Assembly (NCBI RefSeq): GCF_004214795.1
Contig: NZ_CP035928.1
Span: 124,001 to 188,000, forward strand
Direction of reading: 5' to 3'
DNA: 64,000 nucleotides
Source: Malaciobacter pacificus
Lineage (GTDB): Bacteria; Campylobacterota; Campylobacteria; Campylobacterales; Arcobacteraceae
Position 1 is the first letter of the stretch. The number at the start of each line of letters is the position of its first letter. The translations under genes were made by a program, and so were the position numbers. A model generated the notes under the pieces. The model ran no database searches and was not told where the DNA came from. It saw nothing but the letters and a program-made list of their open reading frames with translations. Shown here in pieces: positions 1 through 64,000 of this stretch.

Positions 1-1
1 T

Positions 2-679
2 GATGCTTTAACTCAAATATATACATATCAATCCTTTAAAAAAAATGCAGTATATTTATCAAAATATGAAGTGCATGATGAAATATACTCTTTAAATTTG
101 CTTTCAAAAAAACATTTGAAAAAAAATCAGTTTTTAATTCATATTGCAGATGGGGAATATATTATTTTATTTAATCATAAAACAGTTTATTCTGCAAAAA
201 TAAATCAAAACTTTATTACTGATGATATGATTAAATCGATCTTAATTACAAAACATATTGTAATGCTTTCAAGTGGTGGAGCTATTGATAAACTCTATTA
301 TGTAATAAACTCTAAATATAAAAGTGCTATTGAAAATATTTTAAAACAAAATACAAGAAATGATAAAGGTGATGTTGTTGCGCAATCCTTAGGAGAAATC
401 AAAGATTTAGTAAGGCCATTAGTTGAATTAGATACTTTTAAAGGTCATGCTTTTAAAAACTCATTTAGCTTGATTTTTGTTGCTGGAATTTTGTGGTTCA
501 TGTTTTATGGCTTAGATGTTTTTAGTAATAGTTTATTTGGTAAAGAGTCTTTAGATAGTTTAAATAGAGAATTAAAAGTACAAAACAGATTGTTAAAAAG
601 GCAAGAAGTATTATATAATAAGAGTTTAAAAGAGTATAAAGATTTGACTGATTGTATAACTGTGAAAGGTACAAACTAA
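2..679 (+). CDS. GspL/PilM-N-like membrane protein, 5' partial
   Basis: The frame is open from the left edge, so the gene begins outside the window; a GTG at 71 is possible but has no clear ribosome site. About 150 visible cytoplasmic residues precede one hydrophobic segment (visible residues about 154-172) and then a charged coiled coil of about 40 residues. A large cytoplasmic part, one membrane helix and a short periplasmic coil is the plan of GspL or of a PilM-PilN type protein in type II secretion and type IV pilus alignment complexes. The next gene starts one base after the stop. Family assignment is inference from layout; no catalytic motif is visible. Confidence 0.6.
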   Translation, partial: DALTQIYTYQSFKKNAVYLSKYEVHDEIYSLNLLSKKHLKKNQFLIHIADGEYIILFNHKTVYSAKINQNFITDDMIKSILITKHIVMLSSGGAIDKLYYVINSKYKSAIENILKQNTRNDKGDVVAQSLGEIKDLVRPLVELDTFKGHAFKNSFSLIFVAGILWFMFYGLDVFSNSLFGKESLDSLNRELKVQNRLLKRQEVLYNKSLKEYKDLTDCITVKGTN

Positions 680-680
680 G

Positions 681-1175
681 ATGGTAAGTATTAGTAAAAA
701 AACTGTATCTTTAATTATTAAAATAGGACTAGCCGTAGTTGTTGTATATACTATTGGTTTTGCTTTTTATAAAATTGGTACGTATTATAAAACATATTAT
801 GAAAAGCAAAAACTTACTCAAGAGTTACAAATAAAGAAAAATGAAACTAATAGTTTAAAAAGACAAATAAAATTAAATCAAGAAAAGATTGAAGATGTTA
901 AAAATAGTTATATATCAAAGGATGAATTGGCAGTAAAAGTAAAAGATATTTTTGAAAGAATGTCTGTATTTGATTATAATTTAGCATTTTTAGATGCAAA
1001 AAAAATGTGTGTTGATAGGTATGTATTAATCACACAATTAACTTATCAAAGTGAACAAGGGAAAAAAGCAGGTGAGGGTATTTTATCATACATTGGTGAT
1101 ATGAAACAAAGTGATAAAAATAGTTCTTTATATTTTGTTGATTATGTGACAAAACCTAAAGGAATTAAAAAATGA
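681..1175 (+). CDS. PilO/GspM-like inner-membrane protein
   Basis: This is a 164-residue bitopic protein. Residues 10-29 form one membrane helix, residues about 35-75 are a strongly charged coiled coil, and a small alpha/beta region follows, probably periplasmic. That is the plan of PilO or GspM, which pair with PilN or GspL through the coil and a ferredoxin-like domain. It sits one base after the preceding gene and overlaps the next by ATGA, so the three are probably translated together. The pilus-like assignment rests on topology and context only, because sequence similarity cannot be tested here. Confidence 0.55.
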   Translation: MVSISKKTVSLIIKIGLAVVVVYTIGFAFYKIGTYYKTYYEKQKLTQELQIKKNETNSLKRQIKLNQEKIEDVKNSYISKDELAVKVKDIFERMSVFDYNLAFLDAKKMCVDRYVLITQLTYQSEQGKKAGEGILSYIGDMKQSDKNSSLYFVDYVTKPKGIKK

Positions 1176-3346
1176 AATTAGTTATTCTTTTTTTTCTACT
1201 ATTTAATTTTTCTATTGCTACAAAGTTAGATTCCCTAAGTTTAGCAAAAATCAAGAAAACTGTTCAAAAAGAGGAAGAAATAGCTAAAGCTTATAAGAAT
1301 TTTTTGATAAATGAAGGTAGTGTACCAACTGTTGATAGTTTAATTACAGCTGGATATTTACCAAAGGGCTTTAGTAAAATTAATCCTTTTGGTAAGGAGA
1401 TGAAAATCTCATTAACACTTGATAATACAATTGTTAATAGCCTTCCAGATAGTATAAAAATTGATGCTTATGATCATTATTACAATGGAAAATACAGAGA
1501 GTATACAAGAGAACCTCTAAGTTCTACTAGTGATAATGTAAAAATATATTTAAGTAAAAAAGAGAAAATTATTTTTGATAGAATCGCAGAAATTGATAAT
1601 ACAAATCCTGTTAGTCAATATAGTTTAGAAGATGGTGTTCTAAATTGGTATGATGCAAATGGAAATTATAAATACTCTTTTGATGGTGAAAAAATAATTG
1701 TAGATGAAAGTGTAACAATTTTAAATTCATTAAAATCTTTTTCGACTGAGTTTAAAAATATGACATCTGGAGTTAGACATGCAGGACAGACTATTTTACA
1801 AGAAGATAATGGAGTAGTAGAAGATTATTTAGTAACAGATGATAGTGCTGTTGCTTTAAATGAAACGAAAAGAAATTATGGTGGAACAATTATTCAATTT
1901 ACAAGACGTGCTGGTGGAATGATTGTAAATGGAGATATTTATACTTGGGGAAATAATCAAAATAGAATTACAAGTATCAATAGTGATAATTTAACAGGAG
2001 ATAGAAGTGATACAGCTCCTGTAATAAATGCACTAGTTAGAGCAAAGGTTCATGTGCCTTCTCAAACTGTTGATGGACTAGAGTATAGTAGAATAATAAA
2101 TAAAGGCTATTTCTCTTCTCCTATGAGACCTAGATTTATTGACTTTCATGCAACTGTTTATTCAAGTACTTGTGGTGTTACAACAAAAGGAGAACTTTTT
2201 TGCGGAGGTACTACAGGAAAAGATAAATCATTTGGAACAATGTTTACCCATGTAGATAAAGAGGGAAATGATGATGAAATGCTTTATAGAAGTACTTTTT
2301 TTAATGGTTCAGCAACTGCTCCAAAAGCAAAAAAAGTTTTTTCAAATAATCAAATATGGCATATCTTAAGTGAAGAGGGTGATATTTATAGATGGGGATA
2401 TGACTTTTCAGGATTTGCAGGAAGTGGGAGTAGATGGTGGAATTGGAATCAGGTTATCCAAAATCCAGAAATAATACCCAACACAGGTGCTAAATTTGAT
2501 GATATAACATATCTTTTAACAATTGGATATAGAAAAATTGGAGCTTTATCAACTACTGGAGATATTTATATCTGGGGTGTGGAAACTCAAAACTCAAATA
2601 ATTATGATTGTACAGAAAGATGGGAATATGTATCTTATAATTTATGTTTTCCTACTGCTGTTACTACATCAAATTCAACAATGTCTGAGGATTTAACTTT
2701 TACTAGTATAAAAGGTGGATTAGAAGCATTTATTGCTGAAGATACAAATGGGAATTATTATAAAATATATCATCCTAAAAATAAAAAAATACAAGTAGAA
2801 TCTTTAAATGAAGCTATTAAAACTTATTCAGAATATGATGAACAAGCAGATAGCACAATATTGTCAATCGATTTATCAAGTAAATTAAGTGGTTCAAGTT
2901 TAGAAATAAACAAAGGTATAGTTTGGGTAAATGGGAATAATGAGTTAAAAGGTGATTATTTTACATCTGAAAATAAAAATGACAATCTTTTTAAAAGTGC
3001 TATATCAAAAATTAAATGGAAAAAAATCAAAGTAATTCAAGATGATAATGGTATGTGTGGTATTGATGTAAATAACCAAATGTATTGTTGGGGTGTAATG
3101 TCTTTTTACAGAAATGACTCAAGTGTATATTCTACTATGGGAAATACATTTATGATACCTGTATTTAATTCAAATTTATATGATTTAGATAAAGATTTTT
3201 TAGTTGCTGAAGGTGGAAATGGATATTTAACAAATATGACATCTGATGAATGGGAGACAACAAATAGTGATGGATACAGTGGAGCATTTTTTATGAAGTA
3301 TCCAACATATATTGGTGGATTTAATTTTGAATTTGAGTTTAAATAA
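1172..3346 (+). CDS. Secreted RCC1-like beta-propeller protein
   Basis: This 724-residue protein has a signal peptide (about residues 1-16) and an N-terminal helical region. Seven RCC1-like repeat cores follow, at about residues 248, 333, 396, 456, 519, 577 and 628; examples are GDIYTWGNN, GELFCGG, GDIYRWG, GDIYIWG and NQMYCWG. Spacing of 51-85 residues and seven copies fit one seven-bladed propeller. The start overlaps the previous stop by ATGA and is preceded by an AAAGGA site. A propeller on an exported protein beside pilus-like parts suggests an adhesin or tip protein, as in PilY1, but this is inference. Cysteines occur in blades 2 and 7. Confidence 0.75.
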   Translation: MKLVILFFLLFNFSIATKLDSLSLAKIKKTVQKEEEIAKAYKNFLINEGSVPTVDSLITAGYLPKGFSKINPFGKEMKISLTLDNTIVNSLPDSIKIDAYDHYYNGKYREYTREPLSSTSDNVKIYLSKKEKIIFDRIAEIDNTNPVSQYSLEDGVLNWYDANGNYKYSFDGEKIIVDESVTILNSLKSFSTEFKNMTSGVRHAGQTILQEDNGVVEDYLVTDDSAVALNETKRNYGGTIIQFTRRAGGMIVNGDIYTWGNNQNRITSINSDNLTGDRSDTAPVINALVRAKVHVPSQTVDGLEYSRIINKGYFSSPMRPRFIDFHATVYSSTCGVTTKGELFCGGTTGKDKSFGTMFTHVDKEGNDDEMLYRSTFFNGSATAPKAKKVFSNNQIWHILSEEGDIYRWGYDFSGFAGSGSRWWNWNQVIQNPEIIPNTGAKFDDITYLLTIGYRKIGALSTTGDIYIWGVETQNSNNYDCTERWEYVSYNLCFPTAVTTSNSTMSEDLTFTSIKGGLEAFIAEDTNGNYYKIYHPKNKKIQVESLNEAIKTYSEYDEQADSTILSIDLSSKLSGSSLEINKGIVWVNGNNELKGDYFTSENKNDNLFKSAISKIKWKKIKVIQDDNGMCGIDVNNQMYCWGVMSFYRNDSSVYSTMGNTFMIPVFNSNLYDLDKDFLVAEGGNGYLTNMTSDEWETTNSDGYSGAFFMKYPTYIGGFNFEFEFK

Positions 3347-3361
3347 TAAAAAAGAGGAAAT

Positions 3362-4357
3362 ATGAAAAAAAATATAGCAATTGTTGGTTTATTAATGTTC
3401 TTAAATTTAGGTTTAAGTGCTAATGAGATGAATAATGTCGATAAATTAGATGTATTAGACAAACAATCAAAAGAGTTTTTCAAAGCTATTACTGGATTAG
3501 AAAAAGATTACTTAGAGGAGCAAATCACTAATATTGAAAGTAAAAAAAATCAAGTAATACCAAATAATACTCCTGCAGTTAATCAAAGAGGTACTGTAGT
3601 TCCTGCTGTTCCTGAGCCAACAAAGGAAGAGACAGAAAAAAATATATTTAAACATCAAAATGAGATAGCAAGATTAACAAGTGATTTTACAAGAACAAAA
3701 CAGTTAAAAGATATTAGAATTAAAAGTATGTACTCTTTTAATGGAAAAGATTATGTTGTTCTAAAACTTGATAATGAAAAAGCTCAAAATGTAGGTGAAT
3801 TAACTTCTAGTATTGAAGGGCGTTATTCAAATGGAGATTATATTTTAGGCCACAAAATTACATCTGTAAATGTTAGAACTAAAAGTATAAAACTTTATAA
3901 AAAACTTGATGATGAGTATGGATATAATATTTATATAAGTAATTATGGAATTAGTGTTAGTGATTTAATAAAATATGAAAAAGAAGATGAAAAAAAGCCT
4001 AAAGTTAGTAAACAAAATAGTAGTAAAGTAAAAGATGCCTTTACTAAATTGACAAAAATTAGCTCAAATGTAAATACAGATGAAGTTAAAGAAAAAAAAG
4101 AATTAAGTAACACATGTTTATACACTGTGAAAGTATCAAATTTAAATGTTAGAAATGAATCAAAACCTGATGCAACAATTTTAAGAATTTTAAGATTAGA
4201 AGATCAATTTACAATAGTTAAGAAAACTGATGACTGGGTTTTATTAGACACTATATATAAGAAAAAATCAGGTGACGTGATGCCTGTTGATGATAAAAGT
4301 AATTGGGTAAATATTACTTCTGATAATGTACAAGCAACTGATGAGAATTGTATTTAG
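3362..4357 (+). CDS. Periplasmic SH3b-domain protein, PilP/GspC-like
   Basis: The 331-residue product has a signal peptide (about 1-20), a polar helical stretch with a short Pro-rich linker near residues 60-80, and a central beta-rich region (about 115-190) that could be a PilP/GspC HR-type domain. A bacterial SH3 domain follows at about 251-325, with the typical SNLNVRNES start and DDWVLLD core. SH3b domains bind peptidoglycan or peptides. A GAGG ribosome site precedes the ATG. Together with its neighbours it looks like the periplasmic connector of an envelope-spanning complex. The PilP-like assignment is tentative; the SH3b call is solid. Confidence 0.65.
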   Translation: MKKNIAIVGLLMFLNLGLSANEMNNVDKLDVLDKQSKEFFKAITGLEKDYLEEQITNIESKKNQVIPNNTPAVNQRGTVVPAVPEPTKEETEKNIFKHQNEIARLTSDFTRTKQLKDIRIKSMYSFNGKDYVVLKLDNEKAQNVGELTSSIEGRYSNGDYILGHKITSVNVRTKSIKLYKKLDDEYGYNIYISNYGISVSDLIKYEKEDEKKPKVSKQNSSKVKDAFTKLTKISSNVNTDEVKEKKELSNTCLYTVKVSNLNVRNESKPDATILRILRLEDQFTIVKKTDDWVLLDTIYKKKSGDVMPVDDKSNWVNITSDNVQATDENCI

Positions 4358-4366
4358 GAAGATATT

Positions 4367-5437
4367 GTGGAATATATAAATAGTTGTAAAGAGGAAATTA
4401 ATTTACGTTTAGAAAAGATTAAACAAGAGATAACACCTCTAATTGATAGTTATGTAACATTTTTCAATATTGAAAAAGTTTTCTCTAGTGAAAATGGAGG
4501 GAAGACTAGATTAAATAGACAACTATTTAATGAAAATCATGAGATTATAGTTCAAAAAATTTTAGAAATAAATGATGTTTTTGAGGAGATGCTTGATCTT
4601 ATTAAAACTAATATAAAGTCAATATTATCTGAATTTAAAGAGTTTGATAAAGTTGACTTTATAAATTTAATATTTGATGATAAAAACTTTTTAGAGATTT
4701 TAGAATTAGACTTAAATAATGAGGTTATTCCAAGGGAAAAAAAGAGGGAAGTTGTAAGGGAAATAATTGCTCTTTTTACTTTAAAAAATAGGATATTTAA
4801 TTTTAAATACTATTTATCAATGATTGATACAACAATCTTTGATAAACATATTAATAAGTTTGGGGTTGAAGAGTTAATTAATAGTTCAATAATCTTTGAA
4901 GTAATTGATTCTTACGGACTACAATATAAAGAGCTTGAAAAATTTCAATTAGAAATAGACTATTTAACTCCTAAAATTGAAAAAATTCAAAGCTTTCAGT
5001 TTTTAAACTCCCTATTAGAGTTACATAAAAGAAGATGTGATAACTTTTTTTATGCAAATACAAGATATAAAATCTCAATAGAGTACAATAATGATTTAGA
5101 GTTTAGAAAACCAATGTTGTTTAATATTAGTTATTTAGAAAATATTATCTCTTGCTTTATTGAGCAATCATGTATGGATTTAGTAAAACAAGAGCTAAAA
5201 AAAGGAAAAATCCAGAAATTTATTGATATAAATATTCAAAAGATTAAAGGTAGAATAGTTATAACAGTTAAAAATAATGGATTTGAAATAAAAAATATAT
5301 TTAGTCTGTTTTCATCAGATGTAGATAATAAATTTGTTTTAGAAGCAAAAAATTTAGCAGATTCTATGAATGCACTTTTAGAAATCTATTCAGTAGAAAA
5401 CGAAGGAATGGTTTACTCTATCTCTTTTAAAGCATAA
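4367..5437 (+). CDS. Cytoplasmic protein with degenerate HATPase-like C-terminus
   Basis: The 356-residue product has no signal peptide or membrane segment. A GTG start preceded by GGAAG fits the 9-bp gap to the SH3b gene. The first ~220 residues are helical. The last ~110 residues resemble a GHKL/histidine-kinase ATPase fold: an N-box-like helix near SYLENIISCFIEQS, then IVITVKNNGFEI where a kinase G1 box would lie. The Asp-x-Gly motif is replaced by Asn-Asn-Gly and no G2 Gly-rich loop is seen, so ATP turnover is doubtful. It may regulate the envelope complex encoded upstream. The function is unknown. Confidence 0.55.
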   Translation: MEYINSCKEEINLRLEKIKQEITPLIDSYVTFFNIEKVFSSENGGKTRLNRQLFNENHEIIVQKILEINDVFEEMLDLIKTNIKSILSEFKEFDKVDFINLIFDDKNFLEILELDLNNEVIPREKKREVVREIIALFTLKNRIFNFKYYLSMIDTTIFDKHINKFGVEELINSSIIFEVIDSYGLQYKELEKFQLEIDYLTPKIEKIQSFQFLNSLLELHKRRCDNFFYANTRYKISIEYNNDLEFRKPMLFNISYLENIISCFIEQSCMDLVKQELKKGKIQKFIDINIQKIKGRIVITVKNNGFEIKNIFSLFSSDVDNKFVLEAKNLADSMNALLEIYSVENEGMVYSISFKA

Positions 5438-5460
5438 CTAAAAGCTTAAGCTTTTAGTTA
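5435..5460. terminator. Perfect palindrome shared by two convergent stop codons
   Basis: A perfect 26-bp palindrome, with AGCTTAAGCT at its centre, spans the TAA of the upstream plus-strand gene at 5435-5437 and the TAA of purT on the other strand at 5454-5456. It is symmetrical, so either transcript forms a hairpin. It is the only candidate terminator in the 16-bp gap between the convergent genes. Confidence 0.7.
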
Positions 5461-6623
5461 TCTGCAAAGTTCCCAATAATCTCTTTTGCTTTTTGTAGTG
5501 CAATATCGCTACTTTCTTTGTCATATGCTAATGCAACAGCCATTCTTCTTCCAACATGACTTTGAGGTTTACCAAATACTCTAATAATAGATTCTTTTGT
5601 AAATGATGAGTCAAAGATATCAATAATAGGATTAAATGAATCCCCACTTGCTTTATAAGCAGCACTTGCTCCTGCACCATAATCAATATAATCTAATGGT
5701 AATCCAAGTACCGCTCTAACATGAAGTGCAAATTCACTTGCACTTTGTGTAATCATAGTAACCATTCCTGTATCATGTGGTCTAGGACTTACTTCTGAGA
5801 AGTAAACATCATCACCTTTTACAAATAACTCAACACCAAAAAGACCACGTCCTCCTAATCCATCTGTGATTTTTTTTGCGATTTCTTGAGATTTAGCTTT
5901 TGCAACTTCACTCATGTTCATTGGTTGCCATGAGAAAATATAGTCACCATCTTGTTGGATATGCCCAATTGGTTCACAAAAAACTGTTTCTTTTTCATTT
6001 CTTACAGTTAATAAAGTGATTTCATAATCAAAAGTGATAAACTCCTCAACGATTAACTCACTAGCATCACCTCTAGCCTCTTTTGCTAACTCCCAAGATT
6101 TTTCTAAATCATCAGGACTTTTTGCAATACTTTGACCATGTCCTGATGAACTCATAACAGGCTTAATTACACAAGGGAAACCTATATTATTAGAAGCATC
6201 TTTTAAAGCTTCTAATGTAGTTACAAACTCATATTTACTTGTAGGAAGACCTAGTTCAACAGCAGCAAATTCTCTAATGTTTTTTCTATTCATAGTTTTA
6301 TTAACTGCATCAGCATTTGGAATTACATGGAACCCTTCAGCTTCAGCATCAAATAAAGCTTGAATATTAATAGCTTCAACCTCAGGTAAAATATAAGTTG
6401 GTTTTTCTCTTCTAATTACATCTAGAACTTCATTTTTATTTTTCATATTGATTGTATATGATTTATTTGCAACTAATTGAGCAGGAGCATTATTATAGCT
6501 ATCAACAGCAATAGTTTCAATTCCAAGTCTTTGTGCTTCTATAACAACTTCTTTCCCTAATTCACCACTTCCAAGAAGCATGATTTTAATAGAATCAGAT
6601 TTTAGTGGAGCTGTAAATTTCAT
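5454..6623 (-). CDS. purT: Formate-dependent GAR transformylase PurT
   Basis: PurT makes formyl-GAR from GAR, formate and ATP in purine synthesis, replacing the folate-dependent PurN reaction. The 389-residue length matches the family (about 390). The N-terminal Rossmann-like part begins [20 protein letters not shown]; an ATP-grasp core follows with [17 protein letters not shown] and [20 protein letters not shown]. The last region carries the AxPH-like and GRRMAVALA motifs of the family. It is encoded just upstream of a Bax-like hydrolase gene on the same strand. Its stop lies in the shared palindrome. Identification is confident. Confidence 0.95.
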
Positions 6624-6635
6624 TTTATTTATCCT

Positions 6636-7397
6636 TTAATTTGTGTTTACTTTCATATAAAATTTTTTATCATAGCTATTTAACTTATTTGAATTTATAA
6701 CATTTTTCAAAATACTTAAATAGTCATGTCCAATACCAGAATAGTTTACCATTGTTTGAGATAGTGATAATCCATCAGGATTGATTTTTTTTAATCTTAA
6801 ATTATACCTTTTTTCTCTAAATGATTTGTATGCATAGTTTCTATTTAGATTTAACATATAAGCACTAATTGAGTCTTCAAGTGTGCTAAAAACCCTAATT
6901 AGATGACGTGCTCCTGGTGTTCTTTTTTCAGGAACCATTCCAATTTTTGGATTATAAGTCCAATGACCAAAAATATTATTAGCTTTTTTGATAAACCTAC
7001 TTTTACCCCATCCACTTTCAACAGCAGCTTGAGCTAATGCTTGAGAAGGAGGTATTACATCGATTTTTTTAATGTATTCATTATAGGTATAAAGCTTTTT
7101 TATTTTATATTTCTTTTTTATTTCTAAAAGTTTTTTAAACTCCATAGAAGAGTGATCTAAAGTAAGTATATTAGAGCTAAGAGTCCTTTTTACAAAATCT
7201 CTTTCCTCTAAGATTTTCAAATTTTCTTTTTCAATTAGTTTATACATATAATCAAAAAAATACTCTTTAGACTCTTTAGAGTTTTTTATGTTGTAATACT
7301 CTTTGGGCATACCTTTAGCTAAAGCCATATCACTAGCTAAAAGTATACCAAATGTAAAAATTAGTTTCTTAAATTTTTTAATAAAGTTATTTATCAT
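6636..7397 (-). CDS. Bax-like glucosaminidase, exported
   Basis: The 253-residue protein has an N-terminal hydrophobic signal (about residues 10-28, with a KKFKK positive patch before it). A glucosaminidase (GH73-like, Bax-family) core contains PSQALAQAAVESGWGKSRF, where the Glu of AVESGWG is the expected general acid, followed by NNIFGHW. The family cleaves the glycan strands of peptidoglycan. It lies 3 bp after dapF, whose product makes the meso-DAP of peptidoglycan, so the two may be cotranscribed. The exact bond cut and any partner are unknown. Confidence 0.85.
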   Translation of the reverse strand: MINNFIKKFKKLIFTFGILLASDMALAKGMPKEYYNIKNSKESKEYFFDYMYKLIEKENLKILEERDFVKRTLSSNILTLDHSSMEFKKLLEIKKKYKIKKLYTYNEYIKKIDVIPPSQALAQAAVESGWGKSRFIKKANNIFGHWTYNPKIGMVPEKRTPGARHLIRVFSTLEDSISAYMLNLNRNYAYKSFREKRYNLRLKKINPDGLSLSQTMVNYSGIGHDYLSILKNVINSNKLNSYDKKFYMKVNTN

Positions 7398-7400
7398 AAG

Positions 7401-8138
7401 TTATATATCAGTAGTAAAGACTTTTTTTACTGCACCTTTGAAATAAATAGTGCCATTTTTATTACTTAATGTAAGTTCTTCTTTACTTTTTGGATAAACA
7501 AAAGCAATATCATCAACTAAACCTAAGTCATGAGCCCTTAAAAAACAAGCAGCCATTCCAGTTCCACAAGCTAATGTTTCACCTTCCACTCCTCTTTCAT
7601 AAGTTCTAACATAAACTTTTCCATCAACTACTTTTGCATAATTTACATTTGCATTGTGTTCATGTCTCATAGTTGAACTCATTTTATGGTCATAAATATC
7701 TAAATCATCTACTATTGTTACTAAATGTGGAACACCAGTATCAACTAAAAACCATGTAAGTCCAAATTGAGAAAAAGGTTCTTTTACAACAACAGGAGCT
7801 GTTAATTGTGACTCAACAATATTTTCTTCAACCCTTGATTCAATAATTCCAGCACCCGTTAAAAATTTTAAAGATGAAGGAGCTAAATTATTATTATAAG
7901 CATAGTGTGCAACTGCCCTTGAAGCATTACCGCACATAGCTGCATCACTTCCATCACTATTGTAAAATAGCCATTTAAAATCAGCATCACTACTTGGAAC
8001 AAGAACAACTAAGCCATCTGCACCTATTCCTTCTGTTCTGTTGCACAGTTTAACTGCAAGTTGTGAAAAATCTTTTTCTATAAATGTATGAAAAATTACA
8101 AAGTCATTTCCACTTGCACTATATTTTGTATATGTCAT
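7401..8138 (-). CDS. dapF: Diaminopimelate epimerase
   Basis: DapF converts LL- to meso-diaminopimelate for lysine and peptidoglycan synthesis, using two active-site cysteines. Both are present, C69 in MCGNASRAV and C191 in ACGTGMAA. The 245-residue length is slightly below the usual 270, typical of Campylobacterota. Its ATG overlaps the coaE stop as ATGA, indicating translational coupling. The coaE-dapF pair next to purM is a conserved arrangement in Campylobacter. Confidence 0.95.
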   Translation of the reverse strand: MTYTKYSASGNDFVIFHTFIEKDFSQLAVKLCNRTEGIGADGLVVLVPSSDADFKWLFYNSDGSDAAMCGNASRAVAHYAYNNNLAPSSLKFLTGAGIIESRVEENIVESQLTAPVVVKEPFSQFGLTWFLVDTGVPHLVTIVDDLDIYDHKMSSTMRHEHNANVNYAKVVDGKVYVRTYERGVEGETLACGTGMAACFLRAHDLGLVDDIAFVYPKSKEELTLSNKNGTIYFKGAVKKVFTTDI

Positions 8139-8728
8139 ATAATTTCCTCAATGATTCTTTCTACTTCATTTTGTAAGTGTTTTAAATTTTTAGAATTATC
8201 AATAACCATATCAGCCATCTCTTTTTTCTTTTCAATATCCCATTGATTTGAGATTTTAAGTTCAGCTTCTTCTTTATTAATATTATCCCTTTGCATTAAT
8301 CGCTCAATTTGAATATCTTTAGGTGTATAAACAACTAGTGACCTTGGAATTGGATAATGCATTTTTTCAAAGAAAAGTGGTATATCAATAAAGTATGGTT
8401 TGTTTTGTAATTCAAATACTCTAGATTCTTTTATAATCTCTTCTTTGATTAAAGGATGAAGTAGGGCTTCAAGTTTGAGTTTATTTTCTTCATTTGAAAA
8501 GATAATCTTTCCTAACTCTTTTCTAATAACTTTACCATCTTCATCAATATATTGACTTCCAAACATTTCAGCAACTTTTGCTGAGTTCTCATCTAATAGT
8601 TTGTGTGCTATTTTATCAGCATCAATAGTTAGAAAACCATGAAGTTTAAAAAGATTACAAGTTGTACTTTTCCCAGTTGAAATTCCGCCAGTTAAGGCGA
8701 TTGCGTTTTTAAATAAATCTATACTCAT
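8135..8728 (-). CDS. coaE: Dephospho-CoA kinase
   Basis: CoaE phosphorylates the ribose 3'-OH of dephospho-CoA, the last step of coenzyme A synthesis. The 197-residue protein has a P-loop at residues 14-22 (GGISTGKST), the DADKIAH motif of the substrate site near residue 36, and the LID-type segment LMQRDNINKEEAELKISNQW. Length is normal. It lies between a speE-like gene (50 bp upstream) and dapF (4-bp overlap). Confidence 0.93.
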   Translation of the reverse strand: MSIDLFKNAIALTGGISTGKSTTCNLFKLHGFLTIDADKIAHKLLDENSAKVAEMFGSQYIDEDGKVIRKELGKIIFSNEENKLKLEALLHPLIKEEIIKESRVFELQNKPYFIDIPLFFEKMHYPIPRSLVVYTPKDIQIERLMQRDNINKEEAELKISNQWDIEKKKEMADMVIDNSKNLKHLQNEVERIIEEII

Positions 8729-8777
8729 AGTAGATATTTTACTAAAAGTAAGATTTATTTAATGTTAATAGTAGTTT

Positions 8778-9326
8778 TTATCTTTTTGCAATACCAGTTA
8801 AAGCTTTGTGTTCAGCTGCTGGGAATACAAAAGATGCAGTTTGGATTTCTGCAGAATAGTAATTTAAATCATCCATTAAATCTGCTCTTTGAAGATTTAA
8901 ATCAGCAGTTGGATGGAAATTTTTAGAAGCAATAATTGAAGTGTTATGTCCAAATCTAAATGGCATAGCAATCCAGAATTTTGTTCCAACTAACTCTAAG
9001 TCAGCTTTTAACTTTGCTTCATCTTTAGAAAATGCTGATGTTGCAAAAGTGATTAAACCATCATCTTTTAACACTCTATCAATATTTGCTAAAAGTAATT
9101 CATCAATTTGCACATCTGTAAAAATAATTACATCAATATTTTTTTCATTTTTAGATGTTAAAGCTGATAAATCACCAAATTCAAAATTTGAAGTAAGTGA
9201 ATGTTTTTGTGTTTGAGCTTTGAATTCATCATCAACTGTTCCAATAACTAGAACATTTGAAGCTTCCTTGTGTGTACATAATGGTACATGTACCATCATT
9301 TCATTAAATGCGTTTGTATCTCTCAT
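8778..9326 (-). CDS. speE: Short spermidine synthase-like protein
   Basis: The 182-residue product resembles the methyltransferase-fold core of the spermidine synthases that sit beside coaE in Helicobacter. It is about 80-100 residues shorter than typical SpeE. The glycine-rich loop is weak (NVLVIGTVDDEF instead of VLxIGGGDGG), and the N-terminal beta domain is missing. DVIIFTDVQIDELLLANIDR corresponds to the strand and helix after the binding site. It could be a truncated active enzyme, a related aminopropyltransferase, or a non-catalytic relative. The name rests on context and fold. Confidence 0.6.
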   Translation of the reverse strand: MRDTNAFNEMMVHVPLCTHKEASNVLVIGTVDDEFKAQTQKHSLTSNFEFGDLSALTSKNEKNIDVIIFTDVQIDELLLANIDRVLKDDGLITFATSAFSKDEAKLKADLELVGTKFWIAMPFRFGHNTSIIASKNFHPTADLNLQRADLMDDLNYYSAEIQTASFVFPAAEHKALTGIAKR

Positions 9327-9360
9327 AATATATAATCCTTAATATTTATAAACATTTCGA

Positions 9361-9366
9361 TATAAT
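9361..9366 (+). promoter_or_regulatory. Sigma70-type -10 box for purM
   Basis: TATAAT lies 59 bp before the purM ATG, in the divergent gap with the speE-like gene. There is no good -35, which is usual for Campylobacterota. An AAAAGGTG ribosome site follows at about 9413-9420. Confidence 0.5.
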
Positions 9367-9424
9367 ACCAAAAAATTTTTAAATGAACTTAGATTAAACA
9401 ATAAACAATGAAAAAAGGTGAATA

Positions 9425-10420
9425 ATGAGTACAGTAAGTTACAAAGATGCTGGTGTAGATATTGATGCAGGTAATCAGTTTGTAGAAAACATTAAACCAC
9501 ATGTTAAATCAACTTTAATTCCAGGAGTACTTGGTGGAATTGGTTCTTTTGCAGGTGCATTTGAATTACCAACGGGATATAAAAACCCAGTATTACTTTC
9601 AGGAACTGACGGTGTTGGAACAAAATTAAAATTAGCAATTGATTCTAAAAAATATGATACAGTTGGAATTGATTTAGTTGCAATGTGTACAAATGACTTA
9701 TTATGTAACTTTGGTGAGCCATTATTCTTCTTAGATTACTATGCTACTGCAAAATTAGAAGTTGATGAAGCTACTGATGTTGTAAAAGGAATTGCGCAAG
9801 GGTGTATTCAATCTGAGTGTGCATTAGTTGGTGGTGAAACTGCTGAAATGCCAGGAATGTACAAAGAAGGTGATTTCGATTTAGCTGGTTTTTGTGTTGG
9901 AATTGCAGAAAAAGATGAGTTAAATAGAATTGAAAGAGTAAATGCTGGTGATGTATTAATTGCACTTCCATCTTCAGGTATCCACTCAAACGGATTTTCA
10001 TTAGTTAGAAAGTTACTTTTAGAAAAATTAGGAATGTCTTTAGATGATGATTTCCAAGGAAAACCATTAAAAGATGTTTTATTAGAACCAACTAGAATTT
10101 ATGTAAAAGAGTTTAAAGCAAATAAAGATAATATCAATGCTTTAGCACATATCACTGGTGGTGGAATTACTGAAAACTTACCAAGAGTTTTACCTGAAAA
10201 CTTAAAAGCAGTTATCAAAAGAGATTCTATTAGAGTATTACCAATTTTTGAATTTATGGGTAACCATGTGGAACTTGAAGAAATGTACAGAACATTCAAT
10301 ATGGGTGTTGGTATGATTTTAGTTGTTAACCCTTCAAATGTTGATGCAGTTTTAGCAAATACTGATGGTTATGTTATTGGTGAGTTAGCTGATGGTGAAA
10401 AGGGAGTTGAATATATCTAG
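9425..10420 (+). CDS. purM: Phosphoribosylformylglycinamidine cyclo-ligase
   Basis: PurM closes the imidazole ring of AIR from FGAM and ATP, the fifth step of purine synthesis. The 331-residue protein starts with the typical SYKDAGVDIDAGN and has PVLLSGTDGVGTKLKLA, VGGETAEMPGMY and HITGGGITENLPRVLP, all family signatures. Length is normal. It is transcribed alone, divergently from the speE-coaE-dapF block, and ends before an imperfect inverted repeat. Confidence 0.97.
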   Translation: MSTVSYKDAGVDIDAGNQFVENIKPHVKSTLIPGVLGGIGSFAGAFELPTGYKNPVLLSGTDGVGTKLKLAIDSKKYDTVGIDLVAMCTNDLLCNFGEPLFFLDYYATAKLEVDEATDVVKGIAQGCIQSECALVGGETAEMPGMYKEGDFDLAGFCVGIAEKDELNRIERVNAGDVLIALPSSGIHSNGFSLVRKLLLEKLGMSLDDDFQGKPLKDVLLEPTRIYVKEFKANKDNINALAHITGGGITENLPRVLPENLKAVIKRDSIRVLPIFEFMGNHVELEEMYRTFNMGVGMILVVNPSNVDAVLANTDGYVIGELADGEKGVEYI

Positions 10421-10540
10421 AAATCTAGATTTTCATTCATCTTCTTCGTTAAAGATTTATTTTTAATCAATCACATACTAATTGTATGTTTAATCTTAAA
10501 AATAGATCTTTGCCTTGAATCTAAATAAAACTTTAGATTT
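10421..10540. repeat. Long imperfect inverted repeat between convergent genes
   Basis: The whole gap between purM and the GAPDH-like gene is one imperfect inverted repeat. Inner arms at 10451-10478 and 10484-10511 match at 21 of 28 positions around a 5-base loop. Outer arms AAATCTA at 10421-10427 and its complement at 10534-10540 also pair. It probably acts as a terminator for both strands, but it is much longer than needed and has no strong T-run. Other explanations are a degenerate miniature repeat or a structured RNA. Confidence 0.55.
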
Positions 10541-10551
10541 CTTACATATTA

Positions 10552-11571
10552 TTACTTAGAATAATACTCTAAAATATCAACTACTTTAGAAGCATATCCC
10601 CATTCATTATCATACCAAAGAAGAAGCTTTATCATTTTTTTATTTTTTACTTTTGTATATCTATGATCAATTATTGTCGTAAATCTTTGCTTTTTAAAAT
10701 CACTTGATACAAGTGGTTCATAATTATTTAGTATTACATCAAATTTTTGATTAGTTTCAATATCTTTAAATAGTTTTTCTATTTCCTCTTTGCTCGAAGA
10801 GTTTTTTGTAAATAGTGTTACATTTATAGCTCCAACTGTATCAGTTGGAACTCTAAGTGAATTTGAAGAAATCAAATCATGATTAAACTTTTTATTTACA
10901 TATGAACAAGCAGTAATTGTAGTTGTACTACTAGGAATGATATTTTGAGTTGAAGACCTACCAAACTCAAAGTTATACTTTACATCCCTTGTATCACTTG
11001 CTACATAACTTCCATCTAATACTCTTTGATGATTTAAAAGTGGATGCACTGTAACAATATCTGCACATAAAATCTCTTTTGCTTCATCAATTATTTTTAA
11101 AAGTGGACTAAGGGCTGTTGCATTACATGAACTAGTTGATATTACTTTGTGAGTATTTTTATTTAACTTATCTTCATTTACTCCAAGAATCATATTAATA
11201 TCAGCACTAGAGTTTGGATGAGTTAGAAAAATCGCTTTTACATTTAGCTCTTTTAATTTTGAACTATCATTTTTAATTCCACTTGAATCAATAATATAGT
11301 CAATACTAGTTAAGTCAATATCAAAAATAGATTTGTGATTAGATATTTTGATTTTAGCTTTTGAGTTTTTTATATAGTTTGTATCTATAATTTTAAATTT
11401 ATCTTCATAAGCTCCATAGGTTGAGTCATAATTTATAGAGTAAACAATATTTTCTATATATGGATTTATTTCATTAATTACAACTATTTCAAATTTATCA
11501 TTTGTTAAAAGTTGTTTTAAAATAGCTTTCCCTATTCTTCCTACACCATTTATTAATACTTTTTTTTTCAT
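10552..11571 (-). CDS. Glyceraldehyde-3-phosphate dehydrogenase-like
   Basis: The 339-residue protein has the N-terminal NAD fold (VLINGVGRIGKAILKQL) and a catalytic domain with C149 in STSSCNATALSP and H176 in VHPLL, the same numbers as in canonical GAPDH. QNIIPSSTTT, SLRVPTDTVGAINVTL and WYDNEWGYASKVVDI are also family motifs. The region around the cysteine diverges from the usual ASCTTNCLAP, so erythrose-4-phosphate dehydrogenase or another aldehyde substrate is possible. It is the last gene of a MarR-controlled operon, 19 bp after the pirin gene, which is unusual for a central glycolytic enzyme. Confidence 0.85.
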   Translation of the reverse strand: MKKKVLINGVGRIGKAILKQLLTNDKFEIVVINEINPYIENIVYSINYDSTYGAYEDKFKIIDTNYIKNSKAKIKISNHKSIFDIDLTSIDYIIDSSGIKNDSSKLKELNVKAIFLTHPNSSADINMILGVNEDKLNKNTHKVISTSSCNATALSPLLKIIDEAKEILCADIVTVHPLLNHQRVLDGSYVASDTRDVKYNFEFGRSSTQNIIPSSTTTITACSYVNKKFNHDLISSNSLRVPTDTVGAINVTLFTKNSSSKEEIEKLFKDIETNQKFDVILNNYEPLVSSDFKKQRFTTIIDHRYTKVKNKKMIKLLLWYDNEWGYASKVVDILEYYSK

Positions 11572-11590
11572 TTTAGAATTGTAGCATAGT

Positions 11591-12292
11591 TTAAATACTC
11601 AAATCTATAAATAGGAAATGAGAATCTTTTTTTGATTTAATTGTTAATATCTTTTCATCAAAAATTTCAGCTGCATCTCCATAATTTAAATTAATATTAT
11701 TTAAAAGGGAACTACCCTCTATTTGAACAAAATATAATTGTCTGTTTTCTTTTATTTTAACTGTAAACTCTGTCTCTTTTGTAACTTCACTTACAAAGAA
11801 ATCAACATCTTGATGGATCTTAATTTCACTATCTTTATCTAATGAAGACACAATATTTAGAAGCTTATTTTCTCTTTGAGTTTTTTTATATTTGTGTGAA
11901 CCATAAAGTCTTGGAAGACCTTTTTGCGGTGGAATTATCCATATTTGTAATAATCTTAAATCTTTTGATAAATGTTTATTATATTCACTATGATATATCC
12001 CCTCTCCCGCACTTAAGTATTGAACTTCACCTCTTTTTAAAGTCTCTTCATTTCCCATTGAGTCTTTGTGCATAAGCTCGCCATTTATAACATAAGTAAT
12101 AATTTCCATGTCTCTATGAGGATGTGTATCAAAGCCACCATTTGGATGAATTATATCATCATTTAATACTCTTAGAACTCCAAAATTTATATTATCAGGG
12201 TTTCTATATTCGGCAAAACTAAAGTGAAATCTACTCTCTAACCATCCAAGATTTGATGTTCCCATATTCTCTTTTGAAAGTTTTTTTATCAT
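11591..12292 (-). CDS. Pirin-family cupin protein
   Basis: Pirins are two-domain cupins; E. coli YhhW is a quercetinase in vitro. The 233-residue protein keeps the four metal ligands of that group: H57 and H59 in FDTHPHRDME, H101 and E103 in GIYHSEYN. The motif GGFDTHPHRDMEIITYVING is diagnostic. It lies 2 bp after the dioxygenase gene. The physiological substrate is unknown. The company of a ring-cleaving dioxygenase and MarR suggests a phenolic or quinone-like compound, but that is inference. Confidence 0.9.
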   Translation of the reverse strand: MIKKLSKENMGTSNLGWLESRFHFSFAEYRNPDNINFGVLRVLNDDIIHPNGGFDTHPHRDMEIITYVINGELMHKDSMGNEETLKRGEVQYLSAGEGIYHSEYNKHLSKDLRLLQIWIIPPQKGLPRLYGSHKYKKTQRENKLLNIVSSLDKDSEIKIHQDVDFFVSEVTKETEFTVKIKENRQLYFVQIEGSSLLNNINLNYGDAAEIFDEKILTIKSKKDSHFLFIDLSI

Positions 12293-12294
12293 CT

Positions 12295-13059
12295 TTAATC
12301 CTTAAAAATATAACTTTGCATACTTAATGTTTTATTTAGTATTTCATTATTAATAGCATCTGCAATTTTATTGTTGCTATTCCCAATTGCAATATAAATA
12401 GGTAAAAAATGTTCAAGGCTTGGATGCATATATCTAAAGTTTTCTATATTCTGAATATTTAATATCTCTTTCATATTCCCTTTTTTTAATATTTCAGTAA
12501 TTTTTTCCTCAAATTCTTTTACATCTTGACTTGGTTTATGATGTGCATCAAATGATACGGTGTGTAAATTATGAGTTAATGAACCACTTGTAATTATCAT
12601 CGCTTCATTTTTTAAAACTTTTAATTTTTCACCAATATTTATCAACTCTTCTACTGAATAATCTAAAGGAAGAGATAATTGAATAACAGGTATATCAAGT
12701 TTTTCATACATCATGTATAAAATTGTCCAAACTCCATGGTCAAATGTTACTCTTTTTTCATCTATTTTTACATCAAAATCTTTTAGGGCTTCTAAAACAT
12801 CTTTTGTATAATTAATGTCACTAGATAGTGGATATTTAACTCTATATAGTTCAGGTTCAAACCCCATAAAATCATATAAAAGATCATTAGCAAGAGGATT
12901 TATTATTTTTAATCCTCTTGAACACCAATGTGCTGAAACCATCACTATGTATTTTGGTTTATCTAAGTTATTTACTAGATTCCTAAGATTAGTTCTTGTA
13001 TTAACTTTTTTTAAAATGGTATTAGGAGCACCATGTGATACAAATAGTGATGGAAACAT
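12295..13059 (-). CDS. Class III extradiol dioxygenase, DODA family
   Basis: The 254-residue protein resembles YgiD/4,5-DOPA dioxygenase, a zinc- or iron-dependent enzyme that opens catechol rings. Metal-binding histidines are in PSLFVSHGAPN near the start, in SAHWCSRG, and in VTFDHGVWTILYMM; a later GSLTHNLH is also typical. Length matches the family. It lies 3 bp after yceI and 2 bp before the pirin gene. The substrate is unknown. Confidence 0.88.
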   Translation of the reverse strand: MFPSLFVSHGAPNTILKKVNTRTNLRNLVNNLDKPKYIVMVSAHWCSRGLKIINPLANDLLYDFMGFEPELYRVKYPLSSDINYTKDVLEALKDFDVKIDEKRVTFDHGVWTILYMMYEKLDIPVIQLSLPLDYSVEELINIGEKLKVLKNEAMIITSGSLTHNLHTVSFDAHHKPSQDVKEFEEKITEILKKGNMKEILNIQNIENFRYMHPSLEHFLPIYIAIGNSNNKIADAINNEILNKTLSMQSYIFKD

Positions 13060-13062
13060 AAT

Positions 13063-13632
13063 TTATTTAGCCTTAATACCTTCGATTTCAACAATTAGTT
13101 TTACATCAGAACCAACAGCAACTCCACCAGCTTCTAATATAGAGTTATACTCAATTCCATAATCCATTCTATTAACAGTTCCAGTTAATGTTAAACCAGT
13201 TCTTGTATTTCCCCATGGATCTTTTATTGTAGCCCCTGCTGTTTCTAAATCTAAAATTACATCTTTAGTAACACCTCTCATAGTTAACTTACCATAAGCT
13301 TTGTCGCTTTTGATTTGTGATAATTCGAACTTAATTTCTGGATATTTATCAGCTGCAAAAAAGTCAGATGCTCTTAAGTGATTATCTCTTTTTTCGTTAT
13401 CTGTATCAATTGAAGCTACTTTTACAACTCCATTTAATGATTTTAAAGTATTTGTTGCTTCATCATATTCAAATGAACCACTAAATTCATTGAATTTTCC
13501 TGTTACATTTGAAACCATCATATGCTTAACTTTAAATCCAACATTCGAGTGACTTTTATCAACATTGTATGTTCCTGCAAATAATGCACTTGCACTTAAT
13601 AGTGACACTAAACCTAATTTTACTAATTTCAT
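13063..13632 (-). CDS. YceI-family periplasmic lipid-binding protein
   Basis: The 189-residue product has a signal peptide ending at about residue 19 (SASALFA-GTYNVDKSHS). The mature part is a YceI lipocalin-like barrel: YNVDKSHSNVGFKVKHMMVSN, then DNEKRDNHLRASDFFAADKYP, both hallmark stretches. Structures of the family hold polyisoprenoid quinone-like lipids. It directly follows marR by 11 bp. Together with the dioxygenase and pirin genes it suggests an operon handling isoprenoid or aromatic compounds. Confidence 0.93.
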   Translation of the reverse strand: MKLVKLGLVSLLSASALFAGTYNVDKSHSNVGFKVKHMMVSNVTGKFNEFSGSFEYDEATNTLKSLNGVVKVASIDTDNEKRDNHLRASDFFAADKYPEIKFELSQIKSDKAYGKLTMRGVTKDVILDLETAGATIKDPWGNTRTGLTLTGTVNRMDYGIEYNSILEAGGVAVGSDVKLIVEIEGIKAK

Positions 13633-13643
13633 TTCTCTTCCTT

Positions 13644-14096
13644 TTAATTTGATTTATACAATTTATTTACTAACTCATATAAAGTATCTAACTCTTCATC
13701 ACTTAGTGATTCACACATTTTAGTAAGATTTTCAGCATGCTGCGGAAATACTGCTTCTATGATATCTATACCTTTTTTTGTAATAGTTTGTATTGTAGAC
13801 CTACTATCATTTGGGTCTTTTATTGATGTGATATAACCATCTCTTTTTAGATTTCTTACAACAACTGTTATGTTACCTGGGGTACTCATAGTTAATTTTG
13901 TAATTGCTCCAATATTTAAATCGCCTCTATGATAAAGAACTTCTAATACTTTAAATTGATTAAATGTAAGGTTATTTTTTGATAAGTAGTTTAAAGTTTT
14001 ACTAGAAATTTTAGTATGTGCTTTTTCTAATCGCACAACTGTTTTCATAGCTTTATCTGTTCTTTTCCCGTAAGATTTTAAACTTGTTTTTATCAT
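13644..14096 (-). CDS. MarR-family repressor
   Basis: The 150-residue winged-helix regulator has a recognition-helix region TMSTPGNITVVVRNLKRDGYI and the conserved wing DPNDSRSTIQTITKKG. MarR proteins usually bind palindromes in their own promoter and release on binding phenolics or on cysteine oxidation. The only cysteine is C128 in KMCESLS. The promoter carries a palindrome between -35 and -10. The gene is first in a five-gene operon. Confidence 0.92.
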   Translation of the reverse strand: MIKTSLKSYGKRTDKAMKTVVRLEKAHTKISSKTLNYLSKNNLTFNQFKVLEVLYHRGDLNIGAITKLTMSTPGNITVVVRNLKRDGYITSIKDPNDSRSTIQTITKKGIDIIEAVFPQHAENLTKMCESLSDEELDTLYELVNKLYKSN

Positions 14097-14115
14097 AAAT
14101 ACTCCTTGTGATGAA

Positions 14116-14145
14116 ATAATACTACTAATTAGTAATAAAAGTCAA
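14116..14145 (-). promoter_or_regulatory. marR operon promoter
   Basis: On the minus strand TTGACT (14145-14140) and TATTAT (14121-14116) are separated by 18 bp, a good sigma70 promoter. A ribosome site AAGGAG lies between it and the marR start at 14096. The spacer holds operator 1. Confidence 0.7.
14123..14134. promoter_or_regulatory. MarR operator 1
   Basis: A perfect 12-bp palindrome, TACTAATTAGTA, fills the centre of the promoter spacer. A protein bound here would block RNA polymerase directly, which fits autorepression. Confidence 0.65.
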
Positions 14146-14166
14146 GGCTAAGTAAGTATAAAAATT

Positions 14167-14180
14167 ATACTAGTTAGTAT
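14167..14180. promoter_or_regulatory. MarR operator 2
   Basis: ATACTAGTTAGTAT has perfect 6-bp arms around a 2-bp centre and shares CTA-TAG half sites with operator 1. The two centres are about 45 bp apart, near four helical turns. It could strengthen repression of marR or affect the divergent aminotransferase gene 160 bp away. Confidence 0.5.
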
Positions 14181-14283
14181 TATATTGCTTAATAGTCCCA
14201 TGAAATAGTGCTTTAAAAAATTTGAAAATTTCTTTTTCATATAAAAAATTTAGATAAAAAAATTACTTAACCAAGTAATAAAC

Positions 14284-14289
14284 TATAAT
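14284..14289 (+). promoter_or_regulatory. -10 box for the aminotransferase operon
   Basis: TATAAT lies 52 bp before the ATG at 14341; a second candidate GATAAAAT follows at 14292. AAGGATAC gives the ribosome site. The 244-bp gap between marR and this gene holds otherwise only the marR promoter and operators. Confidence 0.4.
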
Positions 14290-14340
14290 TAGATAAAATA
14301 TCCCGTTTTGCTATAAAGAAAGAATTGTAAGGATACAAAT

Positions 14341-15447
14341 ATGTTATTAACTCCAGGTCCTACTCCTGTTCCAGAATTTGTTAGAAAGGCGATGGCTGAT
14401 ATAACAATCCATCATAGAACTCCAGAATTTGAAGCAATTTTTGCACAAACTAGAGAACTTTTATTTGAATTATATGGTATGGATGAAGTTGTTATGCTAG
14501 CTTCTAGTGGTTCGGGTGCTATGGAAGCTTGTGTTACAAATTTAACAAAGAAAAAAGCTTTAACTGTAAATGCAGGTAAGTTTGGTGAAAGATTTGGAAA
14601 AATTTGTAAAGCATTTAATATAGATTATACTGAAATTAAAAATGAATGGAATACTCCTGTAAGCGTTGAACAAGTTTTAGATATTATAAAAAATGACTCA
14701 GATATTGATTCAATTTATATCCAAATTTGTGAAAGTGCTGGAGGATTAAGACACCCAGTTGAACAAATTACTGCTGAAGTAAAAAAAATAAATAAAGACA
14801 TCACAATTGTTGCAGATGGAATTACTGCAATTGGTGTTGAAAAAATTGATACTACAAATTTAGATGCAGTTATTACAGGAAGTCAAAAAGCATTAATGTT
14901 ACCACCAGGTTTAGCAATGGTTGGTTTATCAAATGCAGCAGTTGAAAAAATTGAAAATAACCAAAAAGGTTTTTACTTTAATTTAGCAACTGAAATAAAA
15001 AAACAAAGAACAAATACAACAGCATGGACTGCTGCTACTACTTTAATCATTGGATTAAAAGAGATTTTAGCACATATCAAAAATGAAATTGGTTTTGAAA
15101 ATTTATATGAAAAAACAGCATTAAGAGCAAAAGCTACACAAGAAGCTTTAAAGGCTATTGGATGTGAGATTTATCCAAAAGCTCCAGCTAATGCTATGAC
15201 AACAATTTATACAGAGCATGCACCACAAGTTAGAAAAATATTAAAGACAAAATATAATGTAAACATTGCTGGTGGTCAAGACCATATTAAAACATTAATT
15301 TTTAGAATTAATCACATGGGATTAGTTGAAGATTATGAAGCTGCATGGGCTGTAAATGCAATTGAACTAGCATATGATGAATTAGGTTTAAGAACATTTG
15401 ATGGAACTGCAAACAGAGTTTTTGCAGACGTAATGTTTAAAGGATAA
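14341..15447 (+). CDS. Class V aminotransferase, alanine-glyoxylate/serine-pyruvate type
   Basis: The 368-residue PLP enzyme begins MLLTPGPTPVPEFVRKAM, the start typical of alanine-glyoxylate and serine-pyruvate aminotransferases. The PLP lysine is K183 in TGSQKALMLPPG, and LASSGSGAMEACV is the PLP phosphate-binding segment. It leads an operon with hisZ, purA, DUF507 and carA. In Campylobacterota it may act in serine or glycine metabolism, but the substrate is not readable from the sequence. Confidence 0.88.
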   Translation: MLLTPGPTPVPEFVRKAMADITIHHRTPEFEAIFAQTRELLFELYGMDEVVMLASSGSGAMEACVTNLTKKKALTVNAGKFGERFGKICKAFNIDYTEIKNEWNTPVSVEQVLDIIKNDSDIDSIYIQICESAGGLRHPVEQITAEVKKINKDITIVADGITAIGVEKIDTTNLDAVITGSQKALMLPPGLAMVGLSNAAVEKIENNQKGFYFNLATEIKKQRTNTTAWTAATTLIIGLKEILAHIKNEIGFENLYEKTALRAKATQEALKAIGCEIYPKAPANAMTTIYTEHAPQVRKILKTKYNVNIAGGQDHIKTLIFRINHMGLVEDYEAAWAVNAIELAYDELGLRTFDGTANRVFADVMFKG

Positions 15448-15452
15448 GGGTT

Positions 15453-16304
15453 TTGATTTTTGAACACGAAATTCCAAAAGGAAGTCGATTATATTTTGGT
15501 GCGTCTGCTAAGGCTAAAAGAGTTTTAGAAAATCAAGTTTGTGATATTTTAGATAATGCAGGTTTTGAAGAAATTTTAACTCCAAATTTTTCATATTCAC
15601 AGCACCAAGCTATTGGAAATGATAGAAAACTTATTAAGTTTTCTGATGAAAATAATGAGCAAGTATCATTAAGAGCAGATTCTACACTTGATGTGGTTAG
15701 AATTATTACAAAAAGATTAGGAAGAACAACTGCTCATAAAAAATGGTTTTACGTACAACCAATATTTACATATCCTTCAAAAGAAGAGTATCAAATAGGA
15801 TGTGAATGGATTGGGCATAATGATATTTCAGATATCATGAATTTAACAGCAGAAATTTTAAATGCTTTAAAAATTAATCCAATTTTACAAATATCAAATA
15901 TCAATATCCCTAAACTAGTTGCTAGTGAATTAAATATTGATATTGATTTATTAAAAAATGGTGAGATAGCAGCACTATTTGAATTAAATTGTGATTGGTT
16001 AAATAAATTAATTAAAGTAAAAGATATAGAAAGTTTAAAACAAGCGATTCAATTTGTACCACAAAGTATAAAAACTGAATTAGAAAAACTTTTAGATAGA
16101 GCACAAAAAGTAAATTATTCAAATACTATTATTGCTCCATTATATTATGGTTCATTAAAATATTATGATGGTATTTACTATAGAGTTATTCACAATAACT
16201 CAACACTTTGCAAAGGTGGAATGTATTCAAGTGAGGGAATGAGTTCACTTGGTTTTGCACTTTATACAGATAACTTATTAAAAATATTAGAGGAAGACAG
16301 ATGA
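15453..16304 (+). CDS. hisZ: ATP phosphoribosyltransferase regulatory subunit-like HisZ
   Basis: HisZ is a catalytically inactive relative of histidyl-tRNA synthetase that activates short-form HisG. This 283-residue protein has class II synthetase-like motif 2 ([19 protein letters not shown] and [17 protein letters not shown]) without the anticodon-binding domain. A TTG start, preceded by AAGG and just after the aminotransferase stop, is the best one. It overlaps purA by ATGA. hisG is not in the window. Confidence 0.8.
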
Positions 16305-17554
16305 GCGCAGATGTTATAGTTGGAATTCAATGGGGAGATGAAGGTAAAGGTAAGATAGTTGATATGCTTGCTCAAGAGTATGATATGGTATGTAGAAGTC
16401 AAGGTGGACATAATGCAGGTCATACAATTTGGGTTGATGGTGTTAAGTATGCTTTACATTTAGTTCCTTCAGGAGTTTTAAATCCTAAAGCTATAAATGT
16501 AATTGGAAATGGAGTTGTTTTATCTCCTGAATCAATTATCAAAGAAATGAGCCAATTTGAAAATTTAGAAGGAAGATTATTTATCTCTGATAAAGCTCAT
16601 TTAAACTTACCTTATCATGCATTAATTGATCAAGCAAAAGAGAGATTAAAAGGTGATAAGGCTATTGGTACTACTGGAAAAGGAATTGGACCAGCTTATT
16701 CTGATAAAATTAATAGAATTGGACACAGAGTAGGTGAGTTATTAAATCCAGCAAAATTAACTGATGCAATTTTAGAGTATTTTGAACAAAACAGAGCTAT
16801 CTTTGATGTTTTACAAATTGAAACTCCAAATAAAGATGCACTTTTAGAAGAGTTAGCTGGTTATACAAAAACTTTAGCACCATTTATTACAAATACTACA
16901 AATATGGTTTGGAAAGCACTTGATGAGAATAAAAAAGTATTACTTGAAGGTGCTCAAGGAACTATGCTTGATATTGACCATGGTACTTATCCATATGTTA
17001 CATCTTCTTCAACAGTTAGTGCTGGTGCTTGTACTGGACTTGGATTAAATCCAAAAGATATTGGAATAGTTACTGGTATTACTAAAGCATACTGTACTAG
17101 AGTAGGTAATGGTCCTTTCCCAACTGAAGACTTTGGAAAAGATGGTGATACTATGGCAGATGTTGGAAAAGAGTTTGGAACAACAACTGGTAGAAAAAGA
17201 AGATGTGGTTGGTTTGATGCAGTTGCAGTAAAACACGCAGGAAGACTTAATGGTTGTGACCAATTAGCATTAATGAAATTAGATGTTTTAGATGGTTTTG
17301 AAAAAATTAAAATTTGTGTTGCGTATGAAACGGAATCTGGTGAAAAAATTGATTATGTACCATCAAGTTTAGAGAATTTAAAAGCTGTTTATGAAGAAAT
17401 TGATGGATGGGATAGTGTAGTTGGAATTAGAAATTATGATGACCTTCCAGTTAATGCAAAAAAATATATAGAAAAAATTGAAGAGGTTACATCTGTAAAA
17501 GTTGGAATAGTTTCAACTTCTCCAGAAAGAGATGACACAATTATAAGGGGATAA
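16301..17554 (+). CDS. purA: Adenylosuccinate synthetase
   Basis: PurA makes adenylosuccinate from IMP, aspartate and GTP, the first step toward AMP. The 417-residue protein has the N-terminal signature [47 protein letters not shown] and the [16 protein letters not shown] block. Length is normal. It is coupled to hisZ by ATGA and followed 3 bp later by the DUF507 gene. Confidence 0.97.
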
Positions 17555-17557
17555 GTA

Positions 17558-18109
17558 ATGAGATTAAAATTACACCACACGCCATATATCTCAAGAAGAA
17601 TTACAAGAGATTTAGTTAATTGTGACTATGTTGAGATGAGGAAAGAAAAAAGTTCAATCTCTGCTGAAATTGAGAAGATTTTAGATGAAGATATTGAAAA
17701 AGAGTTTGCACTTGATGAAAAAGTACATGAGATTTTAGATGCACAAGAAGAAGAGATAGAGTTTTTAAATGCAGATAGAAGACAACTTTTTTGGATGACT
17801 AAAAAAAGATTGGCTAATGATTTTGGAATCATTTTGAATAATGAAGATAGATTTTCTGATATTGCACATAAAATAATGGATTTCTTATGGGAAGAAGATT
17901 TTATTCATTATACTTGTTCAGATAATAAAGTTAAAAATGTTATTTTTGCTTCAATTGATGAGTTTATGAAAGGCTTTGAAAAAGCCGATTCAGAAGTTTT
18001 AGAGAAGTTAAAAAATTACAAAAGAAAGTTAATACCAGGAACTGAGGACTATGATTTAGTTTATCATAGATTATATGAAGAGGAATTAATAAAAAGAGGG
18101 TTAATTTAA
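17558..18109 (+). CDS. DUF507 family protein
   Basis: A 183-residue, highly charged, largely helical cytoplasmic protein of the DUF507 family, with no known function. It begins MRLKLHHTPYISRRITRDL and ends with a conserved LVYHRLYEEELIKRGLI. An acidic helical stretch at about residues 25-70 is followed by a basic patch. In Campylobacter it also lies between purA and carA. A link to nucleotide metabolism is only suggested by this neighbourhood. Confidence 0.85.
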   Translation: MRLKLHHTPYISRRITRDLVNCDYVEMRKEKSSISAEIEKILDEDIEKEFALDEKVHEILDAQEEEIEFLNADRRQLFWMTKKRLANDFGIILNNEDRFSDIAHKIMDFLWEEDFIHYTCSDNKVKNVIFASIDEFMKGFEKADSEVLEKLKNYKRKLIPGTEDYDLVYHRLYEEELIKRGLI

Positions 18110-18110
18110 T

Positions 18111-19235
18111 ATGCAAAAAGTATGGATATATTTAGAAAATGGAACATTTTTAGAGGCAAAATCTTTTGGTGCAACTGGAACATCAGTTGGAGAAATAGTT
18201 TTTAATACTTCTTTAACAGGTTACCAAGAAATTATTTCTGATCCATCATATGCTGGACAATTTGTAACTTTTACAATGCCTGAGATTGGAAATGTTGGTG
18301 TAAATGAAGATGATATGGAAAGTACTAAATGTCACTGTAAGGGTGTGTTAGTAAGAAACTATCACGCGCAATACTCTAATTATAGATCTCAAGGTGATTT
18401 AGATACATTATTAAAAGAGCATGGGGTTTTAGGTATTACTGAGATTGATACAAGATTTTTAACTAAAATGATTAGAGATGAGGGTGCAATGATGATGATT
18501 GCATCAACTGAAATTTCTTGCAAAGATGAGTTAGCTAAAAAATTATCTGAGTCTCCAAGGATTGAAGATATTAACTATATTGAGCAAGTATCAACTAAAG
18601 AGTCTTATGTTCATAAGTCTGGTGCTTGGAATCACGAAATTAAAGCATATAATAAAGCAGTAATGAGTGATAAAAAAGTAGTAGTTATTGACTTTGGTGT
18701 TAAGAGAAATATCTTAAATGAACTAGTTCAATCAGGACTTGAAGTTGAAGTAGTACCATCTACTTTTAAAGCAGAAGATTTAATTGCTAGATTTGAAGCA
18801 AAAGAAATTGGTGGTATCTTCTTATCAAATGGACCTGGTGATCCATTAACTTTAACAGAAGAGAAGAAAGAAGTTCAAAAATTAATAGATAAAGACATAC
18901 CAATGTTTGCTATTTGTTTAGGACACCAAATGTTATCTATTGCACATGGGTATGACACATTTAAATTACCATTTGGGCAACATGGTGGAAACCACCCTGT
19001 AGCAAATCCTGAGAGTAAGATTGTTGAAATTACTGCACAAAATCACAACTACAATGTTCCAGATACAATTGTTGAGATTGCAGAAATTACACATAAAAAC
19101 TTATTTGATAACACAATAGAAGGTGTTAAATATAAAAATAAAGAGATTTTCTCAGTACAACATCACCCTGAAGCATCTCCTGGGCCACATGAATCTAAAT
19201 ATATATTTAAGAAATTTGCAGAAATCGTAAAATAA
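18111..19235 (+). CDS. carA: Carbamoyl-phosphate synthase small subunit
   Basis: CarA is the glutaminase of carbamoyl phosphate synthase and supplies ammonia for arginine and pyrimidine synthesis. The 374-residue protein has the N-terminal CPSase domain (GTSVGEIVFNTSLTGYQEI) and a class I amidotransferase domain with nucleophile C269 in AICLGHQML and the HHPEASPGP catalytic His. The large subunit carB is not in the window. It is last in its operon, before a strong terminator. Confidence 0.97.
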   Translation: MQKVWIYLENGTFLEAKSFGATGTSVGEIVFNTSLTGYQEIISDPSYAGQFVTFTMPEIGNVGVNEDDMESTKCHCKGVLVRNYHAQYSNYRSQGDLDTLLKEHGVLGITEIDTRFLTKMIRDEGAMMMIASTEISCKDELAKKLSESPRIEDINYIEQVSTKESYVHKSGAWNHEIKAYNKAVMSDKKVVVIDFGVKRNILNELVQSGLEVEVVPSTFKAEDLIARFEAKEIGGIFLSNGPGDPLTLTEEKKEVQKLIDKDIPMFAICLGHQMLSIAHGYDTFKLPFGQHGGNHPVANPESKIVEITAQNHNYNVPDTIVEIAEITHKNLFDNTIEGVKYKNKEIFSVQHHPEASPGPHESKYIFKKFAEIVK

Positions 19236-19248
19236 AAAATAAAAAAAA

Positions 19249-19279
19249 GGGGAAGAAGTTTAACCTCTTCCCCTTTTTT
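19249..19279. terminator. Bidirectional terminator between carA and pgpA
   Basis: An 8-bp stem GGGGAAGA/TCTTCCCC (19249-19256 and 19266-19273) with a 9-base loop is preceded by eight A and followed by six T. It fits rho-independent termination on both strands of this convergent pair. Confidence 0.9.
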
Positions 19280-19294
19280 ATTTAGTAGATTTTA

Positions 19295-19768
19295 TTAAAT
19301 AAAATTTGAAATTAGTTGATAAGTTCCAGCTGCTGCAACACCACCTGCGATACCTGCAACTAAATCATCACCCATAACTCCCCATCCGCCTTCTACTTTT
19401 TCATCAATTTTTCCAATAATAGATGGTTTCCAAATATCAAAAAGTCTAAAGTAAATAAAAGCAAGACCAGACATGATTAAGAAATTTTCACTATTAATTC
19501 CACAAATTGCTAATGCTATCCACATACCAGCAAGTTCATCAATTACTATTTCTTTACTATCATGCTCACCAACTTCCTTTTCATAAATATTGATTTGTTT
19601 TACTGCAATTACAGTAATCAATAAAGCTAATAAAAAAAGAGTTGAAGGGTGTAAGTATTGAATTAAAAACATACCTAAAAGTAATGATACAAATGAACCA
19701 ACTGTTCCAGGTGCTTTGGGACTAAGTCCACTAAATCCAACGGTTAAAAAAAATTTTCTAAAATTCAT
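19295..19768 (-). CDS. pgpA: Phosphatidylglycerophosphatase A
   Basis: PgpA removes the phosphate of phosphatidylglycerophosphate to form phosphatidylglycerol. The 157-residue membrane protein has the family motifs GFSGLSPKAPGTVGSF, VIDELAGMW and GVMGDDLVAGIAGG, plus several membrane helices. I chose the ATG at 19768: it overlaps the stop of the upstream regulator gene as TAATG and gives the usual N-terminus. A longer reading to 19810 would overlap that gene by 43 bp and add only a charged tail. Confidence 0.92.
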   Translation of the reverse strand: MNFRKFFLTVGFSGLSPKAPGTVGSFVSLLLGMFLIQYLHPSTLFLLALLITVIAVKQINIYEKEVGEHDSKEIVIDELAGMWIALAICGINSENFLIMSGLAFIYFRLFDIWKPSIIGKIDEKVEGGWGVMGDDLVAGIAGGVAAAGTYQLISNFI

Positions 19769-20658
19769 TATTTCTTCTTCTCTATACCAAGTTTTTTTCT
19801 TTTTTCCCAAAGTGATTTTCTAGAAATTCCTAACTTTTTAGATAGTTCAGTGTCAGGATATTTATTTTGGTATGATAAAACCATAAGTTTTACATAGTCA
19901 TTTATAGTCATAATATTTGAGTTTGTCATTAATTGATTTTCATCATTGAATTCCACTTTTCTATATGGAAACTCATCCTCTTTTTCCAGTGTAGAAATAA
20001 CAACATTTTTTTGGTCAATTAATTTATATAGGTTCTCTTTTGCATTTTTTTTTAATGTATGAAAATCTGTAAGATATATTATAGTTTTTGTATTAACTAA
20101 ATTAAAAGTTTTTTGCCAGTTTGCATTAGATAGAGAAATAAATTTTATTGGCATATCTAATCTTCTAGATAGATCAAAAACTAATTTATCTGAGCATTTT
20201 TGTGAATTAGATTCAATTAAAGTTGGGAAAGATGGAGGAAGGATTGTGTCATTTGTATCAATATCATTCATGATAAAATCTACATATTCTCTAAGTGTAC
20301 TTAACTCTCTTCTTAAACTTCTACACTCTTTATAGTGATATATTTTTCTAACTAATTCATCCATAATAAATGGTTTCATTATATAATCTTTAGCACCTTC
20401 ATTAATTGGGTTCGTTACTGTTTCATCTGAAATATAAGAGACTAACAATAAAATTATTGAAGTAGGACTATATCTTTTTATAATACTATTAACTAAAGCA
20501 GAAGGAAGTGATGTTGATAGCAGTATAGTATCATAATCTTTCGTTAGATTATCGATATTAGGTGATTCAATATAATCACAACTATGTCCGTCATCAAGTA
20601 GTCTAGATACCACTTTTTGAGCTAAGTAAATTTCATTTTCAATAATTAATATATTCAT
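19768..20658 (-). CDS. HP1021-like atypical orphan response regulator
   Basis: The 296-residue protein has a receiver-like domain (1-110) and a Fis-type helix-turn-helix at the C-terminus (LSKKLGISRKSLWEKRKKLG). The phosphoacceptor Asp is Ser48 (ILLSTSLP), so it is a pseudo-receiver; K95 in IMKPF remains. Size, the Asp-to-Ser change and position next to ispDF match HP1021/Cj1608, known from Helicobacter and Campylobacter as a redox-responsive regulator that also binds the replication origin. I chose the ATG at 20658, overlapping the ispDF stop by ATGA. The link to HP1021 is knowledge-based inference. Confidence 0.85.
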   Translation of the reverse strand: MNILIIENEIYLAQKVVSRLLDDGHSCDYIESPNIDNLTKDYDTILLSTSLPSALVNSIIKRYSPTSIILLLVSYISDETVTNPINEGAKDYIMKPFIMDELVRKIYHYKECRSLRRELSTLREYVDFIMNDIDTNDTILPPSFPTLIESNSQKCSDKLVFDLSRRLDMPIKFISLSNANWQKTFNLVNTKTIIYLTDFHTLKKNAKENLYKLIDQKNVVISTLEKEDEFPYRKVEFNDENQLMTNSNIMTINDYVKLMVLSYQNKYPDTELSKKLGISRKSLWEKRKKLGIEKKK

Positions 20659-21779
20659 CTTATTTTCCAATTATAATATTTCAATGTTGCTATGCTTTGA
20701 ACTGCAACACCTTCACTTCTTCCAATGAAGCCCATTTTTTCTCCAGTTGTTGCTTTGATATTAATAAATTGCTTTTTAATACCTATTAGTTCACTAAGTT
20801 TTGACTTTATCTCATCTTTATGTGGATTGATTTTTGGTTTTTGAGCTAATATAGTTAAATCAATATTAACTATTTCATATCCAACATTGTACACAAAAGT
20901 TAAAATCTCTTTTAACAAAAGTTTTGAGTCAGCACCTTTATATTTGTCATCAGTATCTGGGAAAAACTCTCCAATATCTCCAGCCCCACAAGCTCCTAAA
21001 ATAGCATCAATTACAGAATGAATTAAAACATCGCCATCACTGTGTGCTTTAAAACCATACTCACATGGGATTTCAACTCCACCTAAATACATTTTTTTAT
21101 CATTAGTAAATTGATGGATATCTATGCCAGTTCCTGTGAAAAAATTATTAGATGGTCCATTTAAGCAAAAAATATCATTTAGTTCTTCGCCAAATGTTAA
21201 TTTTTTACTTTCAATACTTCCTTTAATATATTCAATAGTTCCTCCATAAGCTTTAATAGCAGAGCTATCATCTGTGTACTCAATATCAGTATTTAATGCA
21301 TTTTTTAATGTTTGAGTATGTGAAAGTTGAGGAGTTTGTATTAATTTTACTTCGTCTCTATTAATTGTATCTTCTCCATAAACTACAGTATCTGATACTT
21401 TTAAAATAGGAACTATACAAGAGGCTTTTTCTTTTGAAGCAATTAGATTGATAATTACATCTTTAGGTACGCAAGACCTAGCAACATCAGTAACCATAAT
21501 ATGTTCACTTGATACTTTTTGTAATGCATTTTTAATAGATTCTTGTCTTGTTTGTCCTCCATGAACAAACTGAAAGTCATCACTAAAATTTTTCATATAA
21601 TTTAACTCGTTTTTATGAGAAACAATTATAACTTTATCAAAATTTGCATATGAAGATAATCTATTCGCAACATTTAACCATAAGGGCTCATCTTTAATTC
21701 TAAGCCATTGCTTCTTTGTTTTATGTTCAAAGCGTGTTGAATTTCCAGCACAAAGAACTACAAGTGTAACATTTAGCAA
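20655..21779 (-). CDS. ispDF: Bifunctional IspD/IspF of the MEP isoprenoid pathway
   Basis: The N-terminal IspD part (to about residue 210) couples CTP to methylerythritol phosphate, with LVVLCAGNSTRF and KQWLRIKDEPLW. The C-terminal IspF part makes the cyclodiphosphate, with the metal site GTGIDIHQF, AHSDGDVLIHSVIDAILGA and GDIGEFFPDTD. The fusion is typical of Campylobacterota. Two adjacent TTG codons at 21782 and 21779 are candidate starts; AGGAG is spaced better for 21779. It is first in the ispDF, regulator, pgpA operon. Confidence 0.95.
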   Translation of the reverse strand: MLNVTLVVLCAGNSTRFEHKTKKQWLRIKDEPLWLNVANRLSSYANFDKVIIVSHKNELNYMKNFSDDFQFVHGGQTRQESIKNALQKVSSEHIMVTDVARSCVPKDVIINLIASKEKASCIVPILKVSDTVVYGEDTINRDEVKLIQTPQLSHTQTLKNALNTDIEYTDDSSAIKAYGGTIEYIKGSIESKKLTFGEELNDIFCLNGPSNNFFTGTGIDIHQFTNDKKMYLGGVEIPCEYGFKAHSDGDVLIHSVIDAILGACGAGDIGEFFPDTDDKYKGADSKLLLKEILTFVYNVGYEIVNIDLTILAQKPKINPHKDEIKSKLSELIGIKKQFINIKATTGEKMGFIGRSEGVAVQSIATLKYYNWKIR

Positions 21780-21809
21780 CAAAACTCCTCTTGTGTAAAA
21801 AAGTTACAA

Positions 21810-21815
21810 ATTATA
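21810..21815 (-). promoter_or_regulatory. -10 box for the ispDF operon
   Basis: TATAAT on the minus strand lies about 30 bp before the ispDF start and its AGGAG site. No clear -35 box is present. Confidence 0.5.
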
Positions 21816-21838
21816 TAGTAGCTACACTTATTATAAAG

Positions 21839-22660
21839 TTAAGAGTTTTGAGAAATTACTTCTTTAATAACATCAATAGAGTTTAAAAGATGTTCTATAT
21901 CAAAACCGTATGATGATGCTTTAGTAACTGCAAGCTCAATATTTTTTTCATCAAGAGGTTTTCTTATATCACTTAAAATTTTAACTATTTCTAAGATTTG
22001 AGCATGTTTTTTAAATGATTCAGGACATTTATCTATTTCATCAACAAAAGCGATAGGGAATATGATTTTATGACTAAAAGACCAGTTTTTAAAGATATTT
22101 GCAGTAATTTTAGAACATGTAAATCCTGTAAACTCTTCTTCTACAATTGATGGATTATCACATTCATTAAGTCTTTGTAAAAACTCTTCTGTAAGTTTAC
22201 TTTCTTGAATTGCATCTGATATTACATATTTACCTATTTGTTGTAAGAAAGCAGGTAAAAGTAGTTCATTTTTTAAATCAAAATCAACACTTGATATCCA
22301 GGTATTTATGATATTTGTTGCAAGGGAACTTGCAAATATAAAATCATCATTTGTTGTAGCATAAGCTAAAAGATTAGAATCAATTGTACTTTGGATTGAT
22401 GAGCCAATAGCAATAGATATTGTAAAATTAATTCCTAATAGATTAATAGCTCTGCTTAATGTATCTATTTCACTTCTAAATCCAAACATACTAGAGTTTG
22501 CTACTCTTAATATAGTTGTAACCATTAAAGGGTCTTTATTTATAATAGTTAAAAGTTTATCTACGTCATAGTTTTCTAATTTTCTAAAATTTTCTAACTC
22601 TATTATACTATTTGGTAAAGGAGGTAGTGAGTTTATTTTTTCAACCAATATTTTTTTCAT
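21839..22660 (-). CDS. HDOD-domain protein
   Basis: The 273-residue protein is a stand-alone HDOD domain: INSLPPLPNSIIELENFR, then KDPLMVTTILRVANSSMFGF and LSRAINLLGI, the usual start of the family. HDOD domains are HD relatives without the catalytic His-Asp pair and work as signalling or assembly modules. It starts 3 bp after the large degenerate GGDEF gene, so the two are coexpressed. In C. jejuni an HDOD protein affects motility; whether this one does is unknown. Confidence 0.9.
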   Translation of the reverse strand: MKKILVEKINSLPPLPNSIIELENFRKLENYDVDKLLTIINKDPLMVTTILRVANSSMFGFRSEIDTLSRAINLLGINFTISIAIGSSIQSTIDSNLLAYATTNDDFIFASSLATNIINTWISSVDFDLKNELLLPAFLQQIGKYVISDAIQESKLTEEFLQRLNECDNPSIVEEEFTGFTCSKITANIFKNWSFSHKIIFPIAFVDEIDKCPESFKKHAQILEIVKILSDIRKPLDEKNIELAVTKASSYGFDIEHLLNSIDVIKEVISQNS

Positions 22661-22663
22661 TTA

Positions 22664-25120
22664 TTAATTATTCCTATTTGTTTCTTCCATAAAAATCTGA
22701 TCAAGACTTTTTGCTGATGAGAATAGAATTCTTTCTTTTCTGTCTTCTGTATATGATATGTATGAGTTTACTTTAATATAATCACTTTCATATTTAATTA
22801 CCATATCTTTAATTTTTTCTATAATCTCTTTATGTTTATTTCTATCACTTAGCAAAATAGCAATTCTGTGCCCATTTAACTTATAAATACCAGTTTGTTT
22901 TTTTGCTATATTTTTTATTTCATTAGATATTATTCTAAATATCTCTGTTCCTTTTTCAAATCCATAAATTGTATTAATTTTATCAAAAGATTTTATATAT
23001 ATTTCAATTAGACCTATTTTGTCTTCATTTGAATTTTTTATTGATTCTTTTAATTTATCAATATTATATAAGCCGCTTATGTAATCAATCATTTGTTTGT
23101 CATTTTGCTTTAGAGTTTTAAGAATGTTATTTATATTTATCATTAAAAAATTTCTATTATTATTCAGTATTGAGTTAAATTTCTCTTCATTGATTATAGG
23201 ATAAATGAATCTTAAGGCATATGAATCATCAAGTTCTAAGTTATAATAGTTATAACCAATATCTTCAGGTTCTTCTTGCTCATTTTTCTTACCTAAAATA
23301 AAGACTTTACAAACTCCTCCAAATAAATAGTTTTGAATTATTAAATTTAACTTTTTATCAATATCTTTAAATTCCCATAGAGGATTATTTAATATTTCAT
23401 TTGATAAATTAGATAAGTATTCATTTATTTGAAGTTTTAATTCAAGTTCTTCATTTTGTACATATTTTTTCAACATATTTTGAGAAAATTCAATTAAAGA
23501 ATCTTTTTCATAAGAATTTTGATTTAGTTTTAATTCATTTATATAATATTTTCCTATATTAATTAAATACTCTTCATTAATTTTAAAATGTTTATATTCA
23601 AGGATACTTTTAGGGTTTGTATAATTATAAAGAAAATAGTTTTCATTAGCTTCTTTTATTGATAAGGAATCCTTTGAATAGTAAAGTGCTAATGATAAAT
23701 AAACTTGTGAGTATAGCTCAAATAGATGAGATGCTGTTTTGTTTTCATCAATATATTTTTTTATTAAAATCAATAATTCATTTACTTCATAAGCTGCTTT
23801 TTGTTTTGTAAAATGATTAATTATTAAAATAAAAATTTTAAGTTTATAGTATTCGTAATAGTCATTATTTATTTTTTTAGATTTTGCTAAAATTTGACCT
23901 ATATGTAAATATTTAAAATTTTCAATATCTTTACTATATTTTAGAACTAAATAAATAGTTTTGATATTTGTATTTAAAAAGTCTTTATCAGTAAAAATAA
24001 AATCACTTAATATTGTATTGTGATTTATAATTTTTGTAAAATCTTCATTAATTTTATATTCATAAACTAAAGAATCTAATAAACTTTTTTTAAAAGTCTC
24101 TAATGAATTTAGTTCATAATTATCATCAAGAGCATATTGAAAACTATCTCCATACAATTTTAAAATCTTTTTGAAAATATCAAGTTCTTTATACCTTTCA
24201 AAAGATATATTACTAATTTCTAATTTATTTATAAGATCTAATAAAATTAATGAACTATTGTTTTTAAATATATAAAACTCTTCATTTTCATGTTTATGAT
24301 TTTTTTCTCTACCAAAATTACAGTTTTTTGATAAAGTATATCCATCTTGTAGTTTTTCCATTTGATGATATAGGTTTTTTAATATCTTTTCTATGTTTTT
24401 GTCTTCTAAATCAATTTTATTCTTTTCAAAAAAATAGTATAAGTGAGTACCCTGAATGTGATTTAATATTTCTAGTTTATCTTCACTTAACGGAGTGTTA
24501 AACTTTAAGATATTCATACTCTCTTGCATCAAATTCAAAAATGTACCTATGGTTTTTTTTCTTTCACTATCTGTAGAGTTTATAAAACATAATTGTGTTA
24601 ATGCTTCAAGAAGTATTACATATGAATCAAATTTTACTTCAAATAAGGCTTCTTTTTCTTCTTTAAGTTTAATTAGATTGTTTTCAATGTCTCTTAATAA
24701 GCTAGATAAATCTTTGAAATTATAATCATTATAAGAATTAAAAATTTTAAAAGGTGTAGATATAGAGAATATTTTCATCATATTTGATATGTCTTTAAAA
24801 AAGTATGTTGAATCATTATTAGTAAGATTATTTAGTTTTCTTTTTAGATAGGAGTTTAATATTTTGATAAAAGTAAAATTATATTCAAATAATTCAATTA
24901 AATCTTTTTGAATATAAAGATCTTTTTTTGATAACTCATTTATATGATTGATTATAATAAGACTGCTTTTTTCAGCAGAGTTTATTAAATCATTATCTTC
25001 ATCAAAAATTACATTTTTTTTTAAAACTAAGTTGATTTTTTTAAGGTCTTGTATCTCTTGGATATCTTCTTCATCGTAAAAAGAAAGTATCTTAGCATTC
25101 GCTTCTATCTCTTTTTTCAT
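22664..25120 (-). CDS. Large protein with degenerate GGDEF domain
   Basis: The 818-residue protein has no signal or membrane segment. About 650 mostly helical residues, rich in Lys, Glu and Asn, precede a GGDEF-like domain at about 670-805. Markers are YISGLYNIDKLKESI and YIKSFDKINTIYGFEKGTEI, aligned to the usual IDIDHFKxIND stretch. The signature GGDEF is replaced by LNGHR in YKLNGHRIAILL, and no RxxD inhibitory site is visible, so cyclic-di-GMP synthesis is unlikely. A role as binding or scaffold protein for the paired HDOD protein is inference. The N-terminal region has no recognisable domain. Confidence 0.75.
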   Translation of the reverse strand: MKKEIEANAKILSFYDEEDIQEIQDLKKINLVLKKNVIFDEDNDLINSAEKSSLIIINHINELSKKDLYIQKDLIELFEYNFTFIKILNSYLKRKLNNLTNNDSTYFFKDISNMMKIFSISTPFKIFNSYNDYNFKDLSSLLRDIENNLIKLKEEKEALFEVKFDSYVILLEALTQLCFINSTDSERKKTIGTFLNLMQESMNILKFNTPLSEDKLEILNHIQGTHLYYFFEKNKIDLEDKNIEKILKNLYHQMEKLQDGYTLSKNCNFGREKNHKHENEEFYIFKNNSSLILLDLINKLEISNISFERYKELDIFKKILKLYGDSFQYALDDNYELNSLETFKKSLLDSLVYEYKINEDFTKIINHNTILSDFIFTDKDFLNTNIKTIYLVLKYSKDIENFKYLHIGQILAKSKKINNDYYEYYKLKIFILIINHFTKQKAAYEVNELLILIKKYIDENKTASHLFELYSQVYLSLALYYSKDSLSIKEANENYFLYNYTNPKSILEYKHFKINEEYLINIGKYYINELKLNQNSYEKDSLIEFSQNMLKKYVQNEELELKLQINEYLSNLSNEILNNPLWEFKDIDKKLNLIIQNYLFGGVCKVFILGKKNEQEEPEDIGYNYYNLELDDSYALRFIYPIINEEKFNSILNNNRNFLMININNILKTLKQNDKQMIDYISGLYNIDKLKESIKNSNEDKIGLIEIYIKSFDKINTIYGFEKGTEIFRIISNEIKNIAKKQTGIYKLNGHRIAILLSDRNKHKEIIEKIKDMVIKYESDYIKVNSYISYTEDRKERILFSSAKSLDQIFMEETNRNN

Positions 25121-25224
25121 ATTTAACCTCTTAGTTAGTTATCAAAATTATATAGAAAAGAAACTTATACATATAATAATATAAAATAAATTGCTTCACT
25201 TAAGCTTCTCTAAATATATTTAGA

Positions 25225-25230
25225 TATAAT
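25225..25230 (+). promoter_or_regulatory. -10 box for thiC
   Basis: TATAAT preceded by TAGA lies 56 bp before the thiC ATG. The 165-bp leader region shows no TPP riboswitch consensus. Confidence 0.5.
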
Positions 25231-25285
25231 CGATTTTACAGTTCAAATATATTATAAAATATTAAAAAAATTATAGGATTTTATT

Positions 25286-26638
25286 ATGAGAAATTGGTTA
25301 GACAATCATAAAGACGACAAAGTTAGAACACAAATGTATTATGCAAAGCAAGGTATTATTACTCCAGATATGGAATACGTTGCGCAAGTTGAAAAAATAG
25401 ATTCAGAACTAGTTAGATCTGAGATTGAAAGAGGAAGATTAATTATTCCTGCAAATGTTAATCACAAACATTTAAAGCCTATGGCAATTGGAATTGCTTC
25501 ATCTTGTAAAATTAATGCAAATATTGGTTCTTCTGCACTTGCATCTGATGTTTCAAAAGAGGTTGAAAAAGTAGATGTATGTTTAAAATATGGTGCTGAT
25601 ACAATCATGGATTTAAGTACAGGTGGTGACTTAGATATGATTAGAAAGGCTGTAATTGAACACTCAACAGTTCCAATTGGTACAGTTCCAATTTACCAAA
25701 TTTTACATGATGTAAAAGATAAAATTGAAGACTTGACAATTGAAAAAATGCTAGAAGTAATTGAAAGACAAGCACAACAAGGTGTTTCTTACTTTACAAT
25801 TCACGCTGGATTCTTATTAGAATTTATGCCTCACGTTGCAAAAAGAAAAATGGGAATTGTTTCAAGAGGTGGTTCTTTAATGGCTGCATGGATGATGCAC
25901 TACCATAAAGAAAATCCTTTCTATGAAGCATTTGATGATATTTTAGCAATTTGTAAAAAATATGATGTTTCTTTATCTTTAGGGGATTCATTAAGACCTG
26001 GATGTTTAGCAGATGCATCTGATGAAGCTCAATTAAGAGAGTTAAAAGTTCTTGGTGAATTAACTTTAAGAGCTTGGGAACAAGATGTTCAAGTTATGAT
26101 TGAAGGACCTGGTCACGTTCCTTTAAATCAAATTGAAAGAAATATGAAGTTAGAAAAAGAGTATTGTCATGAAGCACCGTTCTATATTTTAGGACCATTA
26201 ACTACTGATATTGCTGCTGGTTATGATCATATTTCTTCTGCTATTGGTGCGGCAGTTGGTGGATGGCATGGTGCTTCTATGTTATGTTATGTAACACCAA
26301 AAGAGCACTTAGGTTTACCAAATGCTGAAGATGTTAGAAATGGTATTATTGCATACAAAATCGCTGCACACTCTGCTGATATTGCAAGAGGAAGAAAAGG
26401 TGCAAGAGATATTGATGATGAAATGTCTGATGCTAGATATTCATTTGATTGGAATAAACAATTTGAACTGTGTTTAGACCCTGAGCGAGCAAAAGAATAC
26501 CATGATGAAACACTTCCTCAAGATGTATTTAAAGAAGCAGAGTTCTGTTCAATGTGTGGACCAAAATTCTGTTCATATAAAATTACACAAAAGATTGTAA
26601 AAGATCATGGTCAAGAAATGGTAGATATTGCAGGTTAA
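25286..26638 (+). CDS. thiC: Phosphomethylpyrimidine synthase ThiC
   Basis: ThiC is a radical SAM enzyme that rearranges AIR to the pyrimidine of thiamine. The C-terminal Fe-S motif is present as C421, C424 and C429 (CSMCGPKFC). Other family blocks are [26 protein letters not shown] and [14 protein letters not shown]. The 450-residue length fits the shorter form lacking the N-terminal extension. Its substrate AIR is the product of PurM, also encoded in this window. Confidence 0.97.
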
Positions 26639-26665
26639 TTAAGACAAAAATTATCCTATTTAAAT

Positions 26666-26671
26666 TATAAT
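26666..26671 (+). promoter_or_regulatory. -10 box for mrp
   Basis: TATAAT lies 34 bp before the mrp ATG, followed by AAAGGA as ribosome site. Confidence 0.5.
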
Positions 26672-26704
26672 ACCAAAAATGAATAGATTTTAAAGGAATT
26701 TTAT

Positions 26705-27886
26705 ATGGCAAATATTGAAGATATAAAAAAAGAGTTATCGAATATTAAATATCCAGGTTTTGCAAAATCAATTGTAGAGTTTGGATTTGTAAAAGATATT
26801 CAAGTAAATGGAAGTGAAGCTTCTATTTTACTTGATATTACTTCAAGTGCTCAAGAAGTTGAAGACCAATTAAGAAAAGAGATTGGTGCAGCTATGAGTT
26901 CAATTGGAGTAAATGCAACACTATCTTTTAATAAACCACAAGCTCCAAAACAACAAAGTAATTCTACAAGTGGACAAAATATGGCACCACAAATTAAGAA
27001 AGTTGTTATGGTTAGTTCTGGTAAAGGTGGAGTTGGGAAATCAACTACAACAGTTAACTTAGCAATAGCAACAGCAATGCAAGGTAAAAGGGTTGGTATC
27101 TTAGATGCAGACGTTTATGGTCCAAATATTCCTAGAATGATGGGATTAAATGGTCAAGAACCAGAAATTGTTGGAAATAAAGCTAAGCCATTAAATGCAT
27201 ATGGTGTTGATGTTATGTCAATGGGTGTTTTAATGGAAGAGGGGCAAGCTCTTATTTGGAGAGGTGCTATGATTATGAAAGCAATTCAACAATTATTAAG
27301 AGATATCTTATGGGAAGAGTTAGATGTACTTTTCATTGATATGCCTCCAGGAACTGGTGATGCTCAATTAACTTTAGCTCAAAGTGTTCCAGTTGCAGCA
27401 GGAATTAATGTAACTACTCCACAACATGTAGCACTTGATGATTCAAGAAGAAGTTTAGATATGTTTAAAAAACTTCATATTCCAATTGCTGGTATTGTTG
27501 AAAATATGAGTGGATTTATTTGTCCATCATGTAATACAGAATCAGATATCTTTGGAATGGGAACTTGTGAAGAGTTAGCAAGCCAATACAATACTCAAGT
27601 ATTAGGTAACTTACCAATTGAACCAGCTATTAGAGAAGGTGGAGATTCAGGAAAACCTGTAACTTATTTCAATCCTGAATCTGTATCTGCAAAAAGATAT
27701 ATGATGGCTGCTGAAAAATTAATTAACTTTATTGATAACCAAGATGAAGTTTCAAATGAAGCAATTCAACCTACTATGCCTGCAGGTGTTAGTGCATGTT
27801 CTACTGAAGGACAAAGAATTAAAGCTGAGCAAGAAGCTGCTAAAAAAAGTGGTGGAAGCTGTGGAACTGGATGTGGTTGTCACTAA
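26705..27886 (+). CDS. mrp: Mrp/ApbC-type P-loop Fe-S carrier
   Basis: Mrp/ApbC proteins are dimeric ATPases that carry 4Fe-4S clusters to target enzymes. The 393-residue protein has an N-terminal MIP18-like domain (to ~90), a deviant Walker A GKGGVGKST around 105, and the CxxC pair C273/C276 (CPSCNTES) that holds the cluster between subunits. A second Cys-rich tail ends CGTGCGCH, an extra feature. Its neighbours thiC and porD encode Fe-S enzymes, but a specific client cannot be named. Confidence 0.93.
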   Translation: MANIEDIKKELSNIKYPGFAKSIVEFGFVKDIQVNGSEASILLDITSSAQEVEDQLRKEIGAAMSSIGVNATLSFNKPQAPKQQSNSTSGQNMAPQIKKVVMVSSGKGGVGKSTTTVNLAIATAMQGKRVGILDADVYGPNIPRMMGLNGQEPEIVGNKAKPLNAYGVDVMSMGVLMEEGQALIWRGAMIMKAIQQLLRDILWEELDVLFIDMPPGTGDAQLTLAQSVPVAAGINVTTPQHVALDDSRRSLDMFKKLHIPIAGIVENMSGFICPSCNTESDIFGMGTCEELASQYNTQVLGNLPIEPAIREGGDSGKPVTYFNPESVSAKRYMMAAEKLINFIDNQDEVSNEAIQPTMPAGVSACSTEGQRIKAEQEAAKKSGGSCGTGCGCH

Positions 27887-27895
27887 GAATTGAAT

Positions 27896-27920
27896 AAAAA
27901 AGTAGTTTATCTACTTTTTT
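27896..27920. terminator. Terminator after mrp
   Basis: A perfect 10-bp stem AAAAAAGTAG/CTACTTTTTT with a 5-base loop. The T-run and A-run make it usable from both directions; its end overlaps the stop codon of the convergent zinc-ribbon gene. Confidence 0.85.
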
Positions 27921-28176
27921 ATCCACATTTAAACTGCTTTAAATAAATATCTTCAATTTTTTCTTTTACTAATTTTTCTTTCCAATTGTGTCTTTTACAA
28001 AAATCTGAAATTTCTCTCTCTTTTTCTTCATCAGAACAGAAATAGTAAAGCTTTTTAACAAATGGTTTAGGTATATTTATTATTGCTTTTTCAAAATAGT
28101 TTTCTTTACACTCTTTAGAACAAAAAACTTTTGAAATAGGTATTTTTTTAGAGCAGTATTGACATTGATTTGACAT
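27919..28176 (-). CDS. Small zinc-ribbon protein
   Basis: An 85-residue basic protein starting with a Cys4 cluster, QCQYCSKKIPISKVFCSKEC (two CxxC-like pairs), probably binding one zinc, followed by helices and a C-terminal Cys. It resembles short uncharacterised treble-clef or zinc-ribbon proteins. It is encoded about 60 bp downstream of hisIE, on the same strand. No function is known. Confidence 0.75.
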   Translation of the reverse strand: MSNQCQYCSKKIPISKVFCSKECKENYFEKAIINIPKPFVKKLYYFCSDEEKEREISDFCKRHNWKEKLVKEKIEDIYLKQFKCG

Positions 28177-28214
28177 TATAACTCCTTTTTGAAATTATAT
28201 CTTTAAGATATTAA

Positions 28215-28231
28215 ATGCAACTTAGTTGCAT
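28215..28231 (-). terminator. Weak hairpin after hisIE
   Basis: A 7-bp stem ATGCAAC/GTTGCAT with a 3-base loop lies between the hisIE stop and the zinc-ribbon start. The following sequence is AT-rich but has no long T-run. Confidence 0.4.
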
Positions 28232-28234
28232 ATT

Positions 28235-28915
28235 TTATTTGCTTCTAGAATTTTTTTCTTCTATTCCTGACATTCCAAATCTTCTAGCTAATTCTTGTTT
28301 TACTCTATCTGGACTAATATTTTTTGAAGCAAGTGCGACTAAAACATGATATGTGATATCAGCTGCTTCATAAATAGCTTCATCTGTATCATTGTCTTTT
28401 ATTGCAAATGTAAACTCTCCAGCTTCTTCAACAATTTTTTTAAGCATAGAGTTTTCATTTCCATTTAGTAGTTTTGAAGTATATGATTTAGATGGGTCAT
28501 CATTTTTTCTTTCACAAATCGTGTGATATAAAGTATCAATTACACCGTAAGTTGCTGTTGTGTTTATTTGTACTTTAGATACCTCTTCATTGGTATTAAG
28601 GTTTGTAAAGAAACATGATTTTCTACCCGTATGGCAAGCAACACCTTCTTGATTTACTTTTAGTAGTAATGTGTCATTATCACAGTCAAGTAACATCTCT
28701 ACAATTTCTTGAGTATGGTTAGAACTTTCTCCTTTTTTCCATATTCTTTGTTTTGTTCTACTAAAATAGTGGGCATAGTTTGTTTCAATTGTAAGCTCTA
28801 AAGCTTCTTTATTCATATATGCAAGCATTAAAACTTCATTTGTAGTTGCATCTTGAGTAATAACTGGAATTAATCCATCAACTTTTTCCCAATCAATTTT
28901 ATTTAATTGTTCCAT
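28235..28915 (-). CDS. hisIE: Bifunctional HisI/HisE
   Basis: The protein does two steps of histidine synthesis: hydrolysis of phosphoribosyl-ATP (HisE) and ring opening of phosphoribosyl-AMP (HisI). The HisI part (about 1-115) has the metal-binding cysteines in LDCDNDTLLLKV and GVACHTGRKSCFF. The HisE part (about 125-226) has LKKIVEEAGEFTFAIKD and AADITYHVLVAL, the MazG-like metal site. The 226-residue length suits the fusion. It follows a small exported-protein gene by 8 bp. Confidence 0.95.
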   Translation of the reverse strand: MEQLNKIDWEKVDGLIPVITQDATTNEVLMLAYMNKEALELTIETNYAHYFSRTKQRIWKKGESSNHTQEIVEMLLDCDNDTLLLKVNQEGVACHTGRKSCFFTNLNTNEEVSKVQINTTATYGVIDTLYHTICERKNDDPSKSYTSKLLNGNENSMLKKIVEEAGEFTFAIKDNDTDEAIYEAADITYHVLVALASKNISPDRVKQELARRFGMSGIEEKNSRSK

Positions 28916-28923
28916 TATAATCC

Positions 28924-29187
28924 TTAAAATTTTGTTCCCATATCTAGTTTTAATTTATCTATAGATTTTTGTTCTTTATTAACATCTACATTAACATCTA
29001 TATCAATATCTTTTTTTCTTCTTTTCTCTTCTATCTCTTTATACTCTTCAACCTTTTGTTCGTATCTCATATTTTCATCATAAGATGTTTGCGGTTCAAG
29101 TTTAAGTTTTAATTCTTTATTATCTAAGTTAGAAGCATTTAAAATAAAAGTAGTTGCTAATGTAGAAATTAAAATTATTGTTTTCAT
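28924..29187 (-). CDS. Small exported charged protein
   Basis: An 87-residue protein with a clear signal peptide (MKTIILISTLATTFILNA), then a highly charged mature part of about 68 residues. It includes a short Asp-rich run (KKDIDIDVNVDVNKEQK) and probably forms helices. No family is recognised. It lies 8 bp upstream of hisIE on the same strand and after a terminator, so it is probably cotranscribed with hisIE from its own promoter. Confidence 0.65.
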   Translation of the reverse strand: MKTIILISTLATTFILNASNLDNKELKLKLEPQTSYDENMRYEQKVEEYKEIEEKRRKKDIDIDVNVDVNKEQKSIDKLKLDMGTKF

Positions 29188-29199
29188 AATATTATTTAA

Positions 29200-29222
29200 A
29201 AAGAGTAGAAAATCTACTCTTT
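29200..29222 (-). terminator. Terminator after the SPFH gene
   Basis: A perfect 10-bp stem AAAGAGTAGA/TCTACTCTTT around a 3-base loop, followed on the minus strand by a T-run. It lies only 4 bp after the SPFH stop. Confidence 0.85.
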
Positions 29223-29226
29223 CTAA

Positions 29227-30312
29227 TTATTGATTAATAGCCGATGTTTTAGACTTGTCTTTAGTATCAACCCAAATATTTGGAGTTGAACCACCAGGAG
29301 TTAAGAAGATTTTAGCATCTTTATTCTCTCTTAGTGCATCATTAAATTTACCTTGAATTTGAATTTGTTGCATTTCAAGTAATTTAGGCGTTAAAGATTG
29401 TGCAATCTCTTTGTTTGCAGCAGCTTGTGCTTTAGCTTCAATTGTTACTGCATCTGCTCTACCTTGAGCTTCAATTCTGTTTTTATCAGCCTCACCTTGT
29501 GCAAGTGCAGCTTTTTTCTCTGCTTCTTGTTTAGCTCTTTCAACTTCGTATCTAACTCTTTGAGCTTCTTGGTTTGCTATTTGAACTCTTTCGATTTGAT
29601 CTTTTATTTTTTCTGGTAATACAATTTCTCTTAATTGAACAGACTCAACAGATACTGGTCTACCTTCAAGTGCTTCAATTTGAGTTCTAATACCATTTTC
29701 AATCATAGTAGCAATTTCATTTCTTCTTGTTGGTAACTCTTCTGCATTAAATCCACCAACAACATTTCTTACAATATTTCTAACCACTGGGTTTACAATT
29801 TTATCTTCCCATGAAAGACCCCATGTAGCAATAGTTGCAGGAGCACCAGCTGCTGTTAATCTGTATTGAACAGTTAATTCAATTGAAACTGGTAAACCTC
29901 TTGCATCAAGAATATTAATTGCAGGATTTAATTTAATACTTTGATCAAATCCTCCACTTGTTTCAACTGATGCATAGTTAATTAATCTTACTTTAGTATC
30001 TACAACTATAACTTTTTGGAATACTGGTAAATAGAAATGAAAACCAGGAGTTAAAGGCGTTTCACTATATTTACCTGTAGTTGATTTAATACCAACTTGT
30101 CCAGATTCAATAATTGTAAATGGCTTAAAGATAAATAAAGCGGCAATTATAATTATAATTACATATAAGAAACCTGCTTTTTTACCAAAGTTTTTGAAAA
30201 ATTCAGGTGGCTCAAAAGGAGGTTGGTAGTTACCACCACCTCCATTATTATTTGAACCCCCACCGTTGTTACCTTGTTGTCTTTTTTTAAAATAGTCGTT
30301 ATCTATTGGCAT
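29227..30312 (-). CDS. HflK-like SPFH/prohibitin-family membrane protein
   Basis: The 361-residue protein has a Gly/Asn-rich N-terminal tail (residues 13-30), one membrane helix (47-63), then an SPFH/prohibitin domain (ESGQVGIKSTTGKYSE, PGFHFYLPVFQKV, DARGLPVSIELTVQYR). A long Ala/Glu/Lys-rich coil follows at about 235-320. HflK/HflC and prohibitins form rings around the FtsH protease. No hflC partner is adjacent, so it may act alone. It lies downstream of ilvE on the same strand. Confidence 0.88.
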   Translation of the reverse strand: MPIDNDYFKKRQQGNNGGGSNNNGGGGNYQPPFEPPEFFKNFGKKAGFLYVIIIIIAALFIFKPFTIIESGQVGIKSTTGKYSETPLTPGFHFYLPVFQKVIVVDTKVRLINYASVETSGGFDQSIKLNPAINILDARGLPVSIELTVQYRLTAAGAPATIATWGLSWEDKIVNPVVRNIVRNVVGGFNAEELPTRRNEIATMIENGIRTQIEALEGRPVSVESVQLREIVLPEKIKDQIERVQIANQEAQRVRYEVERAKQEAEKKAALAQGEADKNRIEAQGRADAVTIEAKAQAAANKEIAQSLTPKLLEMQQIQIQGKFNDALRENKDAKIFLTPGGSTPNIWVDTKDKSKTSAINQ

Positions 30313-30358
30313 ATTTTCCCTTATATAAAAGTTTAAAATTCGTTAATAATATAACAGA

Positions 30359-31279
30359 TTAGTTAACGTATGTTAAATGCTTAATATATTTTTCATTTTT
30401 ACCTTGAACTACATCAAAGTATGCTGATTGAATCTTTTCAGTAACAGGTCCTCTTGAACCACATCCGATAACTCTTGCATCTACATCTCTAATTGGTGTA
30501 ATTTCAGCAGCAGTTCCTGTAAAGAATGCTTCATCAGCGATATAAATCTCTTCTCTAGTAATTCTTCTTCTAACTACTTCAATACCCATATCTTTTGCTA
30601 AGTCAATAACAGTGGCTTGAGTGATTGATTCAAGTGAGTTATCATTTGGAGGAGTGATTAATATACCATCTCTAACAATGAAGAAACAAGCACCAGAAGC
30701 TTCAGCTATATAACCTTGATCATCTCTTAATAATGCTTCGTCATATCCAGCTTCAACTGCTTCAAATTTTGCCATTTGAGAGTTTAAGTAGTTTGCAACT
30801 GCTTTTGCTTTACCCATACCTGAAGTATTTGGAGTTCTTGTCATTGATGAGATTTTAACTCTTACACCCTTTTTAAGACCTTCATCTCCTAAATATGCAC
30901 CCCATTCCCAAGCTGCACAAGAAACTTTTACTGGAGCTTCTTTGTGATATAGTCCCATAACTCCATAACCTAAGTAAACTAAAGGTCTAATGTATGCACC
31001 ATTAAATAATTCATTTTTTTGTAATAATTCTACTTGTGCTTGATTTAATTCTTCTTCAGAAAATGGAACATTCATTAAAGTCATTTTTGCAGATCTAATT
31101 AATCTTTGAGTATGCTCATGTAGTTTAAAAATAGCACATCTTCCATCAACTGTTTTATATGCTTTTGTACCTTCAATTGCACCATTTCCATAGTGTAGTG
31201 TATGACTTAAAACATGTACATTAGCTTCATGCCAATTTACAAATTCTCCATCCATCCATATGTATTTTGCTTCAGTCAT
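30359..31279 (-). CDS. ilvE: Branched-chain amino acid aminotransferase
   Basis: IlvE transfers amino groups between glutamate and the keto acids of leucine, isoleucine and valine. The 306-residue fold type IV enzyme has YIWMDGEFVNWHEANVHVLS at the start, the PLP Lys in GKAKAVANYLNSQMAKFEA, and the phosphate site FFTGTAAEITPIRDVD. Length is normal. Confidence 0.95.
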   Translation of the reverse strand: MTEAKYIWMDGEFVNWHEANVHVLSHTLHYGNGAIEGTKAYKTVDGRCAIFKLHEHTQRLIRSAKMTLMNVPFSEEELNQAQVELLQKNELFNGAYIRPLVYLGYGVMGLYHKEAPVKVSCAAWEWGAYLGDEGLKKGVRVKISSMTRTPNTSGMGKAKAVANYLNSQMAKFEAVEAGYDEALLRDDQGYIAEASGACFFIVRDGILITPPNDNSLESITQATVIDLAKDMGIEVVRRRITREEIYIADEAFFTGTAAEITPIRDVDARVIGCGSRGPVTEKIQSAYFDVVQGKNEKYIKHLTYVN

Positions 31280-31419
31280 TTTATAAAATCCTGTTTTTAA
31301 AAATTTTTAGAGATTATTTTATCTAACAAATCTTTAAAATACACATTAAATACTTATATTGTTCAATTAACTTGTTAGTTTGTTTATGATATATTTACAA
31401 AATTTTTTAGGGAACTTTT

Positions 31420-32124
31420 ATGAGAAATAATATTTTTTTACTTACTATACTATCTATTTTTATTACTGGATGTACTGTCCAAACAAAAAATTTAAGTTCC
31501 GGTGATTTTAGTTTTATAAAAAAAGAAGAAAAAAAGTTTTATGAATTGAAAAGACCTGAAGTTTCACAAGATTTAAAAGAGTTTATTAAAAAAGTAGTTG
31601 TGGCTTTAAGTAATAAAGATTTACAAACTTTAAATACAAAATTTATAAATCCAAAAGTAGGCTTTTATAATCTAAGTAAAGTTGATGGAATTACAAGTTT
31701 TAGCCATCAAAAAGAGATTTATAATGTAATTGACAGTGAAGTTGAAGAGATTAGTGAATTAATGAATTATATCTCTAAAGATGCAATAAATTATGTAATA
31801 ATCGAACAAGATTTGAAATTTAATTGTAGTCCAAATGATGATGCTTATTATGGTTGGAATGGCGAAGGTTTATATTTAAGCCCAATAACTAGTGATTATT
31901 TATCAAAAATGATTACAACATTAGATGAAAAACAAAAAACAAAATATAGTGAAGAAGAGATAAAAATAGCACAATTTGTAGAGGGTGAAAGTTATAAAAT
32001 AATACTTACTCCTGATATAGTTTTTTATGTTAATAAAATTGATAAAAAATGGTATATAACACTTTTTGATAGAATTACAACTGATTGTAGTAGCCCAAAA
32101 GAAATAGAAAATAATACTAAGTAG
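31420..32124 (+). CDS. Unrecognised lipoprotein
   Basis: The 234-residue protein has a lipoprotein signal with the lipobox ITGC (Cys18). The mature protein is acidic and mixed alpha/beta, with no domain I recognise. Two further Cys (KFNCSPND and TTDCSSP) may form a disulfide. It lies 8 bp before a methyltransferase gene and has its own -10 candidate (TATGAT at 31385). Its membrane side is unknown. Confidence 0.7.
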   Translation: MRNNIFLLTILSIFITGCTVQTKNLSSGDFSFIKKEEKKFYELKRPEVSQDLKEFIKKVVVALSNKDLQTLNTKFINPKVGFYNLSKVDGITSFSHQKEIYNVIDSEVEEISELMNYISKDAINYVIIEQDLKFNCSPNDDAYYGWNGEGLYLSPITSDYLSKMITTLDEKQKTKYSEEEIKIAQFVEGESYKIILTPDIVFYVNKIDKKWYITLFDRITTDCSSPKEIENNTK

Positions 32125-32132
32125 GATAGCTT

Positions 32133-32732
32133 ATGAGTCAACAAGAATTTTGGAATGGAAAATTTTCAAGAGATGGTTACCTATATGGTACTAAACCAAA
32201 TGAGTTTTTAGCTTCAAAAAAAGATTTATTAAAAGCTAATTCAAAATTGCTTTGTTTAGGTGAAGGTGAAGGAAGAAATGCAATCTTTTTTGCTAAAAAT
32301 GGCTTTGAAGTTACAGCCATGGATGCATCTGATATTGGTATTTCAAAACTTCATTTTAGAACACTTGAAGAGGGTGTTAGAATTGAGACAATTTGTATTG
32401 ATTTGAATGATTGGATTGTGTCAGAAAAATTTGATGCAATAGTTACTTCATACTTACATATGTATAAAAATGAAAGAGAAACTTTATTTAAAAAAATTGA
32501 AGAATCATTAAATAAAGGTGGTTACTTTATTGGGGAATTTTTTTCAACAAAACAAATAAACTATAATAGTGGTGGTCCAAAAGATTTAGATTTACTTTAT
32601 ACTACAGAAGATTTTGAAAAACATTTTAGTAGTTGCTCTAAAACTATTAGTGAAGAAATTGTAACTTTAGATGAAGGGAAAGGTCATAAAGGCGAAGCTT
32701 GTGTTATAAGAGTTGTTATTAAGAAAAATTAG
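32133..32732 (+). CDS. SAM-dependent methyltransferase, TehB-like
   Basis: The 199-residue class I methyltransferase begins with the typical FWNGKFSRDGYLYGTKPNEF. The SAM loop is LLCLGEGEGRNAIFFAKNG, with the acidic residue in VTAMDASD. The overall layout resembles tellurite/thiopurine methyltransferase-type small enzymes that act on toxic oxyanions, but the substrate is unknown. It is downstream of a lipoprotein gene and 88 bp before metH. Confidence 0.88.
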   Translation: MSQQEFWNGKFSRDGYLYGTKPNEFLASKKDLLKANSKLLCLGEGEGRNAIFFAKNGFEVTAMDASDIGISKLHFRTLEEGVRIETICIDLNDWIVSEKFDAIVTSYLHMYKNERETLFKKIEESLNKGGYFIGEFFSTKQINYNSGGPKDLDLLYTTEDFEKHFSSCSKTISEEIVTLDEGKGHKGEACVIRVVIKKN

Positions 32733-32820
32733 TTTAACAGCTTTTTAACTACTATTTAAATATACTATTTACTTAATAATTAATATCAAAAAGAATTTAT
32801 AAATAAAATTAGAGAAAAGA

Positions 32821-35800
32821 ATGCAAAAAACAATTAATGATTTAATAGAAAAAAAAGTTTTAATAATCGATGGAGCTATGGGAACACAGCTTCAATTAGC
32901 AGATATAAAACAAGAGCAATGGGAATATGAAGGAGCTGATTTAGAAGGTTGTAATGAACTTCTAAACTTAACTGCACCACATATTTTAGAGACTATTCAC
33001 GATGCATATGCTAAAGCAGGGGCAGATTTAATTAGTACAAATACATTTGGTTCTATGCCATGGGTCTTAGATGAATATGAAATTCCTCAAACTTCTTATG
33101 AACTTTCAAAGTTAGGGGCCGAACTTGTAAAAAAGTCTTGTGACAAATATAGCACTCCTGACAAACCAAGATTTTGTTTAGGTTCAATTGGTCCTGGAAC
33201 AAAATTACCATCATTAGGTCATATTACTTATGATGAAATGTATGATGGTTATAAAATCATGGCTCAAGGACTTGCTGATGGTGGTTGTGATATTTTCTTA
33301 CTTGAAACATGTCAAGATCCATTACAAATTAAAGCAGCACTTCATGCACTAAATGATACGGCACCACACATTCCAATTATGGTATCAGTAACTATTGAGT
33401 TATCTGGAACAATGTTAATTGGAACTGATGCTATGGCAATTGCAGCTATTTTAAAACCATTTAATATTTTGTCACTTGGATTTAACTGTGGAACTGGGCC
33501 AAAACAAGTTCACAAGCATGTTAAAGCTTTAAGTGAAGTTTCTAAGTTTCCTATTTCAGTTCATGCAAATGCAGGACTTCCTCAAAATAGAGGAGGAAAA
33601 ACTTATTATCCAATGGGACCTGATGAGTTTACTACGTTATCAAAAGAGTTCTTAGAGTTTAATGGTGTTAGTTTTTTAGGTGGTTGTTGTGGTACAACAC
33701 CTGAACACATAGCTGTCCTTGCAAAAGATGTTGAAGGGATAGTTCCAAAAAAACCTAGTGGATTTTTAAAAGCTTCACTTTCTTCATTGTTTAATGTAGT
33801 ACCTTTAAAACAAGAACCAGCACCTCTTTTAATTGGGGAGAGAAGTAACGCTACAGGTTCAAAGGCATTTAGAGAGCTATTAAAAGCAAATGATTATGAA
33901 GGAACACTAACTGTTGGTCAACAGCAAGTAAGAGCAGGGGCTCATGTGATTGACGTTTCTGTTGGGTTTGCAGGAAGAGATGAAAGAGCTGATATGGATG
34001 AAGTTGTAAAACTTTATTCTCAAAAGATTTCACTTCCACTTATGCCTGATTCTACTCAAACACCAGCCCTTGAAGCAGCACTTAAACAAATTGGTGGAAG
34101 ATGTATTATCAACTCGGTTAACCTTGAAGATGGTGAAGAGAAATTTGATACAGTTTGTAAGTTAGCTAAGAAATTTGGGGCTGCGCTTGTTTGTTTAGTA
34201 ATTGATGAAGTTGGAATGGCAAAATCATGTGAGCGAAAACTAGAAGTTGCAGAGAGAATCTATGATTTATGTGTAAATAGACATGGATTTGACCCAGCAG
34301 ATTTAGTATTTGACATGCTTACATTTACTATAGGTTCAGGGGATGATGAGTATAGAACAGCTGGTATTGAAACACTTGAAGCTATTAGAGAGTTTCAAAT
34401 AAGACATCCTGAAGTTGGTACGACTCTTGGACTTTCAAATATTTCATTTGGACTATCAACTAATGCAAGAATTTATCTAAATTCAATCTATTTAGACCAT
34501 TGTGTAAAAGCTGGATTAACATCAGCTATTGTAAATGTTAAGCACATTTTACCACTAAATAAAATCAGTGAAGAAGATAAAAAAGCTTGTGATGATTTAA
34601 TCTTTAATAACCAAGAAGATGGTGACCCATTATTTAAGTTTATTGAACACTTCTCAAATGTAGAAGCACAAGAAGAACAAAGTGATGAAGAGTATAACGC
34701 ATTAGAGCCAATCGATAAAGTTAAAAAACTATTACTTGATGGTGATAAAGAAAGAATGCTTCCACTTGTTGAAGAGTTAAGACATACAGTTAATCCTGAA
34801 ATCATTGTAAATAAGTGGCTAATTGATGGTATGAAAGTTATTGGTGATCTATTTGGTTCTGGTCAAATGCAGTTACCATTTGTACTTCAAAGTGCAGAGA
34901 CTATGAAAGCTACTGTTGATGCATTAAATCCATATTTACCAAAAGAGGAAAAAGAGACTGATACGACATTAGTACTTGGAACTGTTAAAGGTGATGTTCA
35001 TGATGTTGGTAAAAACTTAGTGGATATTATTTTATCAAATAATGGATTTAAAGTAGAAAATATAGGTATTAAAGCTGATTTATCTTCATTTATTGAAAAA
35101 TTTGAAGAGAGTAAAGCAAGTGCCATTGGTATGAGTGGATTACTTGTAAAATCAACTGCTGTTATGAAAGAAAACCTTGAAGAGTTAGCAAAACAAGGAA
35201 TTAAAGTACCTATTTTACTTGGAGGGGCTGCTTTAACAAAAAGTTTTGTTGATGATTATTGTAGAACTATTTATGAAGGGCCAATTTTTTATTGTAGAGA
35301 TGCTTTTGATGGTGTAATTGCAATGCAAAGAATTGAAGAGGGTGATTCATATAATACTGCACTTCCAGCAGATTTAAAACCTATTATTGATAGTAGTGAA
35401 AGAGTTGAAAAAGAAGAAGTTGAAATTCCTCCTTATGAAGAGATTCCTATGCCAGAAGAGGCAAAATTTACTTTTCCTCCAATTTGGGATAGAGTAAGTT
35501 TAACAAGCGAAAAAATAGATAGTGAACTTGTATTTAAATGGATAAATCATAGAGTTTTATTTAGACAAAGATGGGGATATAAAAGAGGTAAGCAATCAAG
35601 TGAGGCTTTCTTAAAGTATGAGCAAGATGTAGTAGAACCTATGTATGAAGAGTTAAAAGCTGAATTGGTTGATAAAAATATTTTTGACCCAATTGCTATT
35701 TATGAGTATTACCCTTGTATGTCTTATGATAATAAGCTTTATATTTTTGATAAGAAGTATTTGTTTAACTCTGAAAAAGAAGCAAGAGAAAATAAACCAA

Positions 35801-36300
35801 GTTTAGATGAAGCTATAAAAGTACTTGAATTCCCAAGACAGAGAAGAAAACCATTTAGATGTATTGCTGATTATTTTGCAAGTGATAGATTAGATGTAGT
35901 TGGATTTACTCTTGCAAGTGCTGGGCTTAAAATCTCTGATTATGAAAGAGAGTTTTACAATGCAGGTGAGTTTAACAAATACTACCAAATTCATGGACTA
36001 GGAGTTGAATTAGCAGAAGCCTTAGCAGAGGTTTTACATAAGCAAATGAGACTTGATTTAGATATTGTTCCAAAAGAGGGGCATACTTTAAATGATGTTC
36101 AAATGAAACAATATGTAGGTTGTAGATATTCTCCAGGATATGCTGCTTGTCCAGACTTAGCTATGAATAGAGATATTTTTGATTTACTTGACCCAGAAAG
36201 ATTTGGAATTGAATTAAGTGAAACATTCCAAATGCATCCAGAACAAACTACATGTGCCATCGTAGTACCTCACCACGAAGCTAAATATTACAATGTTTAA
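32821..36300 (+). CDS. metH: Cobalamin-dependent methionine synthase
   Basis: MetH transfers a methyl group from methyltetrahydrofolate to homocysteine through cobalamin. The 1159-residue protein has the homocysteine domain with the zinc site (FNCGTG, then FLGGCCGTTPEHI), the pterin domain (LIGERSNATGSKAFRELL), the B12 domain with DVHDVGKN, and the activation domain. It has all domains of the 1227-residue E. coli enzyme. Homocysteine for it can come from LuxS, encoded 8 kb away. No cobalamin riboswitch is visible upstream. Confidence 0.98.
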   Translation: MQKTINDLIEKKVLIIDGAMGTQLQLADIKQEQWEYEGADLEGCNELLNLTAPHILETIHDAYAKAGADLISTNTFGSMPWVLDEYEIPQTSYELSKLGAELVKKSCDKYSTPDKPRFCLGSIGPGTKLPSLGHITYDEMYDGYKIMAQGLADGGCDIFLLETCQDPLQIKAALHALNDTAPHIPIMVSVTIELSGTMLIGTDAMAIAAILKPFNILSLGFNCGTGPKQVHKHVKALSEVSKFPISVHANAGLPQNRGGKTYYPMGPDEFTTLSKEFLEFNGVSFLGGCCGTTPEHIAVLAKDVEGIVPKKPSGFLKASLSSLFNVVPLKQEPAPLLIGERSNATGSKAFRELLKANDYEGTLTVGQQQVRAGAHVIDVSVGFAGRDERADMDEVVKLYSQKISLPLMPDSTQTPALEAALKQIGGRCIINSVNLEDGEEKFDTVCKLAKKFGAALVCLVIDEVGMAKSCERKLEVAERIYDLCVNRHGFDPADLVFDMLTFTIGSGDDEYRTAGIETLEAIREFQIRHPEVGTTLGLSNISFGLSTNARIYLNSIYLDHCVKAGLTSAIVNVKHILPLNKISEEDKKACDDLIFNNQEDGDPLFKFIEHFSNVEAQEEQSDEEYNALEPIDKVKKLLLDGDKERMLPLVEELRHTVNPEIIVNKWLIDGMKVIGDLFGSGQMQLPFVLQSAETMKATVDALNPYLPKEEKETDTTLVLGTVKGDVHDVGKNLVDIILSNNGFKVENIGIKADLSSFIEKFEESKASAIGMSGLLVKSTAVMKENLEELAKQGIKVPILLGGAALTKSFVDDYCRTIYEGPIFYCRDAFDGVIAMQRIEEGDSYNTALPADLKPIIDSSERVEKEEVEIPPYEEIPMPEEAKFTFPPIWDRVSLTSEKIDSELVFKWINHRVLFRQRWGYKRGKQSSEAFLKYEQDVVEPMYEELKAELVDKNIFDPIAIYEYYPCMSYDNKLYIFDKKYLFNSEKEARENKPSLDEAIKVLEFPRQRRKPFRCIADYFASDRLDVVGFTLASAGLKISDYEREFYNAGEFNKYYQIHGLGVELAEALAEVLHKQMRLDLDIVPKEGHTLNDVQMKQYVGCRYSPGYAACPDLAMNRDIFDLLDPERFGIELSETFQMHPEQTTCAIVVPHHEAKYYNV

Positions 36301-36302
36301 AA

Positions 36303-36338
36303 TTTATAATTTGTAGCAAATTTGCTACAAATTATAAA
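36303..36338. terminator. 36-bp perfect palindrome after metH
   Basis: A perfect palindrome of 36 bp (arms of 18, no loop, CAAATTTG at the centre) begins 3 bp after the metH stop. It would make a strong hairpin, but no real T-run follows on the plus strand. Termination is the likely role; a binding site is possible. Confidence 0.6.
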
Positions 36339-36459
36339 ATACTGATTTAATCCTACTTTTTTATTCAATAATTATATTTCTTACAAGTAAATCTAAAAAT
36401 AATATGATATATAGAAAAATAATGTAACATAACCTAAACTAAAATTAAGAAAAATGAAA

Positions 36460-36465
36460 TATAAT
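36460..36465 (+). promoter_or_regulatory. -10 box for the secreted-protein cluster
   Basis: TATAAT lies 30 bp before the ATG at 36496, with AAGGA as ribosome site. The rest of the 195-bp gap after metH is AT-rich sequence without other features. Confidence 0.5.
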
Positions 36466-36495
36466 TTCAATATACACTAAAAAACAAGGATTATT

Positions 36496-37656
36496 ATGAA
36501 AAATAATATTTTTAAGAAGTTGGCATTTTCTTCGATGCTATGTGGTTCATTACTTGTAGCTGGAAATGTAAAAATTGCAACAGATGGGACAGGAGATTTT
36601 TTAACAGCACCATTTTATGAAGCAAAAAATGATGTTTGTAGTGAATTAAAAGTATTTAATACTAATGAATCAAGCTCAATTTTAGCAAAAGTTTCAATTA
36701 GAGAACAAATTAGTTCACAAGAGGTTGACTTCCCAATTTTCTTATCACCAGGAGATGTATGGGCAGGTACAATTTGTGAAGAGGGAGAAGGAAGAGTTGT
36801 ATTAAGAAGTATTGATGATTCAAATCACCCTTCAATTGCTGAAGTATTAGCATCAGGAAAAGATTTAAATGCTCACAGTAGAAATGCAAAACACTTAGAA
36901 AATATTGATTTTTCAAGAGGTTATGTAGAGATTTATCCAATTGCACAATTTGACGAAGGAAGTACAAATAAAGTTCAAAAACCAGTTCTTCATAAAAGAT
37001 GGGAACAATTAACAAATGGAAATTCAAGTGATTCAAAACTTAGAAAAAGTGGAGTTGATGAAGATAGTTTAAGTGGTGTTATATCATTTGTTACAGAGCA
37101 AAGAGAGACAGCATCAATTGCAATGGTAGCTTTTGAAAACACACATTCAAAACAAAGAACAGGTACTAGTATAGCTTACTCTGAAGATACTAGTCCAGAG
37201 TTATTATTAGGTCAAAGTGAAAAAGTACAAATCCTAAAATTATTACAAAATAGTACAACATCATTTGTTTATGATAATTTTGGTCAAGACCAATATGTAT
37301 ATTTAACTTTCCCATTTGGTTACACAGCAGATCAACAAAGAGAAGTTAAAGTAATTGTTAGAGATATGAGTGAAAATAAAGATACTCCAAAAGAGTTAAT
37401 TTTTTCTCCAAGACCAGCTTCAAATAAATATGTGATTAATAATGAATTAGTTGTAATTCCTGTTAGTGAACTAATAGCAACAACACAAAACTCTTCAAAC
37501 TATGAAAAAGGAATGATTCAATTAAAAGGAATTAAAAATGTTTCAAATCATCAATTAGGTGCAGGTGAAACTGCTTCATTTATTCCATCTGTTGTTTCAA
37601 CAATGACTGGGTCTAGTACATTTATTAATACTGTTGTAAAAGCAGCGGTTAAATAA
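36496..37656 (+). CDS. Unrecognised secreted protein
   Basis: The 386-residue protein has a signal peptide ending near residue 23 (SMLCGSLLVAGN). The mature protein is rich in beta-strand-like segments; it has a Cys pair at residues ~52 and ~94 (KNDVCSEL and TICEEGEG) that could bridge. It resembles extracellular or surface proteins of unknown function. Its codon use looks like its neighbours'. It starts a unit with a tiny lipoprotein and a Sel1 protein, so the three may act together outside the cytoplasm. Confidence 0.75.
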   Translation: MKNNIFKKLAFSSMLCGSLLVAGNVKIATDGTGDFLTAPFYEAKNDVCSELKVFNTNESSSILAKVSIREQISSQEVDFPIFLSPGDVWAGTICEEGEGRVVLRSIDDSNHPSIAEVLASGKDLNAHSRNAKHLENIDFSRGYVEIYPIAQFDEGSTNKVQKPVLHKRWEQLTNGNSSDSKLRKSGVDEDSLSGVISFVTEQRETASIAMVAFENTHSKQRTGTSIAYSEDTSPELLLGQSEKVQILKLLQNSTTSFVYDNFGQDQYVYLTFPFGYTADQQREVKVIVRDMSENKDTPKELIFSPRPASNKYVINNELVVIPVSELIATTQNSSNYEKGMIQLKGIKNVSNHQLGAGETASFIPSVVSTMTGSSTFINTVVKAAVK

Positions 37657-37663
37657 TATAGGA

Positions 37664-37804
37664 ATGAAGATGAAAATTTTAATTAAAACTCTTCCTTTTT
37701 GTTTTGCATTAGCATTTAGTGCTTGTACTGTAAAAGATACAACAACTTACGGTGTAAAACCTAACTTAGCACATAGTAAAGTAATTGCTGTTGAATCAAA
37801 ATAA
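37664..37804 (+). CDS. 46-residue lipoprotein
   Basis: A short reading frame, ATG at 37664 (or 37670), encodes 46 residues: a hydrophobic signal ending FSAC at Cys21, then a 25-residue polar tail with TVKDTTTYGVKP. The lipobox is slightly atypical (Phe at -3). It starts 7 bp after the preceding gene; an AGGA-like site is present. Its end overlaps the next gene by 20 bp in a different frame, suggesting translational coupling. It resembles small lysis- or entericidin-like lipoproteins only in size. Confidence 0.6.
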   Translation: MKMKILIKTLPFCFALAFSACTVKDTTTYGVKPNLAHSKVIAVESK

Positions 37805-39542
37805 TTTATTTAAAATAAGTATAAGAATATTTCTTGTACTTATTTTATTTCCTACTTTTACTTTTGCTTATTATCATAGTGTTATAAACCCAAAAAAACT
37901 AAATGTATCTTATGGCTTTGAAAAGGGAAACTATAAGATTCATTTAAAAGAAACTAATTATCTATCATTTAAAAGTGCTACGGGATTTTCCTTTTATCTT
38001 CCAAGTTATGTTACAGATTTTAGAATAGAGTTTTTAAGAAGTAGTTCTAAAGGATTAATTTATGGGGCATTGGGAAGAAGTAGAAATGTTGATTTCACAA
38101 ATGTAATAAAACCATCACTTGATAATTTAGATTATTTTCAAACTAATCCAAAAGATAATAAAAAACAGTTAAACCATCTAAATAATGGTCAAAAAATCTA
38201 CTATGATGCTAGGACATCTTTAGTTTTTGAAGCTAATAATTTAAGTTCAAATAGATACTTAAATCGAAGCTATTTTTTTACTTTTGATAAAACAAAAGAT
38301 GCTAAGGCTTTAAAAAATCTTGCATATTCATACTATTTAATTTTAGATAAATCAAAAGTTGATAGTTATGTAAAAAGAAATTTTCAAATACTAGATTATG
38401 AAAAAAAAGAGTTTCAATTACTTCACACATATTTAAACAATCTATTAAATAAGAGAAATATTAAGAAAGAAAGTATTAAAAAAGAGAAAAAAGTTGCTGT
38501 TATAAAAACAAAACCTAAAAAGGTAGTTCCTGCTAAAAAACAAATATATTTAAATCGAACAAAAATTGTTTTTATGAAAGAGTTTGAATATAAAAAATTT
38601 CAGTTTAAAATAAATAATGACACATCAAAAATAGAAATTAAAAAACAGCTAGATGAACTTTATAAAAAAATTACTCACCTTAAAAATGCCCATGAAAAAA
38701 GAGTTTTAAATATCAATTATGAAAAAGACTTTAGAGTTTTAAATGCGATTGAGAGTCTAAAAGAGGAGTTGATTTTAGTATCAAGATTATTAGAAGATTT
38801 TAATTTTGTTGATTCAAGAATTGATTATACTTTAAATTATGATTTATATAAAAAAATCTATGAATCAATAGGTGTTCATAAATCTAATATAGACTCTTTA
38901 TTAAGCTTTTTACCCAAAGAAAAACTAGTTACTTATAACCAAAGTGATTTAAATCTTATTGACTATAATTTCACAAAAAATAGTTTGGAAAATATAATAA
39001 AACTTGTTGAAACTACTAAAGAAGAAAATAGTGATTTTTCTATGAATTGTTATAATAATTTAGAAAAATTTAATGAAAAATGTATGAATTATAAAGGCTA
39101 TTATGATAACTTTATTCAAAGTAATATAAATAATCTTAAAATACCTAAAAAAGAGTTTTTATTAAAATATTCTGATTCTAAAATATTAAATAATATTGCA
39201 GTTTACTATTATAAAAATTTAGATTTAGAATTGTCTGAGTTTTATTTATTAGAAGCTTTAAAAAAAGCAAAAACTGAATCTGTAAAAGAGCTGATAAATT
39301 TTAATATGGGTATCTTAAATTTATTTATAAATAGTGATAAATCAAAAATATTAGCTGTTAAATATTTTGAAAAAACAAAATTAAAAGAGGCTTACTATAA
39401 TTTAGGGATTAGTTATTATAATGGTTTTGGAGTAAGAGAAAATGATAAAAAAGCATTTAATTACTTTAAAAAAGCAAGTGATATGAATTTAAATATTGCA
39501 AAAGAAAACTATGAAAAAATGCTAAAAATGGGTTTTAAATAG
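37785..39542 (+). CDS. Exported Sel1-repeat protein
   Basis: The 585-residue protein starts at TTG 37785 (TTG at 37791 is also possible). It has a signal peptide (ISIRIFLVLILFPTFTFA), a beta-rich N-terminal region to about residue 120 that faintly resembles MalM-type periplasmic proteins, a Lys-rich linker (about 225-250), a long helical region, and Sel1/TPR-like repeats at about 540-585 (YYNLGISYYNGFGVRENDKK). Sel1 repeats mediate protein contacts. It is coupled to the lipoprotein gene and its last 8 bp overlap the convergent kinase gene. The function is unknown. Confidence 0.7.
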   Translation: MLLNQNNLFKISIRIFLVLILFPTFTFAYYHSVINPKKLNVSYGFEKGNYKIHLKETNYLSFKSATGFSFYLPSYVTDFRIEFLRSSSKGLIYGALGRSRNVDFTNVIKPSLDNLDYFQTNPKDNKKQLNHLNNGQKIYYDARTSLVFEANNLSSNRYLNRSYFFTFDKTKDAKALKNLAYSYYLILDKSKVDSYVKRNFQILDYEKKEFQLLHTYLNNLLNKRNIKKESIKKEKKVAVIKTKPKKVVPAKKQIYLNRTKIVFMKEFEYKKFQFKINNDTSKIEIKKQLDELYKKITHLKNAHEKRVLNINYEKDFRVLNAIESLKEELILVSRLLEDFNFVDSRIDYTLNYDLYKKIYESIGVHKSNIDSLLSFLPKEKLVTYNQSDLNLIDYNFTKNSLENIIKLVETTKEENSDFSMNCYNNLEKFNEKCMNYKGYYDNFIQSNINNLKIPKKEFLLKYSDSKILNNIAVYYYKNLDLELSEFYLLEALKKAKTESVKELINFNMGILNLFINSDKSKILAVKYFEKTKLKEAYYNLGISYYNGFGVRENDKKAFNYFKKASDMNLNIAKENYEKMLKMGFK

Positions 39543-42066
39543 GTATTTCAAGTGTGAATTTTGCTCCATATAACTGTTTGTTTTCAAATGTAAATGACTC
39601 ATTGGTAGCTTCTATAGATCCTTTTAAATGGTTTTCTATAAGCTGCTTAGTCATATATAAACCTATTCCAGTACCTTTATATTGATGTTTTGTTGTAAAG
39701 TATGGTTCAAAGATTTTGTCTAGAATCTCTTTTTTTATACCATTAGCACTATCTATAATCTCAATTACTAAATTATCTTTGTCTTTAAATACATTTATTA
39801 ATATATATTTATCTTTTTCTTTTAAGAGTAAAGCATCTTTTGCATTTATAAGTATGTTCATTATAGATTGAATTAGTTCATTTTCTAAACTTATGATTTC
39901 CAAGTTTTTATCTATGTTTTTAATAAAAACTATGTTGTAATTAATGATTTTAGATCCAAGTAAATCAATACATTTATTTATCATATTATGTATATTAATT
40001 GATTTTTTTTCTTTATTTTCATTAAAATATGTTCTAAAATCATCAATTGTATCACTTAAATATTGAGTTGAGTTTTTAATATGTAAAATAGCCTCTTTAA
40101 ACTCTTCATCACTTAGGGTATTTAGTTCTTTTTTTAACTCTAGTCCAGATGCTGCAACTGATATTACAGATAAAGGTTGTCTCCATTGATGTGCAATATT
40201 TTCTAACATTTCACCCATAGAAGCCATTCTAGATTGTTTAATTAGTATTTTATTTTTTTCTTCATTTTTCTGTATTTCTAATGCAACTTTCTTGTTTAGC
40301 TCATTATTTAATCTTTTTAATAAATACTGTCTATAAAAAAGAAAAGATAAAAAAGAAAAGATTATTAATATATATAAAATCCTATAATCAAACTCTTTAT
40401 TAAAGTTTACAGAGATCCATTTATTTAATATTTTCTGTAATTCATTATCATTTATTGAGTCTATAGCTTTAGAAAAAATTGAATTTAACAATGGTTCATC
40501 ATTTCTTGTTCCAATTCCTAAATTCCAAGTATCATTTAGTTTTGCTGTAATTTTAAGTTGCCCTATATAATCTTTTTGTATATGAAAACCAACTGTTGCT
40601 ATTGTCCCAATAAATCCAAATGCATTACCGTTTAAAACTTTTTCTAAGCCTTCAGTAATATTTTCAACTTCAATAAAATTAATAGTTGGATATTTTATTT
40701 TAAGGATTTCTCCATATGCATAACCTTTTACTATAGCTAGTCTTTTATCTTTTACTTGCTCTAATTTATCAATAAAGGGTTGATTAATATCTGTTGCTAT
40801 AACTAAGGGTATGTGCAAATAAGGTTTTGTAAAATCAAGGTATTTCTCTCTTTTAGGCGTAGACATAACTAATGAAAAAGCATCACACTCTCTATTTTGA
40901 CCAAGTTTTAGACTTTCACTCCAGCTTTTAGTAACGATAGGTTCAATTGGAATAGCAAGCTTTTTTTCTAAAAGTTTAAAATAATCAGCAGTGATTCCAA
41001 TATGTTTACCTTTTTTAAAACTTTCAAAAGGCATCCACATTGGATCAATACAAAGTTTGATTTTCTTTTTTTGTTTTAAATATATTAATTCAGAGTTTGT
41101 TAGATTTAAATTATTTAAATGATTAGAATATACTAGTTCATTAAATTTTATATCTTTATCTAGTAAACCCATAACTTTATAAGTATTAATAATTAAATTA
41201 ATCCTTTCAGGAGTAATTGTTCCTATTCTTCCTTTTTCATCATAAACTAATTTTTTCATTTCATTAGCTTCAAAAATTAAGCTTTCTAAACTTTTATTTT
41301 GTGGATTATATTTTTCATAAATTAATTTTGCAACTTCATTTATATTATTAAATGCATATTCCCAGCCTTTAATAGTTGCTTGATAAAAATCAGAAACTAA
41401 TTTAGGATCTTTATTAACAAGCTCACTTCTTGTGAAAATTAATTCTTCATAGAAGTCAAACCCATAATCTTTAGGATTAAAGATTTTTGTTTTATAGCCT
41501 TTTTCTTTTAATAAAAAAGGTTCATTTGTAGTATAAGCTAACATCAAATCAGTTTTTTTATTGATTAAATCATTTACATCAAAGCTATGAGGAAGTATAT
41601 TTATATCATCTAACCCAACACCTTTGCTTGTGAGCATAGATTGTAAAGTAGCAAATCGTTCCTGCTCTTTTGTAATCATTAATTTTTTATTTTTAAAATC
41701 TTGAATGTAATTTATATTTGCGTTTTCAAGAGCTATTAAAACCAAAGGAGAAGATTGAAAAATTGAGCCAAGGATTACAATATCTTTCCCATTAGCTTTT
41801 TCTATAAGTAATGAAGTTGAGTTTGTACCAAAATCAGCATTGCCATTTAGTACCTCATTAGTTACTATTGTATCTGAAGTGAATTTTTTTAGTTCTACTT
41901 CTAGATTAAAATCTTTATAGAAACCTTTTTCCTTTGCAACATAAAATCCTGCAAATTCAAATTGGTCAAGCCACATTAATTGTACAGAGGTTTTCCTAAT
42001 TTCAGAAGAATGTACAAAGGATATAAAAACAATTAATAAGAGAAGTTTAGTAATATAATTTTTTAT
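39535..42066 (-). CDS. Sensor histidine kinase with two periplasmic binding domains
   Basis: The 843-residue protein (with the start below) has a signal peptide, an NMT1/ThiY-type binding domain (about 27-265, VQLMWLDQFEFAGFYVAKEK), a second, family 3 binding domain (about 325-545, KLCIDPMWMPFESFKKG), one membrane helix (560-580), HisKA with H626 in AHQWRQPL, and an HATPase domain (NILINAKDAL, GTGIGLYM). The first ATG at 41976 would cut off the signal peptide and the first strand. Upstream the frame is open, and an ATA at 42066 lies 6 bp after AAGGA, giving KNYITKLLLLIVFISFVHSS. I chose that start. No response regulator is adjacent. Confidence 0.85.
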   Translation of the reverse strand: MKNYITKLLLLIVFISFVHSSEIRKTSVQLMWLDQFEFAGFYVAKEKGFYKDFNLEVELKKFTSDTIVTNEVLNGNADFGTNSTSLLIEKANGKDIVILGSIFQSSPLVLIALENANINYIQDFKNKKLMITKEQERFATLQSMLTSKGVGLDDINILPHSFDVNDLINKKTDLMLAYTTNEPFLLKEKGYKTKIFNPKDYGFDFYEELIFTRSELVNKDPKLVSDFYQATIKGWEYAFNNINEVAKLIYEKYNPQNKSLESLIFEANEMKKLVYDEKGRIGTITPERINLIINTYKVMGLLDKDIKFNELVYSNHLNNLNLTNSELIYLKQKKKIKLCIDPMWMPFESFKKGKHIGITADYFKLLEKKLAIPIEPIVTKSWSESLKLGQNRECDAFSLVMSTPKREKYLDFTKPYLHIPLVIATDINQPFIDKLEQVKDKRLAIVKGYAYGEILKIKYPTINFIEVENITEGLEKVLNGNAFGFIGTIATVGFHIQKDYIGQLKITAKLNDTWNLGIGTRNDEPLLNSIFSKAIDSINDNELQKILNKWISVNFNKEFDYRILYILIIFSFLSFLFYRQYLLKRLNNELNKKVALEIQKNEEKNKILIKQSRMASMGEMLENIAHQWRQPLSVISVAASGLELKKELNTLSDEEFKEAILHIKNSTQYLSDTIDDFRTYFNENKEKKSINIHNMINKCIDLLGSKIINYNIVFIKNIDKNLEIISLENELIQSIMNILINAKDALLLKEKDKYILINVFKDKDNLVIEIIDSANGIKKEILDKIFEPYFTTKHQYKGTGIGLYMTKQLIENHLKGSIEATNESFTFENKQLYGAKFTLEIPI

Positions 42067-42190
42067 TTTTAATCCTTAAATAATCTTAATTATAGTTTAT
42101 ATATTTTCTTATTAATTTATGATTTAATTAACGCAGTTTTACAAAAAAGTAAGATAAAATGTCAACTATAATAATTTTTAGGAAAAATTC

Positions 42191-42685
42191 ATGTCTAAAG
42201 AAAAAACATTAAAAAAAAAGATTTTAGATTATATTTATACAACATCGAAACAACCAATACTTTTAAAAGATTTACTTGTTGCAAATAGGCAGTATAATGA
42301 AGGTATGCATGTAGAACCTGCAAGACTTGGATTTAGATTAAAGTTAGGAAGAGCATATTTAGTTTATATTCTTTTAGTTTTATCTGTATTAGTTCCTATC
42401 TCATTATTAACTCATAAGCCTTTAGCTATTATTGACCCTCATATTTCTATATTAGGTGCGATGATTATAACTGCAATTATATTTATAGGGTTTAATTTTT
42501 TTAGGTCATACATGAGAGATTCAATTACTAAAGAATTGATTAAAAAATCATGGATATTACATTTTCCGTATTTTTCTTACGAAGAGTATTCAAAAAAAAT
42601 TGATGAAATCTTTGAAAATGCTATGAAAGATGAAATAAATAAAAGAGATTTAGAAAGATATATTTTAGATAATTTATCTAAATAG
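42191..42685 (+). CDS. Small membrane protein of unknown function
   Basis: The 164-residue protein has a charged cytoplasmic N-terminus of about 50 residues, two membrane helices (about 54-72 and 85-105) and a charged C-terminal tail of about 55 residues, YSKKIDEIFENAMKDEI among them. No family is recognised. A -10 candidate TAAAAT lies at 42155 and AGGA precedes the ATG. It is transcribed alone and ends in a hairpin that reaches into the convergent Kunitz gene. Confidence 0.7.
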   Translation: MSKEKTLKKKILDYIYTTSKQPILLKDLLVANRQYNEGMHVEPARLGFRLKLGRAYLVYILLVLSVLVPISLLTHKPLAIIDPHISILGAMIITAIIFIGFNFFRSYMRDSITKELIKKSWILHFPYFSYEEYSKKIDEIFENAMKDEINKRDLERYILDNLSK

Positions 42686-42704
42686 AGTTGTTATTCACAA
42701 CTCT
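42684..42704 (+). terminator. Terminator inside the end of the Kunitz gene
   Basis: An 8-bp stem AGAGTTGT/ACAACTCT with a 5-base loop and a T-run starting at the stem end. It covers the stop codons of both convergent genes, so its 3' arm is also coding for the last residues of the Kunitz protein. Confidence 0.7.
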
Positions 42705-42930
42705 TTTTACACTCTTTCATGGTTTGAAATGGGATATTACCTCCACATCCTCCCCAAATAAAAGTTTTACAAGTTCCACTATTAAAATCAAAATAATATT
42801 TATTAATCATAGCTTTACATTTTCCTGTTTTTGGTTGAGAGTAACACTTTGAATCAAGTTTTTTATTGCTAGTTGAACATCCAGTTAATGCAAATATAAA
42901 AATTAAAGTAAGTAAAAAAAGTTTAATCAT
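42691..42930 (-). CDS. Kunitz/BPTI-type protease inhibitor lipoprotein
   Basis: The 79-residue protein has a lipoprotein signal with LTGC (Cys18), a 10-residue linker and one Kunitz domain (29-78). Its six cysteines are C29, C38, C54, C62, C74 and C78, with gaps 9, 16, 8, 12 and 4; BPTI has 9, 16, 8, 13 and 4. The residue after C38, the P1 position, is K39, as in trypsin-type inhibitors. YYFDFNSGTCKTFIWGGCGG is the Kunitz signature. Kunitz domains are common in animals and uncommon in bacteria. It overlaps the preceding gene by ATGA. The target protease is unknown. Confidence 0.9.
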   Translation of the reverse strand: MIKLFLLTLIFIFALTGCSTSNKKLDSKCYSQPKTGKCKAMINKYYFDFNSGTCKTFIWGGCGGNIPFQTMKECKKSCE

Positions 42931-43685
42931 TTAAAATCCTTATCATAAATAGCTTTTATAGAAGTATTTCTAAGTTTCTTTAAATCCATATCAATATATT
43001 TGCCAATGATATCTTGCCTTTGTTTAAAAGCTAATGTAATTTTTCTTTTTGCTGGTCTATGTTCATATATAAAATAGCCAGCTTCATTCATGCTAAGTCT
43101 AACAGGTGAAGCGATAGAATATGTACTCATAACACAGTTTTCATGTGAGATATTATATAAATCATCAAAATATTCCTTTGTCCATAACTCCATATTTACA
43201 TCACTTGAAAAGGCATCTTGATATATGATGTTAAAAAAATCATTAGGAAATGATTTTATATAATTTCTTGCATCACCAATATTTATTTCTATTTTAATAT
43301 TTTCATCTTCATATTTATTTGTTGTTGCAACACTTTTTATAATATGCTTTATCTCTTCAAACTCTTTTGGGAATTTAAAAGTTTCAAGTGATTTTACAAG
43401 TTCCCCATCAAGTTCAGGAGAGTAGATATTCACTTTTATATTTATATTATTTTGTAAAATATAAAATAAAGTTGTAAAAGTATTGTATCCTATACCAAAA
43501 CAAATATCTAAGATATTTAATTCTTTTTTACCTTTATGAAAATCTAAAGTTGGAATAATATGTTTTGTAAGTGATTCTTGAATTGCTCCATCATCTGGAT
43601 TGTGATAGTGTTGATTGTACTTTTGCGAAAATAGAGTGTTTGAACCATCTTTTGTGGCAACTATACTGTTTATATTATCTTGCAT
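42927..43685 (-). CDS. mnmD: MnmD-type tRNA methyltransferase
   Basis: The 252-residue protein matches the N-terminal methyltransferase half of MnmC, which methylates the aminomethyl group at the wobble uridine of tRNAs; the oxidase half is absent, so it is MnmD-like. Signs are HYHNPDDGAIQESL at the start, the SAM loop LDICFGIGYNTFTTL, and YQDAFSSDVNMELWTKEYF. It overlaps the Kunitz gene by ATGA and follows the next gene on its 5' side directly. Confidence 0.85.
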   Translation of the reverse strand: MQDNINSIVATKDGSNTLFSQKYNQHYHNPDDGAIQESLTKHIIPTLDFHKGKKELNILDICFGIGYNTFTTLFYILQNNINIKVNIYSPELDGELVKSLETFKFPKEFEEIKHIIKSVATTNKYEDENIKIEINIGDARNYIKSFPNDFFNIIYQDAFSSDVNMELWTKEYFDDLYNISHENCVMSTYSIASPVRLSMNEAGYFIYEHRPAKRKITLAFKQRQDIIGKYIDMDLKKLRNTSIKAIYDKDFK

Positions 43686-44128
43686 TAAAGTCCATTATCC
43701 CAATGGTGCATTTTTTTAGCAGTGAATAAATCATAATCTTCGAATAAATCAATATAGTTTGCTGCTTGGAAACCTATATTCTCAAGTAATTGTGTTGTTT
43801 CAAATCTATCAGATTTTTCTTTTTTCTCTAAGATTATGATATTTCCAGAGTTTTCTATTGCTTTATACATAAGTTTTAAAATCTTATCTTTATTTGGGCA
43901 GTAACTTAAAATATCTCCTAAAACTACGTATTCATATTCTCTAGCTGTTGCTCTAAGCTTTGCACTTGATTCATCTATAAAAGGAATATATTTTATATTT
44001 CCTTCATTTTCTTTTTTTACTTCTTCTAAAGTATCATTGATAAGGTCTAGATTATTGTTTATATGTAAGATGGCGATATTTGGGTAAGGAGCAAAAAGCT
44101 CCTTAAATAGGTTTAACTCTTTTGACAA
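43685..44128 (-). CDS. Rossmann-fold protein resembling a methyltransferase
   Basis: The 147-residue protein looks like a methyltransferase fold with an altered SAM site. IAILHINNNLDLINDTL replaces the usual glycine loop, and VVLGDILSYCPNKDKILKLM with a later NIIILEKK matches the middle and end strands. Its start overlaps nothing upstream; its last base is shared with the mnmD start. It is 2 bp after luxS. The function is unknown, and it may be a non-catalytic partner. Confidence 0.6.
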   Translation of the reverse strand: MSKELNLFKELFAPYPNIAILHINNNLDLINDTLEEVKKENEGNIKYIPFIDESSAKLRATAREYEYVVLGDILSYCPNKDKILKLMYKAIENSGNIIILEKKEKSDRFETTQLLENIGFQAANYIDLFEDYDLFTAKKMHHWDNGL

Positions 44129-44130
44129 GA

Positions 44131-44646
44131 TTAGTTACCTAGTGATTTTAGTTTTTCTTCACTTAAAAATAACTCTTCATTTGACATAACTCCAATATCT
44201 GAATCTAAAATATCTTGTGCAATTTCTTTTGCTTCTTCAAGTGAGTGCATAGCACATGTTCCACATTGATAGATATTTAATTCTGGGATATCTTCTTGTT
44301 TTTCTACATTTAAAACATCTTGCATAGATGCTCTCCATGCTTTTCCTACTTCTTGCTCACTTGGACTTCCAAGTAAACTCATATAAAAACCAGTTCTACA
44401 CCCCATAGGTGAAACATCAATGATTTCAACTTTGTCAGAGTTTAAATGATTTCTAATAAATCCAGCAAAAAGGTGTTCTAAAGTGTGAATACCTTTTTCC
44501 CCTAACATTTTTTCATTTGGTACACAAAATCTTAAATCAAAAACTGTGATAATGTCCCCTGATGGTGATTTCATAGTTTTTGCAACTCTAACTGCAGGTG
44601 CAGGCATGATAGTATGATCAACTCTAAAACTGTCTAATAATGGCAT
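44131..44646 (-). CDS. luxS: S-ribosylhomocysteine lyase LuxS
   Basis: LuxS splits S-ribosylhomocysteine into homocysteine and the AI-2 precursor. The metal ligands H54 and H58 (HTLEH) and C128 (QCGTCAMHS) and catalytic C83 (MGCRTGFY) are all present. The 171-residue length is normal. It completes the activated methyl cycle together with MetH; the first gene of that cycle, pfs, is not in the window. Confidence 0.97.
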
Positions 44647-44680
44647 AAAAAATCCTTTTGTAAAATATATTCAATTTTTA

Positions 44681-45385
44681 TTAATTGCTGATTGTATCAA
44701 AATTTTGATGAATATTTTTTAATTCTAGTTTATAACCAATTCCTGAGTAGTTTTTTATAATACTTTTGAAGGTCTTTTTTCTTAAATCTCTAATAAGTGA
44801 TTTTAGTGCAGCTTCAGTTGCTTCATTATTCCAAATATGATATTCAATCTCTTCATAACTTACTATTCTACCTTGGTTTTGTATTAAAAGATTGAATAAT
44901 AAACTCTCTTTTTTATTTAGTACATAAGATTCATTCCCTTTTATAATACTTTGTGTTTGGAAATTAAAATATATATTATCTGAGAGTTTGAAGTTACTAT
45001 ATAAGCGTCTTTCAATAATTTCCATACATTTATGTAATGCATCTAAAATAGTTTTATCATCAAATGGTTTGATTATGTATTTAGTAATATAAAGCTCAAG
45101 AAGTTCACTTAGATAAGAGTTATTATTGTTAGAACTAATTACAATAAATGCTGTTTTTATATCATCACTTCTAACTTCATTCATAAAATCAATAATATTT
45201 TTATCTTCAAATTCACTGTTTATTATAATTAAACAAGGCGATTGTTTTATATACTCTTTTTTTGATTCTTCTATTGTTTTAGTACATGTAACTTTATTTA
45301 CTGTATTGCAAAGAAGAGTATATAAAGACTCATCTTTGCTACATTTATCCATTACATAAAGTACAGATAAATCACTTAATTCCAT
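44681..45385 (-). CDS. Atypical OmpR-type response regulator
   Basis: The 234-residue protein has a receiver-like domain (about 1-125) and an OmpR/PhoB-type winged helix (about 135-225, LNKKESLLFNLLIQNQGRIV and LKSLIRDLRKKTF). The phosphoacceptor Asp is replaced by Asn56 (CLIIINSEFE), and only one acidic residue (D13) remains of the metal pocket, although the KPF Lys is kept. It is therefore probably controlled without phosphorylation. No kinase is adjacent. Several Cys (15, 26, 34, 51) might allow redox sensing; this is speculative. Confidence 0.82.
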   Translation of the reverse strand: MELSDLSVLYVMDKCSKDESLYTLLCNTVNKVTCTKTIEESKKEYIKQSPCLIIINSEFEDKNIIDFMNEVRSDDIKTAFIVISSNNNNSYLSELLELYITKYIIKPFDDKTILDALHKCMEIIERRLYSNFKLSDNIYFNFQTQSIIKGNESYVLNKKESLLFNLLIQNQGRIVSYEEIEYHIWNNEATEAALKSLIRDLRKKTFKSIIKNYSGIGYKLELKNIHQNFDTISN

Positions 45386-45393
45386 TTAATACC

Positions 45394-45954
45394 TTATATT
45401 AAATCTAATATCTCATCAGTTGTATGAACATTTGCATAAGCAAATTGAAGTGCTGACATAATTGTTGCATGGGCTAAAGTTGCATCAACTTTTACACCAT
45501 TAAACTCTACATTACTAGTAGTACAAGCATCGTGTGCTACATAACAGTTATATCCAAAGTCACTAGCAGCTCTTGTAACTGCATCTATACACATATAAGA
45601 CATTGCTCCAACGATTATTACATTTTCAATATTAGAAGAATCTAATATCTCTTTTAGATTAGTGTCTTTAAATGAATTAACATTATTTTTTAGAACTTGT
45701 TCTTCATCATTTTTTGGAGTTAATGATTCATGAATTTTTGCCCCATCAGAATTTGGTGCAAAAAATGGTGGGTTATCCATAGCAAATTCATGTCTAACGT
45801 GAACAATTTTTATATCTGAGTCTCTACATTTATTTAATATTTTTAAAGCATTCGCTGCAGCCTCTTCTGTTTTGTGTAGTGGCCATTTAGCACCTTGAAT
45901 ACTATTAAAATAGTCATTTTGTAAATCAATTAAAACTAAAGCTGTGTTTTTCAT
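45394..45954 (-). CDS. Isochorismatase-family cysteine hydrolase
   Basis: The 186-residue protein has the catalytic triad of the family: D10 (LVLIDLQNDYF), K89 (VLKNNVNSF) and C122 (GAMSYMCIDAVTRAA). This group includes nicotinamidases and amide hydrolases; the residues around C122 fit a general amidase more than PncA. It lies 9 bp before the atypical response regulator on the same strand, so the two may be one unit. Confidence 0.88.
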   Translation of the reverse strand: MKNTALVLIDLQNDYFNSIQGAKWPLHKTEEAAANALKILNKCRDSDIKIVHVRHEFAMDNPPFFAPNSDGAKIHESLTPKNDEEQVLKNNVNSFKDTNLKEILDSSNIENVIIVGAMSYMCIDAVTRAASDFGYNCYVAHDACTTSNVEFNGVKVDATLAHATIMSALQFAYANVHTTDEILDLI

Positions 45955-46024
45955 TTTCTCTCCTTTTATATTTATAAAAAATTATATAAATATATAGGAG
46001 GAAAAAAGTAGGATTTTTATCGAT

Positions 46025-46414
46025 TTAATTTATAGTTTCATAATCTTTAACTAGTTTTTCTAAAAATAGTTTTGCTTTTTTCTTTTGTAAATAAGCATAT
46101 CCAGCTACAAATATAACGCCAATTCCATAGGTTAAAAGTATTGCAAGTATTATTAAAATAGTTAAAACCAAAGTATCATGTAATTGTGCATTTATGATTA
46201 ATTCATTTTCCCCTGAAGCTTTTTGGATATCGATTATTGTATTATATTTTAATAGTGTATTTAAGTGAACTTTTTTTATTTCTATTGAATTTGTTTGAAT
46301 AGAAGTTTCATACTCTTTTTCTTTTGTAAGTTGTTTTTTGAAAAATTCTAAAAATTCTTTTTTAGTATTTTTAATTTTAATTTTTTCTTTTATGCTAACA
46401 TCAAATATACCCAT
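46025..46414 (-). CDS. Small membrane protein of unknown function
   Basis: The 129-residue protein has a polar N-terminal domain of about 75 residues and then a hydrophobic stretch (about 82-108, TLVLTILIILAILLTYGIGV) that could be one long or two short helices. A basic tail follows. No family is recognised. It is separated from the isochorismatase gene by 70 bp and from dgkA by 57 bp, so its transcription unit is unclear. Confidence 0.6.
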   Translation of the reverse strand: MGIFDVSIKEKIKIKNTKKEFLEFFKKQLTKEKEYETSIQTNSIEIKKVHLNTLLKYNTIIDIQKASGENELIINAQLHDTLVLTILIILAILLTYGIGVIFVAGYAYLQKKKAKLFLEKLVKDYETIN

Positions 46415-46471
46415 AGTAGACCTTGATTTTTTTAATTTAGTATATCAAAAAGAATACAAGGCTTTTAAGGT

Positions 46472-46843
46472 TTATTGTATATTAAATATACTACTGTATA
46501 AAATAATACACCAAGTGATTACAAAAATACAAATACTAAAAAATACTGCAGCACTACCAACATCTTTGGCTCGTCCAGCCATATCATGATGCTCTAGTGT
46601 AACAAGGTCAACAACTCTTTCAATTGCACTATTTAAAGTCTCAACTAAAGGCATCAACATCAAAGTTATAAACATAATAACTTTATTTGTAATGGTTGTA
46701 TCAAGTATAAATATTACAGGTAAAAGTAATACTACAATTACAAGTTCTACTTTAAAAGAAGTTTCTGTTTTTAGTAAATCTTTTAAACCTTTTAAAGCAT
46801 AAGTTGTGTTTTTAAAAAAGTTGTATTTAGGCTGATTTCTCAA
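46472..46843 (-). CDS. dgkA: Diacylglycerol kinase
   Basis: DgkA phosphorylates diacylglycerol in the inner membrane. The 123-residue, three-helix protein has the signature ETLNSAIERVVD and AGRAKDVGSAAVF. A TTG start preceded by AAAGGA at the right distance is the only sensible one, and it overlaps the PAP2 stop by 17 bp. Next to eptA it fits its known role of recycling the diacylglycerol that EptA releases from phosphatidylethanolamine. Confidence 0.93.
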   Translation of the reverse strand: MRNQPKYNFFKNTTYALKGLKDLLKTETSFKVELVIVVLLLPVIFILDTTITNKVIMFITLMLMPLVETLNSAIERVVDLVTLEHHDMAGRAKDVGSAAVFFSICIFVITWCIILYSSIFNIQ

Positions 46844-47522
46844 TATCTGTTCCTTTTATAAATTTTGAGATGATTAATATCTCACACCAAGCTATTAACA
46901 TAGTTATAATTGTATGACTTAGAAAATGGTCACCAATTAGCATTTTATATAATCCCATAGCCCAAGCTAAAGTAAATGCTGATGTTATGGCGATGATTTT
47001 ATTTTTTCTTTTTTTAAATAAGAAAAAAAGTGAAAGTAAAGCAAAGCCTCCACTTACGTGACCTGCTGGCCAGCATTTGATTTTCTTTTCTTGAATAAAA
47101 TCACTTGGGTATGATTCAAATACTTTAATATTTGGATAATCTCCTCCAAAGTGTTCTATATTTTTTGGACAAGGTGTATTTGAAACAGCTTTTAAGGCTC
47201 CAATAGTTATTGGAACTATAATTGAAGATAAAAGAACAATCAGTAAGCCTTTTTTATATTTTATGATTAACTCTTTTTTTCTAAAAAAGATTAGAGATAT
47301 TGCAATAACTAAAGCAAAAGTTATTAAAACTTTTTTTAATCCATCATATAAAAATAGTCTTAATATTGGTTCATCTTTGTTTATTAACCATTTAGATGTT
47401 TCAAAATTAAAAAAGAAATTTTGAATTAATATGTCCAAATTTGTTAATTCAAATAGTAAAATTACACCAAAAAGAAGAAGTGATGTAATTACTATTTGGA
47501 AATTAATGGATTTTTGAGTCAT
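46827..47522 (-). CDS. PAP2-family membrane phosphatase
   Basis: The 231-residue multi-helix protein has the three PAP2 motifs in altered form: KAVSNTPCP (Cys for the usual Arg), CWPAGHVSG with the active His, and KMLIGDHFLSH with the second His. The family includes LpxE, PgpB and undecaprenyl-PP phosphatases. The ATG at 47522 overlaps eptA by 20 bp. With eptA and dgkA it may act on lipid A or phospholipid phosphates; the altered motif 1 makes activity less certain. Confidence 0.8.
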   Translation of the reverse strand: MTQKSINFQIVITSLLLFGVILLFELTNLDILIQNFFFNFETSKWLINKDEPILRLFLYDGLKKVLITFALVIAISLIFFRKKELIIKYKKGLLIVLLSSIIVPITIGALKAVSNTPCPKNIEHFGGDYPNIKVFESYPSDFIQEKKIKCWPAGHVSGGFALLSLFFLFKKRKNKIIAITSAFTLAWAMGLYKMLIGDHFLSHTIITMLIAWCEILIISKFIKGTDIEKSA

Positions 47523-49110
47523 ACAAAATATCCATATCTTTTTTATAAACCTCACTATCAATTTCAAATATACCTAATAGGGTGTGAAAAAGATTATCAT
47601 GTGAATATTTATTTGATGATTCAGCTTTTAGCTTTTCTAAATCATAATCATTTTTCATATACCCATCCCCTAGCCATAAAACAGAAGCAACATGAGTTTG
47701 CTCTTGTGGAGCCATGAAATATGGCATTCCATGAAGATATAAACCATTCTCTCCTAAACTTTCCCCATGGTCACTCATATAAAGCATTGCAGTTTCATAA
47801 GTTTTAGAATAAGGTTTTAAGAATTTTATAACTTCTGATAAGAAATAATCTGTATATAAAATTGCATTATCATAAGCATTGCTAACTTCTTCTTGAGTAC
47901 ACTCTTCAAGTTGATTTGTTTTACAAACAGGAGTAAATTTTTCAAACTCTTTTGGATATCTTTTATAATATGCTGGCCCATGATTCCCCATTTGGTGAAG
48001 CACAATTAAAATATCTTTATCTTTATTTTTAGATATATACTCTTCAAGACCAACTAACATTCCTATATCTCTACACTCTCCATCTTCAGTACATATTGTA
48101 TTTGTTTTTGAAGTTTTGAAGTCTTCATAATCTATTCTATTAGCAACTCCTTTTGAGCTAGAGTTGTTATCTCTCCATAAGATCTTGATATCTTTTGTAT
48201 TATTTAAAACATCAATAACATTTTGAGTTGAAATACCTTTTTTATAATCATAATCATCCATCTTGTAAATTGAGAACATACATGGAACTGATACTGCAGT
48301 TGAAGTACCACATGAACTCATATTTGAGAAATTTATTACATCTTCTTTTTTTAGAAGTGGATTTGTCTCTTTTTCATATCCATTTAGTGAAAATCTATCA
48401 GCTCTTGCAGTTTCACCAACAACCATAATTACTAACTCTTTTCTATCAATTTCTTCTTTTAGAATTTTTGCATCTTCTCCAATTTCTTTTACAACAACTG
48501 GACCACTATTTGCAGTTTTGTTGATATATTTACCAATACTATACATCCAGTAAACAGGGTTTACACTATATCTTAAAGGTTTGTGCTCTCTAAAAAATGA
48601 GCTATAAAATTTACTAAAAGATAAAACAATAATTATAATTATAAGTAGTGATAAAACTATCGTTTTTAGTTTTGAGATTAACTCTTTTTTTAATCCTTGA
48701 TATTGAATATTTAATTTGTAGATTAAAAAACTTGGAATAAGTCCAAGTATTAATACATATGTAGCAAGTTTTAAACTAAATAAATCTGAAGATTCACTAA
48801 GATTAGTTTGTAAACTATTTCTAATCATTTCATCATCAATTACCACATGGTATGTATCCATAAAATAAGCTGTAAAACAAGAAACAATAAAAATCAATAT
48901 TAACAATGGCTTAGTAGTATATTTTGAAGAAAATAGTGAAAAAAGAAATGTAAAAAGTGCAACTAATATAATTGCAATGGAGATTATATAAACAATATTT
49001 ATCCCTTCAAGACTATAAGTAGTGATTACATTTTGAAAAAAAGTAAAATTAAAAAATGTAGTCAAAACAATGGAAGATAGTAAAATTACTTTTTGTTGAG
49101 ATAAATTCAT
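47503..49110 (-). CDS. eptA: Phosphoethanolamine transferase, EptA-like
   Basis: EptA transfers phosphoethanolamine from phosphatidylethanolamine to lipid A and so lowers binding of polymyxin. The 535-residue protein has five membrane helices and a periplasmic sulfatase-fold domain with nucleophile T234 in VGETARADRFS and the metal site MSDHGESLGENGLYLHG. I chose the ATG at 49110, six bases after AAAGG; another ATG 30 bp upstream has no good ribosome site. C-terminal QEQTHVASVLWL is also typical. Confidence 0.9.
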   Translation of the reverse strand: MNLSQQKVILLSSIVLTTFFNFTFFQNVITTYSLEGINIVYIISIAIILVALFTFLFSLFSSKYTTKPLLILIFIVSCFTAYFMDTYHVVIDDEMIRNSLQTNLSESSDLFSLKLATYVLILGLIPSFLIYKLNIQYQGLKKELISKLKTIVLSLLIIIIIVLSFSKFYSSFFREHKPLRYSVNPVYWMYSIGKYINKTANSGPVVVKEIGEDAKILKEEIDRKELVIMVVGETARADRFSLNGYEKETNPLLKKEDVINFSNMSSCGTSTAVSVPCMFSIYKMDDYDYKKGISTQNVIDVLNNTKDIKILWRDNNSSSKGVANRIDYEDFKTSKTNTICTEDGECRDIGMLVGLEEYISKNKDKDILIVLHQMGNHGPAYYKRYPKEFEKFTPVCKTNQLEECTQEEVSNAYDNAILYTDYFLSEVIKFLKPYSKTYETAMLYMSDHGESLGENGLYLHGMPYFMAPQEQTHVASVLWLGDGYMKNDYDLEKLKAESSNKYSHDNLFHTLLGIFEIDSEVYKKDMDILYDSKIH

Positions 49111-49144
49111 TTTGAACCTTTGATTAATATATGAAATCATAGTT

Positions 49145-49180
49145 TTAATGAATTAATAATCTATTAATTAAGAGTTAATG
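49145..49180. promoter_or_regulatory. TTAAT direct repeats upstream of eptA
   Basis: TTAAT occurs at 49145, 49153, 49164 and 49175; the last three are exactly 11 bp apart. OmpR-class regulators such as PmrA bind TTAA-type half sites at 11-bp spacing. The region is AT-rich, so chance is possible. Confidence 0.35.
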
Positions 49181-49213
49181 AATAATTATGAATTTTTTGT
49201 CATATTTTAATAT

Positions 49214-50251
49214 TCAAAGCCTTTTAGCAAATATTGGTGCTATATTCATAACTATAAAAAGTCTTACTATATGGTGCAGTGTTATATATGGAACACTAGC
49301 ACTTACTAGAATAGCAATTAAATTTATTTCTGCTTGTCCACCTGGAGTAAATGCAAGAAGTGTTGAAATAATTGGGAAATCAAATAGATAGTAGGCAAGG
49401 CTAATAAAAACTACTGAAATAGTCACTAAAATAACAAAATGTCCAAATGTTGCTATAAGTGTTTTTATAATAGTTTTGAAATCAACTCCTTTAAAAGTAA
49501 ATCCAATAATTGTTCCAAATACAACTTGAACAAACTTTAATAACTCATCTGGAACAGTTGTTGTTACTAATCCTGTTGCATGTAAAACAATACTTATAAT
49601 CATAGGACCTATTAAAAAAGCAGCTGAAAGTTTTACCTTTTTTGCAATTATTCCACCAATAAAACCTAAAGTTATTAAAACTAAAAGCTCTATTAGGTTT
49701 ACATCTTTTATTGGAAGGGTGATAAGTTTATTTCCTGCAATATCAACTTGAAAAATATACTGTATTACAAAAGGTAGAGTAATAACTATAAAAAATAGTC
49801 TTGAAGATTGAACAAGTGTAATTTTAGAAATATTCGCTTTTATCTCTTCACCTATTATTACCATTTCAATAACACCACCAGGCATAGAGCTTAAATAAGC
49901 AGTCTTTTTGTCAAAGCCTTGAAATCTATAAAAGTAATACATTCCAGCAACTATTGTAATAATAGTATATGGAATAACAAGAAGTAAACTAAAAAAGTAC
50001 ACATCTAAAAACTGTAAAATCTCAGGAGTAAAAGCACTTCCTATTGTAAGTCCTATTAAAACTCTAGCAGGAGGAGAGAATGTTTTTGGACTTTGTATTG
50101 GAAGTTTTTCAAATCTCATTGCAATTGATGCAGCAAAGATTGAACCTAAAAGCCAAGGAAGAGGAAGATTTAGATAAATAAACAAAATAGAGCCACTAAC
50201 TCCAATTAGTAATGCCAATATCATTTGTAGCAGTATTGTAGTTTTTATCAT
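49214..50251 (-). CDS. AbrB-family membrane protein
   Basis: The 345-residue, roughly ten-helix protein consists of two related halves of the AbrB (ammonia monooxygenase-like) type. Each half has a GSIFAASIAMR- or GPMIISIVLHATG-like segment, and PGGVIEMVI and TPGGQAEINLIA are the paired signature motifs. Members are thought to be transporters or regulators of unknown substrate. It lies 1 bp after the beta-lactamase gene and 104 bp before eptA, all in one direction. Confidence 0.88.
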   Translation of the reverse strand: MIKTTILLQMILALLIGVSGSILFIYLNLPLPWLLGSIFAASIAMRFEKLPIQSPKTFSPPARVLIGLTIGSAFTPEILQFLDVYFFSLLLVIPYTIITIVAGMYYFYRFQGFDKKTAYLSSMPGGVIEMVIIGEEIKANISKITLVQSSRLFFIVITLPFVIQYIFQVDIAGNKLITLPIKDVNLIELLVLITLGFIGGIIAKKVKLSAAFLIGPMIISIVLHATGLVTTTVPDELLKFVQVVFGTIIGFTFKGVDFKTIIKTLIATFGHFVILVTISVVFISLAYYLFDFPIISTLLAFTPGGQAEINLIAILVSASVPYITLHHIVRLFIVMNIAPIFAKRL

Positions 50252-50252
50252 C

Positions 50253-51014
50253 TTATTTAAAATCTATTATATTCTTTATTTTTAAAGCTTCGTAAACTAT
50301 CTGTTTTCTATAGTTTAATTGTTCTTTTTTTATATCTGCATTTAAAGCAAAGAAGTATATCTCTTTCTTTGTTTTAACATATCCTACATACCATCCAATT
50401 TGACCATCCCATCCACTTTTAGCTTTTATTTGAAAGTTAGTATCTTTTTGTATAGTTAAAATATCTTTCAACATAGAAATATTTTTTTCTAAAATAGGCA
50501 AATTTTGAGTATAGATTTTTTTTAGAAAATCAATTTGTTCGAAGGTAGATATTTTTAAACTACTATCTAACCAGAAATTTGATTTATCATCTCCTATAAT
50601 TTTATTCCCATAGTTGAATTTCTTTAAATAATCAAGATAGGTCTCTTTTGAAACTTTTTTACTAAATCTTTTAAAACACCAAACACAAGAGTTAGCTACA
50701 GCTGTAGCTAATGTTTGGTCTTTATTCCATAAATCATAAGCTCTTTTAACTTTATCCCATTTTATAATTTCATCTTGAGATTTAATAATATTTTCATTTA
50801 ATAAAATTAAAGTATGAGCTATTTTAAATGTTGAAGCAGGAGAGAATCTAGTATCAGCTCTTTTTGAATTATGTAAGTACAACTTATCACTATTTAAATC
50901 AGTTATAATTAAAGTACCATCTATTTTATAGTTTTCAAAAATTTTTTTAATTGATTCATCATTTGCACTTACAAAGGCAGTGCAAAAAATTAGTAAGCTT
51001 AAAACTTTGAGCAT
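50253..51014 (-). CDS. OXA-type class D beta-lactamase
   Basis: The 253-residue protein has a signal peptide (about 1-17) and all class D motifs: S61TFK64, S109-Cys-V111, Y135GN137, W148 and K199SG201. S61 is the nucleophile and K64 the carboxylated base. Intrinsic OXA enzymes occur in Arcobacter and Campylobacter. It has no mobile element nearby and no change in base composition, so it is probably resident. Its spectrum cannot be read from the motifs. Confidence 0.92.
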   Translation of the reverse strand: MLKVLSLLIFCTAFVSANDESIKKIFENYKIDGTLIITDLNSDKLYLHNSKRADTRFSPASTFKIAHTLILLNENIIKSQDEIIKWDKVKRAYDLWNKDQTLATAVANSCVWCFKRFSKKVSKETYLDYLKKFNYGNKIIGDDKSNFWLDSSLKISTFEQIDFLKKIYTQNLPILEKNISMLKDILTIQKDTNFQIKAKSGWDGQIGWYVGYVKTKKEIYFFALNADIKKEQLNYRKQIVYEALKIKNIIDFK

Positions 51015-51077
51015 TTATATATCCTTTTAATTTAGTTGAATTTTAACAAAAACAAACTATTAGATGGATAAGAATCT

Positions 51078-51115
51078 CCAAATTAAATCTTAGGAAGCGA
51101 ATGGATTTAATTTGG
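51078..51115. repeat. Hairpin with perfect 12-bp arms
   Basis: CCAAATTAAATC (51078-51089) and its exact complement (51104-51115) enclose 14 bases. It lies in the 254-bp gap between porB and the OXA gene, with no strong T-run after it. Confidence 0.6.
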
Positions 51116-51155
51116 AATTCTAATAATTGTTAATATATCTTTTTTTGCGGGATAA

Positions 51156-51205
51156 CTTAAATCTAAAGAATGTTTAAAGCACAGGAGAGTTCTTTTAAAT
51201 TTAAG
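51156..51205. repeat. Second hairpin in the porB-OXA gap
   Basis: A stem of about 15 bp with one mismatch and one bulge (arms 51156-51170 and 51190-51205) encloses 19 bases that include GGAG. The two hairpins could be the por terminator region, a small RNA, or a leader of the OXA mRNA. Confidence 0.5.
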
Positions 51206-51268
51206 TATGAAAAATTATACATAAAAAGTGTGTATAAAAAGTGTTAAAATTTATAAATTTTGTATAAG

Positions 51269-52225
51269 TTACATCCTTATCTCTTCTCTTTTTTGTAAGA
51301 ACTCCCATCTTTCATCAATTCTTTTTTGCCACTCATCAATTAAGTATTCATTCTCTTTTTTGAATAAGTGTTTAAATCTTGGTTGAGCTGCTAAATAGTC
51401 TCTAACTGGAATTATATTTTTTGGTCTATATGTGATATTTAACTCTCTACCATCAATGATTTCATATAATGGGAAAACAAGAGAATCAACTGCTAAATCT
51501 GAAACTTCAATTGTTTGGTTTGGAGCAAATTTCCACTCAGTTGTACAAGCAGACATTGCATTTATAAATACAGGGCCTTTAGTATCAAATCCTCTTTGGA
51601 TTTTTTTAACCATGTCTTTCCATTTATTTGGAGCAACTTGTGCAACATAAGGAGAACCGTGAGCTGCCATAATAGATACGATATCTTTTTTCTGTCTCTT
51701 TTCACCATAAGAGTGAGTTCCAGCAGGTGCAGTTGTAGTAGATGAACCAATTGGAGTTGAAGAAGATCTTTGTCCTCCTGTGTTTGCATAAACTTCATTG
51801 TCTAAACAAACGTACATAAAGTCATGTCCTCTTTCGAAACATCCAGAAATCCATTGAAACCCAATATCATAAGTTGAACCATCACCACCAAAAGTTACAA
51901 ATTTTGGCTGAGGTGTATCTGCACTTATTCTACCTTTGTTTCTTAAAGCTTTATTCATAGTTTCAACACCAGCCATTGCAGTTGATGAGTTCTCAAAACC
52001 AATATGAATCCAAGAACAGTCCCATGAAGTATGAGGGTAAATTGCTGTACAAACCTCTAAACACCCAGTTGAAGCAGAAACAACTAAGTTATCATTGGTT
52101 GCATTTAATACTTCTCTTACGATAATAGAGTGAGCACAACCAGGACATAGAAGGTGTGAACCTTCAAATCTCTCAGCAGCTGTTGAAAACGTTTTTAAGT
52201 TTTTAATTACTTTTTGTGTACTCAT
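51269..52225 (-). CDS. porB: Pyruvate:ferredoxin oxidoreductase beta subunit
   Basis: The 318-residue beta subunit carries the thiamine diphosphate site: CPGCAHSI near the N-terminus, GDGSTYDIGFQW and EVYANTGGQRSS. With PorA it oxidises pyruvate to acetyl-CoA and reduces ferredoxin. I chose the ATG at 52225, just after the porA stop and with GAGGG upstream. It is last of four genes. Confidence 0.95.
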   Translation of the reverse strand: MSTQKVIKNLKTFSTAAERFEGSHLLCPGCAHSIIVREVLNATNDNLVVSASTGCLEVCTAIYPHTSWDCSWIHIGFENSSTAMAGVETMNKALRNKGRISADTPQPKFVTFGGDGSTYDIGFQWISGCFERGHDFMYVCLDNEVYANTGGQRSSSTPIGSSTTTAPAGTHSYGEKRQKKDIVSIMAAHGSPYVAQVAPNKWKDMVKKIQRGFDTKGPVFINAMSACTTEWKFAPNQTIEVSDLAVDSLVFPLYEIIDGRELNITYRPKNIIPVRDYLAAQPRFKHLFKKENEYLIDEWQKRIDERWEFLQKREEIRM

Positions 52226-52226
52226 A

Positions 52227-53462
52227 TTATTTTCCCTCCACATTATAGAAACTTAATTCTGGACCTCTAACTCCGATAAATCTTTGGATATTACCTGAAA
52301 GTTTTCCATCTTTTGCTTCTTTATTTAATGTTCTAAAAATCTCTTTTAAACCAGCAACTGTCATATCTCTACCACCTAATCCATAAATTAAGTTAGATAT
52401 TAAAGGACGTGCCTTTGTATTAATTAGTGCACCTGAAACTTCATTATATAAGGTACCAACAGTACCACCAGGGGCACTTCTGTCCATACATGCTACTGCT
52501 TTTACATTTTGAAGTTCTTTTGCTACTTCTTCAAGGGGAAAAGGTCTAAAGAGTCTTGGTGCAATAACTCCTGCTTTTATTCCCTCTTCCTTTAATTGTT
52601 CAATAGCTACAATAGCAGTTTCATATGTAGAGCCTAAACATACAATTGCAATTTGTGCATCTTCCATACCATAAGATTCAACAAGTTTATACTCTCTTCC
52701 TGTTAACTCTTTAAATTGTGCAAATGTTTCTAAAATAACTTGTTTAGATCCCATTAATGCAGCATGTTGTTTTGCTTTATGTTCAAAGTGCCAATCTTGT
52801 TCCGTTTGAACACCATGAGTTACTGGTCTATCAAAGTTTAATAAAGCATTAACTTGTAAATATTCACCAACAAATTTAGCTGCAACTTCATCTTTTAATG
52901 GCCTAACATTTTGAGCTGTATGAGATGTCATAAATCCATCTTGATTAGAAATAACTGGTAATCTAACCTCAGGGTGTTCTGATATTTTAAATGCCATTAA
53001 AGTCATATCATATGCTTCTTGTGGTGAGAATGCATCTAGTGAAATCCATCCTGAATCTCTTGTCAAGTATAAATCAGAATGGTCACCATTTACATTTAAA
53101 GGTGCTGCTAAAGCTCTATTAACTAAACATAAAACAACTGGTATTCTCATACCTGAGGCTTGGTATAAAACTTCAATCATAAGTGCTAAACCTTGAGAAG
53201 AAGTTGCAGTGGCAACTCTACCACCAGCTGCACCTGCTCCAACACATGCAGACATAGCAGCATGTTCTGATTCAGTCATCATAACTTCACCATCAATATA
53301 TCCATTTGCATGGAACATAGCATAGTTTTCAACTGTAGCAGTTGAAGGAGTAATAGGATAAGCAGCAACTACATCAACATCAGCTTGTCTTAAAGCTTGT
53401 GAGTTTGCCATATTTCCATCCCAAACTTCTACTTCTCTTAATTCCATAACATTTTTATTCAT
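52227..53462 (-). CDS. porA: Pyruvate:ferredoxin oxidoreductase alpha subunit
   Basis: The 411-residue alpha subunit has the signature AAYPITPST near residue 35, TATSSQGLALMIEVLYQASG and the C-terminal domain with VACMDRSAPGG, which binds CoA-related parts. It works with porB. The start is 2 bp after the porD stop. Confidence 0.96.
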   Translation of the reverse strand: MNKNVMELREVEVWDGNMANSQALRQADVDVVAAYPITPSTATVENYAMFHANGYIDGEVMMTESEHAAMSACVGAGAAGGRVATATSSQGLALMIEVLYQASGMRIPVVLCLVNRALAAPLNVNGDHSDLYLTRDSGWISLDAFSPQEAYDMTLMAFKISEHPEVRLPVISNQDGFMTSHTAQNVRPLKDEVAAKFVGEYLQVNALLNFDRPVTHGVQTEQDWHFEHKAKQHAALMGSKQVILETFAQFKELTGREYKLVESYGMEDAQIAIVCLGSTYETAIVAIEQLKEEGIKAGVIAPRLFRPFPLEEVAKELQNVKAVACMDRSAPGGTVGTLYNEVSGALINTKARPLISNLIYGLGGRDMTVAGLKEIFRTLNKEAKDGKLSGNIQRFIGVRGPELSFYNVEGK

Positions 53463-53464
53463 TG

Positions 53465-53875
53465 TTACTCACCTCTCTTCTTTTTTTCTGGCCATTTGCT
53501 TAAAGCATCTTCTACTGTTTCATACTCATTAAACATTAAAAGAGATTTTGGGTTAGTTGGACATACACTTACACATAGTCCACAACCTTTACAGTGTTCA
53601 TAATCAACACCTTTCATCTCTTTATTTCTTGCAATAATAGAAGAATCTGGACAGAAAACCCAACAGTTCTGACAGTCAATACAAGTCTGGCTATTCCAAA
53701 CTGGTTTAATAACTCTCCAGTCTCCCACACTCATACTTTTTGAACTTGTTTCTGAATATTTTCTATCTTCTGGTTGAATGTCTGCTAGGTTATAGTCTAC
53801 ATAACCATCAAATGTATATAATGCAGCCCCTGGAACTAATTCGTCCCACCCCATTTCATTAATTGGTTTACTCAT
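53465..53875 (-). CDS. porD: Pyruvate:ferredoxin oxidoreductase delta subunit
   Basis: The 136-residue ferredoxin-like subunit holds two 4Fe-4S clusters in CIDCQNCWVFCPDSS and CKGCGLCVSVCPTNP. It has an N-terminal extension of about 55 residues before them. It passes electrons to ferredoxin or flavodoxin. Confidence 0.96.
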   Translation of the reverse strand: MSKPINEMGWDELVPGAALYTFDGYVDYNLADIQPEDRKYSETSSKSMSVGDWRVIKPVWNSQTCIDCQNCWVFCPDSSIIARNKEMKGVDYEHCKGCGLCVSVCPTNPKSLLMFNEYETVEDALSKWPEKKKRGE

Positions 53876-53886
53876 ATTAATATCCT

Positions 53887-54450
53887 TTATTGAACTTCGT
53901 CATAAGCTCTTTGGATTGCTACCATATTTGCATCAATCACATTAGCAGGTAACTTTTTAAGTACATGTTTCATTTTTTCTTTAAAGTCTTCAATTTCGTA
54001 CATATTACTAACTTTCATAAATGCACCTAACATTGGAGTATTTGGAATTGCTTTACCAATAGTATCTCTAGCTATTTGTAAACAATCTAAAATAAATACT
54101 CTATCTTTTATATCTTGTAAAGATGGAACTAAATCAATTAATTCATCTTTGCTAAGGTGAGTTGTAATAATATATTTTGTAGTTTCTTTTCCATTAGCAG
54201 TTATATCATCTGTTAGAGCAAGACCTGGATCAAGAATGAACACATAATCTGGGCTCATATATTTTTCATGATTTAAAATTGGTTTATCATCAATTCTATT
54301 ATAAGCAGTCATTGATGCACCTCTTTTTGCTGATCCATAAAATGCAAATGCTTGTACTTCTTTGCCTGATTCTGCTACAATTGAACCAAGACCTTTTGCA
54401 CCTGTCACAGCACCTTGACCTGCTCGGCTATGCCATCTAATCTCTAACAT
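53887..54450 (-). CDS. porC: Pyruvate:ferredoxin oxidoreductase gamma subunit
   Basis: The 187-residue gamma subunit starts EIRWHSRAGQGAVTGAKGL, the family signature. It is the first gene of the por operon; the order gamma-delta-alpha-beta equals the Helicobacter porCDAB arrangement, whereas C. jejuni uses one fused chain. AAGGAG precedes its ATG. Confidence 0.95.
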   Translation of the reverse strand: MLEIRWHSRAGQGAVTGAKGLGSIVAESGKEVQAFAFYGSAKRGASMTAYNRIDDKPILNHEKYMSPDYVFILDPGLALTDDITANGKETTKYIITTHLSKDELIDLVPSLQDIKDRVFILDCLQIARDTIGKAIPNTPMLGAFMKVSNMYEIEDFKEKMKHVLKKLPANVIDANMVAIQRAYDEVQ

Positions 54451-54504
54451 AGAGGCTCCTTAATAATATTAAAATTGACTTAAAAAAAATAATTAGTCTT
54501 TTAT

Positions 54505-54510
54505 ATTATA
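54505..54510 (-). promoter_or_regulatory. -10 box for the por operon
   Basis: TATAAT on the minus strand lies about 55 bp before the porC ATG, in the 104-bp gap after the HAD gene. Confidence 0.45.
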
Positions 54511-54554
54511 TTAACTTTTAACTTATGTGGAACTTTTATTGAGTAAAAATGGTT

Positions 54555-55214
54555 TTAAATGTTTAATTCTTTTATATATTTAACAGCATCAAAGGCATCA
54601 TTTTTAATGTTTTTTGTATATTCTAACAACTCTTCTTGTGAACCATATCCACATAAAACACCAACACTATTTATTGACGATTCATTTGCACAAATCAAAT
54701 CAAGCTTTGTATCACCTATCATCCATACATCATGTTTTGTTTTGTCAAAATTCATATCTGATAATGTTTTTAAAATTGGTTCAGGATGTGGTTTTGGATT
54801 TTGTACACACTCTCTTCCTGTTACGATTTCAAAATATTTATTTATATCAAAGTGTTCAAGTAAAGGCATTGTATATTTTCTTGTTTTTGTTGTAACAACT
54901 GAAACTCTTGCAAATGAAGCTGCTAATTGAACTGCTTCATATGCTTTATCTAAAAGTAGAGTTTTTTTTGTAGAGATATCTTTATATCTATTTTTATATG
55001 CATCTACAAAATCCCAAACTTTAGAGTCTTCAATTCCTAAATCTTTATACATAATATCAAGGGGATATCCAATTAAGGCTTTTATATCTTCATCACAGCC
55101 TTTAAAGTCATATTCCATAACTTTAAATGAGTGATGAAATGTAGAAACAATAGCATCAGTTGAGTCTATTAATGTTCCATCTAAATCAAATAGTATGATT
55201 GTATCTTTTTTCAA
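54555..55214 (-). CDS. HAD-family phosphatase, Gph-like
   Basis: The 219-residue HAD hydrolase has the nucleophile motif DLDGTLIDS (D10 and D12), the VVTTKTRKYT region with motif II Thr, and GDTKLDLICANESSINSVGV as motif IV. The cap type fits phosphoglycolate phosphatase. A TTG start lies 7 bp after AAGGA. It is 3 bp after the solute-binding protein gene. Confidence 0.88.
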   Translation of the reverse strand: MKKDTIILFDLDGTLIDSTDAIVSTFHHSFKVMEYDFKGCDEDIKALIGYPLDIMYKDLGIEDSKVWDFVDAYKNRYKDISTKKTLLLDKAYEAVQLAASFARVSVVTTKTRKYTMPLLEHFDINKYFEIVTGRECVQNPKPHPEPILKTLSDMNFDKTKHDVWMIGDTKLDLICANESSINSVGVLCGYGSQEELLEYTKNIKNDAFDAVKYIKELNI

Positions 55215-55217
55215 ATT

Positions 55218-56717
55218 CTATTCCTTTATCCAATCTTTTTGGTTATGTGTTATTCCAATAAAAGATGGTTCTATATTTTTTATATCTTTATTAACAACTG
55301 TTATTGAGTTTGGTATATATAAAAATAAATAAGGTAAATCATCAGCAATGATTTTATAAATATCTTTATATATTGCACTTAGTTTTTCTTGATCAACTGT
55401 AATTGAACCTTTTTCAATTAATTCATCTACTTTTTTATTTTCATAATTTACTAAATTAAAACCACCAAGTTTTGAACTACTGCTATGCCATAGAGGATAT
55501 GCATCAGGCATAAGTGAAAGAGACCATCCTAAAATTACAGCTTCAAAGTTTCTGGGATGAACTACTGTATTTAAAAAAGCTTGCCACTCCATAACTCTAA
55601 TTTTCATTTTAACACCAGCTTTTGCTAACTGGTATTGTAATATTTGAGCTGCATTTATTCTAATATCATTTCCTGTATTTGTAACAACTTCAAATGTAAA
55701 TGGATTTGATTCATCATACCCTAACTCTTTTAGAAGCTTTTTGGCTTTTTTTATATCTTGAACAGGCATTTTAACATCACTATTATAGGCAAATGAACCT
55801 GGTAAAAAAGGACCATTACATACTTGTCCATGACCAAAGAATAAAATATCTACTAACTCTTTTCTATTAATTGCAAGTGATAATGCCTGTCTGATTCTTT
55901 TATCTTTAAATTTCTCATTTTTTAAATTAAAACCTAAATATGTGTATGCAAAAGCAGGCTTTTCTATGACTTGATAATTGTTTTTAAAGTTTTCATCTAT
56001 TTGTCTATCTATTTGAATTGGAGTTAATCCACCAAGGTCAAGTTTCTTTTGTTTTAAATATAAAAATGAGGTATTTGGATCAGGTAAAAATTTAAATAGA
56101 ATTTTTTCTATTTTTGGTTTTCCATCAAAATAGCTTTCATTTACGATTAGTTCTATATCACTTCCAACTTTGAATTCTTTTATTTTATATGGCCCTGTTC
56201 CTATTGGGTTTTTATTAAAACTACTTGTCATCAAATCTTTTTCATCTTTAAGTAAATGCTTTGGAAGTATTCCACTCATCCAAATAACTAATGCTTTAAA
56301 ATATGGGTTTTTATATTTTACTTCAATAGTATAATCATCAAGTGCTTTTACACTTTGAACCTCTTTGAAATTTGATTTTATTGAGTTAAAAACTTTTGGG
56401 TCTATAATCTTTTCATATGTAAAAATTACATCGTGGGCTGTGAATTTTTCTCCATCATGCCATTTTACATTTTGTTTTAGTTTTATAACTAAATTTGTTG
56501 GAGTTATAAACTCATATGAAGATGCTAAATCAGGAACAATATTTCCATTTTTGTCATATTTAAACAATCCATTAAAAATCCAATTGGCTATTTCACTACT
56601 AGCACTATCATTTGCTAAAATAGGATTTAGTCTACTAGGACTTGAACTAATTGATAAGTTAAGTGTTGATGCATTTAGATATATAAAGATACTTAGAATT
56701 ATAAATATAGATTTCAT
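55218..56717 (-). CDS. Family 5 solute-binding protein, peptide/nickel type
   Basis: The 499-residue exported protein (signal about 1-16) matches the family 5 extracellular binding proteins: VKWHDGEKFTAHDVIFTYE, NPIGTGPYKIKEF and IRQALSLAINRKELVDILF. Substrates of the family are oligopeptides, nickel or other small ligands. No permease or ATPase genes are next to it, so its transporter is encoded elsewhere. Confidence 0.9.
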   Translation of the reverse strand: MKSIFIILSIFIYLNASTLNLSISSSPSRLNPILANDSASSEIANWIFNGLFKYDKNGNIVPDLASSYEFITPTNLVIKLKQNVKWHDGEKFTAHDVIFTYEKIIDPKVFNSIKSNFKEVQSVKALDDYTIEVKYKNPYFKALVIWMSGILPKHLLKDEKDLMTSSFNKNPIGTGPYKIKEFKVGSDIELIVNESYFDGKPKIEKILFKFLPDPNTSFLYLKQKKLDLGGLTPIQIDRQIDENFKNNYQVIEKPAFAYTYLGFNLKNEKFKDKRIRQALSLAINRKELVDILFFGHGQVCNGPFLPGSFAYNSDVKMPVQDIKKAKKLLKELGYDESNPFTFEVVTNTGNDIRINAAQILQYQLAKAGVKMKIRVMEWQAFLNTVVHPRNFEAVILGWSLSLMPDAYPLWHSSSSKLGGFNLVNYENKKVDELIEKGSITVDQEKLSAIYKDIYKIIADDLPYLFLYIPNSITVVNKDIKNIEPSFIGITHNQKDWIKE

Positions 56718-56756
56718 AAGATATTGTATAATTTTTTTTTAAAAAAGGGCATAAAA

Positions 56757-56782
56757 AAAGGAAGCAATTTCTTGCTTCCTTT
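56757..56782 (-). terminator. Terminator after rpsI
   Basis: An 11-bp stem AAAGGAAGCAA/TTGCTTCCTTT with a 4-base loop. On the minus strand it is followed by seven T. It ends the rplM-rpsI operon. Confidence 0.92.
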
Positions 56783-56826
56783 GGATTTTGAAAAGCGGTA
56801 GTGATACCAAATATTCCAAGAAGAGA

Positions 56827-57216
56827 TTATCTTTTTGAGAATTGAGTTGATTTTCTTGCTTTCTTTCTTCCGTATTTTTTTCTTTCAACAGATCTTGCAT
56901 CTCTTGTTAATAACCCATAAGGTTTTAAGATAGTTCTGAATTGCTCATCATAAGCAACTAATGCTCTAGAAATTCCGTGTCTTGCAGCGTCAGCTTGTGC
57001 AGAGTAACCTCCACCTAAAGTTTTAACTACAATATTAACTGAAGTTTCTTGTTTTGCTACAACTAATGGTTGCATAACTCTTTTTTTAATTGATTCGTGT
57101 CCACCTAACCATGCGTCTAAAGATTGACCGTTGATAGTTAGCTCACCGTTTCCGTTTTCTAACCATACTTTAGCGATAGCTGACTTTCTTCTTCCTGTTG
57201 CGTAAACTTTTGCCAT
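56827..57216 (-). CDS. rpsI: Ribosomal protein S9
   Basis: The 129-residue S9 starts [20 protein letters not shown] and ends in the basic tail [16 protein letters not shown] that reaches the P-site tRNA. It follows rplM by 5 bp, the usual pair. Confidence 0.98.
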
Positions 57217-57221
57217 TAGTC

Positions 57222-57641
57222 TTATCCTTTAATTTGCGCAGTGTGAGGGTGTTCAGCACCTGCATATACTTTTAATTTTTTTAACATTGCTTTACCAAGA
57301 GTAGTTTTTGGTAACATACCTCTTGTAGCTAATTTGTATAATTTTTCTGGATTATTTTCTAACATATCAGACATTTTATGAGTCTTAGTTGATCCAAAGT
57401 ATCCTGAGTGAGTGTAGTAATTCTTATCTTCTAATTTAGCACCTGTAAATTTTGCTTTTGATGCATTGATGATAACTACAAAGTCTCCACAATCAACATT
57501 TGGAGTGAAGTTAGGTTTATTTTTACCTCTTAATATAGTTGCAACTTCAGTAATTATTCTACCGAATACTTTACCTTCTGCATCTACTACAATCCAATCT
57601 CTTTCGATTTCGTTAGCTTTCGCCATTTGAGTAAATTTCAT
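57222..57641 (-). CDS. rplM: Ribosomal protein L13
   Basis: The 139-residue L13 has [31 protein letters not shown] and [11 protein letters not shown], all family signatures. The ATG at 57641 is preceded by a GCGGAGA-like ribosome site. Confidence 0.98.
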
Positions 57642-57717
57642 TTATTTTCTCCGCTTTTATTAATGAGGTCGAATAATAGTGTAGTAATACTTAAAAAATA
57701 CTTAAATTAAGTAATTT

Positions 57718-59094
57718 TTAATATTTTATACAAAAACTTGAACCTTTTTCGAAAGTAGAGTCAACTTTTAATTGAAAATTATGTAAGGTTAAAATAGATT
57801 GAACAATAAATAGACCTAAACCTAAAGAGTTATTCCATCCATTTTTGGATACTCTATAAAATTTTTGATTAATATTTTCTAACTCTTTTGGCTCAATTCC
57901 TATTCCTTTATCTTTTACACATAATTCATTTTGTGAAATAGTTATTGTTACTTCATCATCTGAATATTTAAGGGCATTTTCTATTAGGTTTGTAATTGCC
58001 ATTGAAATTAAAGTCTCATCAACTTTCAAAGTTATATCTTCACCTTCAATAAGAATTTCTCTATTTTTATATTTGTCTTTTAAATCACAAACTGCTTGAT
58101 TTACTATGTTTTTAATTGAAGTAGGAGTTAGTATTAATTCTTGTTTTCCTTCCTCTAGTTTTAAAGTAAGCCTTAATTTATCAATTATATTTGACATTTT
58201 TTGAGAATTAGATTGAATTTTAGTCAAAAATTTATCTTTCATAATTTTTGGTAAATCTTCATCATTTAATATCGTTTCAGAGTATCCTGAAATAACAGCA
58301 ATAGGGTTTTTGAATTCATGGGAAATTGCTGAGATAATTTCATCTTTTTGTTTATTTGCAATTTTCAATTTTGCTGTTTGTTTTGCTTTTTGTCTATTTT
58401 TTTTAGCAAGTTTAAATGCAACTTTATTTAACAGTTTTGTAATTTTATAAAATTCATCAGTATAGTTTGATTTTAACCTATAAGGCGTTCTTTTATTAGA
58501 AATGTGTGTTAAAAAGTTTAAAATATTATCTGTTTCATGTTTTATTCTTAAACTTATAAAATATGTTGCTAAAAAGGCTAAGATTAAAAAGAATGTAATA
58601 AACATAAATATTTGAAGTGTTAATTTTACAAAATTATCTGTAATCTTATCTGTATAGTCAGCCATTCTTATAAAATAGATTTTTCTATCAATAGTAATTT
58701 TTTTTGCTACATATAAAAGCTCTTTTTTTATACTTGAAGAGAATCTAAGACTTTTACCTATTCCTTTATCTTTAGCCATTAAAATTTCTTCTCTATTAGA
58801 ATGGTTTTCCATTGTCTCTTTATCTTTATCGCTCTCTGCAATAATATTACCTTTTTCATCAATTAAGGTGATTCTTAAATTAATATTAGCTTTTAAATCT
58901 TTGATAATATTCTCAATATTATTGAGGTCTTTTAGTACAACTGATAAAGTATCAATATTTTGAATTAAATTTTTTTCTATTTGATTTATGTAGATGTTTT
59001 TAGACCAATAATAGGTAATAAAACTAAGTGTTATTAAAATAGCAAGGAATATTAAACTAAAAGTTCTAAAAAAAAGTTGGTGAATTTTTAACAA
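57718..59094 (-). CDS. phoR: PhoR-like sensor histidine kinase
   Basis: The 458-residue kinase has two membrane helices (about 8-28 and 150-172) with a periplasmic domain between, a HAMP-like segment, HisKA with AISHEFKNPIAVISGYSE, and an HATPase domain with NLIENALKYS and GLGLFIVQSI. A TTG start preceded by GGAGAGG fits; it overlaps phoB by 7 bp. Its place in the pst operon points to phosphate signalling, though its periplasmic domain is larger than in E. coli PhoR. It resembles Campylobacter PhosS in context. Confidence 0.85.
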   Translation of the reverse strand: MLKIHQLFFRTFSLIFLAILITLSFITYYWSKNIYINQIEKNLIQNIDTLSVVLKDLNNIENIIKDLKANINLRITLIDEKGNIIAESDKDKETMENHSNREEILMAKDKGIGKSLRFSSSIKKELLYVAKKITIDRKIYFIRMADYTDKITDNFVKLTLQIFMFITFFLILAFLATYFISLRIKHETDNILNFLTHISNKRTPYRLKSNYTDEFYKITKLLNKVAFKLAKKNRQKAKQTAKLKIANKQKDEIISAISHEFKNPIAVISGYSETILNDEDLPKIMKDKFLTKIQSNSQKMSNIIDKLRLTLKLEEGKQELILTPTSIKNIVNQAVCDLKDKYKNREILIEGEDITLKVDETLISMAITNLIENALKYSDDEVTITISQNELCVKDKGIGIEPKELENINQKFYRVSKNGWNNSLGLGLFIVQSILTLHNFQLKVDSTFEKGSSFCIKY

Positions 59095-59762
59095 AAAATA
59101 TAACCCTCTCCCCTTACTGATTTTATATACTCTTTTGTTCCATCAGGGTCAATTTTTGCTTTTAATCTTTTTATTGCAACATTTACTGTTTTTACTTTTT
59201 TGTCAAAAGAATCATCCCAAACTGTATTAAGTAAATGCTCTCTTGTCATTAAAATATCTTTATTTTTGAAAAATTCTAAAAATAAGTCATGTTCTAAATG
59301 AGTTAATTCAACTGGATTATCATTTATATAAAATTTTTTATTTGATGCTTTATAAATAATATCTCTCACTTTTAAAATATCTACATCTTTACTTGTTCTT
59401 TTAATAACAGCTTTTACCCTTGCAGTTAGTTCTTTTAAATTAAATGGTTTTGTAATATAATCATCTGCATGTGCATCAAAACCTTCTAAAATATCTTCAT
59501 CTTTATCTTTAGCTGTAACATAAATCACAGGGTTTGCATAACCATCTTTTCTAATATCATTGATAAAGGAAGTACCTTCACTACCAGGAAGGTTTCTATC
59601 CATTAAAATTAAATCAATTTCTTCTTCGTCTAAAAGTTTCTTGACTTTTGAATCTACATTTAAAAATCCAATAGTTTCAAAGCCCTCTTTTTGTAGGGTA
59701 TATTCTAAAAGTTCTAAGATATCCTCTTCATCTTCAACTATTAATACTAATTTATTTGACAT
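59088..59762 (-). CDS. phoB: PhoB-like response regulator
   Basis: The 224-residue OmpR-type regulator has an intact receiver: VEDEED, phosphoacceptor D in LILMDRNLPG, and YITKPF. The winged helix ends VRGEGYIF. It differs from the two atypical regulators in this window by keeping all phosphorylation residues. It overlaps the psiE-like gene by 11 bp and phoR by 7 bp. Confidence 0.9.
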   Translation of the reverse strand: MSNKLVLIVEDEEDILELLEYTLQKEGFETIGFLNVDSKVKKLLDEEEIDLILMDRNLPGSEGTSFINDIRKDGYANPVIYVTAKDKDEDILEGFDAHADDYITKPFNLKELTARVKAVIKRTSKDVDILKVRDIIYKASNKKFYINDNPVELTHLEHDLFLEFFKNKDILMTREHLLNTVWDDSFDKKVKTVNVAIKRLKAKIDPDGTKEYIKSVRGEGYIFC

Positions 59763-60222
59763 TGCCTTTTTCTTCTTCTTTTACTAATATTTCTTTGTCT
59801 TCAGAGACTTTTTTATTTGGTCTGTCATCATCATATTCAATAACTGTATCTTTAGAAATTTTTATAACTCCCGGAGAGAACTTAATTGCAAAAATTCTGA
59901 AAATAAAGAATATAAAAATTACAAAAAGTAAAAATGTTATATCAAAGTAGTCTCTATTTTTATCTGTAGTTAAAATAATTACATCTCTAATAAGAAAGAT
60001 AATAAATATATCTATTACAAATCTAAGTCTTAATTTCTCTTTTTTTATAAAATCAGAGACCATTTTAACAACTTCCATTATTACAATGAACTCTAACATT
60101 AAGATAATAGCTTTGTAAAAGTCTATGCCAATCATTATTATATATGCAAAAATAATAACGGCAACTAAAACTTCAATATTCCAACCAAGGTAGTTCTTAA
60201 CTTTATTTAACGTATTTTTCAT
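59752..60222 (-). CDS. PsiE-like membrane protein
   Basis: The protein (156 residues from the ATG at 60222; GTG at 60228 is an alternative) has four membrane helices and a charged C-terminal tail. The loop KKEKLRLRFVIDIFIIFLIR with IRD resembles PsiE, a phosphate-starvation-induced family of unknown function. It sits between phoU and phoB. A -10 box at 60229-60234 would place transcription start at or next to the ATG. Confidence 0.7.
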   Translation of the reverse strand: MKNTLNKVKNYLGWNIEVLVAVIIFAYIIMIGIDFYKAIILMLEFIVIMEVVKMVSDFIKKEKLRLRFVIDIFIIFLIRDVIILTTDKNRDYFDITFLLFVIFIFFIFRIFAIKFSPGVIKISKDTVIEYDDDRPNKKVSEDKEILVKEEEKGNVK

Positions 60223-60228
60223 AAACAC

Positions 60229-60234
60229 ATTATA
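60229..60234 (-). promoter_or_regulatory. Possible internal promoter, leaderless
   Basis: TATAAT on the minus strand ends about 7 bp before the ATG at 60222. No ribosome site is visible there. It may give a separate, leaderless psiE-phoB-phoR transcript. Confidence 0.35.
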
Positions 60235-60244
60235 TCAAAAAGTT

Positions 60245-60913
60245 TTATGATTTTGATATCTCCCCACCTACTTTTGCATATTGTAGTAAACTTGCAATTG
60301 CAATTGATCTATCTGCAACTTTCTCTAATCTTCTAAGTGCAGTTAAAATATCGAAATAGTCTTTTGATAAATTTATGTTTTTTGTTATAAGTTTTAAAAT
60401 ATTTTTTTGAATCATAGAGTATAAATCATCAGTCTTACTCTCTTCAACGCTTACTCTTTGGTATTTTTCATTAATTATATTCTCATCTGTTTCTTCAAAA
60501 ATAGTTGTTGCTGTTCTTAGAGAAACTAATGCAGATTTTAATAATGGAATTGTATATTCTAAAATAACTTCTTTATTTAAATCATCACTAAATGACTTTT
60601 TAAATAATTTTGTAAAATCTTTTACATTTCCAGCAGTTCTAACTAGCTCATTACTCATCTTTAAATATGCAACAATTGATCTTAAATCACCTGCTTCAGG
60701 TGAATGTAGTGCTAAGGTTTTAATAATTAAGTTATCAATTTCATCTGATTTAACTACAATCTGCTTTACAGATAAATCAATCTTTTTTAAATCAGATAAC
60801 TCTTGAGTTTTAATTGCTTTTAATGCATCTTCCAATGCATCAACTACTTCATTTCCAATAGATTGAATGCCATATTCTATTTTTTCTAAGTTTTGTTGGT
60901 AAGGTCTTAACAT
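60245..60913 (-). CDS. phoU: Phosphate transport regulator PhoU
   Basis: PhoU couples the Pst transporter to PhoR. The 222-residue protein consists of two three-helix bundles, starting YQQNLEKIEYGIQSIGNEVV and with KSDEIDNLIIKTLALHSPEA. Its ATG overlaps the pstB stop as TAATG. Confidence 0.93.
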   Translation of the reverse strand: MLRPYQQNLEKIEYGIQSIGNEVVDALEDALKAIKTQELSDLKKIDLSVKQIVVKSDEIDNLIIKTLALHSPEAGDLRSIVAYLKMSNELVRTAGNVKDFTKLFKKSFSDDLNKEVILEYTIPLLKSALVSLRTATTIFEETDENIINEKYQRVSVEESKTDDLYSMIQKNILKLITKNINLSKDYFDILTALRRLEKVADRSIAIASLLQYAKVGGEISKS

Positions 60914-61683
60914 TATCCAAATCTCCCTGTAATGTAATCTTCTGTTTTTTTATTGCTAGGATTTACAAAAATTGTATCTGTTACGTCATATTCAATAAGT
61001 TTTCCTAAGTGGAAAAATGCTGTATAATCAGCAACTCTAGCAGCTTGCTGCATATTGTGAGTTACAGTAATTATTGAATAATCCTCTTTTAACTCTAACA
61101 TTAATGCTTCAATTTTTTCTGTACTAATTGGATCAAGTGCTGAAGTTGGTTCATCCATTAAGATAACTTCAGGTTTAACAGCAATTGTTCTAGCAATACA
61201 TAATCTTTGTTGTTGACCACCTGATAATGAAGTTCCTGGATCTGTTAATTTATCTTTAACTTCATTCCAAAGACCAGCTTTGATAAGTGAAGTTTCAACA
61301 AGCTCATCACACTCTTTACCTTTTTTGATAATTCCATGTTTTAATGGAGCATAAGCAACATTTTCATAAATTGATTTAGGAAAAGGGTTTGGTTGTTGAA
61401 ATACCATTCCAATTTTTTTTCTTACACTTACTTCATCAACATCTTTATCATAGATATTTTTATTATCAATAATAATCTCACCTTTAATATTAACAATGGG
61501 AATTAAGTCATTCATTCTGTTAATACATCTTAAGAATGTAGACTTACCACATCCAGAAGGTCCAATTAAAGCAGTGATTTTATTTTCATATAACTCTGCA
61601 TTTATATCATGTAAGGCATGGTTTTGACCATACCATAAGTTTAGATTTTTAACATCAATTTTAACGTTATCTTTATTTGCCAT
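60913..61683 (-). CDS. pstB: Phosphate ABC transporter ATPase
   Basis: The 256-residue ATPase has Walker [10 protein letters not shown], signature [12 protein letters not shown] and Walker [13 protein letters not shown]. The PstB-specific [14 protein letters not shown] stretch is present. I chose the ATG at 61683 with AAGGA upstream; the ATG at 61704 would overlap pstA. Confidence 0.97.
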
Positions 61684-61697
61684 TTTAATTTTTCCTT

Positions 61698-62879
61698 CTA
61701 CCATTTAACTTCGAATTTTTTTCTTAAATAAATTGCTAATGCATTTAGTGAAATTAAGATTGTTAATAACACCATAATACCAGCTGCTGTTTTTTCTATA
61801 TACATTCTCTCTGGCATTCCAGCCCATGTAAATAATTGCGCAGGCATAACTGTTGCTGCTTGAGTTACCATACTTGGTGCATCTGGAATAAATGCAATCA
61901 TACCTATGATAATTAAAGGTGCAGTTTCACCCATTGCTTGTGCTAATCCAATAATAGAACCCGTTAAAACACCAGGGAATGCAAGTGGTAAAACGTGGTC
62001 TCTTGTAACTTGAATTTTATTTAATCCAAGTCCATATCCTGCTTGTCTAATACTATCTGGAACGGCTCTTAATGCTGCTCTTGAAGATACAATAATAATT
62101 GGTAATGTCATAAGTGCTAAAGTTAAACCACCTACTAGTGGTGAACTTCTTGGCATACCAAATAGGTTGATAAATATTGCTAAACCTAAAAGACCAAATA
62201 AAATTGAAGGAATTGCAGCTAAGTTATTAATATTTACTTCAATAAATCTAGTAAATTTATTATCTCCTGCAAACTCTTCAAGATAAATTGCTGTCATAAC
62301 TCCAATAGGGAATGCAACAAGCATTGTAATAATCAAAGTTAAAACAGAACCAACCATTGCTGAGAATAAACCAGCGTACTCAGGGATTTTTGAATCACCT
62401 TGAGTGAAGAAGATTTTATTAAACTCCTGTTTTATATTCCCTTGTTCTTTTAATTTTTCAACTAAAGCTACTTCTTTGTCTTTCATGTTGTAGTGATGAC
62501 CTTTTAAGTATTGGTCAACTTGATCATCTGCTAATGCCCAAAGCTCAGTTGTAGTGTTCATAAGTTCAGGTCTTTGTTCTGCTAAAACTCTAATATCTCT
62601 TAACCATGCTCTTGAAACTACTGCTCTGTATTTTCTCTCAACTGCTTTGTTATAAATTTTAATTGTTTTTTCATTTATAGTTACAGGAACTTTTACATAT
62701 GTGATTTTAAATGCAGGAACACCTTTTCCTACAATATCAATTAAAAAAAATGCTAAGAATGCAATTGAAAAAATTAGAGAAGTTAATGTAAACTTCTTAA
62801 ATCTCTTTGCACTAGCATGTCTCTTTTTAAGAGATGGATCATAAAATGGATTATTTTTATTTTTGTTCTTTTTACCCAT
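61698..62879 (-). CDS. pstA: Phosphate ABC permease PstA with extra domain
   Basis: The 393-residue permease is about 100 residues longer than E. coli PstA. After the first helix (about 30-50) comes a ~110-residue soluble insert with [20 protein letters not shown], as in the DUF3333-containing PstA proteins. The normal permease part follows with [18 protein letters not shown] and the ATPase-contact segment [20 protein letters not shown]. The insert faces the periplasm. Confidence 0.93.
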
Positions 62880-62887
62880 AATTTACC

Positions 62888-63817
62888 TTATAGTGTATTG
62901 ATTTTGTATTTCTCTTTGAATTTTCTAATTAGTGAAAGAGAAATCATATTTAAAATTAAAGTTACAACAAATAGGATTAGTCCTAATGCAAATGCTGATA
63001 ATGTCTCAGGTGAATTAAATTCAAAGTCACCAACAAGTGAATTTACAATTGTAACAGTTACTGTTGTCATATCTTCAAGGGGATTCCATGATAGGTTTGG
63101 TCTAAGACCTGCTGCCATTACAACAATCATTGTCTCACCTAATGCTTTTGATAAACCAAGTAGTGATGCAGAAATAATACCAGGCATTGCAGAAGGTAAA
63201 ACAATATTTCTAATCACTTCTCCATGTGTTAATCCTAAGCCAAATGCAGCTTTTCTTTGTGAATCAGGAACTGATCTAATTACATCATCAGATAAAGATG
63301 AAATTACTGGAATAATCATAATACCCATTACAACTCCAGATGCTAAAGCACTATTAAATGTAGCTTCTAAACCAATTGCATTTGCAGCTTTTACAATTAG
63401 TGGAGCTACAGTAATTGCAGCAAAGAAACCATATACAACTGTTGGAATACCAGCAAGAACTTCTAGTATAGGTTTTAGATAGTCCCTAACTTTATTACTT
63501 GCATATTCACTCATATAAATGGCACTTCCAAGTCCTATAGGAATTGCAACAGCAAGTGCAATTATTGTAATCATAAAAGTTCCTGCAAAAATAGGAACTG
63601 CTCCAAATTTACTTCCTACAACACCAGGTGACCATTCAGTTCCTGTTATAAAGTACCAGAAACTTCTTAATTTGAAAAATTCTATTGCTTCAAAAAGGAT
63701 TGAAAATAAGATTCCAAATGTAGTTAGAATTGAAATTGTTGCTGCACTAATTAATGCTAGTTTAATTAGTTTTTCATTTAATTCTCTTCTTCTTTTATTT
63801 GATTCAAAAGTGCTCAA
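62888..63817 (-). CDS. pstC: Phosphate ABC permease PstC
   Basis: The 309-residue permease has six membrane helices, the segment TGTEWSPGVVGSKFGAVPIF typical of PstC, and the coupling region VIRSVPDSQRKAAFGLGLTH. A TTG start lies 8 bp after AAAGG. It is the first gene of the phosphate operon here; pstS would normally precede it but does not in the visible DNA. Confidence 0.95.
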   Translation of the reverse strand: MSTFESNKRRRELNEKLIKLALISAATISILTTFGILFSILFEAIEFFKLRSFWYFITGTEWSPGVVGSKFGAVPIFAGTFMITIIALAVAIPIGLGSAIYMSEYASNKVRDYLKPILEVLAGIPTVVYGFFAAITVAPLIVKAANAIGLEATFNSALASGVVMGIMIIPVISSLSDDVIRSVPDSQRKAAFGLGLTHGEVIRNIVLPSAMPGIISASLLGLSKALGETMIVVMAAGLRPNLSWNPLEDMTTVTVTIVNSLVGDFEFNSPETLSAFALGLILFVVTLILNMISLSLIRKFKEKYKINTL

Positions 63818-63866
63818 TACTTTTGCCTTTATGTGTAAATTTTAAACATATGGTATTTAAGAACAA

Positions 63867-63883
63867 TTACAAAATGGTTACAA
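63867..63883 (-). promoter_or_regulatory. Pho-box-like direct repeat before pstC
   Basis: On the minus strand TTGTAA occurs twice with an 11-bp repeat distance, about 50 bp before the pstC start. PhoB-type boxes are 11-bp direct repeats. It lies close to the end of the upstream gene. Confidence 0.5.
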
Positions 63884-63885
63884 TT

Positions 63886-64000
63886 TTATAAAGAGGCGTA
63901 AACAGGGCTTTTTGATGTTTTAGATAACTTTTTTAATTTCCCAATAATATAATCAAAACTAGATATATCTGAATGAGAATTTATCTCTAAAATAGCTGTT
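63886..64000 (-). CDS. C-terminal end of an unknown gene, 5' partial
   Basis: A minus-strand frame is open from the right edge to a stop at 63886-63888, giving 37 residues that end SKSPVYASL. The segment TAILEINSHSDISSFDY before it looks like real coding sequence. It does not resemble the C-terminus of PstS. The family cannot be told from this fragment. Confidence 0.5.
   Translation of the reverse strand, partial: TAILEINSHSDISSFDYIIGKLKKLSKTSKSPVYASL

Follow-up and report, generated by a model that had tools for sequence, protein, structure and literature searches.

Kunitz inhibitors have been studied almost wholly in animals, and the question raised by a short gene on the reverse strand of a 64,000-nucleotide stretch of the Malaciobacter pacificus genome (the window; Table 1) is what such a domain is doing in a bacterial lipoprotein. 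The gene starts with ATG, and its product has one cysteine at position 18, at the end of the lipobox LTGC (residues 15-18), and six more at positions 29, 38, 54, 62, 74, and 78, within the domain. The domain cysteines are spaced 9-16-8-12-4, which differs from the 9-16-8-13-4 of BPTI by one residue fewer between the fourth and fifth. K39, immediately after the second domain cysteine, is the P1 residue, and A40 is P1'. The open reading frame, the six cysteines with their spacing, and the placement of K39 at P1 had all been part of an original prediction made from the sequence alone, and each is borne out by our reading of the ORF. The same prediction had Cys18 as the membrane anchor, and this is supported by an alignment in which the lipobox cysteine is kept in 13 of 13 short Kunitz homologues. 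A Ser after the lipobox Cys is compatible with outer-membrane sorting in E. coli. By its lipobox the window protein is a bacterial lipoprotein, with lipidation and an outer-membrane location predicted.

Table 1. Features of the Kunitz lipoprotein gene and its surroundings, in window coordinates.
Feature	Position	Strand	Basis
Convergent neighbour, 164-aa membrane protein, site marker	42191..42685	+	In 101/104 family genomes	
Kunitz lipoprotein gene, 79 aa + stop	42691..42930	-	ORF; Pfam PF00014 E 1.1e-13
Kunitz domain, residues 29-78, six cysteines	42697..42846	-	Pfam residues 29-79; fold match to BPTI 6pti
Reactive-site loop core, Cys38-Lys39(P1)-Ala40(P1')	42811..42819	-	Alignment of 18 six-Cys bacterial homologues
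Linker, residues 19-28, variable	42847..42876	-	Length differs across alignments; low pLDDT where mature protein begins
Cys18, predicted lipid-anchor residue and mature N-terminus, followed by Ser	42877..42879	-	Invariant in 13/13 short homologues
Signal peptide, residues 1-17, lipobox LTG at its end	42880..42930	-	Read from sequence; 13 homologues align in lipobox and hydrophobic N-terminus
Possible Shine-Dalgarno AAGGA, 5' of ATG	42937..42941	-	Sequence reading
Upstream gene, MnmC2-like methyltransferase	42927..43685	-	Pfam PF05430; NCBIfam MnmC2 under its cut-off
luxS (S-ribosylhomocysteine lyase), in conserved neighbourhood	44131..44646	-	NCBIfam 313.5 bits; cluster table

Pfam places residues 29-79 in the Kunitz_BPTI family (PF00014) with a score of 51.5 bits, well over the cut-off of 21 (E 1.1e-13); this is the only Pfam family matched by the protein, and the protein is the only match to PF00014 in the 2.66-Mb genome. 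When the PDB was searched with phmmer, 117 distinct sequences were returned at E <= 0.001, the best of them being SmCI, boophilin, and TFPI. The Pfam score and the PDB matches argue that the cysteine pattern did not arise by chance, and sequence comparison confirms that the window protein carries a Kunitz/BPTI domain (PF00014, MEROPS I2). No NCBIfam model covers the Kunitz domain, and the protein has no match to the ecotin family (PF03974). NCBIfam matches to TraV and other lipoproteins were discarded: all are weak, with scores far under the cut-offs, and begin in the signal peptide.

The predicted structure agrees with this assignment. Supplied with an alignment of 17 bacterial domains, AlphaFold2 returned a top model with a mean pLDDT of 84.1 (49-61 for the other four of five), and a Foldseek search with this model retrieved only Kunitz domains among the matches listed. 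Alignment to BPTI (6pti) and APPI (1aap) using VIA-align gave a Z of 8.5 and an rmsd of 1.7 over 55 residues. The comparison with BPTI that the original prediction had proposed therefore yields a predicted Kunitz fold that matches it although, as AlphaFold2 was trained on BPTI-like structures, the model confirms compatibility and is not independent proof of the fold. Three disulfides are predicted for the domain from its cysteines, and the presence of a DsbB homologue in the genome makes periplasmic disulfide formation plausible.

How widely is the domain found among bacteria? In an even sample of the Campylobacterota, 6 of 397 genomes encode one. Within the window's own family, the Arcobacteraceae, it is present in 10 of 104 genomes, distributed over 5 of 20 genera; a second Campylobacterota family (f7) has it in 12 of 151 genomes, and a third (f4, n=175) provided one clear case and one weak partial match (G702). 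Patescibacteria was the one phylum sampled beyond the Campylobacterota, and in a sample centred on a Patescibacteria genome the domain was found in 4 of 380 genomes, with 2 strong matches and a weak one in G967. A contig search with one query sequence reached a single relative, L013, also from the Patescibacteria, whose genomic neighbours are ordinary bacterial genes. The original prediction had set the gene against a mainly animal family; the survey of Campylobacterota that it suggested instead uncovered a bacterial clade, so the window gene is not an isolated animal-like gene. At this frequency in the Arcobacteraceae the gene is accessory, and hence dispensable in most habitats.

Several of these relatives differ in their architecture. 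The Patescibacteria proteins with Kunitz domains are L071, L072, and L013, two of which have a probable membrane-spanning N-terminus. L072 is a lipoprotein in which a cysteine-rich stretch lies ahead of a weak Kunitz match; a Kazal-like stretch picked out in it by eye was without Pfam support. In L002, L003, and L027, from two Campylobacterota families, a six-cysteine Kunitz domain is fused to a C-terminal domain that includes the sequence KPAIYLYP; neither Pfam nor NCBIfam gave a match to this C-terminal domain in L002 and L003.

The reactive loop is well preserved in the 18 bacterial copies with all six cysteines, a set drawn from three Campylobacterota families, that of the window among them, and from two Patescibacteria. 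P1 is Lys in 12/18 and Arg in 6/18, P1' is Ala or Gly in every copy, and the glycine two residues before the loop cysteine is invariant. The original prediction had staked its reading on conservation of the loop around K39, which is what we observe in all 18. The bacterial copies also share a signature: all have one residue fewer between cysteines 4 and 5 than the 13 animal domains, and they have [VI]PF where the compared animal domains have xNNF, xNRF, or similar, with the exception of L011, which has VAF and a second missing residue. Because it is common to the bacterial relatives, the 12-for-13 spacing is not noise. The domain had been called canonical, a description that holds for its six cysteines and trypsin-type P1 but not for the one-residue deletion or for the Pro that replaces an animal Asn or Arg; these differences from BPTI, which follow Cys38, could alter stability or target range.

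In a tree built from 51 aligned columns with the 13 animal domains (the letters of the BPTI and APPI domains were entered by hand, all other sequences being taken from database output), a branch supported at 99/92 sets the animal domains apart (97/94 in a first run). The bacterial copies are thus separate from the animal ones in the comparison that had been proposed, and the Arcobacteraceae copies group together at 95/89. This topology fits a bacterial group that arose once, but the 51 columns do not give the direction of any transfer between animals and bacteria. Pairwise dN/dS values for the six-cysteine copies range from 0.07 to 0.34, with several dS values near saturation, and are below 1 in every pair with a finite estimate. 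The gene family is under purifying selection.

The chromosomal site is informative about the age of the gene. In the window, the stop codon of the methyltransferase gene shares bases with the Kunitz start codon (ATGA), so a single message probably serves for translation of both; in other genomes the Kunitz gene faces different genes, and the pairing is therefore not functional evidence. On its other side is the gene for the 164-aa membrane protein (no Pfam or NCBIfam match), which it adjoins in 9 of the 10 Arcobacteraceae genomes that carry it. Genera g1, g10, g11, and g13 have the gene at this site, and the tenth copy (g74, L019) is located elsewhere. In many genomes lacking the Kunitz gene the site is empty, with the 164-aa gene and the MnmC2-like gene adjacent and only a short gap between them. 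The location of nine copies at one site, beside a nearly universal gene, points to an old arrival. An old transfer had been proposed because the base composition resembles that of the neighbours, and both this resemblance (GC3 of 0.139, neighbours 0.13-0.20) and the common site across four genera support it.

When presence of the Kunitz gene is placed on the tree of the neighbour protein, at least 5 changes are needed on the best tree and 4 if only well-supported branches are counted; this is compatible with an old presence that was lost several times and equally with recurrent gain through recombination at a single site. Presence varies for further genes at the site as well, among them glutamate-cysteine ligase-like, gamma-glutamyltranspeptidase, and formylglutamate amidohydrolase-like genes. 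There was no match for the Kunitz protein in plasmids and phages (tblastn), and hence no sign of a mobile carrier; viral contigs searched with the window protein, a relative, and a DNA motif also gave no match. At 39535-41976 the window encodes a sensor kinase with NMT1/THI5-like and SBP_bac_3 substrate-binding domains ahead of the histidine kinase, and relatives of it that are differently built lie near the same place in other genomes.

What, then, might the protein do? We consider it likely, judging from sequence, that it is an outer-membrane-anchored, trypsin-type Kunitz inhibitor (BPTI, MEROPS I2) of foreign proteases. K39 and A40 are trypsin-type residues, and protease inhibition would be the expected activity. 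Once exported and lipidated on Cys18, the protein would be held at the envelope by its short flexible linker, and trypsin-like (S1A) serine proteases would be blocked by the standard mechanism, their active site being entered by the loop that carries Lys39 at P1. Candidate targets are digestive proteases, whether from an animal host, from a grazing protist, or from a bacterial predator. In this it would fill the role that ecotin has in other bacteria; no ecotin (PF03974) was detected in the 104 genomes of the family, that of the window included. The genome has one PF00089 match, which has a GNSGGAL motif and, by inspection, a DegP/HtrA-like C-terminal half. With no ecotin, and with HtrA/DegP as the only trypsin-family protease, the target is probably foreign.

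A refinement compatible with foreign-protease inhibition is that the defence is directed at predatory bacteria or protists, with microbial S1 proteases as the target, and not at animal hosts. The patchy presence of the domain in several Campylobacterota families and the Patescibacteria, as opposed to one lineage, speaks for this possibility, which we put forward tentatively.

A Kunitz fold need not inhibit: in animals, Kunitz toxins and the Kunitz domains of collagen VI have non-inhibitory roles. A bacterial example may exist in family f7, where a short Kunitz gene lies after recR. In some f7 genomes this site encodes a short six-cysteine lipoprotein (L075, L076, L077), and in others a lipoprotein of ~155 aa in which a Kunitz scaffold is accompanied by an additional domain at the N-terminus (L030-L036). 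The latter have lost both loop cysteines (Cys14 and Cys38), have Asp, Glu, Thr, or Lys at P1, retain a lipobox where the N-terminus is complete, and form one group in the tree (100/99); a model of a recR-linked derivative still matches Kunitz folds. The simplest reading is that these are orthologues in which an inhibitor was converted to another use, and the loss of the reactive loop with retention of scaffold and lipobox indicates that the scaffold can serve another purpose. L078 and L079, at this recR-linked site too, are likewise Kunitz-scaffold lipoproteins without the loop cysteines and conserved P1, and, as in L030-L036, the added N-terminal domain is a beta domain. Could the window protein, too, have kept the fold in order to bind a surface ligand or a channel, or to serve in adhesion or as a structural lipoprotein? 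The L030-L036 group lends this some weight, but in the window's clade the type of residue never changes at P1, at P1', or at the loop glycine, as expected of a working inhibitor loop, and we think such a use unlikely. That the lipoprotein instead regulates the cell's own HtrA/DegP, which is the only trypsin-family protease in the genome and would share the envelope with it, seems very improbable, since Campylobacter ecotins inhibit trypsin but leave HtrA and DegP uninhibited (PMC7773321) and since the absence of the Kunitz gene from most relatives would leave their HtrA unregulated.

The occurrence of Kunitz domains in bacteria was mentioned in passing in a 2012 paper (PMC3426482) and is recognised by Pfam. 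Our search of the open-licence literature turned up no work on Kunitz proteins of the Campylobacterota, nor any description of the present lipoprotein group, of its signature, or of its site, and the group, signature, and conserved site are apparently undescribed. A bacterial clade with a conserved trypsin-type loop, a lipid anchor, and its own signature suggests an ecotin-like defence in bacteria without ecotin and raises the question of which way the domain moved between animals and bacteria; its intact, loop-less, and fused members form a natural series in which re-use of an inhibitor scaffold can be followed. Inhibition by the window protein, which is small and readily made, can be clearly tested. 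More speculatively, and with slightly less confidence than we attach to microbial predators as the target, a separate, old bacterial branch marked by the [VI]PF deletion may have moved between Campylobacterota and Patescibacteria as a general shield against predators' trypsin-like proteases, one lineage being converted in place to a non-inhibitory lipoprotein through loss of the loop disulfide.

Foreign-protease inhibition, our preferred reading, can be set against known systems. With BPTI/aprotinin, APPI, TFPI, SmCI, and boophilin (MEROPS I2, PF00014) the window protein shares the six-cysteine pattern and the predicted fold, and its Lys P1 and Ala P1' are as in the trypsin-type members, which have Lys or Arg followed by Ala or Gly; it differs from them in its bacterial lipid anchor, and from animal domains in lacking one residue of the stretch that runs from Cys38 to Cys51 and in having [VI]PF in place of the xNNF-like motifs. 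Conkunitzin-S1 typifies two-disulfide Kunitz domains without the Cys14-Cys38 pair, which is also missing from L030-L036; domains of this type are animal neurotoxins, whereas the window protein itself keeps six cysteines. The likeness to ecotin (MEROPS I11, PF03974) lies only in the proposed role, that of an envelope inhibitor of foreign trypsin-like proteases, as ecotin is a separate family with a fold unrelated to the Kunitz fold. Omp19 of Brucella is a lipoprotein. Related to MEROPS I38, it resides in the outer membrane and inhibits proteases (PMC12620975) and, while its inhibitor family differs from that of the window protein, it is a precedent for a protease inhibitor at the bacterial outer membrane.
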